From NCBI RefSeq assembly GCF_022483985.1, contig NZ_JAKVME010000002.1, positions 310,001-374,000 of the forward strand: 64,000 bases of DNA. The letters are read 5' to 3'. The stretch comes from Acetobacter sp. (GTDB lineage Bacteria; Pseudomonadota; Alphaproteobacteria; Acetobacterales; Acetobacteraceae). Below the pieces are notes generated by a model. The model saw only the letters and a list, made by a program, of their open reading frames with translations. It did no database searches and was not told where the DNA came from. This document shows positions 1 to 64,000 of this stretch, piece by piece; position 1 is the first letter of the stretch; every line of letters begins with the position of its first letter. Position numbers and translations under genes: made by a program.

Positions 1-1
1 T

Positions 2-814
2 CGTCTGTTTGTCGATGGGCTGCTTCAGTTCGGCAATCTCAGCGAGGATGAGCGTGTGTCCATCTCCAGCACGCTGGAAATGCGTGGACGGTCTCTGGAA
101 GACACGCTGACGGAGGCGTCCTCCCTGCTGTCGGGGCTGTCGCAGGCGGCCAGCCTCATCCTTGCGCCGAAAGGTGAGGGGGCGGTGAAGCATATCGAAT
201 TCGTGGCTCTGGGGGGAAACCGTGCGCTCGTCGTGCTTGTCGGCGCTGACGGGCAGGTCGAGAACAGGGTGATCGAAACACCGGCAGGGATGCCGCCTTC
301 CACCCTGACGGAAGCTGCAAATTACCTGAATGCCCGTCTGACGGGTCGCACGCTTGTCGAACTCAGGGCACGGGTGAATGACGAGATGGAGGCGGACCAG
401 ACCCAGCTCGATCAACTCGCCACGGAGGTTGTGGCCAGCGGTCTGGCGACCTGGAGCAATGAGGGGCGGGGCGGCACGCTGATCATCCGTGGGCAGGGCA
501 ATCTGTTGACAGATATTACGGAGATTGAGCGTCTTTCGAGCATTCAGCGCCTGTTTGAGCGTCTGGAGAAGCAGGACGCCATGTTGCGTCTTCTGGAACT
601 GGCCGAGAATTCTGACGGTGTCCGGATTTTTATCGGCGCGGAGAGCGGACTGTTTGGCGCGTCCGGCATGTCGATGGTTGTGGCACCAGCCCGGAATGAA
701 GCCAGACGGATTGTGGGCGCCATCGGAGTCATCGGACCGACGCGGATCAATTACGGCAGGATCATTCCGGTCATCGACTATACGGCCCGTGTGATCGGAC
801 AGATGCTAGGGTAA
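2..814 (+). CDS. hrcA: HrcA heat-inducible transcription repressor, C-terminal part (5' end outside window)
   Basis: The open frame enters from the left edge and gives 270 visible residues of a family usually about 340-360 long, so the N-terminal winged-helix domain lies outside the window. What remains looks like the HrcA dimerisation/GAF-like region: a middle part with the pattern FVALGGNRALVVLV, and a C-terminal stretch VVAPARNEARRIVGAIGVIGP followed by NYGRIIPVIDYTARVIG, which is the characteristic HrcA ending. HrcA represses groESL and dnaK-type heat-shock operons by binding CIRCE operators in the cytoplasm. The apparent internal GTG at 56 is not the true start because the frame is open upstream. 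No grpE follows; the next gene is on the other strand. Confidence 0.9.
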   Translation, partial: RLFVDGLLQFGNLSEDERVSISSTLEMRGRSLEDTLTEASSLLSGLSQAASLILAPKGEGAVKHIEFVALGGNRALVVLVGADGQVENRVIETPAGMPPSTLTEAANYLNARLTGRTLVELRARVNDEMEADQTQLDQLATEVVASGLATWSNEGRGGTLIIRGQGNLLTDITEIERLSSIQRLFERLEKQDAMLRLLELAENSDGVRIFIGAESGLFGASGMSMVVAPARNEARRIVGAIGVIGPTRINYGRIIPVIDYTARVIGQMLG

Positions 815-1030
815 CGGATTACAGCCCTCCGCCTGAGGGTCGATAATTTAAAAAGGCTGTTTCTGACAGTTGATTTTCCGATGAGGCCCGAAGGGGCTTT
901 TCGGACGGGGAAATGACCGTCCGTTTTGCGTCGATAAAATAGGAAGATCGCGCAGAGTTACTGCTGTTGTCTTCCGTTTTTGGAACATGTCATCCGGATT
1001 GATGCGGATGACATGTTTCTGATGTCGTGC

Positions 1031-1576
1031 TTATTTGGCCTGCGCTTCGTAGCCGAGAAGCTTTGTCTTGAGATCGACCGCGAGTTTTGCCAGATCCGCG
1101 TTGGTGGAAGCGCTGTTGCCTGCATCAATCGCAGCGCTCGTGGTCTTTGCGCTGCTTGCAAGATAGCGCGCATAGGCCCTGTCAAATGCGGAGCCGTGCA
1201 GATGCTGCATCTGACTTATGAGCTTCTGATTTTGTGCTGAAGGCTTCGCGACCAGTGTTGCCTTGCCGGTTGTCGCCAGTGCGGTCAGCTTGTCATGATT
1301 ATCGGTGAGGTCTTTCGCGATTGTTTCGCCGAGTTGCGCGATATCGTTCCGGGCAGCGTTGGTTTTGGCGAGGCTGGCCAGAGCGATGTGGGTCAGATCC
1401 ACGTCATTGATCTTTGCGGCCAGATTTGTGTCCGCGACAGAGAAGGGCGCTGCCTCTGTCAGCGCAGGTAAAGGAGGCGCGGGCGGCTGGCCTGGATTCA
1501 TGCAGGCGCTCAGGGAGAAAAGTGAAATGATGAGAGAAGAGCAGGCAAGCACCTGATGACGGGACGGAAACAACAT
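1031..1576 (-). CDS. DUF4142-type lipoprotein
   Basis: This 181-residue protein has an N-terminal signal sequence ending in the lipobox LSAC at about residues 22-25, so it is probably a lipoprotein of the cell envelope. The mature part (DTNLAAKINDVDLTHIALASLAKTNA and later AFDRAYARYLASSAKTTSAAI, quoted in pieces) matches the helical DUF4142 family, predicted to be a ferritin-like four-helix bundle of unknown function. An AGGAG lies about 12 bases before the chosen ATG; a TTG three codons earlier sits too close to that site. It stands alone, convergent with hrcA. The family call is confident; the role is not known. Confidence 0.7.
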   Translation of the reverse strand: MLFPSRHQVLACSSLIISLFSLSACMNPGQPPAPPLPALTEAAPFSVADTNLAAKINDVDLTHIALASLAKTNAARNDIAQLGETIAKDLTDNHDKLTALATTGKATLVAKPSAQNQKLISQMQHLHGSAFDRAYARYLASSAKTTSAAIDAGNSASTNADLAKLAVDLKTKLLGYEAQAK

Positions 1577-1589
1577 GATCAGCAAATTC

Positions 1590-1870
1590 TCCTTTGACCG
1601 CAGGCAGTGCGTGACTGCCCGGAGTCTCAGACAAACATAGTAAAGGACGTCAATGCCAGTAGTGTCTGATGGAGAGAAAAAGGCAAGACAGGTGGGGAGA
1701 TACGCATTCCCGGTTTTTGTAAGCTATTGGGCATGGACGGAGGCGTGACGGGATCGCAGGGTAATATTCTTCCAGCGAAGTTTTAGAACGCGGGTCAGAC
1801 TGGAGGTGATCCAAATGGAACTGTTGAAATCCGGGCGATTGCAGCGTTTTCCATGAGCAGGTGATGAAGG
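1590..1870. other. intergenic stretch without a supported gene
   Basis: Between the start of the DUF4142 gene and the next plus-strand genes nothing large is convincing. The one notable element is a near-perfect Shine-Dalgarno, GGAGGTGAT at 1802-1810, five bases before an ATG at 1815 that opens only 13 codons (MELLKSGRLQRFP). It may be a leader ORF or chance. Minus-strand frames here have low-complexity composition and no recognisable domain. Confidence 0.35.
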
Positions 1871-2005
1871 ATGCATCCCATGGCTCTTCATCAGAGCGTT
1901 TTTCCGATTTCTTGCTTTGTATGCGAAGAACACAGTAACGTAACGGCCCTGCGCGTCTTGCTTGAAGCGTTTTGGACACGGTGTGAGGATAGTGAAATAA
2001 AATGA
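1871..2005 (+). CDS. possible 44-residue small ORF overlapping the next gene
   Basis: An ATG preceded by GATGAAGG opens 44 codons whose TGA overlaps the ATG of the downstream lipoprotein in an ATGA arrangement, a typical sign of translational coupling. The lipoprotein itself has only a weak ribosome site (GAGG 13 bases upstream), which coupling would help explain. The product is small and contains three cysteines (FPISCFVCEEH and, further on, TRCED). No family is recognised. It could equally be a non-coding 5' region that happens to be open; the overlap is the only positive evidence. Confidence 0.3.
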   Translation: MHPMALHQSVFPISCFVCEEHSNVTALRVLLEAFWTRCEDSEIK

Positions 2006-2601
2006 AGTGTCGTACCTGGGGTTTGTTTGCGGTCGCCTCACTCTCTGTCAGTTTAAGCGGTTGCGGATATTTTGATTCGCGTGCCGCCCACAAGGCGCAG
2101 ATCACGATGATCGGGATGACATCCTACGATCTACAGGCCTGTGCCGGTCTGCCCTCAAGCACCAAGCAGCTTAATGATACGACGCAGATATTCACCTACA
2201 CTGGCACGCAGGCGGCGCCGAGCTATGGGGGGTCCACCATTATTCCGGTTGGTGACATCGCAACACTCGTGAACACACTGGGCGGCGGCGGGGGCAACGG
2301 TTGTACGGCTGTGGTCCGTCTGGATAATGACCGTGTGTCCGATGTTCACTATACGGGTAACGATGATGAAATGATCGGCACGGACGGTGTCTGCTCGATC
2401 ATCACCCGTGGATGCGCCCGTCAGCCGGAAGGCACGATGCAGCCTTCCGCTGGTGGCGTCTTCGGGCCGGTTTCAGCCTTCCACCCGCCGAGAACACCAC
2501 AGCAATCCACTTCTGCGACCTATTCCAAGCAATCCGGCAATGCCGTGCTGAATACCGAGAAAAACTCTGCCGCGCCCGCTATCGTGCCGCGCACCCAGTA
2601 A
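2002..2601 (+). CDS. lipoprotein with BamE/SmpA-like features
   Basis: The protein is 199 residues and starts with a short signal peptide ending in the lipobox SLSGC at about residues 17-21. The mature part runs ITMIGMTSYDLQACAGLPSS, then a predicted beta segment QIFTYTG, a Gly-rich loop, and CTAVVRLDNDRVSDVHYTG. This order (helix with IG-motif, G-x-P turn, strands with y-x-y and a final v-x-v-x-y) resembles the small BamE/SmpA fold of outer-membrane assembly lipoproteins, but similarity is only at pattern level. The C-terminal 60 residues are Pro/Ser/Thr-rich and probably disordered. The function is inferred only as envelope-associated. Confidence 0.6.
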   Translation: MKCRTWGLFAVASLSVSLSGCGYFDSRAAHKAQITMIGMTSYDLQACAGLPSSTKQLNDTTQIFTYTGTQAAPSYGGSTIIPVGDIATLVNTLGGGGGNGCTAVVRLDNDRVSDVHYTGNDDEMIGTDGVCSIITRGCARQPEGTMQPSAGGVFGPVSAFHPPRTPQQSTSATYSKQSGNAVLNTEKNSAAPAIVPRTQ

Positions 2602-2690
2602 CTCCGCAGATCTGACAAATCTGGCTGACGCCATGAGGGGAGGGGGAATGTTGCCGAGGCAGCATTCCCCCTCTCTGTTTAGAGGCGCTG

Positions 2691-3137
2691 TCAGTGTCTT
2701 TGTGCGTTTGGCGTGGCCCATGTATGTCGAGATGCCTGAGAAAACGCCTTGTCCGTGACCCAGCGCAGGGTTGTCCGGCCTTCTTCCTGCGTCAAAAGCC
2801 CTGCATCCACATCCTTCCCGACCTTCAGGGACGCAAGATCTATTTGCAGAAGAAGGTTGGACTGCGTGCCCATGGCTTCTGGCCCATAACGAAGGTGCGC
2901 CTGATAGATGCAGTCGAAGCGTTGATAGGCTGTGCCTTTTGCAAAAGGATATTGGGCAAAACAGTCTGAAACAGCGGCGTGCATCTCTCCCTTGCCGTGA
3001 TCATCCACACATCCCGACAACAGCATGAACGCTGAGAGCGTGAGCAGAGACCGTGTCCATAGAGCAACGATCCGATGCGGCGGATGCGTGCTGTTCCCGG
3101 AATGGGTAGATCGGGCTGTTGCGGAAAAATGTCTCAT
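2691..3137 (-). CDS. small hypothetical lipoprotein
   Basis: A 148-residue reading from ATG 3137 has a hydrophobic stretch (SLLTLSAFMLLSGC) ending in a lipobox at about residues 39-43. The n-region before it is unusually long (about 25 residues, Ser/His-rich), so the true start may be further in at a non-ATG codon. The mature part contains SDCFAQYPF and RFDCIYQAHLRYGPEAMG, with two cysteines that could form a disulphide. I do not recognise a family. No good ribosome-binding site was seen for any ATG. Confidence 0.5.
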   Translation of the reverse strand: MRHFSATARSTHSGNSTHPPHRIVALWTRSLLTLSAFMLLSGCVDDHGKGEMHAAVSDCFAQYPFAKGTAYQRFDCIYQAHLRYGPEAMGTQSNLLLQIDLASLKVGKDVDAGLLTQEEGRTTLRWVTDKAFSQASRHTWATPNAQRH

Positions 3138-3405
3138 GGTCTGGAGCGTTATTTCAAAGGCGCGGCAAGGAACGGGGAGAGATAGAGAGACTGGCTTCGG
3201 AATGCCATAGATACCCCTGTTCTGATGAAGACAGGCCATGACGATTACACAATCAGCATGCGCAGGAGTTGCAGGCGGCAGCGGCTATGCCTATTAGCGT
3301 CCCACTTACCGCAGTAGGCGGTTGTGTTTGAATCTGCGACGGCTGATTGAGGTCAGCAACTCTTCAGCCGCACAAGCCGCTCACTATCTTCCGGGAGATG
3401 CCTTC

Positions 3406-3633
3406 ATGAGCACGATTTCGACAAGCGAGATTTCACGCCTGCAAACGACCCTGCGCCGTCTGCTGGGAGCCAAAGGGCTGAGCGTCAATGCGCCGCCGCG
3501 TCCGGGCCTGTCCGTGGAACTGGCGGTGGACGGCGAGGTCATCGGCACGATTCACCGTGACGATGATGAGGGCGAAGTCTCCTACGCCATCAATATCATC
3601 CTGCTGGAAGAAGATCTGCCGCCAGCGGCTTGA
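3406..3633 (+). CDS. DUF3126 family protein
   Basis: The protein is 75 residues; the ATG at 3406 is chosen because GGGAG lies eight bases upstream and the family begins close to this point. It opens with a short helix (ISRLQTTLRRLLG). The rest is a small beta-rich unit including VELAVDGEVIGTIHRDDDEG and EVSYAINIILLEEDL, which is the pattern of DUF3126, a short cytosolic family restricted largely to Alphaproteobacteria with no known function. A strong intrinsic terminator follows directly at 3654-3690, so it is probably a single-gene unit. Confidence 0.7.
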   Translation: MSTISTSEISRLQTTLRRLLGAKGLSVNAPPRPGLSVELAVDGEVIGTIHRDDDEGEVSYAINIILLEEDLPPAA

Positions 3634-3653
3634 GACGGACAGGCTGAAACAGA

Positions 3654-3690
3654 AAAACCTCCGACCCATCTCTGACGGGCCGGAGGTTTT
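3654..3690 (+). terminator. intrinsic terminator after the DUF3126 gene
   Basis: The inverted repeat AAAACCTCCG ... CGGAGGTTTT encloses a 17-base loop and ends in a T run. It is symmetrical enough to act in both directions and lies between the DUF3126 gene (+) and the converging DUF2939 gene (-). Confidence 0.7.
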
Positions 3691-3739
3691 CAGGCATGTC
3701 CGCCGACGTTTCCGCCTCGGCAGTCGTATGACGCTTCTG

Positions 3740-4357
3740 TCAGGCCTTGTGCTGGATGACCGAGGCTTCCATGACCGGATGGTGGATCGCTGTCGGGAAA
3801 TCCACGCGGGTCAGTTTCCACTGCCAGCGTTCGATGCGGAGCTGAACCCGTAACGGGGTTTCGTTCTCATGTCCCGGAAGCACAACCTGCGCTTCAAAGC
3901 TGTTGGCGGACGTGAAGCGCACGAGAGCATGGCTGACGGCGGCCAGAACGGTGCCGGTGTTGATCGGAGCAGGGTTCGACGCCATGGCCTGATCGATCAC
4001 GTTCCCCAGATTGGCCTGTGTCACGCGGGTATCGACAGCATTGGACACGATGTTTGTCGCGAAGGACGTTCCGAATTCTGGCAGTTCGTCAGACACCTCG
4101 GTCGCCGGACCTATATTGAGGCCATTCAGCACCTGTTCCTTGATGGAGGCGTCAAGAGACGACCAGTTGATCGTGTGTCCCAGCGTGACCATGTCGTGGT
4201 TTGAGACGGCGCCCGCAATCGTCCAGAGCGTCATGAAAGGCGAAAGGGCGTAGAGAGCCAGGGACATGGTGAGGGAGGTAAGGCAGATGACACGCGCCCG
4301 CTTCCGCGCGGGGCAGGCCCAGGCATCGGAATGGGGTGTTGTATCTGCGGCATGCAT
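3740..4357 (-). CDS. DUF2939 family membrane-anchored protein
   Basis: The 205-residue protein has one hydrophobic segment near the N terminus (CLTSLTMSLALYALSPFMTL, about residues 24-43). A soluble domain begins WTIAGAVSNHDMVTLGHTIN and then WSSLDASIKEQV; this 'trans-membrane segment, then short helical repeat of a residue-pair switch' layout is typical of DUF2939. The C-terminal half is beta-rich (VRFTSANSFEAQVVLPG, LRIERWQWKLTRVDFP). ATG 4357 is preferred over one seven codons earlier because AGGAG sits seven bases before it. It is probably anchored in the inner membrane facing the periplasm; the role is unknown. Confidence 0.65.
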   Translation of the reverse strand: MHAADTTPHSDAWACPARKRARVICLTSLTMSLALYALSPFMTLWTIAGAVSNHDMVTLGHTINWSSLDASIKEQVLNGLNIGPATEVSDELPEFGTSFATNIVSNAVDTRVTQANLGNVIDQAMASNPAPINTGTVLAAVSHALVRFTSANSFEAQVVLPGHENETPLRVQLRIERWQWKLTRVDFPTAIHHPVMEASVIQHKA

Positions 4358-4497
4358 GGCGGCGCTCCTGCTATCCATGGTAAGGACTGTATCATACGCA
4401 ATGCAGTCATGCAGTTAAGGTTTGTTGGCAATGACCGCAATCACGAAAAAGTGATCTCACTCTTTTTGTCGATTTCCCTGAATGACCGGAAAGACTC

Positions 4498-5262
4498 ATG
4501 CCCCTCGACCTGACGGAAAACGAAATACAGAGGTACTCGCGTCACATCCTGCTGCCGGAAATCGGCGGTACGGGGCAGGTGCGTCTGCGTGATTCTTCCG
4601 TTCTGATCGTGGGCGCCGGAGGTTTGGGGTCGCCGGTCGCCTGTTATCTGGCGGCGGCGGGTGTCGGGCGGATCGGGATCGTTGATCATGACCGGGTCGA
4701 ACTCTCCAACCTCCAGAGGCAGATTCTGCACACCACGGATCGGGTCGGCATGAGCAAGGCGGTCTCCGCCGGGCAGACTCTCCGGGCGCTCAATCCCGAA
4801 ATCTGTATCGAGACGCATGAAACACGGCTGACGGCTGACACTGTCGCGGAGCTTGTCTCCCGCTACGATCTTGTGTGCGACGGATGCGATAATTTCGAGA
4901 CGCGCTATCTGGTCAACGCCGCCTGTGTGCAACAGCGCAAAACGCTTGTGTCGGCAGCCGTGCTCAGATTTGACGGGCAGCTTTCCACCTTCCGTCCCCA
5001 TCTCGGCGGCCCCTGCTACGAGTGTCTGTTTCCACGCGCTGGCGAGGACGGAGGAACGCCGAGTTGCGGCGATGCTGGTATTTTCGGTGCGGTGACCGGT
5101 GTGCTTGGAACACTTCAGGCGACGGAAGCGTTGAAGGAGCTATTGAATCTGGGCGAGTCCCTCGCGGGCAGGCTGCTGCTCTGGGATGCGCTGGCAACGC
5201 GGTTCACGACCATCAGCATTCCACGAGACCCGGACTGCCCGGTCTGCGGCAAGCAGGACTGA
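4498..5262 (+). CDS. moeB: molybdopterin-synthase adenylyltransferase (MoeB/ThiF/HesA family)
   Basis: This 254-residue E1-like enzyme activates the C terminus of a ubiquitin-like sulphur carrier (MoaD or ThiS) by adenylation, for molybdopterin or thiazole synthesis. The nucleotide-binding loop GAGGLGSP is at 39-46, followed by DHDRVELSNLQRQ and the conserved DGCDNFETRY at 128-137. Four cysteines form the zinc site (C173, C176, C247, C250), and C190 in PSCGDAG is at the position of the family's catalytic cysteine. There is no rhodanese domain, so it is the short bacterial form. The next gene follows one base after the stop. MoeB is favoured over ThiF, but motifs cannot decide it; no other cofactor gene is nearby. 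Confidence 0.85.
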   Translation: MPLDLTENEIQRYSRHILLPEIGGTGQVRLRDSSVLIVGAGGLGSPVACYLAAAGVGRIGIVDHDRVELSNLQRQILHTTDRVGMSKAVSAGQTLRALNPEICIETHETRLTADTVAELVSRYDLVCDGCDNFETRYLVNAACVQQRKTLVSAAVLRFDGQLSTFRPHLGGPCYECLFPRAGEDGGTPSCGDAGIFGAVTGVLGTLQATEALKELLNLGESLAGRLLLWDALATRFTTISIPRDPDCPVCGKQD

Positions 5263-5263
5263 C

Positions 5264-5680
5264 ATGACGAGAGCAGACACGATAACAGACACGTCCGGGC
5301 GCGTATTCGAGAAAGATTTCGCGTTTCTCCTTTGTGACAACGATTTCAACCGGTTGCATGTGGCGTTCATGCTGGCGGCTTCGGCGCTGGCCATGAATCG
5401 GTCCGTGATCATCTTCGCAACCGGACCCGCTGTCCTGACGCTCTGTCGGGAGACGGAGGCGTTGTGGGAAAAGGAAGAGCGTCAGCTTGCCATGCAGGGT
5501 GTCGCGACCCTTGGCACGTTACGTGATGCGCTTCTCTCCATGGACGCAAGGCTGCTCGTGTGTGAGACCGGACTCCGGCGTACGGGAAAGGGAGCGGGCG
5601 ATCTGATCGAGAAAGTCGAAGTGGTTGGAATGCCTACTTTTCTTGATCTTTCCGCCGGGTATAAACTGGTCACGTTCTAG
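5264..5680 (+). CDS. DsrE/F-like protein
   Basis: The ATG lies one base after the moeB stop, so the two genes are co-transcribed and probably translationally coupled. The product (138 residues) begins with a strand FAFLLCDNDFNRLHVAFMLA, then SVIIFATGPAVLTL, and has one cysteine in DARLLVCETGL. This Rossmann-like layout and the conserved central cysteine resemble the DsrE/DsrF/YchN family of small sulphur-transfer or sulphur-trafficking proteins. Partnership with a sulphur-carrier-activating enzyme fits that reading. Specific function is inferred from context only. Confidence 0.65.
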   Translation: MTRADTITDTSGRVFEKDFAFLLCDNDFNRLHVAFMLAASALAMNRSVIIFATGPAVLTLCRETEALWEKEERQLAMQGVATLGTLRDALLSMDARLLVCETGLRRTGKGAGDLIEKVEVVGMPTFLDLSAGYKLVTF

Positions 5681-5899
5681 GGAAGTTCCACTGAAACACA
5701 GGCTCAGCGGAATTGCTCCAGCTCGTTGTTCATCGGGCCTGTCCGCTTCCTCCTGCGGGTTGGGCAGGGGCTGTCTTTTTTCATGCGGTCAGGTCGTTCT
5801 GCCTGATCGTGATTGGTTCACATCGCATCAGGGTATTTCTGTGACGGGAATCCACGAACCTACTTGCCCACCGGCTCAGCTCTTGGCACGGATGCGGGC

Positions 5900-7009
5900 A
5901 TGAAAACATCCATCCCCCTGCGCGTCGCCGCAACACTTGTGACTGTGGCAGCAACCCTGTCGGCAACTGCCGTCGCGTACGCCGCCACAGCGGACCAGCC
6001 TGCGCATCACCATAAGAGCCATGCCGCGACGGCTCACAAGGCAGCCAAAAAGGCGACGCATACGGAAGCCCATTCTGACAAGGCGCAGAAGGGCCACCAT
6101 GCCGCGGAGGTGAAAGCGCACGGCACGGCTACGGCAGCGCATCACAGGAAGCATGAGGCGGCTGCGGCGACCAGAGAGGAAGCGCCGCACAAGGGCAAGA
6201 CGACGCATAAGGCCCATCCGGCAAAGCATGTGCCTCATGGTGCGGCGCCGGCTGGCGCAGTCCGTCCGGTTCCCGCTCCGGCTGCTCTGCCTGCGGAGAC
6301 CAATCCGACAGCGCCGCCTTCGCCGGATGATGCGTCCGCCGGTTCAAACATCAATGGACAGGACCCGACGAAAGGCAGCAATACCGGTCTGCCATTGCCT
6401 CGTTTCGCGGCCCTGCGGGCGGACGATGTGAACATGCGCGCCGGTCCGGGCCAGCGTTATCCCATTCAGTGGGTCTATCATCGTCGCGGTCTGCCGGTGC
6501 AGATCGAGCGGGAGTTCGATGTCTGGCGTCTGGTGGAAGATTCTGACGGCGTAAAAGGCTGGGTCCATCAGGCCACGCTCATAGGTTCGCGTGACTTTGC
6601 GATTCCGTCTCTGCCGGGCACGACGCCTCCTGCCGCTGAAACCGAAGCCAAACCCGCAGCGGACGCCGCTGTCGGGGGCAGTGCGGATGGGCAGAAAGCA
6701 GAGGCGCAGAAAGCCGGGACACAGAAGGCAGAGGCTCCGGCGGCCAACAGGCACACTGAATCCAAGATCATCAGCCGTGTCTCCACCAGCGCTGATGTGG
6801 CGAAGCTGCCCGGCGCGGTCATCCTTCATTCTTCGGCTGACAACGAATCTGCGGCCGTGGCTGTGCTGACGCCGGGCACCGTTGGAACCATCAAGGCCTG
6901 CGCATCTGGATCGTCATGGTGCAAGGTTGCGGTGCAGCGTTATGAGGGCTGGATTCACCGTTCCCAGATGTGGGGAATCGGACCGGACGAGGCCTATCCG
7001 CCATCCTGA
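5900..7009 (+). CDS. secreted bacterial SH3-domain protein
   Basis: This 369-residue protein has a Sec signal peptide at about 1-28 (ending VAYAAT). A highly charged low-complexity segment rich in His, Lys and Ala follows (about 30-125), then a Pro/Ala linker. Two SH3-like domains follow: one reads VNMRAGPGQRYPIQWVYHRR ... KGWVHQATLIG, the other AVILHSSADNESAAVAVLTPG ... YEGWIHRSQMWGI. The phrases 'NMRxGPG' and 'GW(V/I)H' are hallmarks of the bacterial SH3 (SH3_4/DUF1058-like) family, usually cell-wall or periplasmic binding modules. The His/Lys-rich stretch could bind metal or anionic polymers. An ATG 29 codons earlier is in frame but would bury the signal peptide. Confidence 0.8.
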   Translation: MKTSIPLRVAATLVTVAATLSATAVAYAATADQPAHHHKSHAATAHKAAKKATHTEAHSDKAQKGHHAAEVKAHGTATAAHHRKHEAAAATREEAPHKGKTTHKAHPAKHVPHGAAPAGAVRPVPAPAALPAETNPTAPPSPDDASAGSNINGQDPTKGSNTGLPLPRFAALRADDVNMRAGPGQRYPIQWVYHRRGLPVQIEREFDVWRLVEDSDGVKGWVHQATLIGSRDFAIPSLPGTTPPAAETEAKPAADAAVGGSADGQKAEAQKAGTQKAEAPAANRHTESKIISRVSTSADVAKLPGAVILHSSADNESAAVAVLTPGTVGTIKACASGSSWCKVAVQRYEGWIHRSQMWGIGPDEAYPPS

Positions 7010-7122
7010 AGCTGTGATCACCCTTTTTTGTCCGGCAGGAAGCGATGCGTGGTGATCGGATGACAGGTCTCCTTCGTTGAGTCAGTCTCGGGACATCCGG
7101 CTCGCAACAGGAGACTGCAACC

Positions 7123-8556
7123 ATGGTCGTCGCTCAGTGCCGCACGAAAATCGTGGCCACACTCGGACCTGCTTCCTCAACACATGAGGTGATCAGGGGG
7201 CTGGCGCTCGCTGGCGCGGATGTTTTCCGGTTCAATTTTTCCCATGGCACGCACGACGATCATGCCGCCCGTTACCGGATCGTGCGGGAGGTCGAACTGG
7301 AAGTCGGACGGCCTCTCGGCGTTCTGGCGGACATGCAGGGTCCGAAGTTGCGGGTGGGTCGCTTTGCGGACGGGAAAGTCCTGCTGGAAACGGGTCGGCC
7401 CTTTCGGCTGGATCTCAGCGAAACGCCGGGTGACGCTTCACGGGTCGGCCTGCCGCATCCGGAAATCATTTCCGTGGCGAAGGAGGGTTCCATCCTTCTG
7501 CTGGACGACGGTAAGCTGAAGCTTGTCATCAGAAAAGTCGGCGACGATTTCCTCGAGACGGAAGTTCTGGTGGGTGGGCCGCTCAGCAACCACAAGGGGG
7601 TGAATGTCCCGGACCTTGTGCTGCCCATTCCCGCCCTGACCGCAAAGGACAGGGCCGACCTCGCCTTCGCGCTGGAGATGGGAGCGGATTTCATCGCCCT
7701 GTCCTTTGTGCAGCGCCCGGAAGACGTGCTGGAAGCGCGGGAGCTGGTGCAGGGTCGCGCCTGGCTGGTGTCCAAGCTGGAAAAACCGCAGGCGCTGGAC
7801 AATCTGGCGGCCATCCTCGACGCCTCCGACGCGGTCATGGTGGCGCGGGGTGATCTCGGCGTGGAACTTCCGCCGGAGGTCGTGCCGCTGGCCCAGAAGC
7901 GGATCATCCGGGAGGCGCGTCTGCTCGGCAAGCCGGTCATTGTGGCGACGCAGATGCTTGAAAGCATGATTGCGGCCCCGACCCCCACCCGCGCCGAAGC
8001 CTCGGACGTCGCTACCGCTGTTTTTGATGGTGCTGACGCCGTTATGCTCTCCGCCGAGTCTGCGGCAGGCCAGTATCCGTGTGAAGCCGTGACGATCATG
8101 AACCGGATTCTGGAGCAGGTGGAATCAGATGAAGGCTGGCGGATGATCATGCAGGCCAGCCGCCTCGCTCCCGAGCATTACATTGCCGACGCCATTGCCC
8201 ATGCCGCCCAGCAGGTCGCCACGACGCTGGGGGTTCCGGCCATTGTCGCCTACACCCATGCTGGCCCGACGGCTCTGCGCATCGCCCGTGAGCGTCCCAT
8301 CGCCCGCGTCCTCGGCCTGACGCCGACCATTGCCACCGCGCGGCGGCTGGTTCTGGTCTGGGGGGTGCAGTCTTTCGTCACGCCTTCCGACAAACCGGTC
8401 CGTGATACGGAAGCGATGGTGTCGCTGGCGCTGGAAGCGGCGCTTGAAAGCCATGTCGCCGGTCCGGGAAACATGATCGTCATCACCGCTGGCGTGCCAT
8501 TCGGGATCAGCGGATCGACGAACACAATCCGGGTTGCGAAAATTCCTGAAGCCTGA
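7123..8556 (+). CDS. pyk: pyruvate kinase
   Basis: This 477-residue enzyme converts phosphoenolpyruvate and ADP to pyruvate and ATP in the cytosol. It starts with TKIVATLGPASS and the substrate region VFRFNFSHGTHDDH. The metal/PEP-binding segment MVARGDLGVELP falls at about 238-249 and PVIVATQMLESM at about 271-282. The C-terminal effector domain is present. An AGGAG nine bases before the ATG supports the start. Acetic acid bacteria often lack phosphofructokinase, so here it would mainly serve the lower half of glycolysis and the pentose phosphate or Entner-Doudoroff routes (family knowledge, not visible here). Confidence 0.95.
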   Translation: MVVAQCRTKIVATLGPASSTHEVIRGLALAGADVFRFNFSHGTHDDHAARYRIVREVELEVGRPLGVLADMQGPKLRVGRFADGKVLLETGRPFRLDLSETPGDASRVGLPHPEIISVAKEGSILLLDDGKLKLVIRKVGDDFLETEVLVGGPLSNHKGVNVPDLVLPIPALTAKDRADLAFALEMGADFIALSFVQRPEDVLEARELVQGRAWLVSKLEKPQALDNLAAILDASDAVMVARGDLGVELPPEVVPLAQKRIIREARLLGKPVIVATQMLESMIAAPTPTRAEASDVATAVFDGADAVMLSAESAAGQYPCEAVTIMNRILEQVESDEGWRMIMQASRLAPEHYIADAIAHAAQQVATTLGVPAIVAYTHAGPTALRIARERPIARVLGLTPTIATARRLVLVWGVQSFVTPSDKPVRDTEAMVSLALEAALESHVAGPGNMIVITAGVPFGISGSTNTIRVAKIPEA

Positions 8557-8664
8557 AGTGATCCCTTCACCCTCTGGTCCCGGCCGAAGGGGAAGGGTAA
8601 AGAAGATGCAATAAACGGATGTTCCGTTTCCACAGCGACTTACGCAGGCGACTTCAGGCACGGC

Positions 8665-10023
8665 ATGAGCAAGACACGACAGTTTTTCGGGACCGACGGC
8701 ATCCGGGGGAAGGCGAACACTTCTCCCATGACTGTGGAGATTGCTCAGAAGCTCGGTCAGGCGGCTGGTCTGCATTTTCGGCGAGGTAGCCATCGTCACC
8801 GCGTGGTGGTCGGCAAGGATACGCGCCTGTCGGGCTACATGATCGAATGCGCGCTGGTGGCGGGATTCCTGTCGGCGGGGATGGATGTCACGCTTGTCGG
8901 GCCGATGCCGACGCCCGCCATCGCCATGCTGACACGCTCCCTCCGTGCTGATCTTGGCGTGATGATTTCCGCCTCTCATAACCCTTTCAGCGATAACGGC
9001 ATCAAGCTGTTCGGACCGGATGGTTTCAAGCTGTCCGATCAGCAGGAAAGCATCGTCGAAGGGCTGATGATGACGGATCTGACGTCGCAGCTTGCGTCGC
9101 CTGCCGAAATCGGTCGCGCCTCACGTCTGAATGATGCGGCTGGTCGTTATATCGAGCACGCCAAAGCGTCCCTGCCCAAGGGATGCCGTCTCGACGGGTT
9201 GAAGATCGTGATCGATTGCGCGAACGGGGCGGCGTACCGCGTTGCGCCGACCGCCATATGGGAGTTGGGGGCCGAGGTCATTCGTCTGGGCTGTGATCCT
9301 GACGGCGTGAACATCAATGAAGGGTGTGGCTCAACCCATCCGCAGGCGCTCTGCGAGGCGGTCGTTCGCCACGGAGCTGATCTCGGCATTGCGCTGGACG
9401 GTGATGCGGATCGTATGCTGCTGGTTGACGAGACCGGGCATCTGATCGACGGAGACCAGATTCTGGGTCTGATCGCCCGCTCGTGGGCAAAGGCCGGTCG
9501 ACTGGCTACGTCTTCGGTGGTGGCGACGGTCATGTCCAATATGGGGCTTGAGCGTTTTCTGGCTGATGGCGGGCTTACGCTTGAACGTACAGCGGTTGGT
9601 GACCGTTATGTCGTCGAGCGGATGCGTGAAAACGGAGCCAATGTCGGTGGTGAACAGTCGGGGCATATGGTTCTGTCCGACTTTGCGACCACAGGCGATG
9701 GTCTGCTCGCCGCGCTTCAGGTTCTGGCCGTGCTGATCGAGGATGGGCGTCCGGCCAGCGAGGTCTGTCGGGTTTTCTCGCCTTATCCGCAGCTTCTGAA
9801 AAACATCCGGTTTTCCGGACCAAGTCCGTTGCGTCTGCCGGAAGTGCAGGCGGCGCGTGATGAGGTGATGGCGCAGCTCGGAGAGAAAGGCCGTCTTGTC
9901 CTGCGTGAGAGCGGGACTGAACCGCTGGTGCGTGTGATGGTGGAAGCCGAACACGAATCGGATGTGCATCGGGCGGTGGACGCGATGTGTGACGCAATCA
10001 ATTCAGCCCATGTGGCGGCCTGA
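8665..10023 (+). CDS. glmM: phosphoglucosamine mutase
   Basis: GlmM interconverts glucosamine-6-phosphate and glucosamine-1-phosphate for UDP-GlcNAc, peptidoglycan and LPS synthesis. The 452-residue sequence starts with [14 protein letters not shown]. The active-site phosphoserine loop [12 protein letters not shown] is at about 101-112, the metal-binding loop ALDGDADRM at about 244-252, and the phosphate-binding [11 protein letters not shown] near the C terminus. Length and all four motifs are complete. thiD begins three bases after the stop, so the two share a transcript. Confidence 0.95.
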
Positions 10024-10026
10024 TCC

Positions 10027-10830
10027 ATGCGCGGACGGGTTCTGAGCATAGCAGGTAGTGACTCCGGTGGAGGAGCCGGTATTCAGGCGGACATCAAGGC
10101 GATCACAGCGCTTGATGGTTTTGCGATGACGGCGATTGCCGCCCTGACTGCCCAGAACACGATGGGTGTGGTCGATATTCTTGACGTGCCGCCCGAATTT
10201 CTTCGGACCCAGATTCGGTGTGTGCTGGACGATCTCGGCGCGGATGCGTTCAAGACCGGTATGCTCGGCCGTGCCGAGTGCATTCATGTGGTCGCGGAGG
10301 AAGTCAGCCGCTACCGGAAAATACCGTTTGTGCTTGATCCCGTCATGGTTGCGAAGGGTGGCGCCGCCCTTCTGGTCCCGGAAGCCATCTCGGCCCTGAT
10401 GGATGCGCTCCTGCCTCTCTGCTCGCTTCTGACACCGAATATTCCGGAAACTGAGGCGCTTCTCGGGGTGCGGATCGAGACCGAGCAGGACATGATCGAC
10501 GCGGGACATGCCTTGCGCGCCAAGGGTGCGCCTGCGGTTCTGGTAAAAGGGGGGCACATGAAAGGCCCTCATCTCGCTGATATTCTGGTGGACGGTGAGA
10601 CGGTCGAGATTTTCACGTCCCAGCGTATCGATACCCGGCATACGCATGGCACGGGATGCACACTGGCCAGCGCGATTGCGACGAGGCTTGCACAGGGACG
10701 TTCCCTGAGAGATGCCGTGAAGGAAGCGCGGGCCTATCTTATCAGCGCCATTACCCACGCCCCGGGCTACGGACATGGAGCCGGTCCGCTGGATCACGGC
10801 GTTACGATTGCCGCGAACTGGACTGCCTGA
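10027..10830 (+). CDS. thiD: hydroxymethylpyrimidine/phosphomethylpyrimidine kinase
   Basis: This 267-residue ribokinase-fold enzyme phosphorylates HMP and HMP-phosphate in thiamine synthesis. The N-terminal substrate loop SIAGSDSGGGAGIQADIKA is intact, the family's FVLDPVMVAKGG is present in the middle, and the anion-hole motif HGTGCTLASAIA lies near residue 210. Spacing of three bases from glmM indicates a two-gene operon. A large inverted repeat at 10841-10889 closes it. No TPP riboswitch was seen upstream, as expected if it is expressed from the glmM promoter. Confidence 0.93.
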   Translation: MRGRVLSIAGSDSGGGAGIQADIKAITALDGFAMTAIAALTAQNTMGVVDILDVPPEFLRTQIRCVLDDLGADAFKTGMLGRAECIHVVAEEVSRYRKIPFVLDPVMVAKGGAALLVPEAISALMDALLPLCSLLTPNIPETEALLGVRIETEQDMIDAGHALRAKGAPAVLVKGGHMKGPHLADILVDGETVEIFTSQRIDTRHTHGTGCTLASAIATRLAQGRSLRDAVKEARAYLISAITHAPGYGHGAGPLDHGVTIAANWTA

Positions 10831-10840
10831 AGGGAAAAAT

Positions 10841-10889
10841 CTGACAGGGTGTTTCCCAGCCCTTACGGAATAGAAAACACCCTGTCAGG
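10841..10889. terminator. bidirectional terminator between thiD and ctrA
   Basis: CTGACAGGGTGTTT and AACACCCTGTCAG form a long perfect stem around a roughly 20-base spacer. It lies between convergent thiD (+) and ctrA (-), so it can serve both transcripts. Confidence 0.65.
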
Positions 10890-10914
10890 CGCGACGTTCT
10901 GATGGATGTGACGC

Positions 10915-11652
10915 TCAGGCTGCGACGGTTTCCTGCTGTTCGGCGTGCTGCGCTACGACTTCATTCGTGTCCAGACGCTGGAACTGTTCGCGCAGCATGT
11001 AGCCCCGACCCCAGACGGTGGTGATGAGGTTGCCCGCGCCTGCTGCCTGAAGCTTTTTCCGCAGCTTGCAGATGAAAACGTCAATGATCTTCATCTCCGG
11101 TTCATCCATGCCGCCGTAAAGATGATTCAGAAACGCATCCTTGGTCAGAACCATCCCCTTGCGCAGGACGAGCAGTTCCAGAATGGCATATTCCTTACCC
11201 GTCAGATGAACAGGAGCCTCGTTCACCATGACTTCGCGGCTGTCGAGGCTGAGTTTGAGCGGTCCCACACGCAGGGTCGGTTCGCTGAAGCCCTTGGAGC
11301 GCCGCAGGATAGCCTGCATCCGTGCGACCAGTTCGTCCGGATCGAAGGGTTTCGTCATGTAGTCGTCTGCGCCGATGGAGAAGGCTTTCACCTTTGCCTG
11401 CGGGCGCGTCAGGCCGGAGAGGACCACCATCGGGGTTGTGACGCGTGCTGCGCGGGCCCGGCGGACGACCTCATATCCTTCGATATCGGAGAGCATCAGT
11501 TCCAGAACCGCGAGGTCATAATCATAGTGTCTGAGCATCTCGACGGCTTCTTCGCCGGACTGGACGTGATCAACCGTAAAGCCAGCCCCTTTCATGATCT
11601 GGGTGATTTCACCGACGGAAGAAAGATCGTCTTCAACGAGCAGAACGCGCAT
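10915..11652 (-). CDS. ctrA: CtrA-type cell-cycle response regulator with Glu at the phospho-acceptor position
   Basis: This 245-residue OmpR-type regulator has a receiver domain (1-120) and a winged-helix DNA-binding domain (130-230). It matches CtrA closely: MRVLLVEDD at the start, GADDYMTKPF around the conserved Lys, HLTGKEY, LRKG, FLNHLYGGMDEPEMKIIDVF and VWGRGYMLRE. CtrA controls cell cycle, division and flagellar genes in Alphaproteobacteria. The acidic pocket (E7, D8, D9) is kept, but residue 51, the phosphorylated Asp in Caulobacter CtrA, is Glu (codon GAA in YDLAVLELMLSD). The start 10 codons inside the longest frame matches the family. It is divergent from fliI; a CtrA half-site-like TTAACC lies between them at 11748. 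Confidence 0.92.
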   Translation of the reverse strand: MRVLLVEDDLSSVGEITQIMKGAGFTVDHVQSGEEAVEMLRHYDYDLAVLELMLSDIEGYEVVRRARAARVTTPMVVLSGLTRPQAKVKAFSIGADDYMTKPFDPDELVARMQAILRRSKGFSEPTLRVGPLKLSLDSREVMVNEAPVHLTGKEYAILELLVLRKGMVLTKDAFLNHLYGGMDEPEMKIIDVFICKLRKKLQAAGAGNLITTVWGRGYMLREQFQRLDTNEVVAQHAEQQETVAA

Positions 11653-11747
11653 GATGGTAACCCTTGGTTCGTTGTTGATCATTAGTTACCACCTTGGGTT
11701 GTATTGGTCTACGGAAATTTCACGTAAAGATTGTATAAAGATTCTTG

Positions 11748-11762
11748 TTAACCGTCATAAAA
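11748..11762. promoter_or_regulatory. possible CtrA-type half site in the ctrA/fliI intergenic region
   Basis: The sequence TTAACCGTCATAAAA begins with TTAACC. The CtrA consensus is TTAA-N7-TTAA; here the first half matches and the second (AAAA) matches in two of four bases. The position between ctrA and the flagellar genes fits autoregulation or control of fliI. It is a weak single-site call. Confidence 0.3.
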
Positions 11763-11837
11763 ACGTAAATTGTCTTTTTTTTTATCTATTCCCTCCAGAA
11801 ACATCGGACCTGAATGGTCCCAACCGGAGAAAATCTT

Positions 11838-13247
11838 ATGAAACCGGATTTTCTCACGCAGGTTAACGCAACCTGTGCGAGCATTCCTGCAGCCATTGCG
11901 ACCGGACGCGTGACATCTCTGTCCGGTCTCGCCGTGACGGTGACAGGCCTTGGAAGTCTGGCGTCGGTCGGTGACCGGATATTCCTGATGCGGCGCAACG
12001 GCGCGCCGATTCCTGCGGAAATCATAGGTTTCTCCAATACCCACGCGCACGCCATGGCGTTTGGAAGTCTTGATGGGCTGGCAAGCGGCAGCGAAGTCCA
12101 GTTCCCCGTTTTCATCGGGTCGCGGGCCCCGAAGCCCGGAGGAAGCCTGCCTGTGTCAGCCGGATGGATCGGGCGGATCATTGATCCCCTTGGTCGTCCG
12201 CTCGACGGCAAGGGGCCTTTGCCACCGGGGCCCGTTGCCCGCCCGGTCCGCACCGCTCCTCCGGATGCGACACTGCGCGCCCGTCTGGGACCAAGAATCG
12301 ACCTTGGCGTCCGGGCCATGAATCTTTTCACCACATGCCGGGAGGGGCAGAGACTCGGGCTTTTTGCCGGGTCCGGCGTGGGAAAATCTACTCTGATGTC
12401 GATGCTCGCCCGTAATACGGCGTGCGACGTGGCCGTGATCTCTCTGGTTGGCGAACGTGGCAGGGAGGTCCGGGAGTTTGTCGAGGACGATCTGGGACCG
12501 GAGGGACTCGCCCGTTCCGTCGTCATTGTCGCGACATCGGATTCTCCTCCGCTCATGCGGCGGGAGGCGGCCTATGCGGCGCTCACCGTCGCCGAGTATT
12601 TCCGTGATGAAGGTCAGTCCGCGCTGCTGTTGATGGATAGCGTCACACGATTCTGTCAGGCGCTCCGTGAAATCGGCCTTTCCGTAGGGGAGCCTCCTGC
12701 GACACGGGGGTATCCTCCTTCCGTTTTCGCGGAACTGCCCCGGTTACTGGAGCGCGCCGGTCCGGGTATAGTGCGTCCTGACGGCTCCGCCGGGCAGATT
12801 TCCGCTCTCTTTTCGGTTCTCGTGGAAGGCGATGACCAGAACGAGCCGGTCGCCGATGCGGTGCGTGGTATTCTGGATGGGCATCTGGTGCTTGATCGTC
12901 GGATTGCGGAGACTGGCCGTTATCCGGCTATCGACATTCTGCGTTCACTGTCCCGCACTGTGCCCGGCTGCAATTCGGCTGATGAAAATGCCCTGACCCG
13001 TCGCGCCCGCGCCATTCTGTCCACGTATGCCGAGATGGCGGACATGATCAGGCTTGGCGCCTATCGGCCCGGAGCCGACGCCGCCGTTGATGAGGCCATC
13101 AAACTACGCCCGGCTATTGAAGCTGTTCTCTCACAGGGCCGCCATGAACACTTCACGCTGGAGCAGAGTTTTGCAGCATTGAGAGAAGCTCTTGCTGAAG
13201 TGCCCGTACAGGAAAACTCGGTCGCGGCCACGATGGCCGTTTCCTGA
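11838..13247 (+). CDS. fliI: flagellum-specific ATPase FliI
   Basis: FliI is the hexameric ATPase of the flagellar type III export apparatus. The 469-residue protein carries the Walker A loop GLFAGSGVGKSTLM at about 174-187, SLVGERGREVREF, LLLMDSVTRFCQALREIG and ATRGYPPSVFAELPRLLERA, the signature of FliI/SctN rather than F1-beta. The ATG at 11838 is chosen because GGAG lies 11 bases upstream; an in-frame start eight codons earlier has none. fliJ follows 38 bases downstream. No other flagellar gene is in the window, so this pair sits apart from the main flagellar cluster. Confidence 0.93.
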   Translation: MKPDFLTQVNATCASIPAAIATGRVTSLSGLAVTVTGLGSLASVGDRIFLMRRNGAPIPAEIIGFSNTHAHAMAFGSLDGLASGSEVQFPVFIGSRAPKPGGSLPVSAGWIGRIIDPLGRPLDGKGPLPPGPVARPVRTAPPDATLRARLGPRIDLGVRAMNLFTTCREGQRLGLFAGSGVGKSTLMSMLARNTACDVAVISLVGERGREVREFVEDDLGPEGLARSVVIVATSDSPPLMRREAAYAALTVAEYFRDEGQSALLLMDSVTRFCQALREIGLSVGEPPATRGYPPSVFAELPRLLERAGPGIVRPDGSAGQISALFSVLVEGDDQNEPVADAVRGILDGHLVLDRRIAETGRYPAIDILRSLSRTVPGCNSADENALTRRARAILSTYAEMADMIRLGAYRPGADAAVDEAIKLRPAIEAVLSQGRHEHFTLEQSFAALREALAEVPVQENSVAATMAVS

Positions 13248-13285
13248 TCGTTTAACGTAACTCCATACAGACCGAGACCCATCCA

Positions 13286-13720
13286 ATGCCGTCCTCACAG
13301 CTTGATTCCCTCCTGAAAATCAGAAAACAGGAACTCGACGAAGCCAAGAAACTGCTTTCGGAAGCACTGGCGCGCGCCATGACAGCCTCCGACGCCGTAA
13401 AGGCCGCCGAGCAGAACATGGTCCGCGAGAGGGATATGGCGCTGGATTTTTCGGCTGACGATCAGGTGGTTGAAGCCTATTCGCGGTGGCTGCCAATCGG
13501 TCGTGCGGCCCTCGACAAGGCGCGGCTCAGCGAACAGGACGCCTCCATGGAAGTGGAGTCCTGTCGCACACGGGTCAACATGGCCCGGTCGGCGCTGGAG
13601 GCCGCGGAAAAACTGGCAGAAATGCAGGCGAAAGAGCGACGGGAACTGGCGCAGAAAAAGGAGCAGGCCATGCTGGATGATCTGGCCATGCGTCGGGCGA
13701 CTCAAAAGAAACCAGACTGA
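13286..13720 (+). CDS. fliJ: FliJ-like flagellar export chaperone
   Basis: The 144 residues are almost entirely helical, Ala/Glu/Lys/Arg-rich and with heptad character, consistent with the two-stranded antiparallel coiled coil of FliJ. FliJ binds the FliI hexamer as the stalk analogue of F1-gamma and recycles export chaperones. Sequence identity within the family is always low, so the call rests on coiled-coil composition, size (FliJ is about 145) and position 38 bases after fliI. Confidence 0.75.
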   Translation: MPSSQLDSLLKIRKQELDEAKKLLSEALARAMTASDAVKAAEQNMVRERDMALDFSADDQVVEAYSRWLPIGRAALDKARLSEQDASMEVESCRTRVNMARSALEAAEKLAEMQAKERRELAQKKEQAMLDDLAMRRATQKKPD

Positions 13721-13905
13721 GGGCGTCAGAGCGGGGCGCAGGACTATTGTCAGGTTCCTCAGGGTGGGCGTTTCCCCGCGGGAACGGGTTTCGTGCATAC
13801 CGACCTTGCCGTCTGCCCGGTTCAAAAGAAAAATCGTGACAGGAATACGGAGACACAGGAAATAATGGATTTCTTTCCTTTCCTGTAATCGCCCGGATTT
13901 GATTC

Positions 13906-14370
13906 ATGACCTCCCGTAACCTGATGCTGAACACCCGGTCCGAGACCGAGGCTCTTGCCCGCAGGTTGGCTGGTTTGACCCGTTCGGGGGACGCTATCCT
14001 GCTTTCGGGTCCGCTCGGCGCGGGGAAAAGCGTTTTTGCGAGAGCTTTCCTGCGGGCCCTGTGTAATGACCCGACGCTGGACGTCCCAAGTCCCACCTTC
14101 ACGCTGGTTCAGCCCTATGATTCGCCACAGGGAGGCGTGTCACATTTCGATCTCTGGCGGTTGCAGGGCCCGGAAGCGCTGGAAGAACTGGGCTGGGATG
14201 ATGCCCGCACGGGGATCGTGCTGGTTGAATGGCCGGAACGTCTGGAAGATCTGACTCCGGCCGATGCCCTGCATGTCACGCTGAAACCGCGCCCCGTCGC
14301 CGGACAGGATCCCGACGTGGAAGACCTGCCCCGTGAAGCTGTTCTGACAGGCTGGGCTGACCGGCTGTGA
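13906..14370 (+). CDS. tsaE: tRNA threonylcarbamoyladenosine synthesis ATPase TsaE
   Basis: This 154-residue P-loop ATPase has Walker A GPLGAGKSVFAR at 35-46, the family's VPSPTFTLVQPY and FDLWRL, and VLVEWPERL near the C terminus. With TsaB and TsaD it makes t6A37 on ANN-decoding tRNAs. It is followed by addB 52 bases downstream. In many Alphaproteobacteria two genes for cell-wall sugar recycling (amgK, murU) lie between tsaE and addB; they are absent here. Confidence 0.9.
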   Translation: MTSRNLMLNTRSETEALARRLAGLTRSGDAILLSGPLGAGKSVFARAFLRALCNDPTLDVPSPTFTLVQPYDSPQGGVSHFDLWRLQGPEALEELGWDDARTGIVLVEWPERLEDLTPADALHVTLKPRPVAGQDPDVEDLPREAVLTGWADRL

Positions 14371-14422
14371 ACGGGAGGACGGTTCTCTTGCGGCTCTCTT
14401 TTTGACGGATCATCCTTCTCCG

Positions 14423-17400
14423 ATGAACGCTTTTTCCGCTCCCGGTCTCGCCACCATACCCGCTCATCTGCGCTTTCTTGATGAGGTTGCGGCCCGCTGG
14501 ACCGCAGGCGTGGAGGAAGACCCCGAGCGGATTGGCGATGGTACACTGGTTCTGCCGGGTCGTCGCGCCGCCCGTGCTCTGACGGAAGCCTTTCTGCGAC
14601 AGGCGGATGGGCGGGCGATTCTTCTGCCCCGTATCATTCCCATAGGCGGGCTGGATGAAGCGGAAACGGCGCTCGCCAGCCCCGACGCCCTGCTTCTGCC
14701 TCCCGCGGTTCCGCCCATGCGGCGGCTGGCCATTCTCACGCGACTGGTGCTTCAGGCGGAAACGGCTTTCGGCACCCGACCGATGCTGGATCAGGCATGG
14801 CCCCTGGCGCGGGCGCTCGCTGATCTGATGGATGAGGCGGAGCGCTCAGGCATCAATCTGGCCGAGACGCTGCCGAATGCCGTCGATGAGGGTTTCGCCA
14901 CGCACTGGCAGAAGACCCTTACCTTTCTCGGCATCATCACCCGCATCTGGCCGGACTGGCTGCGCGAACAGGGACTGATGAATCCTGTCGCGCGTCAGAT
15001 CGCGCTGCTGGATGCACAGGCGGATTACTGGGCGCATCAGGTCGATGGAACATCGCGGCTCTGGGCTGTCGGTTTCACCGATGCGCTGCCGTCCACCGTC
15101 AACGCGTTGCGGGGAGTGCTCCAGCATCCACGCGGGAGGCTGGTCATGCCCGGTCTGGATCGGGACATGGATGACGAGACATTCGCCGCACTTCCGGATG
15201 GCCATCCGCAGGCAGGTCTGTCCCGGCTTCTGGCCAGTCTCGATTCTCGACGGGACGATGTGGAGACATGGGCTTCCGTCCTGGCCGACGGGGAAAGCCG
15301 CTCTGTCCTCGCAGCCCGTACCCACACCATCGCGCGGGCGCTGCTGCCCGCCGCCGCTCTGTCCGACTGGGCTGGGAATCCCGAGCGTGGCGAATGTGCC
15401 GGTCTGCATCGTCTCGCCAGCGCTGATCAGCAGGAGGAAGCTGCTGCCATTGCCCTGATCCTGCGGGCAGGTATCGAACAGAAAAACAAGAGAGTCGCCC
15501 TTGTCACGCCGGACCGCGCACTGGCGGGAAGGGTGGCCGCTGAACTGGCCCGCTGGGGCATCCTTGCGGACGACAGTGCGGGCGAACTGCTCATCACCAC
15601 GCCCGCCGCAGTGCTGCTGCGCCTGCTGGCGCAGGCCGTGGATCAGAATCTTGCGCCTGTTGCGTTGCTGGCGTTGCTGAAACATCCGCTGGTTGCGTGC
15701 GGCATGTCGTCGGGCACAGCCCGCGCCTCGGCCCGTCTGCTGGAGCGGAGGCTTCTGCGGGGTCCGGCTCCTGCGCCCGGTATCGAAGGGCTACGGCAAC
15801 ATCTGGAAGAGAAGCAGAAAAGAGAGGGAGCCTCTCTTGATGGCGCGTCGGCAGACCGGCCAGATGAACCGCAGCCGCTCGACCTGTTCCTGACGGCCAT
15901 TGAACGCTGCCTTGCACCCGCACTGGAAAGCGCTCGTGAGGAGCGGAAACTGCCAGAACAGCTTACGGCGCTGCTCAGGGCTGCGGAGGCGCTTGCCTCT
16001 ACCGATGACACGCCGGGTGCGGAAAAGCTCTGGCGAGGTGAGGACGGCAATGCCCTCGGTCACCGTTTCTCCGATCTGCTGATGGTTACGGATGTCCTGC
16101 CTCCCCAGCCGTGGGCAGTGCTCGACGGACTGCTGGCTGCCGTCTTTACCGAAGAGCGTGTCCAGAGTCGTCGTGCGCTGAGAGGACGAGGCGAGACGAC
16201 CATCACGCTGCATCCCCGCGTGTTTATCTGGGGTCTGACCGAGGCGCGTCTTCAGACCGTCGATCTCATGGTGCTGGGTGGTCTGGTGGAGGGTGTCTGG
16301 CCTCCCGCCACAGATCCCGGTCCATGGCTTAGCCGTCCCATGCGGGCTCGTGTCGGCCTGCCTTCGCCTGAGCAGGCCATCGGGCAGGCGGCGCATGATT
16401 TTGCATCCTGCCTATCCTCCGCTGCCGAGATTGTGCTGTCCACACCAGGCCGCCGTGATGGTGCGCCTGCTGTGCCAGCCCGCTGGCTGGTGCGGCTGGA
16501 TGCGTTTCTCGCCGGACGGGGGCAGAAGCTGGTGGAGCATCCGGCGCAGTCATGGCTGTCGCAGATCGATCGTCCGGTTGGGGCCGCACAGCCGGTTACG
16601 GCCCCTGAACCACGGCCGCCTGTCAACAGGCGTCCGCGTCGCCTGAGTGTCACCGAGATTGAGACATGGATGCGTGATCCATATGCCATCTATGCCAGAC
16701 ATGTGCTGAATCTGCGTCCGCTCGATCCGCTGGAGCAGTCCGTCGACGCGTCCGATTACGGTATGCTGGTGCATGGCGCGCTGGACGCATGGTTCCGGAA
16801 ATATGGTGCGGAGTGGCCGCATGATGCCGTGACGTCCCTGCGTCAGGCTTTTCTCGACAGTCTGGATGCCGCCAGTCTGCGTCCGGCGCTGGCTTCATGG
16901 TGGCGGCCGCGTCTGCTCCGCATCGCCGACTGGGTCGTGCAGGCCGAAGCTTCTCGTCGTGAAAGCGCTTCTCCACGCGCCATTCTGACGGAAGCCAAAG
17001 GCCGCGCCACCATTACAGACGCACCCGGTGGAACGTTCACGCTGACAGGACGTGCTGATCGTATCGATCTGTTTGACGATGGGAAAATGGCGCTGCTGGA
17101 CTACAAGACCGGCACGGTGCCTTCCACGAAGGAGGTGGTTGCCGGATGGAGTCCGCAGTTGCCGCTCGAAGCCGCTATGCTGACACTGGGTGCATTTCCT
17201 GAAGCGACGAAGCATTTTTCTGTTGATGAGAACAGCAATTCTGAGGTGGGTGACCTGATTTACTGGCGTCTGACGGGCGGTGCGGAACCCGGGTCCGAGA
17301 CGGTGGTGAAAAGCAAGGAGATCAGCATCACCGAGCTTGCCCGGCAGGCATGGGAAAGTCTCCGTCAGCGCGTAGAAGCGTATGACAGCAAGGCGCAGCC

Positions 17401-17506
17401 TTATCTTTCGCATCCTCATCCCGGTAAACCACCGCGTTTTGCGGATTATGCCCAGCTTGCCCGTGTGACGGAATGGAGCACGGCGCGCGAGGAGGGGGGA
17501 GAATGA
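14423..17506 (+). CDS. addB: double-strand break repair protein AddB
   Basis: This protein of about 1027 residues is the second subunit of the AddAB helicase-nuclease, which resects double-strand ends for RecA loading. The N-terminal region is an inactivated helicase-like domain (DGTLVLPGRRAARALTEAF). The C terminus has the PD-(D/E)XK nuclease core, with FTLTGRADRIDLFDDGKMAL followed by LLDYKTG at about 890. The N-terminal half is divergent, as is usual in Alphaproteobacteria. The start is taken at ATG 14423; a TTG seven codons earlier is possible. addA lies 305 bases downstream, beyond a dispersed repeat. Confidence 0.9.
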   Translation: MNAFSAPGLATIPAHLRFLDEVAARWTAGVEEDPERIGDGTLVLPGRRAARALTEAFLRQADGRAILLPRIIPIGGLDEAETALASPDALLLPPAVPPMRRLAILTRLVLQAETAFGTRPMLDQAWPLARALADLMDEAERSGINLAETLPNAVDEGFATHWQKTLTFLGIITRIWPDWLREQGLMNPVARQIALLDAQADYWAHQVDGTSRLWAVGFTDALPSTVNALRGVLQHPRGRLVMPGLDRDMDDETFAALPDGHPQAGLSRLLASLDSRRDDVETWASVLADGESRSVLAARTHTIARALLPAAALSDWAGNPERGECAGLHRLASADQQEEAAAIALILRAGIEQKNKRVALVTPDRALAGRVAAELARWGILADDSAGELLITTPAAVLLRLLAQAVDQNLAPVALLALLKHPLVACGMSSGTARASARLLERRLLRGPAPAPGIEGLRQHLEEKQKREGASLDGASADRPDEPQPLDLFLTAIERCLAPALESAREERKLPEQLTALLRAAEALASTDDTPGAEKLWRGEDGNALGHRFSDLLMVTDVLPPQPWAVLDGLLAAVFTEERVQSRRALRGRGETTITLHPRVFIWGLTEARLQTVDLMVLGGLVEGVWPPATDPGPWLSRPMRARVGLPSPEQAIGQAAHDFASCLSSAAEIVLSTPGRRDGAPAVPARWLVRLDAFLAGRGQKLVEHPAQSWLSQIDRPVGAAQPVTAPEPRPPVNRRPRRLSVTEIETWMRDPYAIYARHVLNLRPLDPLEQSVDASDYGMLVHGALDAWFRKYGAEWPHDAVTSLRQAFLDSLDAASLRPALASWWRPRLLRIADWVVQAEASRRESASPRAILTEAKGRATITDAPGGTFTLTGRADRIDLFDDGKMALLDYKTGTVPSTKEVVAGWSPQLPLEAAMLTLGAFPEATKHFSVDENSNSEVGDLIYWRLTGGAEPGSETVVKSKEISITELARQAWESLRQRVEAYDSKAQPYLSHPHPGKPPRFADYAQLARVTEWSTAREEGGE

Positions 17507-17524
17507 AGAGGGCTTCGCTGTCTG

Positions 17525-17576
17525 GAGGTTTTGCCCCGCTCCCCACAAAGGGATGTAGTCCCTTTGAACCCGATTT
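17525..17576 (+). repeat. dispersed palindromic repeat, copy A (diverged)
   Basis: This element aligns over its length with copies at 47543 and 59844. All share a TTTGCCCC start, a CCCCACAAAGGGA core, a TCCCTTTGA arm and a CCCG-TTT end. The CAAAGGGA/TCCCTTTG pair makes a hairpin. It lies between addB and addA. The remaining intergenic bases up to 17810 are AT-rich and show no gene. Confidence 0.7.
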
Positions 17577-17810
17577 CTGTTTCAGGACAGAGGGAAGCGA
17601 CTTTTTTCCGGCAAGGCATACAATCAGTTTTCCTCTGATTTTTTCAGTCATTATTATGAATTATTCAGAAGAAAACGTAGGTTCTGTTCAAATCCGGAAG
17701 GGATCGAAGCCCCCTTCGCTTCGATTAATTGATCATTCGTCGGTTTCCAAAGACATAGCCTTTGGCGGATCAAGGGCAGGGCTCTTCGACAGACACGCAA
17801 GATTATCGGC

Positions 17811-20800
17811 ATGACTCTTATCACCAGCGCCATCGACCTCGCCAATGTGCAGCAGAATGATGCGTCCGATCCGAATGCGTCCGTTTTCGTGTCGGCTTCC
17901 GCTGGCAGCGGCAAGACCAAGCTACTGATCGACCGCCTGCTGCGCCTGATGCTGCCGCGTCAGAACCCGGATAATCCCGCAGGACCGCTCATCCCCGGCA
18001 CATGGCCCGGACGCATCCTCTGTCTGACATTCACCAAGGCAGCAGCGGCAGAAATGGCGATCCGCCTCCAGCGCACGCTCGGTGAGTGGGTCACGCTGCC
18101 GGACGACAGGCTGGATCAGGCGCTTGGCAGGCTGAATGTTCCGTCTTCGGCCCGTGCGGAAGCGCGTGCCCTGTTCGCACGGGTGCTTGATCTGCCCGGT
18201 GGTATGCGGATCGGCACGATTCACGCTTTCTGTCAGTCACTTCTGCGTCGTTTTCCGCTTGAGGCCGCGACCAATCCGCATTTTACGCTGATGGAGGATA
18301 CGGACGCCTCTCTGGCTCTGTCGGAGGCGACGGAGGCTGAACTGGGGCGTCTTCCTGCCAGTCTGGTGGAACCGCTCGCGGCCCAGATTTCGCTTGTCGA
18401 TCTGCTGGGTCTGCTGACCGAACTCCGCTTCAGCGGCAAGAGCGGGGAGGTGCTGGCGCTCGCGCAGACTGACAGGGAAACGTTGTGGGCAAAGCTGCTT
18501 GGAGCGCTCGGCGCGAAGATGGTTCCGGACGGAGATCCGGTTCTTGCGGCCTGCACGGCTATTCCGGATGAAGACACGCTGCGCGAGGCCCTGAAAACGA
18601 TGCTGGAAACGGCGCCGGCGTCAGCGCAGAAGCGTGCTACCGAAATGCTGGACTGGCTGTCGTATTATCCGCCGAAGCGGGCGGCGAACTGGTCGGCATG
18701 GCAGGGGTTTTTCCTGACCGGAAAAGGTGAACTGCGTAAACACGCTGGCACTAGCGAGAAATATGCTAAAAATTTTGAGTCCACAGTTGATCGGATTCAG
18801 GAAGAGGCCAGACGTATTCTCGCTGTCGAGGAAACCCGCCGCGCCATTATCCTCTCCAACCTGACACTTGCTCTCCTGCGAACAGCGGCTCCGGTTCTGG
18901 AAACCTACAGTACCGGCAAGGCTTTGCGCGGACAGGTAGAGTATGACGATCTCATCCGTCGCACGCTTAGCCTGCTTCGTGACCCCGGCGCGGCATGGGT
19001 CCTTTACAAACTTGATGGCGGTATCGATCATCTTCTTCTTGACGAGGTTCAGGATACCTCCCGCGAGCAGTGGCGCATTGCGGGTGATCTGACAGAAGAA
19101 TTCTTTTCTGGCGCCGGCGCGCACGATGAAAATACAGGGCCGCGTACGGTCTTCGCAGTGGGGGATTACAAACAGTCGATCTACGGATTTCAGGGTGCTG
19201 ACCCAGAAGCTTTCCGTGAATGGCGTCAGACTTTCGAAAAGCGTGCTCAGAACGCCGGGGTGATCTGGCGTGAACCCCAACTCACCGTCTCGTTCCGTTC
19301 CACCACACCGGTTCTGTCTCTTGTCGATGCGGTCTTCAGTCATCCGCTGGCGGCACGGGGCGTCAGCGAACCGGGTCAGTCGATGCCACGCCATGAATCC
19401 GCCCGTCCGGGGCAGGGAGGACGTGTCGAACTCTGGCCGCTCGTGCCTCGTGCCATCGAGGGTGAGGAGGATACCGAAGAACCCGATCCATGGGCGGCGA
19501 CCCGCAAGAATGTTGGGCAGATTTCACCACAGCAGCGTCTTGCGGACACGCTGGCCCGCTGGATCGCCGGGCAGTTGCTGCAACCGTCCGCGCCCGGAGA
19601 AACGCAACTGACACCGGGTGATGTCCTGATCCTTGTGCCGCGCCGTTCCGCTTTTGTGCGGGCGCTGATCCGTGCGCTCAAAACCGCTGATGTGCCGGTC
19701 GCGACACTCGTGCGCACGGGGCTTGCCGATCAGACGGTGGTTCAGGATCTGATGGCGTTGTGCGACGCGCTTCTGCTGCCTCAGGATAATCTGACACTGG
19801 CCTGTGTACTGACTTCACCGCTCGGTGGTCTCAGCGATGACAGTCTGATGGCGTTGGCGATGGATCGTGATGGCGAACCGCTCTGGACGATGCTGCGTGA
19901 GCGTCACGCCGAGCGACCGGACTGGTCGGCCGCGTGGAGTTATCTGTCAGCCCTGTTCCGTCGCGTGGATTACGCCTCGCCCTACACGCTGTTGTCCGAG
20001 GCGCTCGGTGTGCAGGGTGGTCGCGCCCGTATCCTTGCACGTCTTGGTCCGGAGGCGGCCGAACCGATTGACGAACTGCTCTCCGCAGCGCTTCGCTATG
20101 AGGAAAACCACGCGCATTCCCTACAGGGTTTTCTACACTGGCTTCGTAACTCGAATGAAAGTGTCAAGCGGGAAGCGGAGGCGACAGGACATGCTGTGCG
20201 CGTGATGACGGCGCATGGCTCCAAGGGATTGCAGGCGCGTCTGGTCATTCTTCCCGATACGATCGGGACGCCCCGTTCAGACAGTCGGCTTCTCTGGCTT
20301 CCGGCGAAGGGTGATGATTTCGGCCTGCCGGTGTTCGTTCCCCGCACGGATGCTGCGACAGAGGTCACGAAAGCCGTGCGTGAGAAACTGCGTGAACAGG
20401 CGGCGGAAGAATATAATCGCCTGCTCTATGTCGCCCTCACCCGAGCCAGTGACCGGCTGGTCGTCTGTGGCTGGGAGACGGGCCGCGCGCTCAGTGATGA
20501 AAGCTGGTACGCGCGTTGTGCGGATGGCTTCATTGCGGGAGAAGCGGTGTGCGAGCCGTTCGATCTCGGATGGGATGGGGCGAGGCTGGTTTTGCAGGAG
20601 CCTGTGACCGTCAGCCGCCCCACGTATGCGGAGACATCCGTGTCACCATCCGCCCCGCTCCCGGCATGGACAGGACACGCGCCAGACTGGACTCCCGTGC
20701 CTCCGCCGGAAGAAGCGGCATTGTCGCGCCCGCTGTCACCAAGCCGTCCTGATGATGCGCCGTTTGGTGAACAGCCCTCCACACGATCTCCGCTTGATAT

Positions 20801-21329
20801 TGCAGCGCTTACCCCCAATGCAGCGCGTGAGGCGGCTTTCCGGCGGGGTATGCTTGTCCACGCATTGCTCCAGTTCCTGCCAGATCGACCGGAGGCGGAT
20901 CGAACGGATGTCGGCTATGGCTGGCTGCTTCAGCCCGGCAATCAGATGGATGAACGGGAGGCGGCCCGGTTGGTTGCGCGTGTTATTGAAGTGATGGAAA
21001 CACCTGTGCTGGCCCCATTATTTGCACAAGGCAGCCGCGCGGAGCAGAGGCTGGCGGGCGTTGTCGGGGAAACAGTGATTGTTGGTCAGGTCGATCGCAT
21101 GGTGGTCCTGCCTGACCGTGTGCTGGTCTGTGACTTCAAGACCAATCGCCGTCCACCTTCATCCGTTGAACGTACTCCTGTGATGTATCTGCGCCAGATG
21201 GCCGCCTATCGTGCGTTGCTGCAATCCCTCTATCCGGGACGTGTAGTGGACTGTTGTCTGGTCTGGACGGAGGTTCCGACGGTGACAATGCTGCCTGGTC
21301 GTTTGCTGGATGAATACGGACCGAGATAA
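17811..21329 (+). CDS. addA: double-strand break repair helicase AddA
   Basis: The 1172-residue protein is a UvrD/Rep-type superfamily 1 helicase fused to a C-terminal RecB-family nuclease. Walker A is SASAGSGKTKLLI at 28-40; Walker B/motif II is LLLDEVQDTSREQW; motif IV-like AVGDYKQSIYGFQGAD and motif VI-like EEYNRLLYVALTRASDRLVV follow. The nuclease motif VLVCDFKTNR lies at about 1104-1113. With AddB it forms the ATP-driven end-resection machine. The frame and all motifs are intact. Confidence 0.93.
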   Translation: MTLITSAIDLANVQQNDASDPNASVFVSASAGSGKTKLLIDRLLRLMLPRQNPDNPAGPLIPGTWPGRILCLTFTKAAAAEMAIRLQRTLGEWVTLPDDRLDQALGRLNVPSSARAEARALFARVLDLPGGMRIGTIHAFCQSLLRRFPLEAATNPHFTLMEDTDASLALSEATEAELGRLPASLVEPLAAQISLVDLLGLLTELRFSGKSGEVLALAQTDRETLWAKLLGALGAKMVPDGDPVLAACTAIPDEDTLREALKTMLETAPASAQKRATEMLDWLSYYPPKRAANWSAWQGFFLTGKGELRKHAGTSEKYAKNFESTVDRIQEEARRILAVEETRRAIILSNLTLALLRTAAPVLETYSTGKALRGQVEYDDLIRRTLSLLRDPGAAWVLYKLDGGIDHLLLDEVQDTSREQWRIAGDLTEEFFSGAGAHDENTGPRTVFAVGDYKQSIYGFQGADPEAFREWRQTFEKRAQNAGVIWREPQLTVSFRSTTPVLSLVDAVFSHPLAARGVSEPGQSMPRHESARPGQGGRVELWPLVPRAIEGEEDTEEPDPWAATRKNVGQISPQQRLADTLARWIAGQLLQPSAPGETQLTPGDVLILVPRRSAFVRALIRALKTADVPVATLVRTGLADQTVVQDLMALCDALLLPQDNLTLACVLTSPLGGLSDDSLMALAMDRDGEPLWTMLRERHAERPDWSAAWSYLSALFRRVDYASPYTLLSEALGVQGGRARILARLGPEAAEPIDELLSAALRYEENHAHSLQGFLHWLRNSNESVKREAEATGHAVRVMTAHGSKGLQARLVILPDTIGTPRSDSRLLWLPAKGDDFGLPVFVPRTDAATEVTKAVREKLREQAAEEYNRLLYVALTRASDRLVVCGWETGRALSDESWYARCADGFIAGEAVCEPFDLGWDGARLVLQEPVTVSRPTYAETSVSPSAPLPAWTGHAPDWTPVPPPEEAALSRPLSPSRPDDAPFGEQPSTRSPLDIAALTPNAAREAAFRRGMLVHALLQFLPDRPEADRTDVGYGWLLQPGNQMDEREAARLVARVIEVMETPVLAPLFAQGSRAEQRLAGVVGETVIVGQVDRMVVLPDRVLVCDFKTNRRPPSSVERTPVMYLRQMAAYRALLQSLYPGRVVDCCLVWTEVPTVTMLPGRLLDEYGPR

Positions 21330-21528
21330 TTTCAACTTTTTTGAAAAACTTTATGCTTGGTCATCTGGTTTTTATGTCGGCTATACGGTTTTCCGATTAG
21401 ATGATTTATGTCGCTCATCAGTTATCTGATCGTATTTTTTCTGCTGCTTCCAGAGACAATCCGGGACATGCCTGTTTATGGTCATGGCAGCATTTTTTAC
21501 CCGGTAATGGTGTCTGGCGACCATCGGA

Positions 21529-21924
21529 TCATGATTCTTTGCGTTTTGATGCGAGGATACTGGGCAGCCGTGTCTCAATCCAATCGGCGAGCGCAGAGAC
21601 TTTCTCTGCGGCTTCCTTCCCAAGTGGGGTCAGGCTGTATTCGACATGGGGCGGTACCACATTGAGCGCCACACGGTCTACAAGACCATCGCTTTCCAGC
21701 CATTGAAGCGTCTGGGCTAGCATGCGTTCACTCACCCCGCCGATAAGACGACGTATTTCTCCAAAACGATGTGTCCCGCCTTGCAACACAATCAGAACCA
21801 GAACGCCCCAGCGACTGGTCATGTGTTTGAGGACGTCACGCGAGGGACAATCAGCGACCATCAGGTCACCTCGACGAAGCCGCGCCGACAGGGAGGTGCC
21901 ACGGACTTTTGGATTTTTCTTCAT
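21529..21924 (-). CDS. HxlR-family transcriptional regulator (QorR/YtfH-like)
   Basis: This 131-residue winged-helix protein has the HxlR signature: DCPSRDVLKHMTSRWGVLVL, then RFGEIRRLIGGVSERMLAQTLQWLESDGLVDR and PHVEYSLTPLGKEA (read in pieces). It lies divergent from a qorB-like gene with 85 bases between them, the same arrangement as E. coli ytfH/ytfG (qorR/qorB). HxlR regulators often sense electrophiles or quinones through a conserved Cys near the N terminus; C26 in VADCPSR is at that place. It probably represses itself and the neighbouring reductase. Confidence 0.85.
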   Translation of the reverse strand: MKKNPKVRGTSLSARLRRGDLMVADCPSRDVLKHMTSRWGVLVLIVLQGGTHRFGEIRRLIGGVSERMLAQTLQWLESDGLVDRVALNVVPPHVEYSLTPLGKEAAEKVSALADWIETRLPSILASKRKES

Positions 21925-21925
21925 A

Positions 21926-21951
21926 CTTACATTTATGTACGTACTTACGAA
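21926..21951. promoter_or_regulatory. candidate HxlR operator between the divergent genes
   Basis: The short intergenic region contains TACTTAC, then GTACGTAC (a perfect palindrome at 21937-21944) running into a second TACTTAC. A repeated TACTTAC around a palindrome is a reasonable operator for the dimeric HxlR regulator encoded alongside. Confidence 0.4.
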
Positions 21952-22009
21952 TAGGAAGCAATGCTTCTATCTCTGGACATGTCACGAATGATGATCAGGG
22001 AGAAAAGTC

Positions 22010-22891
22010 ATGACGATTGCGGTTACCGGCGCCAGCGGTCAGCTCGGCCATCTTGTCCTCAATGCCCTTGCGGGCCGGACGAGCGCGGGAAACATTGTCG
22101 CTCTTGCACGCACACCGTCAAAAGTAGCGGCTGAGGGCATTGAGGCGAGAGAATTCGATTACACGAAAATCGAAACGCTGGCCTCTGGTCTGGCGGGTGT
22201 GGAAACCCTGATCCTGATTTCGTCGAGCGAAATCGGTCAGCGTATCGTGCAGCATCGCAATGTGATCACAGCGGCGAAATCGGCCGGAGTGAGAGCCGTT
22301 CTCTATACCAGTGTGCTGCACGCGGATACGTCGGTTCTGTCACTGGCGGACGAACATCGTGTGACGGAGGCCGACCTGAGACTGTCCGGTCTGTCTTTCA
22401 CAATCCTGCGCAATGGCTGGTATACTGAAAATTACACGGGTTCCGTGGAAGCCGCCCTGAAGGGAGGGGCTTTTATCGGGAGTGCCGGAGACGGCCGTAT
22501 CTCGTCTGCCGCCCGCGCTGATTATGCAGAAGCGCTTGCCGTCGTTGCAACAGGTGTGAATCATACCGGTAAAACCTATGAACTCGCAGGCGACGGGGTC
22601 TGGACGCTTTCCGATCTGGCGGCTGAGGTTTCACGACAGACCGGCAGAGACATTCCATACCGTGATCTGAGCGATGCCGATTACGCCAGAGTCCTTGTCG
22701 GAGCAGGTCTACCCGACGGACTGGCACACGCTATCGCAGGCTGGGATATCGCCGCTTCACAGGGCGCGCTTTTCGATGCCGGACGACAGCTTTCGACGCT
22801 GATCGGACGTCCAACGACGTCTCTTTCGGAAAGTGTTGCGGCAGCACTTAGAGCGGTATCCGTCCAGACTGGATCACGGATACCACTCTAA
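22010..22891 (+). CDS. NAD(P)H:quinone oxidoreductase, NmrA/SDR type (QorB-like)
   Basis: This 293-residue atypical short-chain dehydrogenase starts with the Rossmann loop VTGASGQLGHLV (5-16) and contains LILISSSEIGQRIVQH, VLYTSVLHADTS and LRNGWYTENY. These are shared with E. coli QorB (YtfG) and related NmrA-like reductases that reduce quinones with NADPH. GGGAG lies nine bases before the ATG. It is divergent from the HxlR regulator, which supports the QorB identification. In an acetic acid bacterium it may protect against quinones or other electrophiles (inference). Confidence 0.8.
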   Translation: MTIAVTGASGQLGHLVLNALAGRTSAGNIVALARTPSKVAAEGIEAREFDYTKIETLASGLAGVETLILISSSEIGQRIVQHRNVITAAKSAGVRAVLYTSVLHADTSVLSLADEHRVTEADLRLSGLSFTILRNGWYTENYTGSVEAALKGGAFIGSAGDGRISSAARADYAEALAVVATGVNHTGKTYELAGDGVWTLSDLAAEVSRQTGRDIPYRDLSDADYARVLVGAGLPDGLAHAIAGWDIAASQGALFDAGRQLSTLIGRPTTSLSESVAAALRAVSVQTGSRIPL

Positions 22892-22904
22892 TTCATTGTT
22901 TATC

Positions 22905-23025
22905 GAGCAACTTTATCCGACCAGATGATTCCGTCTGATCAGATGTTGCTCTAAATAACCTTCCGATGATGTGAAACACCATGCAGTTTGCTTTCAGAGA
23001 TTTCTCTTTGAAAGCAGACTGCATG
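22905..23025. repeat. two consecutive inverted repeats downstream of the qorB-like gene
   Basis: The first, 22905-22951, has arms GAGCAAC and GTTGCTC with an inner GACCAGA/TCTGATC pair. The second, 22980-23025, has arms of about 21 bases (CATGCAGTTTGCTTTCA against TGAAAGCAGACTGCATG) and a tiny loop. Neither ends in a T run, so they may be RNA-processing hairpins or small mobile palindromes rather than simple terminators. Confidence 0.5.
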
Positions 23026-23470
23026 CTGCCTTAACTTATTCCGGCATAACCACTGAACGTAACAAATATCTGCTCTTCACGCCCTGACAGCCAACTCAAA
23101 CAGATAACAGCTGATGTTGACGGATTTCACGCGATTTCCAGCCTACTTGACCATACTTAGCTGTGTGTAAGTATGATCCGGAGCAATCCGTTCATGATTG
23201 GACCACGCAGTGTCAGAAGTTTTAGGGTGCCATTGGGGATGGTAAACCGAAACGAAGGTAATGCAGGTCACCCGAGCAGCTTTGTTTCCTGTATCATTCG
23301 CGGTTGATCAGGAGGATGTCAGGAAGTTTCATGCTGACCCGGATCATATGACTGGGTCGATGTGATTTTAAAGCTTTGGTTACAGGTGAAGTGTCGGAAG
23401 TCGATGTTCAGTTTTTTAAGTTATAAACGTAATTTATGGAAAAAGGGGGCTTTGAAATGCCCCCATGAAA
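23026..23470. other. gene-poor stretch before the S24 regulator
   Basis: No convincing reading frame is seen. It contains a further small inverted repeat, CATACTTA ... TAAGTATG at 23152-23175, and otherwise ordinary mixed sequence. Its position between a chromosomal gene and an AT-rich phage-like cluster suggests it is the flank of an old insertion. Confidence 0.4.
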
Positions 23471-24172
23471 TCAGACGCGCTGCATTGTCCAGACGACGCG
23501 ACCGATAATGGTCATGGCATGGCCGTCAGGCGATCCGAAACTGGCCTGATCCGCAGGGAAGGTTGCTGACTGATAGGCTGGGTTGTCGGACTGGACAAGA
23601 AAATCGCCGCTGGCTGTCCGGGAAACCCTTTTTACGAACAGACCGCCGTGCATCACGACGGCATAAACACCCTCTATTCGTGTTGAGGGCTGCGTATCAA
23701 CCAGCAGGCGGTCCCCGCTATGGATGGTCGGCAGCATGGAATCGCCATCAGCCGTGATCATGATCAGGCCCGAAGGCTGTAGTCCCAGTTCTTCCGTCAG
23801 GAAATTTCGTGGAAATTGTATGGGGTGACCGACGCTTTCCTCGCAGGTTCGGCCAAAACCGGCAGAGGCTCTGGCGTCGTAATAAACAACGGCGACTGAG
23901 GAAGAGAGCTTGGTCTCCCCTGTCCAAAGCCATTCGGGAGAAACGCCAAGTTCTCTGGATATTTCGTCAATTTTTGATGGTTTCCAGTCTGCTCCCGGTT
24001 TCTGGTATTTCCCGATCATGGACTCGGAAATCCCCGTAGAAAGATGCAGTTGCCGTGCTGAGCCGTAACGCTGGATGGCCTGCGTCAGTCTACCTTCGCG
24101 GGTAGAAAGATCGGGAGCTTCCTTCAGGGAAGGTCCACGGCGGCGGCGGAAGATTTTCTTTTCTTCCATCAT
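23471..24172 (-). CDS. XRE/S24-type phage-like repressor with self-cleavage domain
   Basis: The 233-residue protein has an N-terminal helix-turn-helix (GSARQLHLSTGISESMIGKY at about 37-56). A C-terminal LexA/CI-type peptidase domain follows: S145 in ADGDSMLPTI and K181 in GLFVKRV form the Ser-Lys dyad, and an Ala-Gly pair (A104-G105 in ARASAGFG) lies where LexA-type repressors cut themselves. Such proteins silence prophage or bacteriocin genes and are inactivated by RecA-ssDNA after DNA damage. It is divergent from two small genes at 24350-24924, the usual repressor/early-gene layout. Confidence 0.8.
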   Translation of the reverse strand: MMEEKKIFRRRRGPSLKEAPDLSTREGRLTQAIQRYGSARQLHLSTGISESMIGKYQKPGADWKPSKIDEISRELGVSPEWLWTGETKLSSSVAVVYYDARASAGFGRTCEESVGHPIQFPRNFLTEELGLQPSGLIMITADGDSMLPTIHSGDRLLVDTQPSTRIEGVYAVVMHGGLFVKRVSRTASGDFLVQSDNPAYQSATFPADQASFGSPDGHAMTIIGRVVWTMQRV

Positions 24173-24349
24173 GACAGGCTATGAGTTTGTTCAGGGAGGA
24201 TGTCTCTATAATAACATCTCTTTTGTGAGGTTTTTTGCTTGCATATATGATTAAAATAGCTCATATTTCTCTCCGAGGGACGGTTGGAAAATCGTTAAAA
24301 ACTCATAAAAGTCTAAAAATGGCAAAAGTCCTTACTCAATGGATGGTTT
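24173..24349. promoter_or_regulatory. AT-rich divergent control region of the S24 cluster
   Basis: This 177-base region separates the repressor from the rightward small genes and is much richer in A/T than the flanks. It contains CTATAATAACATC and TTGCATATATGATTAAAAT, plausible promoter and operator material, but no exact repeat pair could be fixed by eye. Repressor operators would be expected here. Confidence 0.35.
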
Positions 24350-24655
24350 ATGTCACAGATTGATCGTGAAAAACAAGCTCATTCGCGTTCGTATAATGGT
24401 CCAAATCCCATTCGTATGAATGATCAGGATTGGAATGTGATGATTTCAGCTCTTTCGAATGAGCAGAAAGAAGAGCTGAACGAACTTCGTCATCAGGCGC
24501 GGTGCTGTGCCCGGATGGCTGTTTCGGGGGCACAGGCCACGGCTGTAACGCTGGAAGTGGCTGAAACAGCCATGGAAGTTCTGCTGCGGACGTTAACGGA
24601 AATGGAAATCAGTTTTCCATTCGATGGTTTTTCTTTTTCAGGGAGCTACGCCTGA
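24350..24655 (+). CDS. small hypothetical protein, phage-like cluster
   Basis: The 101-residue product is mostly helical (MNDQDWNVMISALSNEQKEE, then QATAVTLEVAETAMEVLL) and has two adjacent cysteines (CC at 52-53). I do not recognise a family. It starts 177 bases from the divergent S24 repressor. Its TGA overlaps the next ATG by one base (TGATG), so it is co-translated with the helix-turn-helix gene that follows. Composition suggests transferred DNA. Confidence 0.6.
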   Translation: MSQIDREKQAHSRSYNGPNPIRMNDQDWNVMISALSNEQKEELNELRHQARCCARMAVSGAQATAVTLEVAETAMEVLLRTLTEMEISFPFDGFSFSGSYA

Positions 24656-24924
24656 TGGTCAGGAAATTTGAAGCTGGACGTGCGGAAGATCTGGGGAAGG
24701 CAGCCCAGACGCTGTACGCAAAAGGAAAGAGTATCCGTGCTATTTCAGAACAGATTGGCGCTTCACGGTCCTATGTGCATAGGATTTTGATGCGGGCGCG
24801 AACAGAGTATCTCGCGACGATGGTGAGTCAGCGTCGCATTGCGCAAGGCAATGATCCTTTGCCTCCGGGCAACATTATCAGCATGGGAGCGATAAGTTTA
24901 CATAATAGAAGGTGTGTTCATTGA
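24655..24924 (+). CDS. small helix-turn-helix protein
   Basis: This 89-residue basic protein contains a clear helix-turn-helix (KGKSIRAISEQIGASRSYVH, about 24-43, followed by RILMRARTEYL), like the C-terminal domain of Hin-type recombinases or sigma-4-like small regulators. It is coupled to the preceding gene by a TGATG overlap. In this setting it may be a Cro-like or activator partner of the S24 repressor (inference). The last ten residues lie in AT-rich sequence leading to the palindrome AATACGTATT. Confidence 0.6.
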   Translation: MVRKFEAGRAEDLGKAAQTLYAKGKSIRAISEQIGASRSYVHRILMRARTEYLATMVSQRRIAQGNDPLPPGNIISMGAISLHNRRCVH

Positions 24925-24980
24925 ATAATACGTATTAGTTTCTTTGTTAAAATATGCAATTTAAATAATTTTTAATACGA

Positions 24981-25169
24981 TTGATTGATGTTTATGCAAA
25001 TGATGCTGAGTATACAGCTTTGGTGAGCTATTTGCAGCCTGTGTCTCAAAGTGTATTCAGCCGTTTAAACGTTTCTCAGAAATTAGGTATAGAAATTTTT
25101 CTTCCATCTTCAGCTGATTTTCCGGTCGCCATATGGGAACATTATAAACCATATTTTTATTGCAATTGA
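24981..25169 (+). CDS. doubtful 62-residue ORF with TTG start
   Basis: An open frame starting at TTG reads LIDVYANDAEYTALVSYLQP and ends FYCN. There is no clear ribosome site and no family is recognised. It ends inside the promoter of the following gene (its last codons overlap the palindrome at 25167), which argues that it is either a remnant or not translated. It is listed because it is the only open frame in an otherwise empty 300-base AT-rich stretch. Confidence 0.25.
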   Translation: MIDVYANDAEYTALVSYLQPVSQSVFSRLNVSQKLGIEIFLPSSADFPVAIWEHYKPYFYCN

Positions 25170-25189
25170 TAATTGTTATCATTTATAGT
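25160..25189 (+). promoter_or_regulatory. sigma-70-like promoter whose spacer is a Fur-box-like palindrome
   Basis: TTGCAA at 25160-25165 and TATAGT at 25184-25189 are spaced by 18 bases. The spacer contains TGATAATTGTTATCA at 25167-25181, which matches the 7-1-7 Fur pattern (TGATAAT-N-ATTATCA) in 13 of its 14 defined positions. A repressor bound here would block the promoter directly. The expected transcript would start near 25196, just at the GGAGG at 25194-25198. Which protein binds is inference; alphaproteobacterial Fur-family proteins vary in target. Confidence 0.45.
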
Positions 25190-25238
25190 TCTTGGAGGAT
25201 ATGCATATTCTACCCATGATACATTGTGAAGTTGCAGA

Positions 25239-25493
25239 ATGAATCAGCTTTTCTGTGAAAAAACGGGTATGATAGAGTTGGATCCGGACTACTTTGATGA
25301 AATTACCGGTGGTGTAAACGCATCATTGGCGGGACAGGCGGCTGTATATGGCATTATTGGAGCCGCTGCCGTTACGGCGGCTGCCGGAACGGCGCTGGTT
25401 ACGGGGGCAAGTTATCTTGCAAAATGGGCATTCCTTCCACCGCTTCCTCCGGGACAGGAAGAGGAATACTATAGAAACAGTTTAACCAGATAA
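25239..25493 (+). CDS. double-glycine-leader, bacteriocin-like small peptide
   Basis: The 84-residue product has an N-terminal region ending MIELDPDYFDEITGG. Counted back from the Gly-Gly at 24-25, Ile is at -4, Phe at -7 and Leu at -12, the spacing of double-glycine (C39-peptidase) leaders. The following core starts VNASLAGQAAVYGIIGAAAV and is a long Gly/Ala/Val hydrophobic stretch to about residue 65, then LPPLPPGQEEEYY. This is the layout of class II bacteriocins or microcin-like secreted peptides. A 13-codon ORF from ATG 25201 overlaps the start in an ATGA arrangement. Tiny membrane-protein genes follow. No C39 transporter is in the window. The leader call is good; antibacterial activity is inference. 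Confidence 0.55.
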   Translation: MNQLFCEKTGMIELDPDYFDEITGGVNASLAGQAAVYGIIGAAAVTAAAGTALVTGASYLAKWAFLPPLPPGQEEEYYRNSLTR

Positions 25494-25593
25494 CAGGTAG
25501 GGTTTTCGGGTCGCGTATATGTTGAATATACACGGCCTGATATCGGATTTTCAAAAACAGGAATTGTTTTTCTATTGGAGAGAGTGTTTGCTG

Positions 25594-25827
25594 ATGAAAA
25601 TAGAAAAATATTCTCTATATTTGTTCATAATTTCTGAATTGATTCTTGTATTCAGTATAATGACGTATGAAAATTTTCAGAAGCAGGATAAATTTCTGTT
25701 TTCTGCAATGGCGATAGTTTTTCTGATATTTCCGTTCGGACTTTTGAAGGCGGACAGGCGCTTTAAATTGTTCTTTGTTGTAGGGATATTATATTCTTTT
25801 TTATGTCTGTGGGTTTCTTTTTCCTGA
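25594..25827 (+). CDS. small three-helix membrane protein, candidate immunity protein
   Basis: From ATG 25594 (GGAGAGAG eight bases upstream) the 77-residue product contains three hydrophobic segments: YSLYLFIISELILVFSIMT, FLFSAMAIVFLIFPFGLL and FFVVGILYSFLCLWVS, joined by short charged loops. Size, membrane topology and position 100 bases after a double-glycine peptide are those of bacteriocin immunity proteins, which sit in the producer's inner membrane. Such proteins have little sequence conservation, so there is no family match to lean on. Codon use is AT-rich like its neighbours. Confidence 0.5.
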   Translation: MKIEKYSLYLFIISELILVFSIMTYENFQKQDKFLFSAMAIVFLIFPFGLLKADRRFKLFFVVGILYSFLCLWVSFS

Positions 25828-25940
25828 ATCTGAATCTGATAACTCCGCTTTCTTACCTTGATATTTCAAGAGATTTATTGATCGTTCTGTTTTTCGTGCT
25901 TATGTTTTTTATTGCAAGATTTAAGAAATCCGAGATGTAA
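25803..25940 (+). CDS. 45-residue membrane peptide overlapping the candidate immunity gene
   Basis: An ATG inside the end of the previous gene, in another frame, opens 45 codons: MSVGFFFLNLNLITPLSYLD, then LLIVLFFVLMFFIARFKKSEM with one clear membrane helix and a basic tail. Overlap with the upstream gene is 25 bases. It is either a separate small membrane protein or the shifted continuation of a once longer four-helix protein. It is too short to identify by family. Confidence 0.4.
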   Translation: MSVGFFFLNLNLITPLSYLDISRDLLIVLFFVLMFFIARFKKSEM

Positions 25941-25954
25941 AAAGGGAGATTGTC

Positions 25955-26086
25955 ATGCAAGCGATCATTCCGCTTTTTGGCCGTCTCATTTTACATGGAA
26001 AGAAGGGCCTGAAGAACGCTCAGGCCCATAAATGTCGATCCGTAATCAGCCGCCCGCTTTTTTCGCCGCATCAAATGCGTCCATGA
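25955..26086 (+). CDS. possible 43-residue cationic small ORF
   Basis: AAAGGGAGA seven bases before an ATG is a strong ribosome site. The frame reads MQAIIPLFGRLILHGKKGLK and continues basic, ending in the convergent CMD gene. The first 23 residues are amphipathic and cationic, as in small antimicrobial or membrane-active peptides. A hairpin (GGGCCTGA ... TCAGGCCC at 26007-26029) inside the frame, likely the terminator of the opposite gene, speaks against a conserved coding role. Confidence 0.25.
   Translation: MQAIIPLFGRLILHGKKGLKNAQAHKCRSVISRPLFSPHQMRP
26007..26029 (-). terminator. hairpin downstream of the CMD gene
   Basis: GGGCCTGA and TCAGGCCC form an eight-pair stem with a seven-base loop, followed on the minus strand by a T-rich stretch. 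It marks the end of the minus-strand CMD transcript. Confidence 0.5.
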
Positions 26087-26402
26087 TGCGGGTCGAATAG
26101 ACAAGAGCCGCTCCCGCATTCAGGGCGATGGCGACGCTGAGAGCTTCACCAATCTCCTCACGGGTCGCGCCTGCCTTCACCGCTTCTTCCGCGTGAATGG
26201 TGATGCAGCCGTCACAACGGGTCGTGGCCGCGACAGCAAGTGCGATCAACTCCCGCGTCTTGGCATCCAGATGGCCGCTTTTCGCGCTGGCGCCGTTCAG
26301 GGCAAGGATACTTGCGACAGTGTCCGGCGCCACGGAATTGTAGGCGCCGATGGCCTTGCCAAGATGCTCGCGCCGCTCATTCCAGTCTGTCCAGTCAGTC
26401 AT
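26046..26402 (-). CDS. carboxymuconolactone decarboxylase-family protein (AhpD-like)
   Basis: This 118-residue helical protein has the CMD/AhpD core: LDAKTRELIALAVAATTRCDG with C63-x-x-C66 and H70 (CDGCITIH), then AGATREEIGEAL. The Cys pair and His are the thiol-disulphide catalytic centre of AhpD-like alkylhydroperoxidase partners, so an antioxidant role is more likely than a true decarboxylase. The start is set at ATG 26402, which gives the family's usual length; an upstream ATG adds 24 unrelated residues. It stands alone, divergent from zapE. Confidence 0.8.
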   Translation of the reverse strand: MTDWTDWNERREHLGKAIGAYNSVAPDTVASILALNGASAKSGHLDAKTRELIALAVAATTRCDGCITIHAEEAVKAGATREEIGEALSVAIALNAGAALVYSTRIMDAFDAAKKAGG

Positions 26403-26556
26403 GGCCTGAATTCCTCTGCCTTGGGTGAAATCACCCCACGATAGGCCGAGGTCCGGATAATGCCTCTTCACCACCGCGTGAGTATGTTGTCACGAGCGAG
26501 TGTGGCCTATTGTCACTCTCTTGCTGGTCACAGCAGGCATCGCTATCGGCAGAACC

Positions 26557-27795
26557 ATGGATACCATGAACAGACAGCCCCATTCCGCCCAGTCCCGGAC
26601 TTCTGGCCAGCCTCAGGCTTCAGGTCCATTTGCGCTGTATGAGGAACGCGTTGCCAGCGGCACGCTGCGGCGTGATCCGGATCAGGAGCGCGTCGCCAGA
26701 CGTCTCGACCGTCTGTGGGTCGAACTGGAGGCTTATCGCCCGGTCCCGGTCAGGCCGCAGGAAGAGCGCAAGGGGCTGCTCTCGAAACTCGTCAGCAAAC
26801 TGCCGGACCTGTTGAATCGGCCTGAGGAGCGCGCAGGCGACGGTATTCCGCGGGGGGTGTATATCGTCGGTCGTGTCGGTCGCGGCAAGACGATGCTGAT
26901 GGACCTGTTCTTTTCCTGCGTCACGATAAAGAAGAAGCAGCGTATCCACTTCCTGACCTTCATGCAGGAGGTTCATCAGCGCCTGAGGGCGCTCAAGGCG
27001 GCCAACCCGGGGATGAGCGATCCGATCCCGCCTCTGGCCCAGACCATCGCCCAGGATGCGACTCTGCTCTGTTTTGATGAGTTCCAGATCAACGATATTG
27101 CTGACGCCATGATTCTGGGGCGTCTGTTCGAGGCGCTGTTCGCGGCGAAGGTCATCATCGTCGCCACGTCGAACACCGTTCCCGGTGATCTGTTCCAGAA
27201 TCGTCCCGGTGCGGACGCCTTCAAGCCGTTCATCGCCATCATCCAGCGCCATCTGGATACGGAAGTGCTGGATTCGGAAACCGATTATCGCCGTGGACGC
27301 GAACAGGACGACACGACATGGATCGTGCCGGCCGACGAGACGGCCAGACGGCGTCTCGACAGGATCACGGCGCGTTATGGGGAAGGTCATCCGGTGGAAA
27401 AGGTGACTCTGGAATTCAGTGGCCGGTCCCTGCCGGTGGATCACAGTCAGGGACCGGTAGCGCGTTTTGATTTCACTTCTCTGTGTAGTAGGCCGCTGGG
27501 ACCAAACGATTATTTGGCAATTGCCAGAAAATTTCCCGTTATTGTGATGGACGATATTCCACCCCTTGGACCCGACGATGCGAACGTCGCCAGACGCTTC
27601 ATCACATTGATCGACGCCTTGTACGACAACGGCAATTTGCTGTTCGTCTCCGCCGATGACTCCCCGGATAACCTGTTCCCGTCAGGGGAGGGAGCGGACG
27701 CATTCGCCCGTACGGCATCCCGTCTCATGGAGATGAGCAGCGAAAGCTGGCTGGCCCGCGCCCATGGTCCCGGAGGTGTCCTCTCCAGACCGTGA
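26557..27795 (+). CDS. zapE: cell division ATPase ZapE (AFG1 family)
   Basis: This P-loop ATPase of about 412 residues has Walker A GRVGRGKTMLMDLFF at about 105, the family phrase RIHFLTFMQEVHQRL, Walker B TLLCFDEFQINDIADAMIL at about 168, VIIVATSNTVPGDLF and the C-terminal FDFTSLCSRPLGPNDYLAIA. ZapE interacts with the Z-ring under stress in E. coli, and its eukaryotic relative AFG1 works in mitochondrial protein quality control. The exact start is uncertain: ATGs at 26500, 26557 and 26566 are all in frame and none has a strong ribosome site; the first would add a membrane-like segment. Confidence 0.88.
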   Translation: MDTMNRQPHSAQSRTSGQPQASGPFALYEERVASGTLRRDPDQERVARRLDRLWVELEAYRPVPVRPQEERKGLLSKLVSKLPDLLNRPEERAGDGIPRGVYIVGRVGRGKTMLMDLFFSCVTIKKKQRIHFLTFMQEVHQRLRALKAANPGMSDPIPPLAQTIAQDATLLCFDEFQINDIADAMILGRLFEALFAAKVIIVATSNTVPGDLFQNRPGADAFKPFIAIIQRHLDTEVLDSETDYRRGREQDDTTWIVPADETARRRLDRITARYGEGHPVEKVTLEFSGRSLPVDHSQGPVARFDFTSLCSRPLGPNDYLAIARKFPVIVMDDIPPLGPDDANVARRFITLIDALYDNGNLLFVSADDSPDNLFPSGEGADAFARTASRLMEMSSESWLARAHGPGGVLSRP

Positions 27796-28085
27796 CAGCC
27801 CGATGGCTTGTCGTGTGTTTTTCGGCGGTCTAGCAAATTCGGCAGTAACCCGGCCGCGACCGGGTATGGCCGGGTCATCCGGTCGTGGAATGGAGACAGG
27901 CAGGTCATGGAGATATTTGCAGACACGCAATCCTTCCGCCTGAAGTCGATTTTCTGCGATCAGGTGACCACTTCTTCAGCTTTGGACGTAACAGTCATGT
28001 CGAAACGGCCTATCGACCGGTTTGGGGAGGTGTCACACAGGAACATCTCAGCGAACCTGAGAAGAAACACAGGAGCGTTCTGAAA

Positions 28086-30944
28086 ATGGCGGGCAGCGAT
28101 CTTCTTACGACGGCACTGAGTGGTAGCAATATCGCTTATGTGGCCGACCTGTACGCACGGTGGGCCGAAGACCCCAATAGTGTCGACTCCTCCTTCGCCG
28201 ACCTGTTCGGGGCTATGGACGATGAAACGGCCTCCATTCTTCAGGATGCCTCCGGCGCTTCCTGGGCACCGCGCAAATCCATCATCACGGGCGACGAGCC
28301 CGCTCCGGCTCCCGCGACCGGCAAGGCCTCCGGTCTGGCTGCGACCGACAGCCTCGCCATCGCGCAACTGATCCGGGCGTTCCGCGAATTCGGGCATCTG
28401 GAAGCGCAGATCGACCCGTTGGGTCTCAAAGTTCCGGCTCCGGCCGTCGAGCTGGACCCTGCGACCTACGGCTTCGGCCCAAAGGATCTCGATCGTCCGG
28501 TCTATATCGGCAAGCTGCTGTCTCCGATCCTGCCGGGCCGCGAGACGGCCAGCGTCAAGGAAGTCGTAACTGCGCTGCGTCAGGTCTATTGCGGCGCGAT
28601 CGGCGCGGAATACATGTATGCGCGTTCCGAAGAGCAGCGCGACTGGTTCCGCTCCCGTCTGGAAGGTGACAACTGGCAGAGCAGCGTTACGGTCGAGGAA
28701 CAGAAATCGATCCTCAAGAACCTGACGGAAGCCGAAGGTTTCGAATCTTTCTGCCAGAAGCGTTATGTCGGCGCGAAGCGCTTCGGTCTTGAGGGCGGTG
28801 AGGTCTCCATCCCGGCGCTGCATGCCGTGATCGATCAGGTCGCTCAGCAGGGCGTAAAGTCTGTCGCCATCGGTATGGCGCATCGCGGTCGCCTGAATAC
28901 GCTGGTGAACGTCGTCCGCAAGCCCTATGTCGCGATCTTCAACGAGTTCGGCGGCGGCTCCTTCAAGCCCGATAACGTGGCCGGTTCCGGCGACGTGAAA
29001 TACCACCTCGGCTCCTCCACGGATGTCGAGATCGGCGGTCACTCGGTTCATATCTCGCTCCAGCCGAACCCTTCTCATCTTGAGGCTGTTGATCCGGTCG
29101 TCTGCGGCAAGGTCCGCGCCGCACAGGACGATGACGGCGATACCGAGACCCGTCTGTCGCACATGGCGATCCAGATTCATGGCGACGCGGCCTTCGCCGG
29201 TCAGGGTGTGGTCTATGAGACGATCTCCATGTCCCAGCTCAAGGGCTATCGGACGGGCGGATCGGTCCATATCATCGTGAACAATCAGGTCGGCTTTACG
29301 ACCAATCCGGAAAATGGCCATTCCGGCATCTACGGGTCCGACATGGCCAAGGCCATCGAGGCGCCGGTTCTGCACATCAATGGCGACAATGCGGAAGCCG
29401 TGGTCTACGGCGCGCGTCTGGCGGCCGACTATCGCCAGAAATTCGCCAGCGACATCATCCTCGACATCGTCTGCTACCGCCGTAACGGCCATAACGAGAC
29501 CGACGAGCCTGCCTTCACGCAGCCGGTGATGTACAAGGCCATTGCGGATCATGAGACGCCGCATACCGTTTACGCCAGTCACCTCGTGAAAACGGGCGTG
29601 GTCACGGAAGAGGACGTCAAGGCGCAGTGGGATGCGTTCCACGCAAAGCTGGACGAAGATTTCAAGGCCGCGCAGTCCTACAAGGTAAACAAGGCCGACT
29701 GGCTGGAAAGCAACTGGTCCGGCCTGCAGGCGCCTCCCAAGGCAGGTGAAGTCACGAAGGTCGAGACCGGCGTGGCAAAGGCTGTGCTGGCGGAGATTGG
29801 CGCGGCCATTACCCAGGTTCCGGAAGGCTTCGATCTCAACAGCAAGATAGCCCGCCAGATGAAGACCAAGGCGAAAGCCGTCGAGACGGGTGAGGGCATT
29901 GATTGGGCAACCGGCGAGGCGCTTGGCTTCGGCTCGCTTCTGCTGGAGAAACATCGTATCCGCCTGTCGGGTGAAGATGTGCAGCGCGGCACCTTCAGTC
30001 AGCGTCATGCGACGGTGATCGACCAGACCAGCCAGCAGCCTTACACGATGCTCAACCATATCAGGGAAGAGCAGTCCCAGATCGATATCTGGAACTCGCA
30101 TCTCTCCGAGTTTGCGGTGCTGGGCTTCGAGTATGGCTACACCATGCACAACCCGAACAACCTCGTGTTGTGGGAAGCGCAGTTCGGCGACTTCGCCAAC
30201 GGCGCACAGGTCATCATCGACCAGTTCATTGCGTCCGGCGAGACGAAATGGCTGCGTATGTCCGGCCTCGTGCTGCTGCTGCCGCATGGCTATGAAGGGC
30301 AGGGACCGGAGCACTCCTCAGCCCGTCTGGAGCGCTATCTCCAGCTCTGCGCCGAAGACAACATGTTCGTCTGCAACATCACGTCTCCGGCCAACTATTT
30401 CCACGCGCTGCGTCGTCAGTTGAAGCTGCCGTACCGCAAGCCGCTGGTGTTGATGGAGCCGAAGTCGCTGCTGCGCCACAAGCTCGCCGTGTCCACACTG
30501 GCCGAGTTCGAGACAGGCACGAGCTTCCGTCCGGTAATCGGCGAGATCGACCCGTTGGCGGACAATGCGGTCGAGCGTGTCGTTCTCTGCTCGGGCAAGG
30601 TCTATTACGATCTGCTGGAAGCCCGCCGCGACCAGAAGCTGGAAAAAGTGGCGATCATCCGTCTTGAGCAGCTCTATCCGTTCCCGGAAGCAGAGCTTGC
30701 CGTCGAACTGAAGCGTTATCCGAACGCGAAAGAGATCGTGTGGTGTCAGGAAGAAACCCGTAACGGCGGTGGCTGGCACTTCGTTGATCGTCTGATCGAA
30801 GGGGCGCTGGGTGTGGCCGGCCACAAGGTCGGTCGTCCGGTCTATGCGGGCCGCGCTGCTGCGGCCAGTCCGGCGACGGGTCTGGCGAAGACTCATGCCG
30901 CCGAACAGGTCGCGCTGGTGCAGAATGCGCTGGGACTGAACTGA
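28086..30944 (+). CDS. sucA: 2-oxoglutarate dehydrogenase E1 component
   Basis: The 952-residue thiamine-diphosphate enzyme decarboxylates 2-oxoglutarate and passes the succinyl group to E2. It begins [20 protein letters not shown], has [11 protein letters not shown] (as [14 protein letters not shown], about 262), [20 protein letters not shown] around 366, [29 protein letters not shown]-type substrate motif (here [16 protein letters not shown]) and [19 protein letters not shown]. AGGAG lies 11 bases before the chosen ATG; the longer frame upstream is out of family. sucB and lpd follow on the same strand, forming a complete OGDH operon. Confidence 0.95.
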   Translation: [952 protein letters not shown]

Positions 30945-31139
30945 GTGTTGAACAGACCGGGTCACCCGCAAGGTGGCCCGGTTTTGGTTGTACGCTTTTT
31001 ACACCTGTCTCGCAGACGTGATGAGCTGGTGCGGGAAGCGTGAGTTTCGAAGACCTCCGGTTGGGGGCATAACGGAAGGGTCGCTGTTGACGGTCTGAAA
31101 CCGCAACAGGTCGATTCGAAAAGGAAAGTGGGAAGCGAG

Positions 31140-32369
31140 ATGTCAGTCGAGATCAAGGTGCCGACGCTGGGCGAGAGTGTCACGACGGCGACTGTTGCGA
31201 AATGGCTGAAGAAGGCCGGAGAGCAGGTGGCGGCTGATGAACCCGTTGCCGAGCTGGAGACTGACAAGGTGACGGTCGAGGTTCCCGCCCCGCAGGCCGG
31301 TGTTCTGGGGCAGCCTGCCGTCCAGGAAGGCGATGAGGTCGAGGTCGGCGCGCTGCTGACAACGCTTGAGGCAGGTGCAACGGCGAAAGCGGCCCCGAAA
31401 GCTGAGGCTCCCAAGGCAGAAGCCCCGAAGGCTGCGGCCCCTAAAGCGGCTCCTCCACCGGCTGCGAAATCCGCTCCCGCTGAGAAGACGGACGCTGCCG
31501 CAGCTTTCCCGGCTGCCCGCAAGATCATGGCCGAACAGGGTGTCTCCGCCCAGCAGATCGGTTCCGGCTCTGGCAAAGATGGCCGTATCACGAAAGGCGA
31601 CGTGCAGTCTTTCCTCGCGCAGCCGCCCGTGAGCGCGCAGGCTCCCGCCAAGCCGCCACGTCAGGATGATCCGCGTGAAGAGCGCGTGAAGATGACACGC
31701 CTGCGTCGCACGATCGCCCGTCGTCTGAAGGACGCGCAGAACACGGCAGCGATGCTGACCACGTTCAACGAGATCGACATGACCGCCGCGAAGGAAATGC
31801 GCGTCGAGTTTCAGGATCTCTTCGTGAAGAAGTATGGCGTGAAGCTGGGCTTCATGTCGATCTTCTCGAAAGCCGTGATCGCAGCCCTCAACGAATTCCC
31901 GGCCATCAATGCCGAGATCGACGGTGAGGACGTCATCTATCGCAACTTCGTCAATCTTGGCATCGCCGTCGGTGGCCCGAACGGTCTTGTCGTGCCGGTC
32001 ATCCGTGATGCGGAAAATCTGTCACATGCCGAGATCGAGAAGAGGATCGCAGGATTCGGCAAGGCCGCTCGCGAAGGCACGCTGAAGATCGACGATCTGT
32101 CAGGCGGCACGTTCTCCATCACCAATGGCGGCATTTACGGCTCCATGCTGTCCACGCCGATCTTGAACGCACCGCAGTCCGGCATTCTGGGCATGCACAA
32201 CATCGTTGATCGTCCGGTCGCGGTGAACGGCAAGGTCGAGATTCGCCCGATCATGTATGTGGCGCTGTCCTATGACCACCGCATCGTGGACGGGAAGGAG
32301 GCTGTGAGCTTCCTTGTCGCGCTCAAAAAGTATGTCGAAGAGCCCCGCAGCCTGCTGCTCGGCCTCTGA
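31140..32369 (+). CDS. sucB: dihydrolipoyllysine succinyltransferase, OGDH E2
   Basis: The 409-residue protein has an N-terminal lipoyl domain with the lipoylated Lys43 in [11 protein letters not shown]. An Ala/Pro/Lys-rich hinge follows, then a peripheral-subunit-binding domain ([17 protein letters not shown] to [10 protein letters not shown]). The catalytic domain ends in the active site [16 protein letters not shown] at about 376-391. It forms the core of the 2-oxoglutarate dehydrogenase complex and is encoded 195 bases after sucA. A strong hairpin at 32379-32410 follows the gene, possibly lowering expression of lpd relative to the first two. Confidence 0.95.
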
Positions 32370-32378
32370 TACTGATAT

Positions 32379-32410
32379 CAGGCTCTTCCGTCGCAGGACG
32401 GAAGAGCCTG
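32379..32410 (+). terminator. strong hairpin between sucB and lpd
   Basis: CAGGCTCTTCCGTC and GACGGAAGAGCCTG form a perfect 14-pair stem with a GCAG loop, followed by TTGCTTTT. It is either a partial terminator or an mRNA-stabilising element in the operon. Confidence 0.65.
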
Positions 32411-32538
32411 TTGCTTTTCGGAAGCTGTCTGTTGAAGCTTTCATGCCTCCAATAGAGAGGCGGACATAGACGATGGACGTGAGACGCCTTTCCGGGCAAC
32501 GGTCAGCGTCGATCGATATTCAATCGGGACGGGAAAAA

Positions 32539-34275
32539 ATGGCAATCGAAATCAAGGTTCCGGCGTTGGGCGAGAGTGTGACGTCTGCCACGGTCGGCAA
32601 ATGGCTCAAACAGCCGGGTGATGCGGTCGCTGTCGATGAGCCGGTTGTCGAGCTTGAAACAGACAAGGTGAGTGTCGAGGTTCCCGCTTCCGCTGCCGGC
32701 GTGCTGGAAAGTCAGGCCGTCAAGGAAGGCGATGAAGTGGAAGTCGGCGCTGTGCTGGCCATCCTCGCTGAAGGTGCGAAAGCGGCCGCCAAGCCTGTCG
32801 CTTCCAAACCTGCCGAAGCACCGAAGAAAGAAGCCACTCCGGCTGCTGAAAAGAAACCGGCTCTGGCAGCGACAGAAGCTCCTGCCGAGACGGATTATGA
32901 TCTGGTCGTGATCGGTGCTGGTCCGGGCGGTTATGTCTGCGCCATTCGCGCCGCCCAGCTTGGCTTCAAGGTCGCCTGTGTCGAAAAGCGCGCCACACTC
33001 GGTGGCACCTGCTTGAATGTCGGCTGTATCCCGTCCAAGGCGCTGCTTCAGTCGTCAGAAAACTATCATGCCGCAGCGCATGATTTTGCGACACATGGCA
33101 TTGATATCGCCGGTATCAAGCTGAATCTGGCGCAGATGCAGAAGCGCAAAGCCGGTATTGTCGAAGCCAACGTCAAGGGTGTGGAGTATCTCTTCAAGAA
33201 GAACGGTATCACCTGGCTGAAAGGGCTCGGCAAGGTTGAGGGCACGGGACGCCTGACGGTTGACGGCAAGCCTGTCACGGCGAAGCACATCGTGATTGCG
33301 GCTGGCAGTGACAGCGCCGGTCTGAAGGGTGTGGACGTCGATGAGAAGGTGATCGTCACCTCCACCGGCGCTCTTGAACTCTCCGCCGTGCCGAAGAAGC
33401 TGGTTGTCATCGGCGGCGGCGTGATCGGCCTTGAACTGGGCAGCGTCTGGCACCGTCTGGGAGCGGATGTGACTGTCGTCGAGTTCCTTGATCGTCTGGT
33501 TCCGGGCACGGACAACGAGGTCGAGGCGGCTTTCCGCAAGATCCTGACGAAGCAGGGTCTGACGATGAAGCTTGGTCACAAGGTGACCAAGGCCGAGAAA
33601 ACCGGAAAAGGCGTGACCCTGACAGTCGAGCCTTCACAGGGTGGCGCTGCTGAAACGCTGGAAGCTGACGTTGTGCTTCTGGCCATCGGTCGCACGGCGG
33701 CGAGCAAGAATATGGGTCTTGAAGAAGCCGGTATTGCGCTCGACAATCGTGGCCGTATTGAAGTCGATGAGCATTTCGCGACCAACGTGCCGGGCGTTTA
33801 TGCCATCGGCGACGTCATCCGTGGCCCGATGCTGGCGCACAAGGCCGAGGAAGAGGGTGTCGCTATTGCGGAAATCCTCGCCGGTCAGGCTGGTCATGTG
33901 AATTACGACGCCATTCCGGGTGTGATCTATACATGGCCTGAAGTAGCAACCGTCGGCTTTACCGAAGAACAGCTCAAGGAAAAGGGTGTCGAATACAAGG
34001 TCGGCAAGTTCCCATTCATGGCCAACGGTCGTGCGCGCGCCGTGGGCATGACTGATGGGTTTGTGAAGGTGATTGCTGACGCAAAGACCGACCGTGTTCT
34101 CGGCACGCATATCATTGGGCCGGGCGCTGGCGAACTGATCGCTGAATGCACGATGGCGATTGAGTTTGGTGCCTCGTCCGAGGATATCGGACGTGTCTGC
34201 CATGCTCATCCGACTCTGAGCGAGGCGGTGAAGGAAGCCGCTCTTGGTGTCAGTGGTCACTCGCTGAACATCTGA
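32539..34275 (+). CDS. lpd: dihydrolipoamide dehydrogenase with fused N-terminal lipoyl domain (E3)
   Basis: This 578-residue FAD disulphide reductase reoxidises the lipoyl groups of OGDH with NAD+. It carries an extra lipoyl domain at 1-80 with Lys43 in [11 protein letters not shown], nearly the same as the domain of the neighbouring E2, joined by an Ala/Lys/Pro linker. The E3 part starts [20 protein letters not shown], has the redox-active cysteines C157 and C162 in [16 protein letters not shown], an NAD loop [16 protein letters not shown] and the C-terminal His-Glu pair in [13 protein letters not shown] 32539 is chosen for the domain start and a nearby GGGA. The terminator at 34295 closes the operon. 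Confidence 0.94.
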
Positions 34276-34294
34276 GGGGATAACCCGATCAAAG

Positions 34295-34326
34295 AAAACG
34301 CCGCTGAGTGATCAGCGGCGTTTTTT
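34295..34326. terminator. intrinsic terminator of the suc-lpd operon
   Basis: AAAACGCCGCTGA, a GTGA loop and TCAGCGGCGTTTTTT make a textbook Rho-independent terminator, usable on both strands. Confidence 0.9.
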
Positions 34327-34703
34327 GTTTGCGCAGAGATATTGTGGTGAGGCTCCGTGGCCTGAAATGGGAATGTTTTCGTTGCGTAGGCATGAATTCT
34401 CTTTTCCGTTTGGATCGTCGGTTGTGGTGTTTATCCAGAACTGCTCGGAAAATTCATGATGAAACCGGCCACGGAATGTAGACGAAATGTATCGATTTTA
34501 AATTTAAATGAAAATTAAATAGTATTGTTATTACATTTTATCGCCGGTTTCTGAACGGAAGCTCATTGTCGGAAATCAGAGCGGTAGAGTGGGCCGGAAA
34601 GGCCATTTGTTATTTCCGCCAATGGCATATAACCCATCCTGTGATAAACGGTCAGAACAACGAAGCAGACCCGCGAACGCGGTTATGGAGGAGTAAGCTC
34701 AGG
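34327..34703. other. AT-rich upstream region of the L,D-transpeptidase gene
   Basis: This 377-base stretch has no supported gene. Its centre (34494-34540) is very AT-rich (AAATTTAAATGAAAATTAAA), a likely promoter area for the transpeptidase. An in-frame extension of that gene to 34566 is open but lacks signal-peptide or family features. Confidence 0.4.
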
Positions 34704-35642
34704 ATGAGGGTTTGGACGACAACGCTGGCACTGACACTTGTGGCTTCTGTTGCGTGTTCCTCGCCTGCCTCCTGTCAATCTCCCGGTGTTGCGCCGGGTA
34801 CGCCGCCTGAGGCCGTTCCTCTTCCGGCACCGCAACCGACCGTAGATGATCCTAGCCCGCCTGTGGTGATCCCGCCTTTGCCGTCTCTTGATGATACCGA
34901 GGCGCGTGCTGAAGCAAAGAAGCTTGTCGTTGCCCTGCACAAGGAAGTGCCCGGTCTTCTGCCGCTCAGTGATGCCCAGAAACTGCATTGGATCAAGCTG
35001 GGACAGGAAATGATCGCCCGTTCAGACTTCCGTATCACACGGGCGCAGGTGATTGTCGTTGTCGATCGTAACGTCAAAGTCCAGAAACTGGCCCTTGTGC
35101 TGGCGCTTCCCGACAGCGCCGACTGGCAGGTTCTGGGCAGTGTAAAGGTCTCGACCGGCAATACAGGCCGCAAATACTACTACATCACGCCGACTGGCGT
35201 GTTTCCGAATACGGCGGATCGTCTGGGCTATCGGGCCGAAGGCACAAAGAACGAGAACGGTATTCGCGGTATTGGCGCAAAAGGAATGCGGGTCTGGGAC
35301 TTCGGCTGGCATAACGCCGTCAAGGGGTGGCTGGCCTCAGGTGAAACCGGTGATATCCGTCTTGAGATGCACGCTACCGACCCTGATTTTCTGGAAAGCC
35401 GCCTTGGTCATCCAGCGTCCGAAGGCTGCGTGCGTATTCCCGCCGCCTTCAATGTGTTCATGGACCGTCACGGTCTTCTGGATGTCGAGTATGAACAGGC
35501 CGCCAGTTACGATGGCCGTTTCAAGGCGCTTCTGAGGAAAGACCGGGTGCCGTCACCCATCGCGGGTGAGGCGCTGGTGGTGGTGGATTCAGGAGCGAAG
35601 CCGACTGCTCCTGTGCCTTTGACGACGGCGCAGAAGTCGTGA
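34704..35642 (+). CDS. secreted YkuD-type L,D-transpeptidase
   Basis: The 312-residue protein has a signal peptide (TLALTLVASVACSSPASC at about 5-22), possibly with a lipobox VACS. A Pro-rich stretch and a helical segment (LVVALHKEVPGLLPLSDAQK) follow, then the YkuD catalytic domain. The domain's signature is present as MHATDPDFLESRLGHPASEGC followed by VRIP, giving the catalytic His at about 222 and Cys at about 241. L,D-transpeptidases make 3-3 cross-links in peptidoglycan or anchor proteins to it. The ATG at 34704 follows GGAGGAG by about 10 bases. Inhibitor-resistant cross-linking is a family property, not shown here. Confidence 0.88.
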   Translation: MRVWTTTLALTLVASVACSSPASCQSPGVAPGTPPEAVPLPAPQPTVDDPSPPVVIPPLPSLDDTEARAEAKKLVVALHKEVPGLLPLSDAQKLHWIKLGQEMIARSDFRITRAQVIVVVDRNVKVQKLALVLALPDSADWQVLGSVKVSTGNTGRKYYYITPTGVFPNTADRLGYRAEGTKNENGIRGIGAKGMRVWDFGWHNAVKGWLASGETGDIRLEMHATDPDFLESRLGHPASEGCVRIPAAFNVFMDRHGLLDVEYEQAASYDGRFKALLRKDRVPSPIAGEALVVVDSGAKPTAPVPLTTAQKS

Positions 35643-35878
35643 CGGCTTGGAACTGAAGTTTTTTGTGGCGGGTGAAGTAAGTGACCGCTTCCGCCTTCAT
35701 TTTCGCGAGAAACTGGCCGTTCAGACGAGTTTAAGCGCAGATATTGTAATCCATCTGCATGCTTGGACACCCGGAAGGTGAACGTGGTGGAGTGTGACAG
35801 AGCTTCCTGTAGGAGAATCGGCAATAAAGGCCATTCTGATTACGTTTGCGCACTTCTGGTTGGAAAAGGTTTTGGCTA

Positions 35879-36853
35879 ATGCGTATTATATGGCTGGCAG
35901 CAATGGGAGCAATTGTGTTACCTCAGCAGGTGTCAGCTGCGAGCTTCAATTGCGCTTCAGCCTCTGCACCAAAAGATAAATTTATCTGCCAGACACCAGA
36001 ATTGTCCGCAATCGATGATCAGCTTGCTCATGTTTACAAGCAGAAATTAGAGAGTTTAAGCCCTTATGGTGCGGATTTACTACGGAAATCCGAACGAAAC
36101 TGGTTGCGATATGTAGAGATCGTTTGTCCGATTACTCCCCCTTCAGAAAACAACTCTCGTGCAGATCAGGTCAATTGTCTAAAGCAGGTCTATCAGGACC
36201 GATTGCACGGCCTTGATGCAGTCGCAAGAAAAATCGGGCCTTTCCTGTTCAACCAGATCGATTCATTCGCTGCAGAGCCATATAGTAGCTGGGACAATGT
36301 TCCGAAATTATACGTCCAACATCTCTCTTATCCTCAAATTGACGGCCCAAAATCGGCCAATACAATCACTTGGAACAAGATTTTCGACAAAGGCCAAGTC
36401 TGCACAGATACCGAATGTGATGGTGACAAAGATATTAGTTATGACGTCAGTTATGTGAATGATCACGTCATAAGTGTTGCATGGTCTGATTACACGTACT
36501 CCGACGGTGCTGCGCACGGCTTTTTCTCGTCTGGAAGTGACAATCGCGTTTGGGACCAAGGCTTGCGAGAGTTGACTCCGGCTGACGTTTTCGCAACTGG
36601 ATGGCAAGCAAAATTACAGCAGCTTTTTTGGGATGCCTTGCTCAAAAAAAGCTGGAAGCCGAGCGACGATAAAGTAAAGCGCGCGGTTTTGGCTACAGTG
36701 ATTGAACCGAAGAAATGGTCATTCACAAATGATGGTTTGAGTGTATCATTTGGTGCTTATGAAGCCGGGTGTTACGCGTGCAATCCCGGCACTACAACAG
36801 TACGCTGGAGCAATCTGAGACCGCTTCTCACTGAGAGTTCTTTGTTGCCTTAG
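35879..36853 (+). CDS. secreted LprI/DUF1311-like protein with DUF3298-type C-terminal domain
   Basis: The 324-residue protein has a signal peptide (IIWLAAMGAIVLPQQVSA, ending at about residue 22). An LprI-like domain follows (FNCASASAPKDKFICQTPEL, then a conserved helix AIDDQLAHVYKQKLESL and SERNWLRYVEIVC, about 23-120) with paired cysteines. The C-terminal half contains YDVSYVNDHVISVAWSDYTY and a GAAHGFF segment with LRELTPADVF, which is the DUF3298 (RsiV-like) pattern. LprI-type domains include lysozyme inhibitors; DUF3298 domains can bind lysozyme too. Its GC content is visibly lower than neighbouring genes, suggesting later acquisition. Confidence 0.7.
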   Translation: MRIIWLAAMGAIVLPQQVSAASFNCASASAPKDKFICQTPELSAIDDQLAHVYKQKLESLSPYGADLLRKSERNWLRYVEIVCPITPPSENNSRADQVNCLKQVYQDRLHGLDAVARKIGPFLFNQIDSFAAEPYSSWDNVPKLYVQHLSYPQIDGPKSANTITWNKIFDKGQVCTDTECDGDKDISYDVSYVNDHVISVAWSDYTYSDGAAHGFFSSGSDNRVWDQGLRELTPADVFATGWQAKLQQLFWDALLKKSWKPSDDKVKRAVLATVIEPKKWSFTNDGLSVSFGAYEAGCYACNPGTTTVRWSNLRPLLTESSLLP

Positions 36854-37075
36854 TTGTTTCTTAATAATTCATCAAATCTGTGTGGGTCCATTGCTTTTCG
36901 ATGGCATATTTATAGTGGTGACCATAATGGCATAATTGAATGACCGTATTTTCTCGCAGTCATCGTATTCCATCGTTTAAATGAATGACTGCTTTTTTTA
37001 ATATTTTATTTGACAGCGGACAACTTTCCTTACTCATTTAGTAGAGCCGCCTCATCCAAAATTACTACAACAATC
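36854..37075. other. AT-rich gene-free spacer
   Basis: About 220 bases of AT-rich sequence between the LprI-like gene and the leuA terminator hold no recognisable gene, repeat or RNA structure. Confidence 0.5.
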
Positions 37076-37108
37076 AAAAAAAGCCGCCCCACAGCAGGAC
37101 GGCTTCAC
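37076..37108 (-). terminator. intrinsic terminator after leuA
   Basis: Read on the minus strand, AAGCCGTCC and GGGCGGCTT enclose a short loop and are followed by a run of seven T. It lies 25 bases past the leuA stop. Confidence 0.85.
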
Positions 37109-37132
37109 AACTTATAACAAAAGAAGCAGGCT

Positions 37133-38707
37133 TTACTCAGCCAGCAAGGATTCCGGCTCGCTTCTGGTCCGCTTGACCAGCAGCTTGTTCAGAGCGTGGA
37201 TGTAGGAACGGACAGCGGAAACAACCGTGTCAGCGTCAGCCCCCTGACCATCGACCATCTTGCCGTCTTCCTCCAGACGGACGGTTGTGCGGGCCTGCGC
37301 ATCCGTGCCTTCCGTGACAGCGCCGACGGAGAACAGGGCCAGACGCGCATCGTGCGGGAAGGCGCTGCGGATGGCGTTGAAGGCCGCATCGACCGGACCG
37401 TTGCCGTTGGCCGTCGTTTCCACAGCCTCGCCGTCGATTTCCAGAACCAGAGTGGCTTCGGCGGCGCGCTGTGAGCCGGAGGACACATCCAGTGACAGGA
37501 AACGGATGCGGGCATGATCGCGGACTTCATCGTCAACCAGCGCGATGATGTCCTCGTCGTAGACAACCTTCTTGCTGTCAGCCAGATCCTTGAAGCGCTG
37601 GAACGCCTCGTTCATCTTTTCGTCGCTGACCGTGTAGCCCAGCGCCACCAGCTTGTCGCGGAACGCCGCGCGACCGGAATGCTTGCCCAGCACCAGCGAG
37701 GTCTTGGACCAGCCGACGCTTTCCGGCGTCATGATCTCGTAGGTTGCGGCGTTCTTCAGCACGCCATCCTGATGGATGCCGCTTTCATGCGCGAAGGCGT
37801 TGCGTCCGACGATGGCCTTGTTCGGCTGAACGTCAAAGCCTGTTGTCGTGGACAGCATCTTTGACAGCTTCAGCAGCTTCGTCGTCTCGATGCGGTTGGT
37901 GTAGGGATACTGGTCGTGACGGGTGCGGATCGCCATGACGATCTCTTCCAGCGCCGCGTTGCCCGCGCGTTCGCCGATGCCATTGATCGTGCATTCGATC
38001 TGGCGTGCGCCACCGCGCAGGGAAGCCAGCGTGTTGGCGACGCCCAGTCCCAGATCGTTATGATTATGCGCCGAGAAGATCACCTGATCCGCACCCGGCA
38101 CACGCTCCTTCAGCATGGAGAAAATGCGCTCCATATCCTCTGGCGTAGCGTAACCGACCGTGTCGGGGATGTTGATGGTCGTAGCGCCGGCCTTGATCGC
38201 GGCTTCAACGCAGCGACACAGGAAATCCGGCTCGGTGCGGGAGCCGTCTTCCGCCGACCATTCCACGTCATTCGTCAGGTTGCGGGCGGCTTTGTTGCCG
38301 GTGGTGATGATTTCCAGAACCGTCTCCGGCTCCATCCGCAGCTTGTATTTCATGTGCAGCGGGGAGGTGGAGATGAAGTTGTGGATACGGCCGCGTTCGG
38401 CGTGCCGGATGGCGTCGCCTGCTGCCTGAATGTCGTTCTTGCCGCCGGAACGGGCCAGAGCGCAGACAACCGAACTCTTCACGACGCGGGCGATTTCGGC
38501 GACGGACTGGAAGTCCCCCTTGGAGGCGACAGGGAAACCTGCCTCGATCACATCGACGCCGAGATCGGCCAGTGCTGCGGCCATCCGCAGTTTTTCTTCC
38601 AGATTCATGGAGAAGCCGGGCGACTGTTCGCCGTCACGCAGCGTTGTGTCGAAGATGAAAACGCGGTCGTCGGTGACGCGGCCGAAGGAAGGATGGTCGA
38701 AGGTCAT
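37133..38707 (-). CDS. leuA: 2-isopropylmalate synthase
   Basis: This 524-residue enzyme condenses 2-oxoisovalerate with acetyl-CoA in the first step of leucine synthesis. The TIM-barrel catalytic part starts [20 protein letters not shown] (about 17-36) and has [16 protein letters not shown]-type metal/substrate motif (here [13 protein letters not shown]) and [17 protein letters not shown]. The C-terminal 120 residues are the allosteric leucine-binding domain, with [11 protein letters not shown] and [15 protein letters not shown] is present just upstream of the ATG. A leucine-rich leader peptide is encoded 115 bases upstream, implying attenuation control. Confidence 0.95.
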
Positions 38708-38821
38708 GAAAGCCTCGGAATGACGTGTCTTGGTCCCTGTTTCGCCCTTTCTAGGCGCGAAACGCTCTGCTGACGATATCCCCTAAGCGTTATCGGCACG
38801 CATACATGCCGATGGGCGCGC

Positions 38822-38920
38822 TCAGGGGCGGATAAGTCGAAGGAGAAGCTGGGAGAGGCCGCGCGCGGTCGTGGCGCTGATGCGCTTCATCGACTCGGAA
38901 CGGGCGGCGGCAATAGTCAT
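38822..38920 (-). promoter_or_regulatory. leuA leader peptide ORF (attenuator)
   Basis: Upstream of leuA on the same strand an ATG opens 32 codons ending ARGLSQLLLRLIRP: five leucine codons among eight (CTC TCC CAG CTT CTC CTT CGA CTT) just before the stop. This is the pattern of amino-acid biosynthetic leader peptides, where stalling at Leu codons under starvation changes downstream RNA folding. A longer in-frame start exists at 38932. After the stop the RNA can form ATCGGCA/TGCCGAT (at 38791-38814) and GTTTCG/CGAAAC stems. No T-run terminator follows, so control may be by ribosome access or Rho. Confidence 0.65.
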
Positions 38921-38932
38921 ATGTGGGACCAT

Positions 38933-39119
38933 ACAGATTTAAGAAAGCAATGCAAGCAGGAGAAAGAGTTGGCAGCGGGAGATCGCGGCGGGACAGGAGG
39001 GCGAATGAAATCGGCGTGATCTCGATAAACTTAATTTGTAAATAGGATATATTTGTTTTTCGTTGAAATGGAGGGCGGCGTGTGACATTGTTCGTTTGTC
39101 GGATAAAAATAATAAGAAA
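38933..39119. other. spacer between the leu leader and the Rieske terminator
   Basis: Nearly 190 bases hold the leuA promoter region (minus strand) and a short AT-rich patch (AAACTTAATTTGTAAATAGG). No gene was recognised. Confidence 0.4.
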
Positions 39120-39148
39120 TGGCGGCGACCTTCGGGTCGCCGTTTCTG
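39120..39148 (-). terminator. intrinsic terminator after the Rieske gene
   Basis: On the minus strand ACGGCGACC, a CGAA tetraloop and GGTCGCCG form a stable stem followed by a T-rich tail. It belongs to the Rieske gene ending at 39190. Confidence 0.75.
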
Positions 39149-39189
39149 TTTCCGCAGGTCGCCTGAACGGGCGGTCCGGCAACCGACAG

Positions 39190-39723
39190 TCAGTCGGCCC
39201 GGCTTGCATGTCCTCCCACCTTTGCTGAGAAACCACCTGCCAGTCGCAGATGGCCGTCCACAACCGCGATCGCTGCGAATGGAAGAGGGAGAGGCGCAGG
39301 CCCGCCGACAACCGCGCCGTCATGTTCCACATCATAGACCGATCCATGACAGGGGCAGGTCAGGCGATGGGTTTTGCTGTCCCAGTCGGACACAAGGCAT
39401 CCGGCATGCTGGCAGATGACGGAATAACCCCGGAAGCCTGCTTGTGTTCGCACCACCCAAAGGCGGTTGTACGGTGTTTCCATGCGAGGCTGGTGTGTCT
39501 GCGCGGAAACCGGCCAGCACATGATGGCGGTGTCGCCGTTTCTGATCTGGCTTTCAGTCAGGAGAGCGCTGTCCTTTCCTTGTGCAGGCATGAGAAAGTC
39601 GCCGACGGCGAGGGAAGGAGCATGGCCACGAGCATGGGAAGGAAGAGAGGCCAGACAGCACAAACTGGCCGCACCGGCTGCGAGCTGTCTTCTGGAAAGG
39701 GGAGAGGAGGTCTCTGATTGCAT
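39190..39723 (-). CDS. Tat-exported Rieske [2Fe-2S] protein
   Basis: The 177-residue protein starts with a twin-arginine signal (PLSRRQLAAGAASLCCLASL). The Rieske fold follows, with box I CQHAGC (C104, H106, C109) and box II CPCHGSVYD (C123, C125, H126), giving two Cys and two His ligands for the cluster plus the disulphide pair. GGPAPLPLPF is the usual 'proline loop'. It is not beside cytochrome b or c1 genes, so it is not the canonical bc1 Rieske. It is more likely a stand-alone periplasmic electron-transfer protein or the small subunit of an oxidoreductase such as an arsenite-oxidase-type enzyme; the partner is unknown. Confidence 0.85.
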   Translation of the reverse strand: MQSETSSPLSRRQLAAGAASLCCLASLPSHARGHAPSLAVGDFLMPAQGKDSALLTESQIRNGDTAIMCWPVSAQTHQPRMETPYNRLWVVRTQAGFRGYSVICQHAGCLVSDWDSKTHRLTCPCHGSVYDVEHDGAVVGGPAPLPLPFAAIAVVDGHLRLAGGFSAKVGGHASRAD

Positions 39724-39946
39724 CCTGCTGGAGTCATCTCTTCTGAATGGGTTTAGAACACACCATGTCCGAAGTGACAGGCAGGTGGTTTGAAGCTCCT
39801 GTTAAATTTCATGGTGGTGGCTGACCGTGTGTATTGGTCGCCGGTGGAAAGAATGGCGGCTTGGGCGATCAGGTGTTCTGCCGGACCGTCGATCAGGGTA
39901 TCTCGTCTGACGGGCCTTTTGCTTCATGAACGGAGGAGTTCGACAC

Positions 39947-40288
39947 GTGCCAGAGAAGACAATTCAGCCGACGGCGGTTTTCAAGGAAAACCTTCAGAAA
40001 CTGCCCTCAATCGAAGGCGTGCAGCGTATTGACCTGATCAATGGCGACGGGACGGTGGTCGCCACCATTGAAAATCAGCCGGGCAAGCAGGGATCTCTGG
40101 CCCTTTACCAGTATCTCGATCAGGTTTTCGGCATGCTGGACAAGGCAGCCGCCGAGCATGGTCTGGCCGTGTTCGGTGAACACACTCTGGACGCCCGCGC
40201 TCGTCCCGGAGCGCACCCGAATATTGACCGGTTGCTCGGCATCGTCGCGGGCGAAGCGCCACTCAGGATCGACATCGTTGCGGCATAA
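39947..40288 (+). CDS. DUF2322 family protein
   Basis: Read from GTG 39947 (GGAGGAG nine bases upstream) the product has 113 residues. An ATG seven codons earlier lacks a ribosome site. The sequence FKENLQKLPSIEGVQRIDLI, then ENQPGKQGSLALYQYL and GLAVFGEHTLDARARPGAHP followed by NIDRLL is the DUF2322 pattern. The family is small, cytosolic and of unknown function, found in Beta- and Alphaproteobacteria. It is a single-gene unit, convergent with the antiporter. Confidence 0.6.
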   Translation: MPEKTIQPTAVFKENLQKLPSIEGVQRIDLINGDGTVVATIENQPGKQGSLALYQYLDQVFGMLDKAAAEHGLAVFGEHTLDARARPGAHPNIDRLLGIVAGEAPLRIDIVAA

Positions 40289-40418
40289 AGGCTGAGGGTG
40301 ACAGATGCCGCAACGTTTCGGGAAAGGAGCGTCGCGGCACATCCCTAAATCGAAAACGGCCTCAAGCGGGGCACTTGTGGGACACGGCGAGTGTCTCCTG
40401 CTTTCCCACCCTCCTGCC

Positions 40419-41666
40419 TTACTTCGCCGGATAAAACCGGCGCACGACCCGCTCCATGGTCAGGCCCTGCACAATGATCGTGAAGACGACCACCCCGTAG
40501 CAGACAGGCAGGATCAGATTGCGCAGCTCGCCTTCCGGCAGGCCGAGCGCAAGAGAGAGGGAGATGCCGCCCCGCAGTCCACCCCATGTCAGGATGCCCA
40601 GCAGCCTTCCCTTGTCCCAGTTTCTGATATGCAGCGGCAGTGTCGAGAGAAAGACGCTCAGACCCCGGCCGCAGATGGACAGGGGAACAATGACCAGCAT
40701 GGCGGCCAGTGACGACAGATGCAGCGGGACTTCAAGAATCTGGAAACCGATCAGCAGGAACAGCAGCACGTTCAGCACTTCATCGATCAGCGACCAGGCG
40801 ATGTTCAACTCCTTGCGGGAGTGTTCGCCGAAAATGGACTGGCTGTAGCGCGTGCTGAGACAAAGTCCGGCGGTGACCACGGCAACCGCGCCGGACATGC
40901 CGAAACAGGTGGCGACGCTGTATGTGCCGGTGGCCAGCGCGAGGGAGGCGATCAACTGGGTATGGGCATCCCGGCTGGCGCGCAGGAGAAACAGCGTCAG
41001 CCAGCCCGTGGCCAGACCCAGAAGACCGCCGCCGAAGGCCTCCCAGAGGAAACCTTCGGCAATCTGGGCAGACGTCACATGGCTGGCGTCCCCGACGGCG
41101 AGGCCGATGGTCACGCCGAAAATGACGATGCTGATACCATCATTGAACAGGCTCTCACCGGCAAAAATCGCCTGAATGTCCTGCGGCAGACCCAGACGGC
41201 GCAACATGCCGATGACGGAGACCGGATCGGTCGGCGCGAGGATCGCTCCCAGAACCACACACCATGAGAAGGGGGCGGCAACCCCCAGAAGCGGGAAAAT
41301 CAGCCACGCCGCACCGGCCAGCAGCAGAACCGCAAGAATCGTTCCCAGAACCGCCAGCGCCGTCACGGATTTCAGTTTCGAGCGAAAGCAGCCGAGATCG
41401 ACACCCAGCGCGCCTGCGAACAGCAGCAGTGACAGCGCGCCGTTCAGCAGGGCTTCCGGCAGATTGATGGTTCCCAGAACCGCGTGGGCGAACAGGCGGG
41501 GATCGTAGGCCGGGCAAAGCAGGCCGGTTGCGATAATCAGCAGGGAGGCCGCAATCGAGAGCAGCATGACGCCGATTGTCATCGGCAGCCGGAGCCAGCG
41601 ATCATTCAGGATGCAGAAGACCGCGGACAGGGTCAGGAGAAGCGCCAGAAGACCGAGAGTATTCAT
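40419..41666 (-). CDS. CPA1-family Na+(K+)/H+ antiporter
   Basis: The 415-residue membrane protein has about 12 hydrophobic segments. The CPA1 ion-translocation motifs are APTDPVSVIGML and GESLFNDGISIVIFG, the latter with the Asn-Asp pair essential in NhaP-type exchangers. There is no large C-terminal cytoplasmic domain. ATG 41666 starts directly at the first membrane helix (LGLLALLLTLSAVFCIL); the longer frame has an unrelated 22-residue lead. Such exchangers regulate internal pH, which fits an acid-producing bacterium. Confidence 0.87.
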   Translation of the reverse strand: MNTLGLLALLLTLSAVFCILNDRWLRLPMTIGVMLLSIAASLLIIATGLLCPAYDPRLFAHAVLGTINLPEALLNGALSLLLFAGALGVDLGCFRSKLKSVTALAVLGTILAVLLLAGAAWLIFPLLGVAAPFSWCVVLGAILAPTDPVSVIGMLRRLGLPQDIQAIFAGESLFNDGISIVIFGVTIGLAVGDASHVTSAQIAEGFLWEAFGGGLLGLATGWLTLFLLRASRDAHTQLIASLALATGTYSVATCFGMSGAVAVVTAGLCLSTRYSQSIFGEHSRKELNIAWSLIDEVLNVLLFLLIGFQILEVPLHLSSLAAMLVIVPLSICGRGLSVFLSTLPLHIRNWDKGRLLGILTWGGLRGGISLSLALGLPEGELRNLILPVCYGVVVFTIIVQGLTMERVVRRFYPAK

Positions 41667-41756
41667 ATCTCTCGGTCGCTTTCCGAAGCACTGGATGTCA
41701 AGAATAATGCGCCAGACCGGGCGCTCCGCCATCTTTCGTCACAGAACGGGCGGGTA

Positions 41757-42656
41757 TCAGCCCTCGACAAGTTCCGAGGCGTGATAACCCTGAGCGAACA
41801 GCGCGGCGCGGAGTGTGCCATGTTCGATCCGGTTCACGATTTCCTTCCGCACGACCGGCTTGGCATGAAAGGCGATGCCAAGCCCCGCGGCCCGCAGCAT
41901 GGGCAGATCGTTGGCGCCATCACCAATCGTCAGGGCGGCGCTCAAAGGTGCGCCGGCAGTGGCGGCGATACGGATCAGATGCTGGAGCTTGGCGTCCGGA
42001 CCGAGAATGGGTTCGCCAACGGTGCCGTTCAACGTGTCATCGGTGACATTCAGGATATTGGCATGGTTTTCGGCAAAGCCGCAGGCCGCGCCCACACGGG
42101 CGGTGAACCATGTAAAACCGCCGGACACCAGCGCCGTTGCCGCGCCGTGCGCCTTCATGGTCTGTACCAGCGTGCGTGCGCCCGGATTGATCATCACGTC
42201 GCTCCACGCCTCTTCGAGCAGGGAGGCTGGAAGATCGAGCAGGAGCGCCACGCGGTTACGCAGCGAGGTCTGGAAGTCAATTTCGCCATTCATGGAACGG
42301 CGGGTGACGGCGGCGACTTCCTCGCCGATGCCGGGACGGAGGCGCTCAGCGTGGGCCGCGATATCGTCCAGCGTCTCGTTGGCGACCATGGTGCTGTCCA
42401 TGTCGGCCACGAGAATCTTGCGGCGACGGTTTCCGGTCGTGCTGCTGTACAGCACATCGACGGCGCGATCGGCCAGCGCGAAGCGGATCGCGTCGATCTG
42501 CGCTGGCGTGAGCGGCGCGCAGGCGATATCGACAGCCTCGTCCGGCGAGAGGATGGTCGTCTCGCTCCCCGCAGCCAGAGTGCTGGCCAGCGCGATGTCC
42601 TGCGGCGTGAGGGATGTGGCTTCGCGGTTCGCGACGAGTGTCAGAATAGCGCTCAT
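41757..42656 (-). CDS. serB: phosphoserine phosphatase
   Basis: The 299-residue HAD hydrolase performs the last step of serine synthesis. The N-terminal about 75 residues form an ACT-like regulatory part. The catalytic motifs are VADMDSTMVANETLDDIA (D85 and D87), LVSGGFTWFTARV and the metal-binding TIGDGANDLPMLRAAGL. The ATG at 42656 gives the normal domain start. It is divergent from miaA with only 47 bases between the starts, so the promoters overlap. Confidence 0.93.
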   Translation of the reverse strand: MSAILTLVANREATSLTPQDIALASTLAAGSETTILSPDEAVDIACAPLTPAQIDAIRFALADRAVDVLYSSTTGNRRRKILVADMDSTMVANETLDDIAAHAERLRPGIGEEVAAVTRRSMNGEIDFQTSLRNRVALLLDLPASLLEEAWSDVMINPGARTLVQTMKAHGAATALVSGGFTWFTARVGAACGFAENHANILNVTDDTLNGTVGEPILGPDAKLQHLIRIAATAGAPLSAALTIGDGANDLPMLRAAGLGIAFHAKPVVRKEIVNRIEHGTLRAALFAQGYHASELVEG

Positions 42657-42703
42657 GATGCTGCTGCGTGTGACAGGGTTGATGGCTGGAGGCAAGCGAC
42701 AGG

Positions 42704-43693
42704 ATGATGAAGAAAACGGACAGCGGGCGTTCGGCGCTGATTGTCGCGGGTCCGACATGTTCCGGCAAGTCCGCGCTGGCCCTCGCTCTGGGCGAGCAAC
42801 TCAACGGCACTGTCATCAATGCGGATTCGATGCAGGTCTATCGGGAACTTCGTGTCCTGACGGCCCGTCCGACGCCGGAGGAGGAGGCCCGTCTGCCGCA
42901 CAGGCTCTATGGCGTCAGTCCGGCAGGCGAAGCTCGAAGCGTAGCGTGGTGGCGGCTGGAGGCGCTCGCTGCGATGGAAGAAGCGTGGGCGGAGGGACGG
43001 CTGCCTATCCTCTGCGGCGGCACCGGGATGTATCTGCGCGCCCTGACCAACGGACTGGCTGAGGTTCCGGAGGCCAGCGCTGAGGCCCGTGAAGAGGCGC
43101 GGATGCTCGCGGCTGACCCGGCGGTTTTACATGACCGGCTGATGGCGGTGGACCCGGACACGGCTGGAGGTCTGCGTCCCACTGATCCGCAGCGGCTGGC
43201 CCGCGCATGGGAGGTCTGGCGCAGCACGGGCAAGGGGCTGGCGTGGTGGCGTGTACAGCCCGGTCTTCCCGCTGCGGGCTGCCGGTTCGTGGCCGTTCGT
43301 CTTGACCCGGCGCGGGATGTGCTGCGTGCGGCGATTGCCCGTCGTTTCGGCCTGATGATTGAACTGGGCGCGATTGAGGAAGTGCGTGCGCTGCTGGAAC
43401 AGCATCTCGATCCCGCGCTTCCCGCCATGCGGGCGCACGGCGTGCCGGAGCTTTCGGCCATGCTGCGGGGAGAGATCAGCCTTGCCACGGCGGAGGAGCG
43501 GGCGGTGCTGGCGACAGGCCGTTACACCAAGCGTCAGGCTACATGGTTCAACCATCAGCCTCTCGTCAGTTCGGATCACACGATTATTATCGAAAACAGA
43601 ATCACTATAAATGAGCAACTTTTGAAAAGAAAAATACCGGAAATTATATCTTTCATGCAAAATCAGGTTGACGCTCCGGCGGACGAGGCTTAA
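42704..43693 (+). CDS. miaA: tRNA dimethylallyltransferase
   Basis: MiaA adds the isopentenyl group to A37 of tRNAs that read UNN codons. The 329-residue protein has P-loop VAGPTCSGKSALALALGE (about 15-32), NADSMQVYRELRVLTARPTP (substrate tRNA recognition), PILCGGTGMYLRALTNGL and the family's AIARRFGLMIELGAIEEV and TKRQATWF. Length and motifs are complete. The C-terminal 35 residues are AT-rich and poorly conserved. Confidence 0.92.
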   Translation: MMKKTDSGRSALIVAGPTCSGKSALALALGEQLNGTVINADSMQVYRELRVLTARPTPEEEARLPHRLYGVSPAGEARSVAWWRLEALAAMEEAWAEGRLPILCGGTGMYLRALTNGLAEVPEASAEAREEARMLAADPAVLHDRLMAVDPDTAGGLRPTDPQRLARAWEVWRSTGKGLAWWRVQPGLPAAGCRFVAVRLDPARDVLRAAIARRFGLMIELGAIEEVRALLEQHLDPALPAMRAHGVPELSAMLRGEISLATAEERAVLATGRYTKRQATWFNHQPLVSSDHTIIIENRITINEQLLKRKIPEIISFMQNQVDAPADEA

Positions 43694-43828
43694 ACCACCC
43701 CTCCACCGTCCGGCATTGACGCCGGAGGTCCAGCCCTGCCGATGCGCGAAACGCGGTCGGTTCAACACAGCAAACCCGGGTGAGAACAGGCTCCACGGCA
43801 ACCGGAGCCCACCTTGCGGGAGACGACG

Positions 43829-45643
43829 ATGAACGCCACCACACAGACGATTGCGACCCAGTCCGACGCCAGCACCACGCTGACCGGCGCCGAGGTGCTC
43901 ATGAAGGTTCTTGTGGATCAGGGCGTCGAGGTCGTCTTCGGTTATCCGGGAGGCGCGGTCCTTCCGATTTACGATGCGCTGTTCCAGCAGGACCGCATCC
44001 GCCACATTCTCGTGCGCCACGAACAGGCCGCCGTGCACGCCGCCGAAGCCTACGCCCGCTCGACTGGTCGCGTGGGTGTGGTGCTGGTGACCAGCGGTCC
44101 CGGCGCGACCAACGCCGTGACCGGTCTGCTGGACGCGCTGATGGACTCCGTGCCCGTCGTCTGCCTGACGGGACAGGTGCCTGTGGCGCTGATCGGCAAT
44201 GACGCGTTTCAGGAGGCCGACACCACCGGCATCACGCGCCCCGCCACGAAATACAACTATCTGGTCAAGCGCCCGGAAGAACTGTCCCGCGTGGTGAACG
44301 AGGCCTTCGAGATCGCTCGCTCCGGTCGCCCCGGCCCGGTGGTGGTCGATCTGCCGAAGAACATCACCGTCGGTCCCGCGCCTTACGCCCCGCCGAGCCG
44401 CACGCCCCGCGCCTCCTACCAGCCGCGTATTGAGCCGGATCGCAAGGCCGTCGCCCGCGCCGTGGCCGCCATGAAGTCGGCCAAGCGCCCGCTGTTCTAT
44501 GTCGGCGGCGGCGTGATCAACGCGGGCAAGGACGCCTGCGCCGACCTCACGCGCTTCATCCACACGACCGGCTTTCCGTGCACCGCCACCCTGATGGGCC
44601 TTGGCGCATTCCCGGGCAGCGACAAGCAGTTCCTCGGCATGCTGGGCATGCACGGCACCTATGAAGCCAATCTGGCCACGCATGATTGCGACGTGCTGAT
44701 CGCACTCGGCTCGCGGTTCGATGACCGCGTGACCGGCCGTGTCGATGCGTTCTCGCCGAACTCCTTCAAGATTCATGCCGATATCGACCCTTCGCAGATC
44801 AACAAGATCATTCGCGTGGACGTGCCGATCGTCGGTGATGCCGGACGCATCATCGCCATGATGATCGAGGAATGGGACGCGCAGACCGCCAAAACCGACG
44901 CGAAGGCGCTGGAGACGTGGTGGTCCCGCATCAAGGCATGGAAGGCGCTCGACTGCCTGCGTTTCACGCAGGACCAGTCTGCCGACGCCGTCATCAAACC
45001 GCAGCAGGCCATCAAGCGTCTTTATGAACTGGCTGTTGAGACGGGCCGTGAGACCTTTGTGTCCACGGAAGTCGGCCAGCACCAGATGTGGGCGGCGCAG
45101 TTCTTCAAGTTCGAAAGCCCGAACCATTGGCTGACTTCGGGTGGCCTCGGTACGATGGGTTACGGTCTTCCCGCCGCCGTCGGCGCACAGGTCGCGCACC
45201 CCGACGCGCTGGTGATCGACGTGTCCGGCGAAGCCTCGGCGCTGATGAACATTCAGGAGCTGGGAACCATCGCCCAGTATCGCCTGCCGGTGAAGATCTT
45301 CCTGATCAACAACCACTACATGGGCATGGTTCGTCAGTGGCAGGAACTGCTGCACGGCTCGCGTTACTCGGAGAGCTACAGCGACGCGCTGCCGGACTTC
45401 GTGAAGCTGGCCGAAAGCTTCCACGCCAAAGGCTTCCGCGCCACGAAGATGAGCGAACTGGACGACACCATCCGCGCCGCCCTGGCTTATGATGGCGCGG
45501 CGGTGATCGACATCTGCGTGGCGGAGGGCGAGAACTGCTTCCCGATGATCCCGTCAGGTGCTGCTCATAACGAGATGATCCTCGGGCCGGAGCAGGAACA
45601 GCAGGGCGCCGAAATCACCGACGAGGGAAAGATGCTCGTCTAG
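43829..45643 (+). CDS. ilvB: acetolactate synthase large (catalytic) subunit
   Basis: This 604-residue TPP-dependent enzyme condenses pyruvate to acetolactate or acetohydroxybutyrate for valine, leucine and isoleucine. It begins TGAEVLMKVLVDQGVEVVFG and has GYPGGAVLPIYDAL, the catalytic Glu in RHEQAAVHAAEAYAR, TSGPGATNAVTGL, QEADTTGITRPATK and the TPP motif region TFGD-like (here VIDVSGEASALMNIQELGTI). GGGAG lies nine bases before ATG 43829; a TTG five codons earlier is in frame. The first gene of ilvB-ilvN-ilvC. No Val/Ile-rich leader peptide was found upstream, unlike leuA. Confidence 0.95.
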   Translation: MNATTQTIATQSDASTTLTGAEVLMKVLVDQGVEVVFGYPGGAVLPIYDALFQQDRIRHILVRHEQAAVHAAEAYARSTGRVGVVLVTSGPGATNAVTGLLDALMDSVPVVCLTGQVPVALIGNDAFQEADTTGITRPATKYNYLVKRPEELSRVVNEAFEIARSGRPGPVVVDLPKNITVGPAPYAPPSRTPRASYQPRIEPDRKAVARAVAAMKSAKRPLFYVGGGVINAGKDACADLTRFIHTTGFPCTATLMGLGAFPGSDKQFLGMLGMHGTYEANLATHDCDVLIALGSRFDDRVTGRVDAFSPNSFKIHADIDPSQINKIIRVDVPIVGDAGRIIAMMIEEWDAQTAKTDAKALETWWSRIKAWKALDCLRFTQDQSADAVIKPQQAIKRLYELAVETGRETFVSTEVGQHQMWAAQFFKFESPNHWLTSGGLGTMGYGLPAAVGAQVAHPDALVIDVSGEASALMNIQELGTIAQYRLPVKIFLINNHYMGMVRQWQELLHGSRYSESYSDALPDFVKLAESFHAKGFRATKMSELDDTIRAALAYDGAAVIDICVAEGENCFPMIPSGAAHNEMILGPEQEQQGAEITDEGKMLV

Positions 45644-45775
45644 AGATTTCATTCCCGCGTGAGGCGCTGCCTGACTGAAGGAAGCGCCTCGCATTGCTCC
45701 CCGCTCTTCCCTTTTGCGCCCGGCGCGGTTACAGCCGCCCGGACGTCGTAACGGATCGGACTCCGGATTCACTCG

Positions 45776-46345
45776 ATGAAGCATTTTTCTGACCTGTCGA
45801 TCCCGACAGCCGCCTTCTCTCCCGATGGTCTTTCTGCCGGTGGTGACATCATCACCCGCGCCGTGATCTCCGTGCTCGTGGACAATGAAAGCGGCGTCCT
45901 CGCCCGTGTGGTCGGCCTGTTCTCCGGGCGCGGCTACAATATCGAGAGCCTGACCGTGGCCCCCGTTGAAGGCGGCGGCACCCGCTCGCGCATCAACATC
46001 GTGACCTCAGGCACGCCCGAGATCATCGAACAGATTCGCGCCCAGCTCGACCGGCAGGTTCCCGTCTGCCGAGTTGCCAACCTGACAACGCTTGGTCCAC
46101 ATATCGCCCGCGAGATGGTGCTTGTAAAAGTCGTCTCCACCGGTGAGGCCCGCACAGAGGCGCTCCGCATTGCGGAAGCCTTCCGCGCCCGCGCCGTGGA
46201 CACGACCGCAAGCTCCTTTGTGTTCGAGCTGACGGGGGCAAGCGACAAGCTGGACAGTTTCATCGAACTGATGCGGCCAATCGGGCTCGCTGAAGTTTCC
46301 CGCACCGGTGTCGCCGCGCTCACCCGTGGCTGCCGGACGCTCTGA
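45776..46345 (+). CDS. ilvN: acetolactate synthase small (regulatory) subunit
   Basis: The 189-residue regulatory subunit has an N-terminal ACT domain: AVISVLVDNESGVLARVVGL, then FSGRGYNIESLTVAPVE. A second half contains REMVLVKV and the C-terminal LMRPIGLAEVSRTGVAAL. It mediates valine feedback on IlvB. It has about 25 extra residues at the N terminus compared with enteric IlvN. It lies 132 bases after ilvB and 62 before ilvC. Confidence 0.92.
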   Translation: MKHFSDLSIPTAAFSPDGLSAGGDIITRAVISVLVDNESGVLARVVGLFSGRGYNIESLTVAPVEGGGTRSRINIVTSGTPEIIEQIRAQLDRQVPVCRVANLTTLGPHIAREMVLVKVVSTGEARTEALRIAEAFRARAVDTTASSFVFELTGASDKLDSFIELMRPIGLAEVSRTGVAALTRGCRTL

Positions 46346-46404
46346 GTTTCCTTTTCGGGGTGGACTTCCGGTTTCGCCCCGTATTTCTGCACTGAAAGGC
46401 ATAA

Positions 46405-47433
<1,029 letters not shown>

Positions 47434-47483
47434 TTATCGCGTGAAGCTCCGGCGTGGATGACTGCGCCGGGGTTTGTGTGTGA

Positions 47484-47528
47484 GAGGCCTTCCGCTCGGT
47501 GTTGCCGCCGGGTGGAAGGCCTTTTTTT
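47484..47528 (+). terminator. intrinsic terminator of ilvBNC
   Basis: AGGCCTTCC and GGAAGGCCT enclose a GC-rich loop and are followed by seven T. It lies 50 bases after the ilvC stop and just before repeat copy B. Confidence 0.85.
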
Positions 47529-47542
47529 GTTAGAGTATGCAT

Positions 47543-47596
47543 GGGGCTTTGCCCCGTGCCCCACAAAGGGACGCGGTCCCTTTGATCCCGGTTTGA
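47543..47596 (+). repeat. dispersed palindromic repeat, copy B
   Basis: The 54-base element reads GGGGCTTTGCCCC, then GTGCCCCACAAAGGGACGCG and GTCCCTTTGATCCCGGTTTG followed by A. It matches copy C (59844-59897, inverted) almost base for base, including the two hairpins (GGGGC/GCCCC and AAAGGGAC/GTCCCTTT). It sits directly after the ilv terminator and at the left edge of an AT-rich insert. Confidence 0.8.
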
Positions 47597-47599
47597 CTG

Positions 47600-47855
47600 T
47601 TGGAAAGGAGTTGTCAGCTTTTACCAACAGGGCTCTACCCCATGCTTCGCCAAAAATATACTTTTGGAAATCTTTTTTTATCAATGACTTGAGTTAAGTG
47701 AGGCCACGCGCCCCGGCAGTTGTCTGGTTAGCCCGGTATGGCCTGCGTGCGCGGCATAGAGAACGCTGAATTGTCAGACATAGGATAATTCAATAGTGTG
47801 TCTGATTTAGAACTATATTAGTACATTTTCGGTCAAAGTTTTGAGAAAAACGATA
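47600..47855. other. spacer before the HNH-nuclease-like gene
   Basis: About 250 bases change from normal composition to AT-rich towards the right (TTTGGAAATCTTTTTTTATC at 47664-47683, TTAGAACTATATTAGTACAT further on). Promoter material for the HNH-like gene is likely; no other gene was seen. Confidence 0.4.
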
Positions 47856-48740
47856 ATGAAACCATTTGATGAAAACGGCAAAGAGTTAGATTCACTTTTT
47901 TCTGTTGAACTTCAGGTTTATGGTTTTGATCTGATTATTGAGTCTCGTGGGGGCTCTGATCACGGCCCCAATCGTTCTAGAAATAAACAATATGTTCCTG
48001 CTATGAAACTGTATCTTTCGAGAATGCGTTCATTCGGAATGATAATTCAGGATATTGAGATAGCTAGTAGGGTTGCCGCAAAACTGCTGCAACAGGAACG
48101 TCGGGTCGGATTAGATAAGTTTTCTTTGCCATTAGACCTGTCAAAAGTATCTGACATCGGACAGTTACGCTTATCGATTGGTCGGGCATCTGCTGCTTTT
48201 GGACGTGCCGACGGTCTGCCGCGGGGAAACAATACCAAACGTCTTCGTTTAAATATACGATGGCCTCAGGCTGCAATGATGACATCCGATCAAATTGAGC
48301 ATTTACTCGCCAATCCCATAGATATTTCTACGCATCAATTTCCTCCCAAAAAGCTAAAGAAGACTACGTTTGATGACCGCCAACAGTCTATAAACGAGAT
48401 CAAATTATCTGTTGCAAAAACGACTTTCAATTCAAACGGTCAAATAGTCTCTCGAACTGTAAAGGATAAAGAACTCCGAATGACAGAAGCACAACTGGAA
48501 TTGAAAATTCGAGAGCTTTTCGAAATACAAGGTGATCGCTGCGCTATAACAAATTTGCCTTTTCAATTTCACAACGCGTGTGAAGACACAAATTTACTTC
48601 CATCACTGGATCGCATCGATAGTAACGGCCATTACGATATAGACAACCTTCAGCTAGTTTGTCGTTTTGTCAATTTCTGGAAACAAGCTTCTGACGATAA
48701 GGAGTTTCGTCGATTAATTATGCTCATTAGGGATGCATAA
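47856..48740 (+). CDS. HNH-nuclease-like protein with putative restriction-associated N-terminal domain
   Basis: From ATG 47856 the product has 294 residues. The C-terminal part (about 220-275) is HNH-like: QGDRCAITNLPF with C229, then LLPSLDRIDSNGHYDIDNLQ ending LVC (C269). The first His of the motif is replaced by a Leu-Asp in the variant common to endonuclease-VII-like HNH domains. The N-terminal 140 residues (FDLIIESRGGSDHGPNRSRN, and NNTKRLRLNIRWP) resemble a domain often fused to HNH nucleases in modification-dependent restriction proteins; I cannot name it surely. The gene is AT-rich, alone, and close to tRNA-Arg, so it is probably an acquired defence gene. Confidence 0.6.
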   Translation: MKPFDENGKELDSLFSVELQVYGFDLIIESRGGSDHGPNRSRNKQYVPAMKLYLSRMRSFGMIIQDIEIASRVAAKLLQQERRVGLDKFSLPLDLSKVSDIGQLRLSIGRASAAFGRADGLPRGNNTKRLRLNIRWPQAAMMTSDQIEHLLANPIDISTHQFPPKKLKKTTFDDRQQSINEIKLSVAKTTFNSNGQIVSRTVKDKELRMTEAQLELKIRELFEIQGDRCAITNLPFQFHNACEDTNLLPSLDRIDSNGHYDIDNLQLVCRFVNFWKQASDDKEFRRLIMLIRDA

Positions 48741-49008
48741 ATACAATTTCACAATATAAATAAAATAGACGCCTTTCTATTCCAACGAGGAAATGGGCAG
48801 CATAAGGCCGTTTTAACCCACTCTGACCACGAGTCGACTTTCCGGATTCCTGCAAAGCCGCCTCGGTTGCATCACCTTGAATACAGAAAAAGTTTTTGGT
48901 GAAGCTTTTTACAAGAAACTTCAAAAGCGCCCCATCAAAGCAAGACGCACAAAACCCTCAACGCTAAAAGCGTTGCAGATTCATAAATCAGATTTTCAGG
49001 AAAATAAC
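48741..49008. other. AT-rich spacer between the HNH-like gene and tRNA-Arg
   Basis: No gene was recognised. A small hairpin, AACGCTAAAAGCGTT at 48960-48974, lies downstream of the tRNA and may be its terminator (minus strand). No second copy of the tRNA 3' end was seen on the other side of the HNH-like gene. Confidence 0.45.
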
Positions 49009-49085
49009 TGGCGCACCCGAAAGGACTCGAACCTCTAACCCCCAGATTCGTAGTCTGGTGCTCTATCCAATTGAGCTACGGGTGC
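49009..49085 (-). tRNA. tRNA-Arg(ACG)
   Basis: On the minus strand, GCACCCG pairs with CGGGTGC as acceptor stem. The D-arm AGCTC ... GAGC, the anticodon stem CCAGA/TCTGG with loop CTACGAA (anticodon ACG) and the T-arm GAGGTTCGAGTCCTTTC-type sequence are in place, and CCA is encoded. With A34 modified to inosine it reads CGU, CGC and CGA. The neighbouring AT-rich HNH-like gene is on its 3' side, where integrases often insert. Confidence 0.93.
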
Positions 49086-49135
49086 GTCGTGGCGGCCTTA
49101 TAGAAAGGATGCGGACGACGCGCAATCCCCCTAAT

Positions 49136-52100
49136 TCATTTTTCTGAAATTTTTTCCGCATCCCCCGGAAAACCCTCGTTTATCACGGAAATCTCTCCAC
49201 GCCCGCAGAAGGCATCTTCGGTGAAAAGAGCGCCGGATATCTCGGATGACAGCCGGATTGCACCGCGCTGGAGCGCGGAGAGCGGTGCCAGTGCGGCGGC
49301 CTCACCGTGCTGGAGGGCCTGAAGTACCGAGGGACCGTAGCTGTCGAGCAGATCAGTCAGATAGGCTTCTGCGCCATCAATGATGCGCTCCAGTATCGGA
49401 AAATTCTGCTGACTGAGCCCACCGGAGGCAAAGCGCGGGCGAGGGGGCGTGACGGAGGTGTCGTAGCCGGTGACCTGCCCATGTGGCGCGGTGAGAATGG
49501 CCTCAAGGAAAATCGACGCTTCATGCCGGAACGCAAGCGCACGCTCACCACTGGCCAGCAGCCCGAAAGCGAGGCCGCCGGTTTTTTCCACACGCCTCAT
49601 GCCCGGTTCAGCAGCTATGTAGAAGCCGGTGAATGACACATCCAGCGCGGTCTGGAGGTGGCGCTGGATGGTGCCGCCATAGCCGACATCGACCACACCG
49701 CGCCTGATCTCTGTGTCCCCATCAATCCCCTGTGACGCCGCCCATGCCTGTAACTCGTCCCGCGTGGTGCGAGCCTGCTGGAGGATGGTCTCGCGCAACA
49801 GCAGCGTCAGGTTCCGCACGGTGCCCCGGTCTTCGGGGAGCGCCACGATCAGGTCGTGCAGAGGATCGGTCGCAGGGACGACCACGCCAAGCCGTGCTGC
49901 GAGCAGGTCGGCCATGCTGCCACGATAGCCGTCACCGGCATGGAACAGGCTTCCCGGGTCGAAGCGTGCCGCCTGAGAAGCGGAGATCGCAACACGGCGC
50001 GAGATCGGGAAGACCGACGCTTCCGGCAGGTGCGGCAGCCAGTGCGTGCGGAGATGCGTGTAAAGGCGGCACAGGAAATGTCCTTCACGCGACAGGAAAT
50101 GCAGATGCTCAAGCCCGGCAAGAGCGGGATGCAGCGCCAGACGCGCGAGGAAGGTCGTCAGAAGCGGTCCAAGCAGCACGCGCCCCACGGTTTCGGGTGA
50201 GGTCAGCGTTATGGGAGTGGTCAGGCTGGCCGCGTGACTGCCGGGTGTGCCCGGTTCGAGGAAAGGCGAGGCAAAGAGCTCGGAGACCAGCGGTCCAAGC
50301 AGAATATCCCCTGCGAGCCGTCGTTGTTCCGTGTGACGGGGTGATGTGCCCGGTGGGCTAGCGAGACTGTCAAATACATGAGGTGCCAGCGGTGACAGAC
50401 GCAGCATGTTGAGGCCGGACAGCACATGGTGGTGGCGTATCCGCAGGTCCGCCGTGCGCTGGATATCGGCCTGCTCGTTGTCGCCGATATGCAGGAGCGT
50501 GTCGGTCTGTTCCGTCGCGCGCAGAAGATCCCACATATCCCCGCGATCCTTGCGGGCAAGGCGTTCGGACGACAGATAGATCCCGTCGATCAGAGGCAGG
50601 ATGCCGGTTCGGTCCAGAACGGGATCAAGCTCGGCGCGGGTCAGATAGGTGTCGCTGACAAGCAGCGTCCGCCTGCCTTCCGCACGCGCCAGTCTGAGCG
50701 CGTCCATCACGGCCGGACGAGGACGCAGCACGTTCTGGTCGATCCGCACTTCCTCGGAACGGGCCAGCGTGAGCGCCTCGTCCGGCCAGCCTGTCAGGGT
50801 GGCGAGCGCCGCGTAGATGTCATTCAGTGTCACGTCATCGGTACCGAACAGGGCTTCGCGGGCAGCGTACTCGGCCTGTTTTCGGAGCGGCAGAAAATCC
50901 TCTCCGGACGGGGAGAGTGTTGGAAAGGTGCGGACCAGACGGTCGGCGACGGCATGGTGGATCGTGTCAGGTGTCAGCGCGATGCGTGTCAGCAGGGTGT
51001 CGAACAGATCGAAGGAAACAGTCTCCGCATCGCGGATGGCGGCGGCGAGGTCTTTCAGAGTCAGGCGTTCATACAGATCGAGATTGCGGCGTCCGTAGCC
51101 GACGCGAATAAGCCCGGCGCTCCGGTCATATTCATCAAGACGGTGACCCGTGGAATGCGCGACGAGGCCGATGCAGCGCTCTATGGCATGAGCGACTGTG
51201 CCGTCCGTCTGCCCACTTTCTTCCGGAAAATCGTCCGGTGACCAAGGGAGTTCCAGAAGAGGCGCCAGAGCGCGGGACCGCGCCCAGAACATGCCACCCG
51301 CCGGATAATCGAAATAGCCGTCGGGAGGCGTGATGTTCAGGCGTTCGAGCAGCGGTCGGGCGGCGTTCTTGTTGGTCAGCCAGGTCCATGCCCACCACGG
51401 CACTGTCGGGCCGGGTGCGGGCTGAAGCACGCCCAGTTCTTTATCATCGACGAAGCGTTGGATGATCCCGGCGATGCCCTGCTGTGTCGGAAGCAGAGTA
51501 TCCAGTAGCGTATCGCGCCATTCCTGCTGCTCCGAGCCTGTATAGAGCGATTTCTTGGTGTGGAGATGCAGGAACAGGTCGTGTTCGAGCAGCGCATTCC
51601 GCCAGCAGGACAGGAAAGGACCGAAATTGCGTCCGCGGTTCGGTGTGACGCGGATAAAGCGCTGCGCGTCAGGCAAACCGTCTGCGATCAACTGTTCGAT
51701 ATGGGTGGCTTTTTCCTCGCTGTCGGTGGTGATCAGCAGGGAGTGCGCGCAGCCGAAATGCTTCAGGCGCGGCAGGATGTCGTGTTCCAGAACGTCAGGG
51801 TAAAACACATGGATGGCCACGGCGATCCGGGGCAGGGGGGCTGGAAAGGGACACAGGCAGGTGGGAACGGTCATCCCCCGATCGTTCTGTCGCAGGCGGT
51901 CATGCACGCCCTCGACAGAACGTCCTTCCTGCATGCCGTGTGTGAGGTAATGCACCAGTGCATTGTCCATGCCGGGGCGGAGATGCCAGCACTGTTTCAG
52001 GTAACGGGTGGTGTTGAAGAGCGGACCTGGATCGAGCTGACGGAGCGTTCCCTTGGTCAGAAAATGCTCGATGTGGTCGCCGTCATGCCGCTCAGAAGGG

Positions 52101-52264
52101 GAGAGGCGACTGACATACCACGCCGCATCGAACAGGCTGGAACCGGCGACAAGTCTGTGGAGAAGGCTGTCCCGGTTATTCGGGTTTTCTCTGCTCATGG
52201 AGAAACTTGTCTCATGGTCGGTGTAAACCGGCAACACGCGATCTGTTCGTGGCGTTTCGACCAT
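49136..52264 (-). CDS. rhamnan-synthesis-F (RgpF) and HAD-domain surface polysaccharide protein
   Basis: The large protein (1042 residues, or 1020 from an inner ATG at 52198) begins with two Acetobacteraceae-style glycosyltransferase repeats (FDAAWYVSRL ... IEHFL and LFNTTRYLKQ ... HYLTHGMQEGRS). An RgpF domain follows at about 145-390: IAVAIHVFYPDVLEHDILPR, NRGRNFGPFLSC, FLHLHTKKSLYTGSEQQEWR and YPAGGMFWARS. A HAD-like phosphatase domain comes next, with FDLFDTLLTR (D419, D422), LLVSDTYLTR and HIGDNEQADIQ at 592-602. The last 400 residues are a further region. Such proteins assemble or modify cell-wall rhamnan or O-antigen. No other glycan gene is adjacent. Confidence 0.8.
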   Translation of the reverse strand: MVETPRTDRVLPVYTDHETSFSMSRENPNNRDSLLHRLVAGSSLFDAAWYVSRLSPSERHDGDHIEHFLTKGTLRQLDPGPLFNTTRYLKQCWHLRPGMDNALVHYLTHGMQEGRSVEGVHDRLRQNDRGMTVPTCLCPFPAPLPRIAVAIHVFYPDVLEHDILPRLKHFGCAHSLLITTDSEEKATHIEQLIADGLPDAQRFIRVTPNRGRNFGPFLSCWRNALLEHDLFLHLHTKKSLYTGSEQQEWRDTLLDTLLPTQQGIAGIIQRFVDDKELGVLQPAPGPTVPWWAWTWLTNKNAARPLLERLNITPPDGYFDYPAGGMFWARSRALAPLLELPWSPDDFPEESGQTDGTVAHAIERCIGLVAHSTGHRLDEYDRSAGLIRVGYGRRNLDLYERLTLKDLAAAIRDAETVSFDLFDTLLTRIALTPDTIHHAVADRLVRTFPTLSPSGEDFLPLRKQAEYAAREALFGTDDVTLNDIYAALATLTGWPDEALTLARSEEVRIDQNVLRPRPAVMDALRLARAEGRRTLLVSDTYLTRAELDPVLDRTGILPLIDGIYLSSERLARKDRGDMWDLLRATEQTDTLLHIGDNEQADIQRTADLRIRHHHVLSGLNMLRLSPLAPHVFDSLASPPGTSPRHTEQRRLAGDILLGPLVSELFASPFLEPGTPGSHAASLTTPITLTSPETVGRVLLGPLLTTFLARLALHPALAGLEHLHFLSREGHFLCRLYTHLRTHWLPHLPEASVFPISRRVAISASQAARFDPGSLFHAGDGYRGSMADLLAARLGVVVPATDPLHDLIVALPEDRGTVRNLTLLLRETILQQARTTRDELQAWAASQGIDGDTEIRRGVVDVGYGGTIQRHLQTALDVSFTGFYIAAEPGMRRVEKTGGLAFGLLASGERALAFRHEASIFLEAILTAPHGQVTGYDTSVTPPRPRFASGGLSQQNFPILERIIDGAEAYLTDLLDSYGPSVLQALQHGEAAALAPLSALQRGAIRLSSEISGALFTEDAFCGRGEISVINEGFPGDAEKISEK

Positions 52265-52527
52265 AAGGCGTAGGGCTGTCTGGTTGTTGCTGTGTATGCT
52301 GTTGAAGCCCGGAAATAAATCATATTCATGTATTTTGGGTGCAAAATAATTCTGACTGGTTTGTGTGTTTTTTCTGGTGGAAACGATGTCGTGATCTCTG
52401 GAAAACAGCTTGTTACAGCGGCTGTTCGGGATAATGAAAACTCTTTCTTTTTCTATCTTATTTGTAAAATCTGAAGGAGTGGAATGAAAAATTCATTATG
52501 ACTGTTGTGAGTTTTCATATTGATTGA

Positions 52528-53835
52528 ATGTCAATAAAGACAAAATACATTGATATCTTGACGTTGTATTCGCTGCATGAAATACCGACAATATTGCTTG
52601 GAGCATCTCTGTGGAAAGAAAAATCCGTGGACGAACTTGTTTATAAAAATGAAAAAACACTCGACAAAATTATTCTCGTGCTGGGGATATTCTTGTGGGT
52701 GGTTCTGCTTGTGGGAACATTCGGCATCGTTCTCCTTTTTCTTCTGCTTGCATATATAGCGTACCTTTTTGTGCAATCCGGAATAATCTCTTATATAAAG
52801 GGAAATGGCGTCGTGCTGACGGCCCGCCAGTTTCCTGACCTGTATGAACAGTTCACTGATTGCTGTGGAAAGCTGAATATCAGCTCTCCGCCGAAAACCT
52901 ATATTCTGCACGGCAATGGCGTGATGAACGCGTTCGCAACCCGTTTTCTGGGTACGCAGTATATTGTGCTCCTGTCGGATACGGTCGACGCCATGAGCAC
53001 CAACCCGGACGGAATCCGGTTCTATCTCGGGCACGAGCTTGGACATCTGCGGATGCGCCATCTCGGCAAGACGTTTCTGCGCTGGCCGGCCTTGTGGCTG
53101 CCGCTCCTCGGCGCTGCCTATTCCCGCGCACGGGAAACGACATGTGACCGGCACGGCAGGGCCTGCTGTCAGTCTTCGGAGAATGCGGCTCGCAGTCTGG
53201 TGGCTCTGGCGGCGGGCTCCAGACGCTGGCAGACGACAGATCTTGCCGAATATTGTGCGCAGGTTCAGGAGACATCCGGTTTCTGGATGTCCTTCCACGA
53301 GCTTCTCGCAGGCTATCCCTGGTTGTCCAAACGTGTTGCGCGGGTCATGGGGCAGGATGCTTCCATTCCCGGCCGCTCGAAGCTCGCTTACCTGATGGCG
53401 CTGCCTTTACCGTATAGTGGACGGGGTGGTTTTATTTCCGTTCTGCTGCTTTTCTACATGGCCTTTCTGGTCGGCACCGTCGCTGTGACTTTTTACAAGG
53501 AGCATCGGACCGGCTTCCTCGATCGTTTCGCCAGAGTGGAGACGTCCAGTATGGTGCGCGAGGCGGAACCTGCCTGTCAGGCGGCGGCGACGTTTTTCAA
53601 AACACGACATGTTATTCCGCAGTCTCTGGAGAGTCTGGGCATCAACGCGACCCTTCAGAATGGTGATCGTCTGTCCCTTGACCCCGACAACATGACCATT
53701 ACTGTCGCGGCGCATGCAAGGGCGCTGGCCCTCGCGCCCCGCCTGATGAGCGACGGCAGTATCGTGTGGCGCTGCAAGCCTGTAACGGGAATTCTGGCTT
53801 CCCAACTGCCCGCCTCCTGCTCTGGTCCGGAATAG
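52528..53835 (+). CDS. M48 zinc metallopeptidase with C-terminal membrane helix and pilin-like domain
   Basis: This 435-residue membrane protein has an N-terminal hydrophobic hairpin (about 47-85), then an M48 peptidase: HELGH at 169-173 with the third ligand E203 and D207 in ARETTCDRHG. After a second membrane helix (GFISVLLLFYMAFLVGTVAV, 301-320) comes a short extracytoplasmic tail. Its pattern (REAEPACQAAATFFKTRHVI, then LDPDNMTITV and SIVWRCKPVTGILASQLPAS followed by C) copies the end of a type IV pilin, with a Trp-x-Cys and a terminal Pro-x-x-Cys forming the D-loop disulphide. M48 enzymes degrade misfolded membrane proteins; the pilin-like tail is unusual. Confidence 0.75.
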   Translation: MSIKTKYIDILTLYSLHEIPTILLGASLWKEKSVDELVYKNEKTLDKIILVLGIFLWVVLLVGTFGIVLLFLLLAYIAYLFVQSGIISYIKGNGVVLTARQFPDLYEQFTDCCGKLNISSPPKTYILHGNGVMNAFATRFLGTQYIVLLSDTVDAMSTNPDGIRFYLGHELGHLRMRHLGKTFLRWPALWLPLLGAAYSRARETTCDRHGRACCQSSENAARSLVALAAGSRRWQTTDLAEYCAQVQETSGFWMSFHELLAGYPWLSKRVARVMGQDASIPGRSKLAYLMALPLPYSGRGGFISVLLLFYMAFLVGTVAVTFYKEHRTGFLDRFARVETSSMVREAEPACQAAATFFKTRHVIPQSLESLGINATLQNGDRLSLDPDNMTITVAAHARALALAPRLMSDGSIVWRCKPVTGILASQLPASCSGPE

Positions 53836-53959
53836 GATATCTGTCGGAATTCCGCCGCCAGTGCTATCTATGGGCTGGCAGCGGAGCCAGTTTTTTTGCG
53901 GACACTGTGTCTGGAGAAATCAGGGCGTGTTAGAAGAGAAGGTGTGACGGAAAAGCGGA

Positions 53960-54535
53960 TTGATTACAGTGAACAGGAAGGCCGAAGCCCAGTCGCCTGA
54001 CCGGCGTGGCGAGATTCTTGAAGTGGCGGCGCAGCTTTTTGCCGAGCGCGGTTACCGGGGTACGTCCATCCGCGATATTGCGGATCGCGTCGGCATGCTG
54101 CCGGGCTCTCTCTATTATCACATCACGTCCAAGGAAGCCCTGTTCGTGGAAATCCACGACAAGGCGATTGATGCGGCCGCTCATCGTGTCATGAAAGCGA
54201 TGGAGCCGTTTTCCGATCCGTGGAAACGGCTGGAGGCTGCCAGTGGCGAGATGCTGGATCTCCAGTTGAGCCCGGACCATCTGACGCTTCCGATCATGAA
54301 CAATCTGCATGCCGTGCCGGATGATGTGCGTGAGGCGCTGGTACGCAAGCGCGATGATTACGAAACGATCTTCCGGCGTATTGTCGATGATCTGCCGCTG
54401 CCAGCCGAGATCGACCGCAGCGTCTACCGTATTCTCCTGCTCAAGATTCTGAACACGGCGGAAAGCTGGTATCGCGAGGGCAGGCTCAGCCGGAAGGAAA
54501 TCACGGCGCAGATTGTCGCGATCTTCCGGCACTGA
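53960..54535 (+). CDS. TetR-family transcriptional regulator
   Basis: This 191-residue regulator has a TetR helix-turn-helix at about 15-60: RGEILEVAAQLFAERGYRGT, then SIRDIADRVGMLPGSLYYHI. The C-terminal ligand domain is helical and unassigned. Starts at TTG 53960 or GTG 53969 are both possible; neither has a strong ribosome site. The last gene of the plus-strand block; its target is not obvious, though the divergent and downstream envelope genes are candidates. Confidence 0.85.
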   Translation: MITVNRKAEAQSPDRRGEILEVAAQLFAERGYRGTSIRDIADRVGMLPGSLYYHITSKEALFVEIHDKAIDAAAHRVMKAMEPFSDPWKRLEAASGEMLDLQLSPDHLTLPIMNNLHAVPDDVREALVRKRDDYETIFRRIVDDLPLPAEIDRSVYRILLLKILNTAESWYREGRLSRKEITAQIVAIFRH

Positions 54536-54801
54536 ACAGGCGCTGTCTGTCTGATTTTTGCGTGTCCGCCAACAAGGAAGCATCTCAAGGATATCTGGCT
54601 GAGTGAGAGCGCCGGGCGTTTTTCTGAGCCGTTACGCAATGCCGCAACGGACTTCATACGCAGATCAGGCTGCCCAATACCTCGTCAGTAAGAGGGAATA
54701 TGGCATTGCTGTCTGTCACGGGTATCAGGTGGAAGCATGTTTGCATGCAGTAATTATCCACCTGTCGTGCATCACCTATATCGGAAAATGCTTGCCGCTT
54801 T
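54536..54801. other. spacer between the TetR gene and the Pmp3-like gene
   Basis: About 265 bases between two convergent transcripts. Short inverted sequences are present but no terminator with a T run stands out, and no gene was recognised. Confidence 0.45.
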
Positions 54802-54990
54802 TTAGGCCAGCCCGGCCCGTTTGAGTTTCTGGTCGGTGTTGTACTGGCTCAGGGCGTAGACCGCCCAGATCGCGGCGGGAATCCAGCCAAGCACGGTAAT
54901 CTGTAGAAACAGGCAGAATATCCCGGAAATCGGGCGGCCGATCGTGAAAAATGTCAGCCAGGGCAGAAAGAACGTAATCAGCAGGCGCAT
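54802..54990 (-). CDS. YqaE/Pmp3 family membrane protein
   Basis: The 62-residue protein is two membrane helices: ITFFLPWLTFFTIGRPISGI, then FCLFLQITVLGWIPAAIWAV, ending in a charged tail. This layout with the G-W-I-P-A-xIWA motif is the YqaE/Pmp3 family, small proteolipids induced by salt, cold or membrane stress. The start at ATG 54990 removes 25 unrelated residues of the longer frame. It follows the DUF1269 gene after a terminator. Confidence 0.85.
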   Translation of the reverse strand: MRLLITFFLPWLTFFTIGRPISGIFCLFLQITVLGWIPAAIWAVYALSQYNTDQKLKRAGLA

Positions 54991-55007
54991 GGATGACTCC
55001 GGACAGA

Positions 55008-55045
55008 AAAAAGCCCCGCACGGATTGAGTGCGGAGCCTTTATTG
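55008..55045 (-). terminator. terminator between DUF1269 and Pmp3-like genes
   Basis: On the minus strand GGCTCCGCACTC pairs with GTGCGGGGC, followed by six T. It ends the 55880-55094 transcript before the Pmp3-like gene. Confidence 0.8.
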
Positions 55046-55093
55046 TGACCTGACTGGCGCCGCACTGTCCAGTTCCGGACAGGACGGTATGGT

Positions 55094-55612
55094 TCAGGTG
55101 GCCTGTCCGAGCGCCTGACGTAGCTTGCCCTCGGTTTCCGGGGACAGGGACGTCTGGATGATCTTCGCGTGACCTTTCAGTTCTGAAAGATGCGCAATCA
55201 CCTTTTCCGGCTCAGCCTTCCGGATCAGGATAAACAGGGCCGACGTGCCCGGTGTCAGGGTGGCACCGAGATTTTTCATGAAATCATCATTGATTCCATA
55301 ATCACTGTTCTTGCCGTCCAGTGCGCCGATACCCGCTCCCGCGACACTGCCGACGATAAGACCGGCCAGCGGGTTAAGGAACAGGAGACCGACAAGCGCT
55401 CCCCAGAAACCACCGGACAGAAATCCCCACGAAGCGCCGATCTTCTCAAGATTGTAGCTCTGGTCCAGATGGGTCTTGCCGTCAGCCGTGCGTCGCACGA
55501 CCACCCCATCCTCCAGATCCAGAAGATATTCCTTTTCAAGTTCACGGCATTCCGTCAGCGCATTCTGCGCTCCGTCCAGACTGTCGAAACCGACAACAAC
55601 GAGCGTGCTCAT
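55094..55612 (-). CDS. DUF1269 family membrane protein
   Basis: The 172-residue protein has an N-terminal STLVVVGFDSLDGAQNALTE and YLLDLEDGVVVRR. A Gly-rich hydrophobic hairpin follows (WGFLSGGFWGALVGLLFLNP, LAGLIVGSVAGAGIGALDGK), then a C-terminal soluble part with LTPGTSALFILIRKAEPEKV. This is DUF1269, a family of stress-related membrane proteins of unknown function. It lies 16 bases after the upstream small membrane gene, so the two are co-transcribed. The same neighbourhood of Pmp3-like, DUF1269 and cardiolipin synthase suggests membrane stress. Confidence 0.82.
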   Translation of the reverse strand: MSTLVVVGFDSLDGAQNALTECRELEKEYLLDLEDGVVVRRTADGKTHLDQSYNLEKIGASWGFLSGGFWGALVGLLFLNPLAGLIVGSVAGAGIGALDGKNSDYGINDDFMKNLGATLTPGTSALFILIRKAEPEKVIAHLSELKGHAKIIQTSLSPETEGKLRQALGQAT

Positions 55613-55628
55613 GATAATGCCTTCCGGA

Positions 55629-55880
55629 TCATTCAGCCGCCTTGCGACCCAGCACGTAGCTGATCGCAGACGCCGCCACGAGAATCAGAAGGCCGAAGAC
55701 CTTGCAGTTCGTCGGAATTGTTTTCTTGTGGAGTCTGGTCTCGCTTTTGAAATCAGCCAGATGTTCTGAAATCTGCTTGTGGAGTTCGTCCTTGTGCTTG
55801 TGCAGGGACTTGTCGAGGCCCTTTACAATTTCTTCCAGATCTTCCGGGGCGAGTTTCCGCAGGATGTCGGTTGCGCTCAT
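55629..55880 (-). CDS. small C-tail-anchored membrane protein
   Basis: The 83-residue product is a charged amphipathic helix (LEEIVKGLDKSLHKHKDELH) and a single C-terminal membrane segment (VFGLLILVAASAISYVLGRK). I do not recognise the family; the layout resembles DUF883/ElaB-type ribosome- or membrane-associated stress proteins. It is the first gene of the unit with the DUF1269 gene. Confidence 0.6.
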   Translation of the reverse strand: MSATDILRKLAPEDLEEIVKGLDKSLHKHKDELHKQISEHLADFKSETRLHKKTIPTNCKVFGLLILVAASAISYVLGRKAAE

Positions 55881-55993
55881 ATCAGCAGCACTCCTGAAAA
55901 TTCATGACCGTGACCCGTGCAGTCACAGCTCTAAGAAAGATATTGGCCCGTCATTCCTGTATTTCAAGAGTTGCTTTCCTTAACTCGCGTCCA

Positions 55994-57517
55994 TCAAAGA
56001 ATGGGGCCGATCATGGCCAGCGTATTGTTCCACAGCACGCGCGTTCTGGGCCAGTTCGCCACTTCCTCAAGCGACACTTCATCCGAGGCGTCGATATAGG
56101 TCTGCTGACGTTCACGCACCGCCTGCGTGAAAGCTTCATCGACAAGCTGGATGTTGTTTTCGAAATTCAGATCGAAGCTGCGCCGGTCAAGATTGGCCGA
56201 GCCTATGAGTGTCATCTGCCCGTCCACGGTCATCGCCTTGGTGTGCAGCAGGCCGTGCGGGTATTCATAAATCTTGACCCCGGCTTCCAGAAGATCCCGG
56301 TAATAGCTGCGGCTCGCGCCAGCCACGATCCATGAATCGTTCTGTCGCGGCATGGTGAGGGACGTTTTCACGCCTCTTCGCGCCGCAGCGCACAGGGCGG
56401 CCTGTATCGGCTCGTCCGGCACATAATAAGGCGTTGTGACCGTCAGTTCCTCCGCGGACGCGTTCATGATCGACACGAAGGTCTCGGGCATGGCGGCATA
56501 GCGCACAGCCGCGCTGGTGCCGATGACCTGCGCCACGAAACCGTCTCCTTCCCGCATTTTCGCGGAGGCCAGAAGTGAGGTCAGATCCTCATTGGTGTGG
56601 GCCATCCAGTCCGTGGCGAACAGATGCTGGTTCTGCAACACCACCGGGCCTTCAAACCGAGCCAGCAGATCCACCCACGGCGCGAACTTGGCTTTCACCC
56701 GAAATTCCGGGTCGGCGCAGTTCTGGCTGCCGCAATAGGTCACGCGATTGTCAATCACCACGATCTTGCGATGGTTGCGCATATCGAACCGCCCCCGGAA
56801 GGGACGCAGCAGCACGCTGCCCAGCGGCAGGGCGCGGACAAGAAACACGCCTGCACGCTCCATATCAGCCCAGTGACCGCTGTGAATCAGCCGACGCGAG
56901 CCGAGGTCATCCGCCATCACGCGACAGACAACACCGCGTCTGGCAGCCCGCATCACGGCGTCGGCCACCTTCATGCCGTTGCCGTCCGCCAGCCAGATAT
57001 AGAAGCAGATATGCACATGCTCTCTGGCGGCGTCGATATCGGCGACCATGGCGTCGATCGCCGTGTTGGAATCCTTCATCAGATGCGCTGCGTTGCCGCC
57101 CATCGGCGGATAGCCGCTGATCGACTGCCCCACCTTGAACAGGGGGGCGAGGCGAGGTGGTAGATGGAATTCCTTTTCAGCGTCGATCAGGGTTTCGGCG
57201 GCCTTTCCCGGCACAGGCAGCCGCTTCATCGCTTCCCGGATGCGCAGCACGCGGTGTGGATTCAGTTTGGTTTCACCGAGAAAAAGATAGGCCAGTATGC
57301 CGCCGATCGGCAGGGCGCCGATGATGGCGACCCACGCCACACGGGAAGCGGGTTGACGATGACGACGCAGGAGCGCCCGTGCGATGAACAGCGCCTGTAG
57401 CGGCGCGGTCAGACCCGCCGCATACCAGCTCCATTTCACAGCGCGTGCGTCCAGCAGGACGCGACCGCCGGAGCGACGCAGTGAAAAAGAAAATTTTCGG
57501 CCTGATGGTTGCGTCAT
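55994..57517 (-). CDS. cls: cardiolipin synthase
   Basis: The 507-residue phospholipase-D-superfamily enzyme joins phosphatidylglycerol molecules into cardiolipin in the inner membrane. Two membrane helices lie near the N terminus (SWYAAGLTAPLQALFIARAL; AWVAIIGALPIGGILAYLFL). Both HKD motifs are intact: HRKIVVIDNRVTYCGSQN and HTKAMTVDGQMTLIGSAN. The start at ATG 57517 is chosen for family length; a start 11 codons earlier is possible. It is divergent from trpB. Confidence 0.9.
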   Translation of the reverse strand: MTQPSGRKFSFSLRRSGGRVLLDARAVKWSWYAAGLTAPLQALFIARALLRRHRQPASRVAWVAIIGALPIGGILAYLFLGETKLNPHRVLRIREAMKRLPVPGKAAETLIDAEKEFHLPPRLAPLFKVGQSISGYPPMGGNAAHLMKDSNTAIDAMVADIDAAREHVHICFYIWLADGNGMKVADAVMRAARRGVVCRVMADDLGSRRLIHSGHWADMERAGVFLVRALPLGSVLLRPFRGRFDMRNHRKIVVIDNRVTYCGSQNCADPEFRVKAKFAPWVDLLARFEGPVVLQNQHLFATDWMAHTNEDLTSLLASAKMREGDGFVAQVIGTSAAVRYAAMPETFVSIMNASAEELTVTTPYYVPDEPIQAALCAAARRGVKTSLTMPRQNDSWIVAGASRSYYRDLLEAGVKIYEYPHGLLHTKAMTVDGQMTLIGSANLDRRSFDLNFENNIQLVDEAFTQAVRERQQTYIDASDEVSLEEVANWPRTRVLWNNTLAMIGPIL

Positions 57518-57720
57518 AAACTTTGCTGATCCCGGTCGTGATGACATCACGAGAAGACGTTACAGCCGCCTCCCCATTGGAACAACCGGCGCGCCCAGCA
57601 CCGTGACGCGCCGCCTGATGGACGCCCATCCCGTGCCTTGTTATACCGCCAGACCTGAACTTTCCGCATGAAAGCGGAGCCACAGACCGTAGAAACCGGG
57701 CAGCGGAGACACCAACAGTC

Positions 57721-58956
57721 ATGACAGACGGCGTAAGAGCAGACAGCCTGCCAAACAGCCTTCGAAACGGCCCCAACGCTTCCGGCCATTTCGGCGACGG
57801 GTTGGGCGGGCGGTTTGTCGCGGAAACGCTCATGCCCCTGCTCCTTGAGCTGGATGAAGCCTACAAGGTGGCCAAGGCCGATCCGGCCTTTCACAAGGAA
57901 CTGGCTTTCTACCTCAAGGACTATGTAGGCCGTCCCTCTCCGCTGTGGTTCGCGAAACGCCTGACCGACGAACTCGGCGGCGCGAAAATCTACATGAAGC
58001 GCGAGGAGCTGAACCACACCGGCTCCCATAAACTCAACAACGTGATGGGTCAGATTCTGCTCGCCCGTCGCATGGGCCGCACACGCATCGTCGCCGAGAC
58101 CGGCGCAGGTCAGCACGGCGTCGCCACGGCCACAGTCTGCGCGCTGTTCGGCATGAAATGCGTGATCTACATGGGCGCGACCGATGTGGAACGGCAGATG
58201 CCAAACGTGTTCCGCATGAAGCTGCTCGGCGCGGAAGTCGTGCCGGTCACGGCGGGCGCAGGCACGCTGAAGGACGCCATGAACGAGGCGATGCGTGACT
58301 GGGTCGCCAACATAAGCGACACCTATTTCCTTGTCGGCACGGTTGCCGGTCCGCACCCGTATCCCGCCATGGTGCGCGACTTCCAGAGCGTGATCGGTGA
58401 CGAAGTGAAGGTGCAGATGCAGGAAGCCGAGGGCCGCCTGCCGGATGTGATCGTCGCGGCCATTGGTGGCGGCTCGAACGCAATGGGCATCTTCCATCCG
58501 TTCCTCGACGACCCTTCCGTCAGGCTGATCGGTGTTGAAGCTGCCGGCCACGGTCTGGACAGCGGCAAGACAGCCGCCTCCATCGAGCGCGGCTCGCGCG
58601 GCGTGCTGCACGGCAACCGCACTTATCTGTTGCAAGACGAAAACGGCCAGATCACCGAGGCGCACTCCATCAGCGCCGGTCTGGACTATCCCGGTGTCGG
58701 TCCTGAGCATTCCTGGCTGTATGAAATCGGTCGCGCCGAATATGTCGGCATCACCGATGACGAGGCGCTGGAGGCGTTCCAGGCCTGCACCCGCGCCGAG
58801 GGCATCATTCCCGCGCTGGAATCCGCCCATGCTGTCGCCCACGCGGTCAAGATCGCGCCGACGCTGAGCCCGGAGACCCTGCTCGTCATCAACATCTCGG
58901 GCCGTGGAGACAAGGACATCTTCACTGTCGCCGAACATCTGGGAGTGAAGCTGTGA
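57721..58956 (+). CDS. trpB: tryptophan synthase beta chain
   Basis: The 411-residue pyridoxal-phosphate enzyme makes tryptophan from indole and serine. It has [10 protein letters not shown]-type start (here [20 protein letters not shown]), [14 protein letters not shown], the PLP Lys in [16 protein letters not shown] (about 104), [20 protein letters not shown] and [15 protein letters not shown]. trpA overlaps its stop by four bases (GTGA), the classic coupled trpBA arrangement. No trp leader peptide was found upstream. Confidence 0.96.
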
Positions 58957-59768
58957 GCCGCATCGCCCGCCGCTTTGCGGCGCTGAAACAGGAAGGGCGC
59001 GGTGCGCTCATTCCCTATCTCGAAGCCTGCGATCCCGATTTCCAGACGTCGCTCGATCTGCTGAAGGCGATGCCGGAAGCCGGTGCGGACCTGATCGAGA
59101 TCGGCATGCCGTTCTCCGATCCTTCCGCCGACGGTCCGGTCATCCAGTTTGCCGCCCGTCGTGGTCTGAAGGCTGGCGCCACGTTGCCGCGCCTGTTCGA
59201 GATGGTGAAGTCCTTCCGCGAGCAGGATAACGACACGCCGATCATCCTGATGGGCTACCTGAACCCGATCGAGGCTTATGGTCTCGACAGGTTCTGCGTG
59301 GATGCGTCCGCCGCTGGTGTGGATGGCCTCATCATCGTGGACATGCCACCGGAAGAAGCTGGGCCGATGCAGAGTCCGGCCAAAGCAGCCGGTTTGGACA
59401 TCATCCGCCTGATCGCGCCGACAACAGACGATAACCGCCTGAAGCTGGTGCTCAGTCATGCTTCGGGCTTCGTCTACTATGTGAGCATCACCGGCATTAC
59501 CGGCACGCGCTCGGCCAGCGACGAGGATCTGCGGGCGGCGCTGCCCCGTATCCGTGCTGCGACGGACCTGCCGATTGCTATCGGCTTCGGTATCCGCACG
59601 CCGGAGCAGGCGGCGTCTGCCTCGCGTATTGCGGATGGCGCAGTGGTGGCCTCGGCTCTGCTGGCTACGCTGGCGCAAACGCTGGACCCAAGCGAGCAGG
59701 CAACCCCGTCTACGCTGCCATCCGTTCTGACCCAGTTGCGGGAACTGGCAGCGGCTGTTCGGGCCTGA
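58953..59768 (+). CDS. trpA: tryptophan synthase alpha chain
   Basis: This 271-residue TIM barrel releases indole from indole-3-glycerol phosphate and channels it to TrpB. It contains [39 protein letters not shown] with the catalytic Glu, [34 protein letters not shown] and [12 protein letters not shown]. It starts at GTG within the trpB stop. A terminator at 59778-59818 follows. Confidence 0.95.
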
Positions 59769-59777
59769 AAAATCATG

Positions 59778-59818
59778 ACGCTGGCGGGTGATTTATAAAC
59801 CAGCCAGCGTTTGTTTGT
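59778..59818 (+). terminator. terminator after trpBA
   Basis: ACGCTGGC and GCCAGCGT enclose a 17-base loop and are followed by a T-rich TTGTTTGTTG. Copy C of the dispersed repeat starts 25 bases later. Confidence 0.75.
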
Positions 59819-59843
59819 TGCGGTCTATCTCTCTTTTTCATGT

Positions 59844-59897
59844 TCAAACCGGGATCAAAGGGACCGCGTCCCTTTGTGGGCACGGGGCAAAGCCCCC
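59844..59897 (-). repeat. dispersed palindromic repeat, copy C (inverted)
   Basis: Its reverse complement reads GGGGCTTTGCCCC, then GTGCCCACAAAGGGACGCGG and TCCCTTTGATCCCGGTTTGA, identical to copy B except for one missing C. It lies between the trpA terminator and the convergent tetraheme cytochrome gene. Confidence 0.8.
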
Positions 59898-59916
59898 GGA
59901 AACCGTCGTGCCGATT

Positions 59917-60303
59917 TCAGAATCGCGGAGGCCGCTCTTCCGCATGGCACGCATGACAAGCCCGAACCGGTCCTGAAGCCCGCTTTTCCCGCTTTAGCTT
60001 CAGGTGACAGCCTTCACATTGCTGATGAAACTGTCGCTCGATGATCGGGGCCAGTTCTGGCGTCTTCTTGTGGCATTCAATACAATGCTGAAATGGCCAT
60101 GACGCCAGTTTGGGCTCGGTATAATTATGGTGGCAGACCACGCAGTTGAATGCGCCATGATCCTGATGCGTAAAGGTCAGCGGCATCAGAGGCAGTGATT
60201 GCGCTGAGTACGGAGCCCCGCTGACGCTCCACCAGACCGCACCGCCGACAATGCTGGCTGCGGCACAGACTGCCGCGATGCTTAATCGCGCGTTGCGTCG
60301 CAT
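59917..60303 (-). CDS. small secreted tetraheme cytochrome c
   Basis: The 128-residue protein starts with an uncleaved or cleaved membrane anchor (RLSIAAVCAAASIVGGAVWW). Four CxxCH haem sites follow: C54-V-V-C57-H58, C74-I-E-C77-H78, C96-E-G-C99-H100 and C116-H-A-C119-H120, with several further histidines as distal ligands. It resembles class III or NapC/NrfH-like small multihaem carriers. The ATG overlaps the stop of the upstream membrane gene by one base (TAATG), so the two form one unit, probably a quinol-to-periplasm electron pathway. Confidence 0.82.
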   Translation of the reverse strand: MRRNARLSIAAVCAAASIVGGAVWWSVSGAPYSAQSLPLMPLTFTHQDHGAFNCVVCHHNYTEPKLASWPFQHCIECHKKTPELAPIIERQFHQQCEGCHLKLKREKRASGPVRACHACHAEERPPRF

Positions 60304-61016
60304 TATCTGTTGAGCCACATGGCGCATAATACCGGCACAAGCAGCCCGACACACCCCAGAATGATGACCACAGGCACGGCCAGCGCGGCCGTATTTCTCA
60401 GACGCTTCTCGCCCCGGCGACTCTGAACCGGCAAGGCCCGTACCAGCAACGGTACAGCCAGAGCCAGCGCACTCATCCCGACCAGGCTGAATGTCAAGGC
60501 AGGTGTGGCGATCCGAAAACCCGCCTGCCATGCATGAAGGCCGGTCACACACAGCAGGATCGCCGCCAGACCGTAATGGCAGTAACGGAAGATGCGGGCG
60601 TTACGGAAAACAGCCAGCTTCCAGCGGGGTTGCGACACAACAGCAAGAATGACAAGAAGCAGGCTGGCGAGAGCACCCGTTTGCATGACGGGCAAGACGG
60701 GCGGCCAGATGTCGCGCCAGAGCAGAGGTTCCGCCCACACGCCTCCGATCACATGCGCGATGACCAGTAAAAGGATCAGGTAGGCCGTATATTCATGCAG
60801 GCGGAGGAAGAACCTTCCTTCATACACAGGCCTGTCAAGTGGTCGACCTGTGAGAAAAAACATCTGGAAAAGCGCGAATAGGGCGGAATAACCGCCGATC
60901 ATCGTAACATCCCATAGGCCTGCTGTGCCGGGTTGTCCCGCCGCAAAGACGCATACCAGCAGGAATGCGGTGCAGAGCAGCGCGAGCAGTGCAGCGAGAG
61001 CGATCCATCCCGGCAT
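60303..61016 (-). CDS. b-type di-haem membrane cytochrome
   Basis: The 237-residue protein has about six membrane helices. Two helices carry His pairs at the same 13-residue spacing (H74 and H88 in LHEYTAYLILLLVIAHV; H147 and H161 in CHYGLAAILLCVTGLH), the bis-histidine pattern of cytochrome b561 or ferric-reductase-like proteins, so two b haems are likely. It is translationally coupled to the tetraheme cytochrome downstream. Together they could oxidise quinol and reduce a periplasmic acceptor. The specific acceptor is unknown; no catalytic subunit is in the window. Confidence 0.7.
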   Translation of the reverse strand: MPGWIALAALLALLCTAFLLVCVFAAGQPGTAGLWDVTMIGGYSALFALFQMFFLTGRPLDRPVYEGRFFLRLHEYTAYLILLLVIAHVIGGVWAEPLLWRDIWPPVLPVMQTGALASLLLVILAVVSQPRWKLAVFRNARIFRYCHYGLAAILLCVTGLHAWQAGFRIATPALTFSLVGMSALALAVPLLVRALPVQSRRGEKRLRNTAALAVPVVIILGCVGLLVPVLCAMWLNR

Positions 61017-61274
61017 GATTTCCGTTCTTGTTGCGGTATCATTTCATTGAAGAGCGATACCGCAAAGGTCAGAAGGAGGGAATGAGGGTAGACATAGCTC
61101 GTTTTGTATTTTGAGAAATCGTCACGATTTTCGTTTGCAGCAAGATTGCGGAGACAAGGAACAACACAATGGCGAAGATGAGATCAGGGTGGTAAGCTCA
61201 GTAGTAAAAAATATCTATATGTAGAAAACGGGCCTTTACAGGTGATCTATAATTATAGAAGTAACATTTTATGG
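61017..61274. other. upstream region of the cytochrome pair
   Basis: About 260 bases without a supported gene; the minus-strand promoter for the cytochrome genes should lie here. Composition becomes AT-rich towards 61250 near the tRNA fragment. Confidence 0.4.
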
Positions 61275-61302
61275 TGGTGCGAACTGCGGGACTCGAACCC
61301 AC
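61275..61302 (-). other. tRNA 3'-end fragment, probable attachment site
   Basis: The minus strand reads GTGGGTTCGAGTCCCGC (a complete T-arm), then AGTTCGC, A and CCA, that is the 3' acceptor half of a tRNA. No matching GCGAACT acceptor half or anticodon arm is found on its 5' side, where only unrelated AT-rich sequence lies. This is what remains when a mobile element integrates into a tRNA gene and duplicates its 3' end. It marks the left border of the island that continues past the right edge. Confidence 0.65.
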
Positions 61303-61543
61303 TGAAGTAAATCGCACAGCCCATAACATCCTGTTTTCAAAAAAATTCTGAATACTTGTGTAAGAGTCTGTGTAAGACTTTGTGTGAAATCGGTCAAGGA
61401 TTTTGAGGGTGGCAAACTGAGCTATCTCAATACCCCTGAGGCGTTCCATAGAGTGCTCAGGTTGCTCCAGTTCTCGCCAGCAGGTTACAGTCTCAGGAGG
61501 GTATGTGACTACGGAGTAGCGGTAAGTGTCTTGAATTGACCTT
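61303..61543. other. island border region without a clear gene
   Basis: The 240 bases hold repeated GTGTAAGA-type words (TTGTGTAAGAGTCTGTGTAAG) and a minus-strand frame of no recognisable family. It may be the remnant of an integrase 3' end or of the disrupted tRNA neighbourhood. Confidence 0.35.
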
Positions 61544-62167
61544 GTGGTTCCTTTTGCTGAGAAAGACGAAGCCAAGGCTCTCGGTGCCAGATGGGATGGC
61601 GTTGCTCGCGTCTGGTATGTTCCGGCTGGCAAAGACTCCGCTCCATTTAATCGCTGGCTTCCAAAAGTCATTGAGCCGGATGTCAGGGCGCAAAACTACT
61701 ATATCTCCCAGTCGTCCACACCGTGCTGGAAATGCGAAGGCATTACCCGCGTCTATGGCTTCATCCTCTCCGGTTCCTATGAAGTTAGCGAGTGGATTGA
61801 AGGGGAGGACGATAATGACGAAGGAACCATTGTATGGGACGAATGGACTGATACGACGGTCCTGTCATACCTGAGAGGTTTGCCGGACGCTGTTCTTCAG
61901 CGAGTCAAGCAAGTCAGTCCTCATTGGTATATGGATAGTTCCAGGACCGTCTCTGAACCCTATCTGATGAACCATTGCGAGCATTGTAAAGCCAAGCTGG
62001 GTGATTTTGAGACCATTGAGGAATCTGATTCACCTCTGCATCCGATATACCCGGAGTCAATTTCCCGGATGAGCATCATGGAGGTAGGTGAGCCGTTTTC
62101 GGCTTCAGCTTCCTACGGTATCAGCACCGGGCCGGATTTGATTTCTGTGGGTGCAAAACAGGTTTGA
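61544..62167 (+). CDS. DUF5710-domain protein with two CxxC pairs, possibly 5'-truncated
   Basis: The 207-residue product starts VPFAEKDEAKALGARWDGVA followed by RVWYVPAG, the DUF5710 domain found in plasmid and phage primase- or helicase-associated proteins. Usually a few residues (a Tyr-Leu-Asn/Asp) precede VPF; here the open frame upstream gives only IDL before a TGA, so the start is GTG 61544 or an unusual ATT, or the gene is cut at its 5' end. Further in, two CxxC pairs (TPCWKCEG and HCEHCKAKLG) suggest a zinc site. It is the first gene after the tRNA fragment. Confidence 0.6.
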   Translation: MVPFAEKDEAKALGARWDGVARVWYVPAGKDSAPFNRWLPKVIEPDVRAQNYYISQSSTPCWKCEGITRVYGFILSGSYEVSEWIEGEDDNDEGTIVWDEWTDTTVLSYLRGLPDAVLQRVKQVSPHWYMDSSRTVSEPYLMNHCEHCKAKLGDFETIEESDSPLHPIYPESISRMSIMEVGEPFSASASYGISTGPDLISVGAKQV

Positions 62168-62205
62168 TAAATTTTCTATAAAGTTGGAAGGTTTTTGAGT
62201 TTAAA

Positions 62206-62952
62206 ATGAATGGTAAACAGAAAAAAGAATTGGAGAAAATTTCGTCAGAAATAGAAAGGAAAATTTCTGAGATATCTTCTGATTGCCAGTCTATTGTGAG
62301 GGATTTTATCGAATACATCGGTGATGATGTTAAAAAAACATTTTCTGACAATATGAAAAACTGGACAGTATCGTCCGGAAGTATTATGTGGGTTATTTTT
62401 ATCTATATACTATATAAATTTATCCCTCAATTATTTGGTTTTAGTTATAAAACTGTTAATGATGTAAATGGTTCTGAGGGCGTATTATTGTTTTTAATAA
62501 CTATATGTTCTGCTATGATGCTTTTATCTCAATTTTATGTATTGGTTAGTAAGGCGGTTCCTTATTCTATAGGATGTGTTGTTGATCCAATTTTGAATGA
62601 AATAGAAAATATAAAAAAATATAAAATAAATGATGATGACGCAAAAATACTAATTGATAGTTGTGTGAAAAAGCAAAGAATATTTATTATAATGTCTTAT
62701 GAGAAAACATTGAACTCTATGTTTTCGAAAAAGGAAAATATTCTACTTTTCGATTTTGTGGTTTTAGCTGTCATCATGATTTCTATGGCTGCTTTTGTAT
62801 CAAAAAGAGAAATGATATCGGCCTGTTATCCTAAAACTATGGATGAATTGATCCTTGATCCCACAGGAGAAAAATGTTCAAATGAAATTAAAGCATGGAA
62901 ATTAAGAAAAACTCCTGAAAAAATCAAAAAGAATGCCGACAAAAAATCTTAA
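62206..62952 (+). CDS. AT-rich membrane protein of unknown function
   Basis: The 248-residue product has a charged N-terminal coiled coil (KKELEKISSEIERKISEISS), two adjacent membrane helices (SIMWVIFIYILYKFIPQL; LLFLITICSAMMLLSQFYVL), a central soluble domain with NDDDAKILIDSCVKKQ and a third helix (LLFDFVVLAVIMISMAAFVS) before a basic tail. No family is recognised. GC content is far below the chromosome, as for the whole island. Position between a DUF5710 gene and a recombinase suggests mobile-element cargo. Confidence 0.6.
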   Translation: MNGKQKKELEKISSEIERKISEISSDCQSIVRDFIEYIGDDVKKTFSDNMKNWTVSSGSIMWVIFIYILYKFIPQLFGFSYKTVNDVNGSEGVLLFLITICSAMMLLSQFYVLVSKAVPYSIGCVVDPILNEIENIKKYKINDDDAKILIDSCVKKQRIFIIMSYEKTLNSMFSKKENILLFDFVVLAVIMISMAAFVSKREMISACYPKTMDELILDPTGEKCSNEIKAWKLRKTPEKIKKNADKKS

Positions 62953-63068
62953 TCGCCGGTTCTGTTGTTCTGTCCCAAAATCACCTGGTTTTGTTACACT
63001 GTTCCTGAGACCACCAACCAACACGGATGGAATGCATTCAATGCACCAGAAACAGGACAAAAATCACC

Positions 63069-63641
63069 ATGGAACGCTATGGATATATGAGGGTCAGCAC
63101 ATCGAAACAGACCACTGACAGCCAGTTCACCGACCTCACCAAGGATGGCGTTGTGCCGGACCACATCGTCGCGGAAACCCTGTCCGGTTCCCTGCCATGG
63201 AGGTCACGTCCTCGGCTTCGGAAACTGATCAGACGACTGAAACCGGGTGACTCTTTGACCGTCGCAAAAATAGACCGGCTGGGTCGCAATGCCATTGATG
63301 TCCTGACACTGGTGGAGACCCTGAAAAAACGAGACATTTCCGTCAGAATACTGAATCTCGGTATAGATACCTCCGGTGCAGGCGGGAAGCTGTTTCTGTT
63401 GCTTCTGGCCGGGTTCTCGGAGTTCGAACGCAATATTATTCATGAACGGATTATGTCCGGTCTGGAAACCGGAAGAGCCAAAGGCAAACGCCTTGGCAGA
63501 AAACCCATCCTGTCCCCGGAAGAAGTCTCTCACATCCACCGTCTGAGGGATCAGGGGCTGTCCATCAGAGCTATCAGTGACACCGTTCAGGTATCAAAGA
63601 TGACTGTCTGGAGAGCACTCAGGACACCCACAGCGGTCTAA
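63069..63641 (+). CDS. serine recombinase (resolvase/invertase family)
   Basis: From ATG 63069 the protein has 190 residues. The catalytic domain has R8, S10 and the conserved YGYMRVSTSKQTTDSQFTDL start, VAKIDRLGRNAIDVLTLVET, GAGGKLFLLLLAGFSEFERN and IIHERIMSGLETGRAKGKRLG. A C-terminal helix-turn-helix (QGLSIRAISDTVQVSKMTVW) ends the protein. This is the small resolvase/DNA invertase type (Hin, Tn3 resolvase). It serves inversion or cointegrate resolution of the mobile element in which it sits. Confidence 0.92.
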   Translation: MERYGYMRVSTSKQTTDSQFTDLTKDGVVPDHIVAETLSGSLPWRSRPRLRKLIRRLKPGDSLTVAKIDRLGRNAIDVLTLVETLKKRDISVRILNLGIDTSGAGGKLFLLLLAGFSEFERNIIHERIMSGLETGRAKGKRLGRKPILSPEEVSHIHRLRDQGLSIRAISDTVQVSKMTVWRALRTPTAV

Positions 63642-63807
63642 CTATGTTCAGCATCATATATTCATATTATGCATTAAACACATATTCCGGAATCAGGTGA
63701 TTCAGAGATAACGTCCGGGGAACATATCTTATTTCCGGGGACTCTGTTCATCATGACCGCCAGTATAAGAGCCTGTTTTTGGCTTTCTTCCGTGATTCTA
63801 TAGTCAA
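63642..63807. other. spacer after the recombinase with a short direct repeat
   Basis: TCCGGGGA occurs twice (63714-63721 and 63735-63742, the second preceded by ATTT). Such short repeats beside a serine recombinase gene can be res or invertase sites, but no crossover dinucleotide palindrome could be assigned. Confidence 0.3.
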
Positions 63808-64000
63808 ATGGACATCACGATTTTTGGAAAACCGTTCTGGATATACGGAATCGAAGGAACGGTTTACGGATTACGAAAATGGACTTCCACATCCGTCGAG
63901 ACCACCGGAACAGCCACGACCTATGAAATTGCTCCGGGCGTTTACCGAACGGATGGCCCCAAAGCCACGAGCACCATTAACCAGTACCAGGAGTGCTGGA
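63808..64000 (+). CDS. hypothetical protein, 3' end outside window
   Basis: ATG 63808 opens a frame that continues through the right edge (64 codons). The beginning MDITIFGKPFWIYGIEGTVY and later VETTGTATTYEIAPG is beta-rich. No family is recognised. It belongs to the same island as the recombinase. Confidence 0.5.
   Translation, partial: MDITIFGKPFWIYGIEGTVYGLRKWTSTSVETTGTATTYEIAPGVYRTDGPKATSTINQYQECW

Follow-up and report, generated by a model that had tools for sequence, protein, structure and literature searches.

In the window, by which we mean the whole stretch of 64,000 nucleotides analysed in this study, the complement of positions 10915-11652 encodes CtrA, a protein of 245 residues (MRVLLVEDD...YDYDLAVLELMLSDIEG...TKPF...). 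The sequence-only reading that preceded this study had placed here a CtrA with glutamate at residue 51, and translation of the minus strand confirmed this: residue 51, numbered from MRVLL, is Glu with the codon GAA, and the plus strand of the same positions yields no CtrA when translated. The claim that E7, D8, D9 and the pocket lysine (K101) are kept held up in the alignment, and S79 is present as well. An alternative in-frame ATG lies at 11682, 10 codons upstream of the MRVLL start. The features of the locus are as follows.

10915-11652, minus strand: ctrA, 245 residues, the only CtrA of the genome (translation, single copy, NF045991, Pfam)
11500-11502, minus strand: codon 51, GAA (Glu), replacing the phospho-acceptor Asp (sequence)
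11299-11652, minus strand: receiver domain, residues 1-118, predicted normal receiver fold (AlphaFold block pLDDT 88-98, match to 4qpj_C)
11626-11634, minus strand: acidic pocket E7-D8-D9, intact (alignment)
11350-11352, minus strand: pocket lysine K101, kept (alignment)
11416-11418, minus strand: S79, the Thr/Ser switch position, kept (alignment)
10987-11280, minus strand: winged-helix DNA-binding domain, residues 125-222 (alignment; conservation of helix 187-203)
10918-10923, minus strand: C-terminal Ala-Ala, possible ClpXP degron (tail also in A. musti and G009)
11814-13247, plus strand: fliI, named by sequence reading, divergent neighbour of ctrA (flagellar synteny)

Pfam found a receiver and a Trans_reg_C domain in the protein. 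The NCBIfam CtrA model NF045991, whose short name RespRegCtrARhodob points to one order, was its top family by far, with 343.2 bits, 7 bits below the cut-off of 350. AlphaFold predicted a normal receiver and winged helix (mean pLDDT 87, pTM 0.58), and the predicted receiver matched 4qpj_C, the CtrA receiver of a solved phosphotransferase complex, with a TM score of 0.96 (target length). The CtrA of Caulobacter sp. AP07 was 55% identical to the window CtrA. The genome that contains the window (3.71 Mb, 3 contigs, 99.9% complete) holds this CtrA only; a second, canonical copy with Asp51 was looked for and none was found, the next best of the 25 matches being a receiver regulator 35% identical. 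The gene stands head to head with fliI, with thiD adjoining, in both the window and Acetobacter musti, and the order fliJ-fliI / ctrA / thiD / glmM is the same in the two (these names were assigned by reading sequences). Among 77 loci with longer flanks, fliI was near ctrA in 6 of the 17 with E51 and in 24 of the 52 with D51. This flagellar synteny identifies the window gene as the CtrA orthologue. Elsewhere in the window, the G+C content is 0.54-0.63 over most of its length, 0.505 at 24001-28000 and 0.47 at 60001-64000, and the low value of the last segment suggests that it may be acquired DNA.

The closest named relative is A. musti LMG 30640, whose CtrA is 91% identical over residues 1-228 and 86% in the whole alignment, a match that points to Acetobacter as the genus of the window. 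It also has Glu51, but with the codon GAG, and the receiver dS between the two was about 1.26, with silent sites near saturation. The nearest sampled genome, G009 (CtrA 75% identical), has Glu51 with the codon GAA. The Nei-Gojobori dN/dS between the window and A. musti came to 0.067 for the receiver and 0.022 for the DNA-binding domain, dS being above 1. Silent sites thus turned over while Glu stayed, which indicates that Glu51 is conserved and is neither an error nor a recent mutation. Although ctrA is broken or gone in some relatives (a partial match with an internal stop in G062, no CtrA-level match in G117 and G210), there is practically no chance that Glu51 is a sequencing error, a recent point mutation or a mark of a decaying pseudogene, since A. 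musti and G009 share it, its codon has changed synonymously and the receiver dN/dS is about 0.07. What the residue is not is fixed in the genus. Of the genomes with the window's genus code, G030 has D51 together with D9K, G169 and G242 have H51, and G117 and G210 gave no CtrA-level match in searches with the window protein and a profile. The expectation of Glu51 in relatives was therefore borne out for A. musti and G009, and failed for the genus as a whole.

A sample of 249 genomes drawn evenly from the family was searched with the window protein and a 23-row profile. Of the resulting 219 CtrA loci, 217 came from as many of these genomes, one came from A. musti and one is a further copy in G232; 28 genomes gave no CtrA-level hit, and the partial or atypical hits of G004, G089, G217 and G247 and the second CtrA-level matches of G015, G016, G059, G125, G176, G204, G168, G193 and G229 stand outside the locus set. 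Residue 51 was D in 154 loci, E in 45, R in 9, H in 2, A in 2 and N, G, Y and S in 1 each (Y from a partial locus, L220), with 3 unread, so that 17 of 219 loci carry a residue other than D or E. A tree of 213 of these sequences was built with the pocket columns excluded; L054, L055, L212, L220, L221 and L341 were left out as partial, unread at 51 or second copies. The window CtrA fell in a clade of 57, which by inference comprises the acetic acid bacteria and their near kin. Several inner groups are well supported, and the outer limit of the clade is uncertain because its base has a low SH-aLRT of 50.

Within this clade, residue 51 is E in 41 members, D in 11, A in 2, H in 2 and N in 1, so D51 is lost in 46; D8 is lost in 47, D9 in 15 and K101 in 23. 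All members except G013, which keeps all four, are without at least one of D8, D9, D51 and K101 (56/57). A clean D51E, with the pocket canonical except for residue 51, is found in the clade only in the window, A. musti and G009. Judged from the sequences, pocket erosion is a property of the whole clade that was reached by many routes, and it is wider than, and different from, "a natural D51E". The CtrA tree has further lineages with an eroded site: an R/S clade of 9, G081/G146, G148, G168 and G053/G179. The long-branch group of nine (L057, L206, L208, L210, L213-L215, L218 and L219), with R or S at 51, Ala79 and no pocket Lys, is among the most eroded CtrAs, and one of its genomes, G232, has a second copy (L341).

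To see which parts of the protein changed, the clade was compared with 123 canonical family CtrAs, selected because their pocket is intact and their genome has ChpT; the pocket columns of this set are thus conserved by construction. Columns outside the selection criteria (54, 55, 59, alpha1 and the beta4-alpha4 loop) also lose conservation in the clade. The ratio of column identity, clade to canonical, was 0.41 for alpha1, which we take to be the docking face for the phosphotransferase, 0.46 for the acidic pocket loop, 0.56 for beta3 and the loop after it (around residue 51) and 0.25 for the beta4-alpha4 loop. It was intermediate for alpha2 (0.65) and alpha3 (0.59), so that drift reaches beyond the input face. 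On the output side it was 0.77 for alpha4, 0.90 for beta5, 0.87 for alpha5, 0.95-0.96 for the first DNA-binding helices and 1.00 for helix 187-203, presumably the DNA-recognition helix. D96, D97, R111, R117 and R118 are invariant (57/57), E107 is kept in 56 and K87 in 50 of the 57; we take these residues to form the OmpR-type dimer face (alpha4-beta5-alpha5). By these ratios, decay is strongest on the input side, and the output side is preserved.

ChpT was searched with Pfam PF10090 in the 249 genomes, A. musti and G232b being outside this search and counted as none. Matches at E<=1e-3 were found in 157 of the 249 genomes and in 0 of the 6 with the window's genus code. At E<=1e-5, a match stood alongside 124 of 154 D51 loci, 1 of 45 E51 loci (G133), 0 of 17 loci with other residues and 1 of 3 unread loci. 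Because ChpT is divergent, an in-family profile was made from eight family ChpTs and applied to 80 genomes (G228, a member of the 57-clade, was left out). It found one true ChpT, in G164 (3e-53), whose CtrA has D51 and a full pocket. No ChpT-level match was obtained in the 56 of 56 clade genomes searched, the window genome and A. musti included (best 9e-12). In the window genome neither PF10090 nor the in-family profile found a ChpT, and the best in-family score, 1.4e-7, lay inside a 746-residue frame. All 13 weak hits that were checked, the window genome's included, were rejected as ChpT and are histidine kinases (HisKA and HATPase_c).

There are exceptions to this association. PF10090 (E<=1e-5) had no hit in 16 full-pocket genomes, some of which are incomplete and one of which, G164, has ChpT by the in-family profile; G133 has E51 with ChpT, G103 has lost D8 and has ChpT, and G013, inside the 57-clade, has a full pocket without ChpT. 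The CtrA of G133 (L039, genome 88% complete) carries E51 in an intact pocket in a genome with a ChpT hit, and it is possible that it represents an early step, with E51 arising before relay loss. In an independent-pairs test of site loss against ChpT loss, on average 1.8 pairs were for and 0.3 against, with a median p of 0.5. Since this is not significant, we claim one large clade and further lineages, not significant convergence; the association is largely that of one clade, and the Fisher tests (p below 1e-28), which ignore relatedness, were not taken as proof. Other observations were made around chpT and ctrA in the family. In G062 the partial ctrA match (L054) spans residues 63-225 of the query and contains a TAA, and the genome has a ChpT hit; G137 and G223, of the same genus code as G062, have ChpT hits without a CtrA-level match. 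An open reading frame with a CheA/HPt-like start, by sequence reading, lies directly downstream of chpT at L064:1-543 (minus strand).

For CckA, the NCBIfam model NF046020 scored 474-1449 bits in 7 of 8 named genomes outside Acetobacter; the eighth, a Geminicoccaceae MAG, gave 258 and the window genome at best 277. L385, a kinase of the family that does fall inside the CckA clade, scored just 326; with this and the Geminicoccaceae value so low, the presence of a CckA cannot be judged by score alone. When a kinase tree was built, the named CckAs grouped with the kinases of the ChpT-bearing genomes G045, G006, G018 and G164 (support 100), and the two best kinases of the window genome both fell outside this clade. 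One of them, a PAS-HisKA-HATPase_c-receiver kinase of 746 residues (C1:2430984-2432111), lies next to the clade on a long branch (support 85) and, as far as its sequence tells, is possibly a fast-evolved CckA. This kinase (L165:1375-3612, minus strand, C1) is also found in A. musti, G169, G242 and G030, 58-73% identical and with a conserved neighbour.

The order flhB-cckA-recA is present in G006, G018 and G164, cckA-recA in G055 and flhB-cckA in G045. In five genomes of the 57-clade (G009, G025, G022, G071 and G056) and the separate lineage G168, flhB and recA are 43-260 bases apart without cckA between them. This gene order agrees with cckA loss, and the excision is seen in these relatives, not in the window genome. 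The recA gene of the window genome has neither flhB nor cckA beside it in flanks of up to 1.5 kb, and the same holds in A. musti and nine further genomes. This layout alone proves nothing, since G084 and G045, with D51 and ChpT, are among these genomes. G148 gave no RecA match and G013 was left out of this comparison.

CpdR (NF046022) had no match in the window genome at E<=1e-20. Since all 13 of the family genomes searched for it stayed below the cut-off, a missing CpdR is no peculiarity of E51. The search of the genome for relay genes thus ended with no chpT match and no cpdR match, and for cckA with the best kinases outside the clade and one of them beside it. The proposal that this CtrA is independent of the CckA-ChpT relay is well supported by this genome content: no ChpT, no kinase inside the CckA clade and a single CtrA.

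In Caulobacter CtrA, the C-terminal Ala-Ala is a ClpXP degron. The CtrAs of the window, A. musti and G009 end in ...VAA, and an Ala-Ala end is kept in 10 of 57 clade CtrAs and 78 of 123 canonical ones; going by this tail, regulation of the window CtrA by proteolysis is possible. The binding motif of CtrA is of the TTAA-N7-TTAA type. With at most one mismatch allowed, the window held 11 matches, and none of them lay between ctrA and fliI; the mean was 4.8 in 100 shuffles, of which one reached 11. Across 64 genomes the motif had no clear enrichment over a reversed-pattern control in most (19 against 42 in the window genome) and exceeded it in a few (10 against 0 in G132). These motif counts were set aside as evidence.

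Flagella as the sole reason for CtrA retention were rejected: CtrA is kept without an FlhA match (cut-off E<=1e-100) in G169 and G242 (H51) and in G008 and G073 (E51), so its targets are not only flagellar. G210 (1.7 Mb, the window's genus code) has an FlhA match over the cut-off without a CtrA-level match, and is perhaps a flagellated relative without CtrA. Beside flhA in the window genome lies an FlbD-like regulator (L071:2587-3912, minus strand; NF050807, 601 bits, cut-off 750), whose receiver-like N terminus is, by eye, also without the usual acidic motif.

From the observed residues, the gene absences seen as far as the searches reach, and the observed pattern of conservation, we believe, with a probability of roughly 0.7, that the window CtrA is a true orthologue that has turned into a phosphorylation-independent pseudo-receiver regulator and is no longer a phosphorelay output. 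The ancestor of the 57-clade would have lost ChpT and, it seems, CckA, and CtrA would have been retained under purifying selection. The receiver would have shed the parts by which it received phosphate: the acids that bind Mg, Asp51, in many cases Lys101, and the docking face on alpha1. The parts that serve output would have been retained, both the dimer face (alpha4-beta5-alpha5) and the DNA-binding domain. We infer constitutive DNA binding by the CtrA of this clade, most likely as a phosphorylation-independent OmpR-type dimer whose activity would be set by its abundance. The window, A. musti and G009 show the mildest possible change, D51E alone with E7, D8, D9, S79 and K101 still there, and Glu51 may hold their receivers partly active through contact with Lys101 and Ser79. 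Passages of PMC12186491 and PMC6363796 call the laboratory CtrA D51E phosphomimetic in Caulobacter and Rhodobacter, and Glu51 may play such a role. Passages of PMC4395418 state that Asp-to-Glu alone is often not activating in other regulators, and that in ChxR binding was not abolished when Glu was replaced.

There is a real, if lesser, chance that Glu51 mimics no phosphate, that unphosphorylated CtrA is the working form and that, after loss of the relay, position 51 tolerates many residues. Clade members with H, A, N or D at this position, mostly without D8, still retain CtrA, and a passage of PMC6363796 says that unphosphorylated CtrA of Rhodobacter capsulatus activates its own target. On the other hand, 52 of 57 clade members have an acid (D or E) at 51, and the window lineage keeps D8, D9, S79 and K101 together with E51. 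As to the order of events, we consider it doubtful that D51E came first, made CtrA constitutively active and so rendered CckA and ChpT dispensable, after which they were lost and the pocket drifted, with the window lineage as a preserved intermediate. If this order were true, the clade would show the dismantling of a cell-cycle phosphorelay without loss of the master regulator.

It is unlikely that the receiver now senses another input, such as a ligand, a partner protein or redox state, by which CtrA would still be switched without phosphate. Against it, the loops around the former pocket rank with the least conserved parts of CtrA in the clade (ratio 0.25-0.56), and in passing no newly conserved surface and no partner gene came to attention. 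For it, the receiver has a predicted fold and strong purifying selection acts on it, and passages of PMC12632262 describe direct inputs of this kind for some pseudo-receivers. Direct phosphorylation by another kinase, on Glu51 or a neighbouring acid, is very improbable: hybrid kinases do remain in the window genome, one of them CckA-like in build, but the phospho-acceptor is gone, 47 of the 57 clade members are without D8 as well, and alpha1, the docking face, has strongly drifted (0.41).

That relay genes are missing in the Rhodospirillales has been reported before. Passages of Brilli et al. 2010 (PMC2877005) report that relay members were absent from their Rhodospirillales cluster to varying extents and that no chpT was found there, and suggest that another phosphotransferase might stand in for it. 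In passages of PMC8116508, ctrA, gcrA and ccrM are present in 72-82% of Rhodospirillales genomes and chpT, cckA and divL in only 27-36%, for which lower selection or difficult identification is suggested there. Among the matches listed for the open-licence literature, no report of phospho-acceptor loss in CtrA was found, and PMC4395418 and PMC12632262, both on pseudo-receivers, mention CtrA 0 times; a pseudo-receiver CtrA in relay-less cells is new, as far as we found.

CtrA is taught as a phosphorylation-controlled master regulator, and this clade, which keeps it without the phosphotransferase, the phosphorylation site and apparently the kinase, is a natural test of which of its functions need phosphate; of the clade's members at least Acetobacter is culturable. 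Compared with the CckA-ChpT-CtrA system of Caulobacter and other Alphaproteobacteria, the window CtrA is alike in its domains, DNA-recognition helix, dimer face, Ala-Ala end and flagellar-gene synteny, whereas it has no phospho-acceptor Asp and its genome no ChpT or CpdR match and no CckA-clade kinase. With the laboratory CtrA D51E of Caulobacter and Rhodobacter it has this substitution in common as the single change in a pocket that is intact elsewhere; in contrast, the window D51E is natural and old, and occurs in three genomes and in a cell without ChpT. With its predicted receiver fold and Glu in place of the phospho-Asp, it fits the class of aspartate-less or pseudo-receiver regulators (such as Rem of Agrobacterium, RitR, ChxR and GlnR), which are likewise OmpR-type and without phospho-Asp; according to a passage of PMC4395418, Glu is the commonest substitute in aspartate-less receivers (26%). 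How such regulators turn on and off is described in part of PMC12632262 as an open question of the field. Unlike that class, CtrA is a single orthologue group that spans a working phosphorelay output and a pseudo-receiver, and since this one group holds phosphorylatable, bare D51E and H/A/N/R forms, it offers a test of that question.
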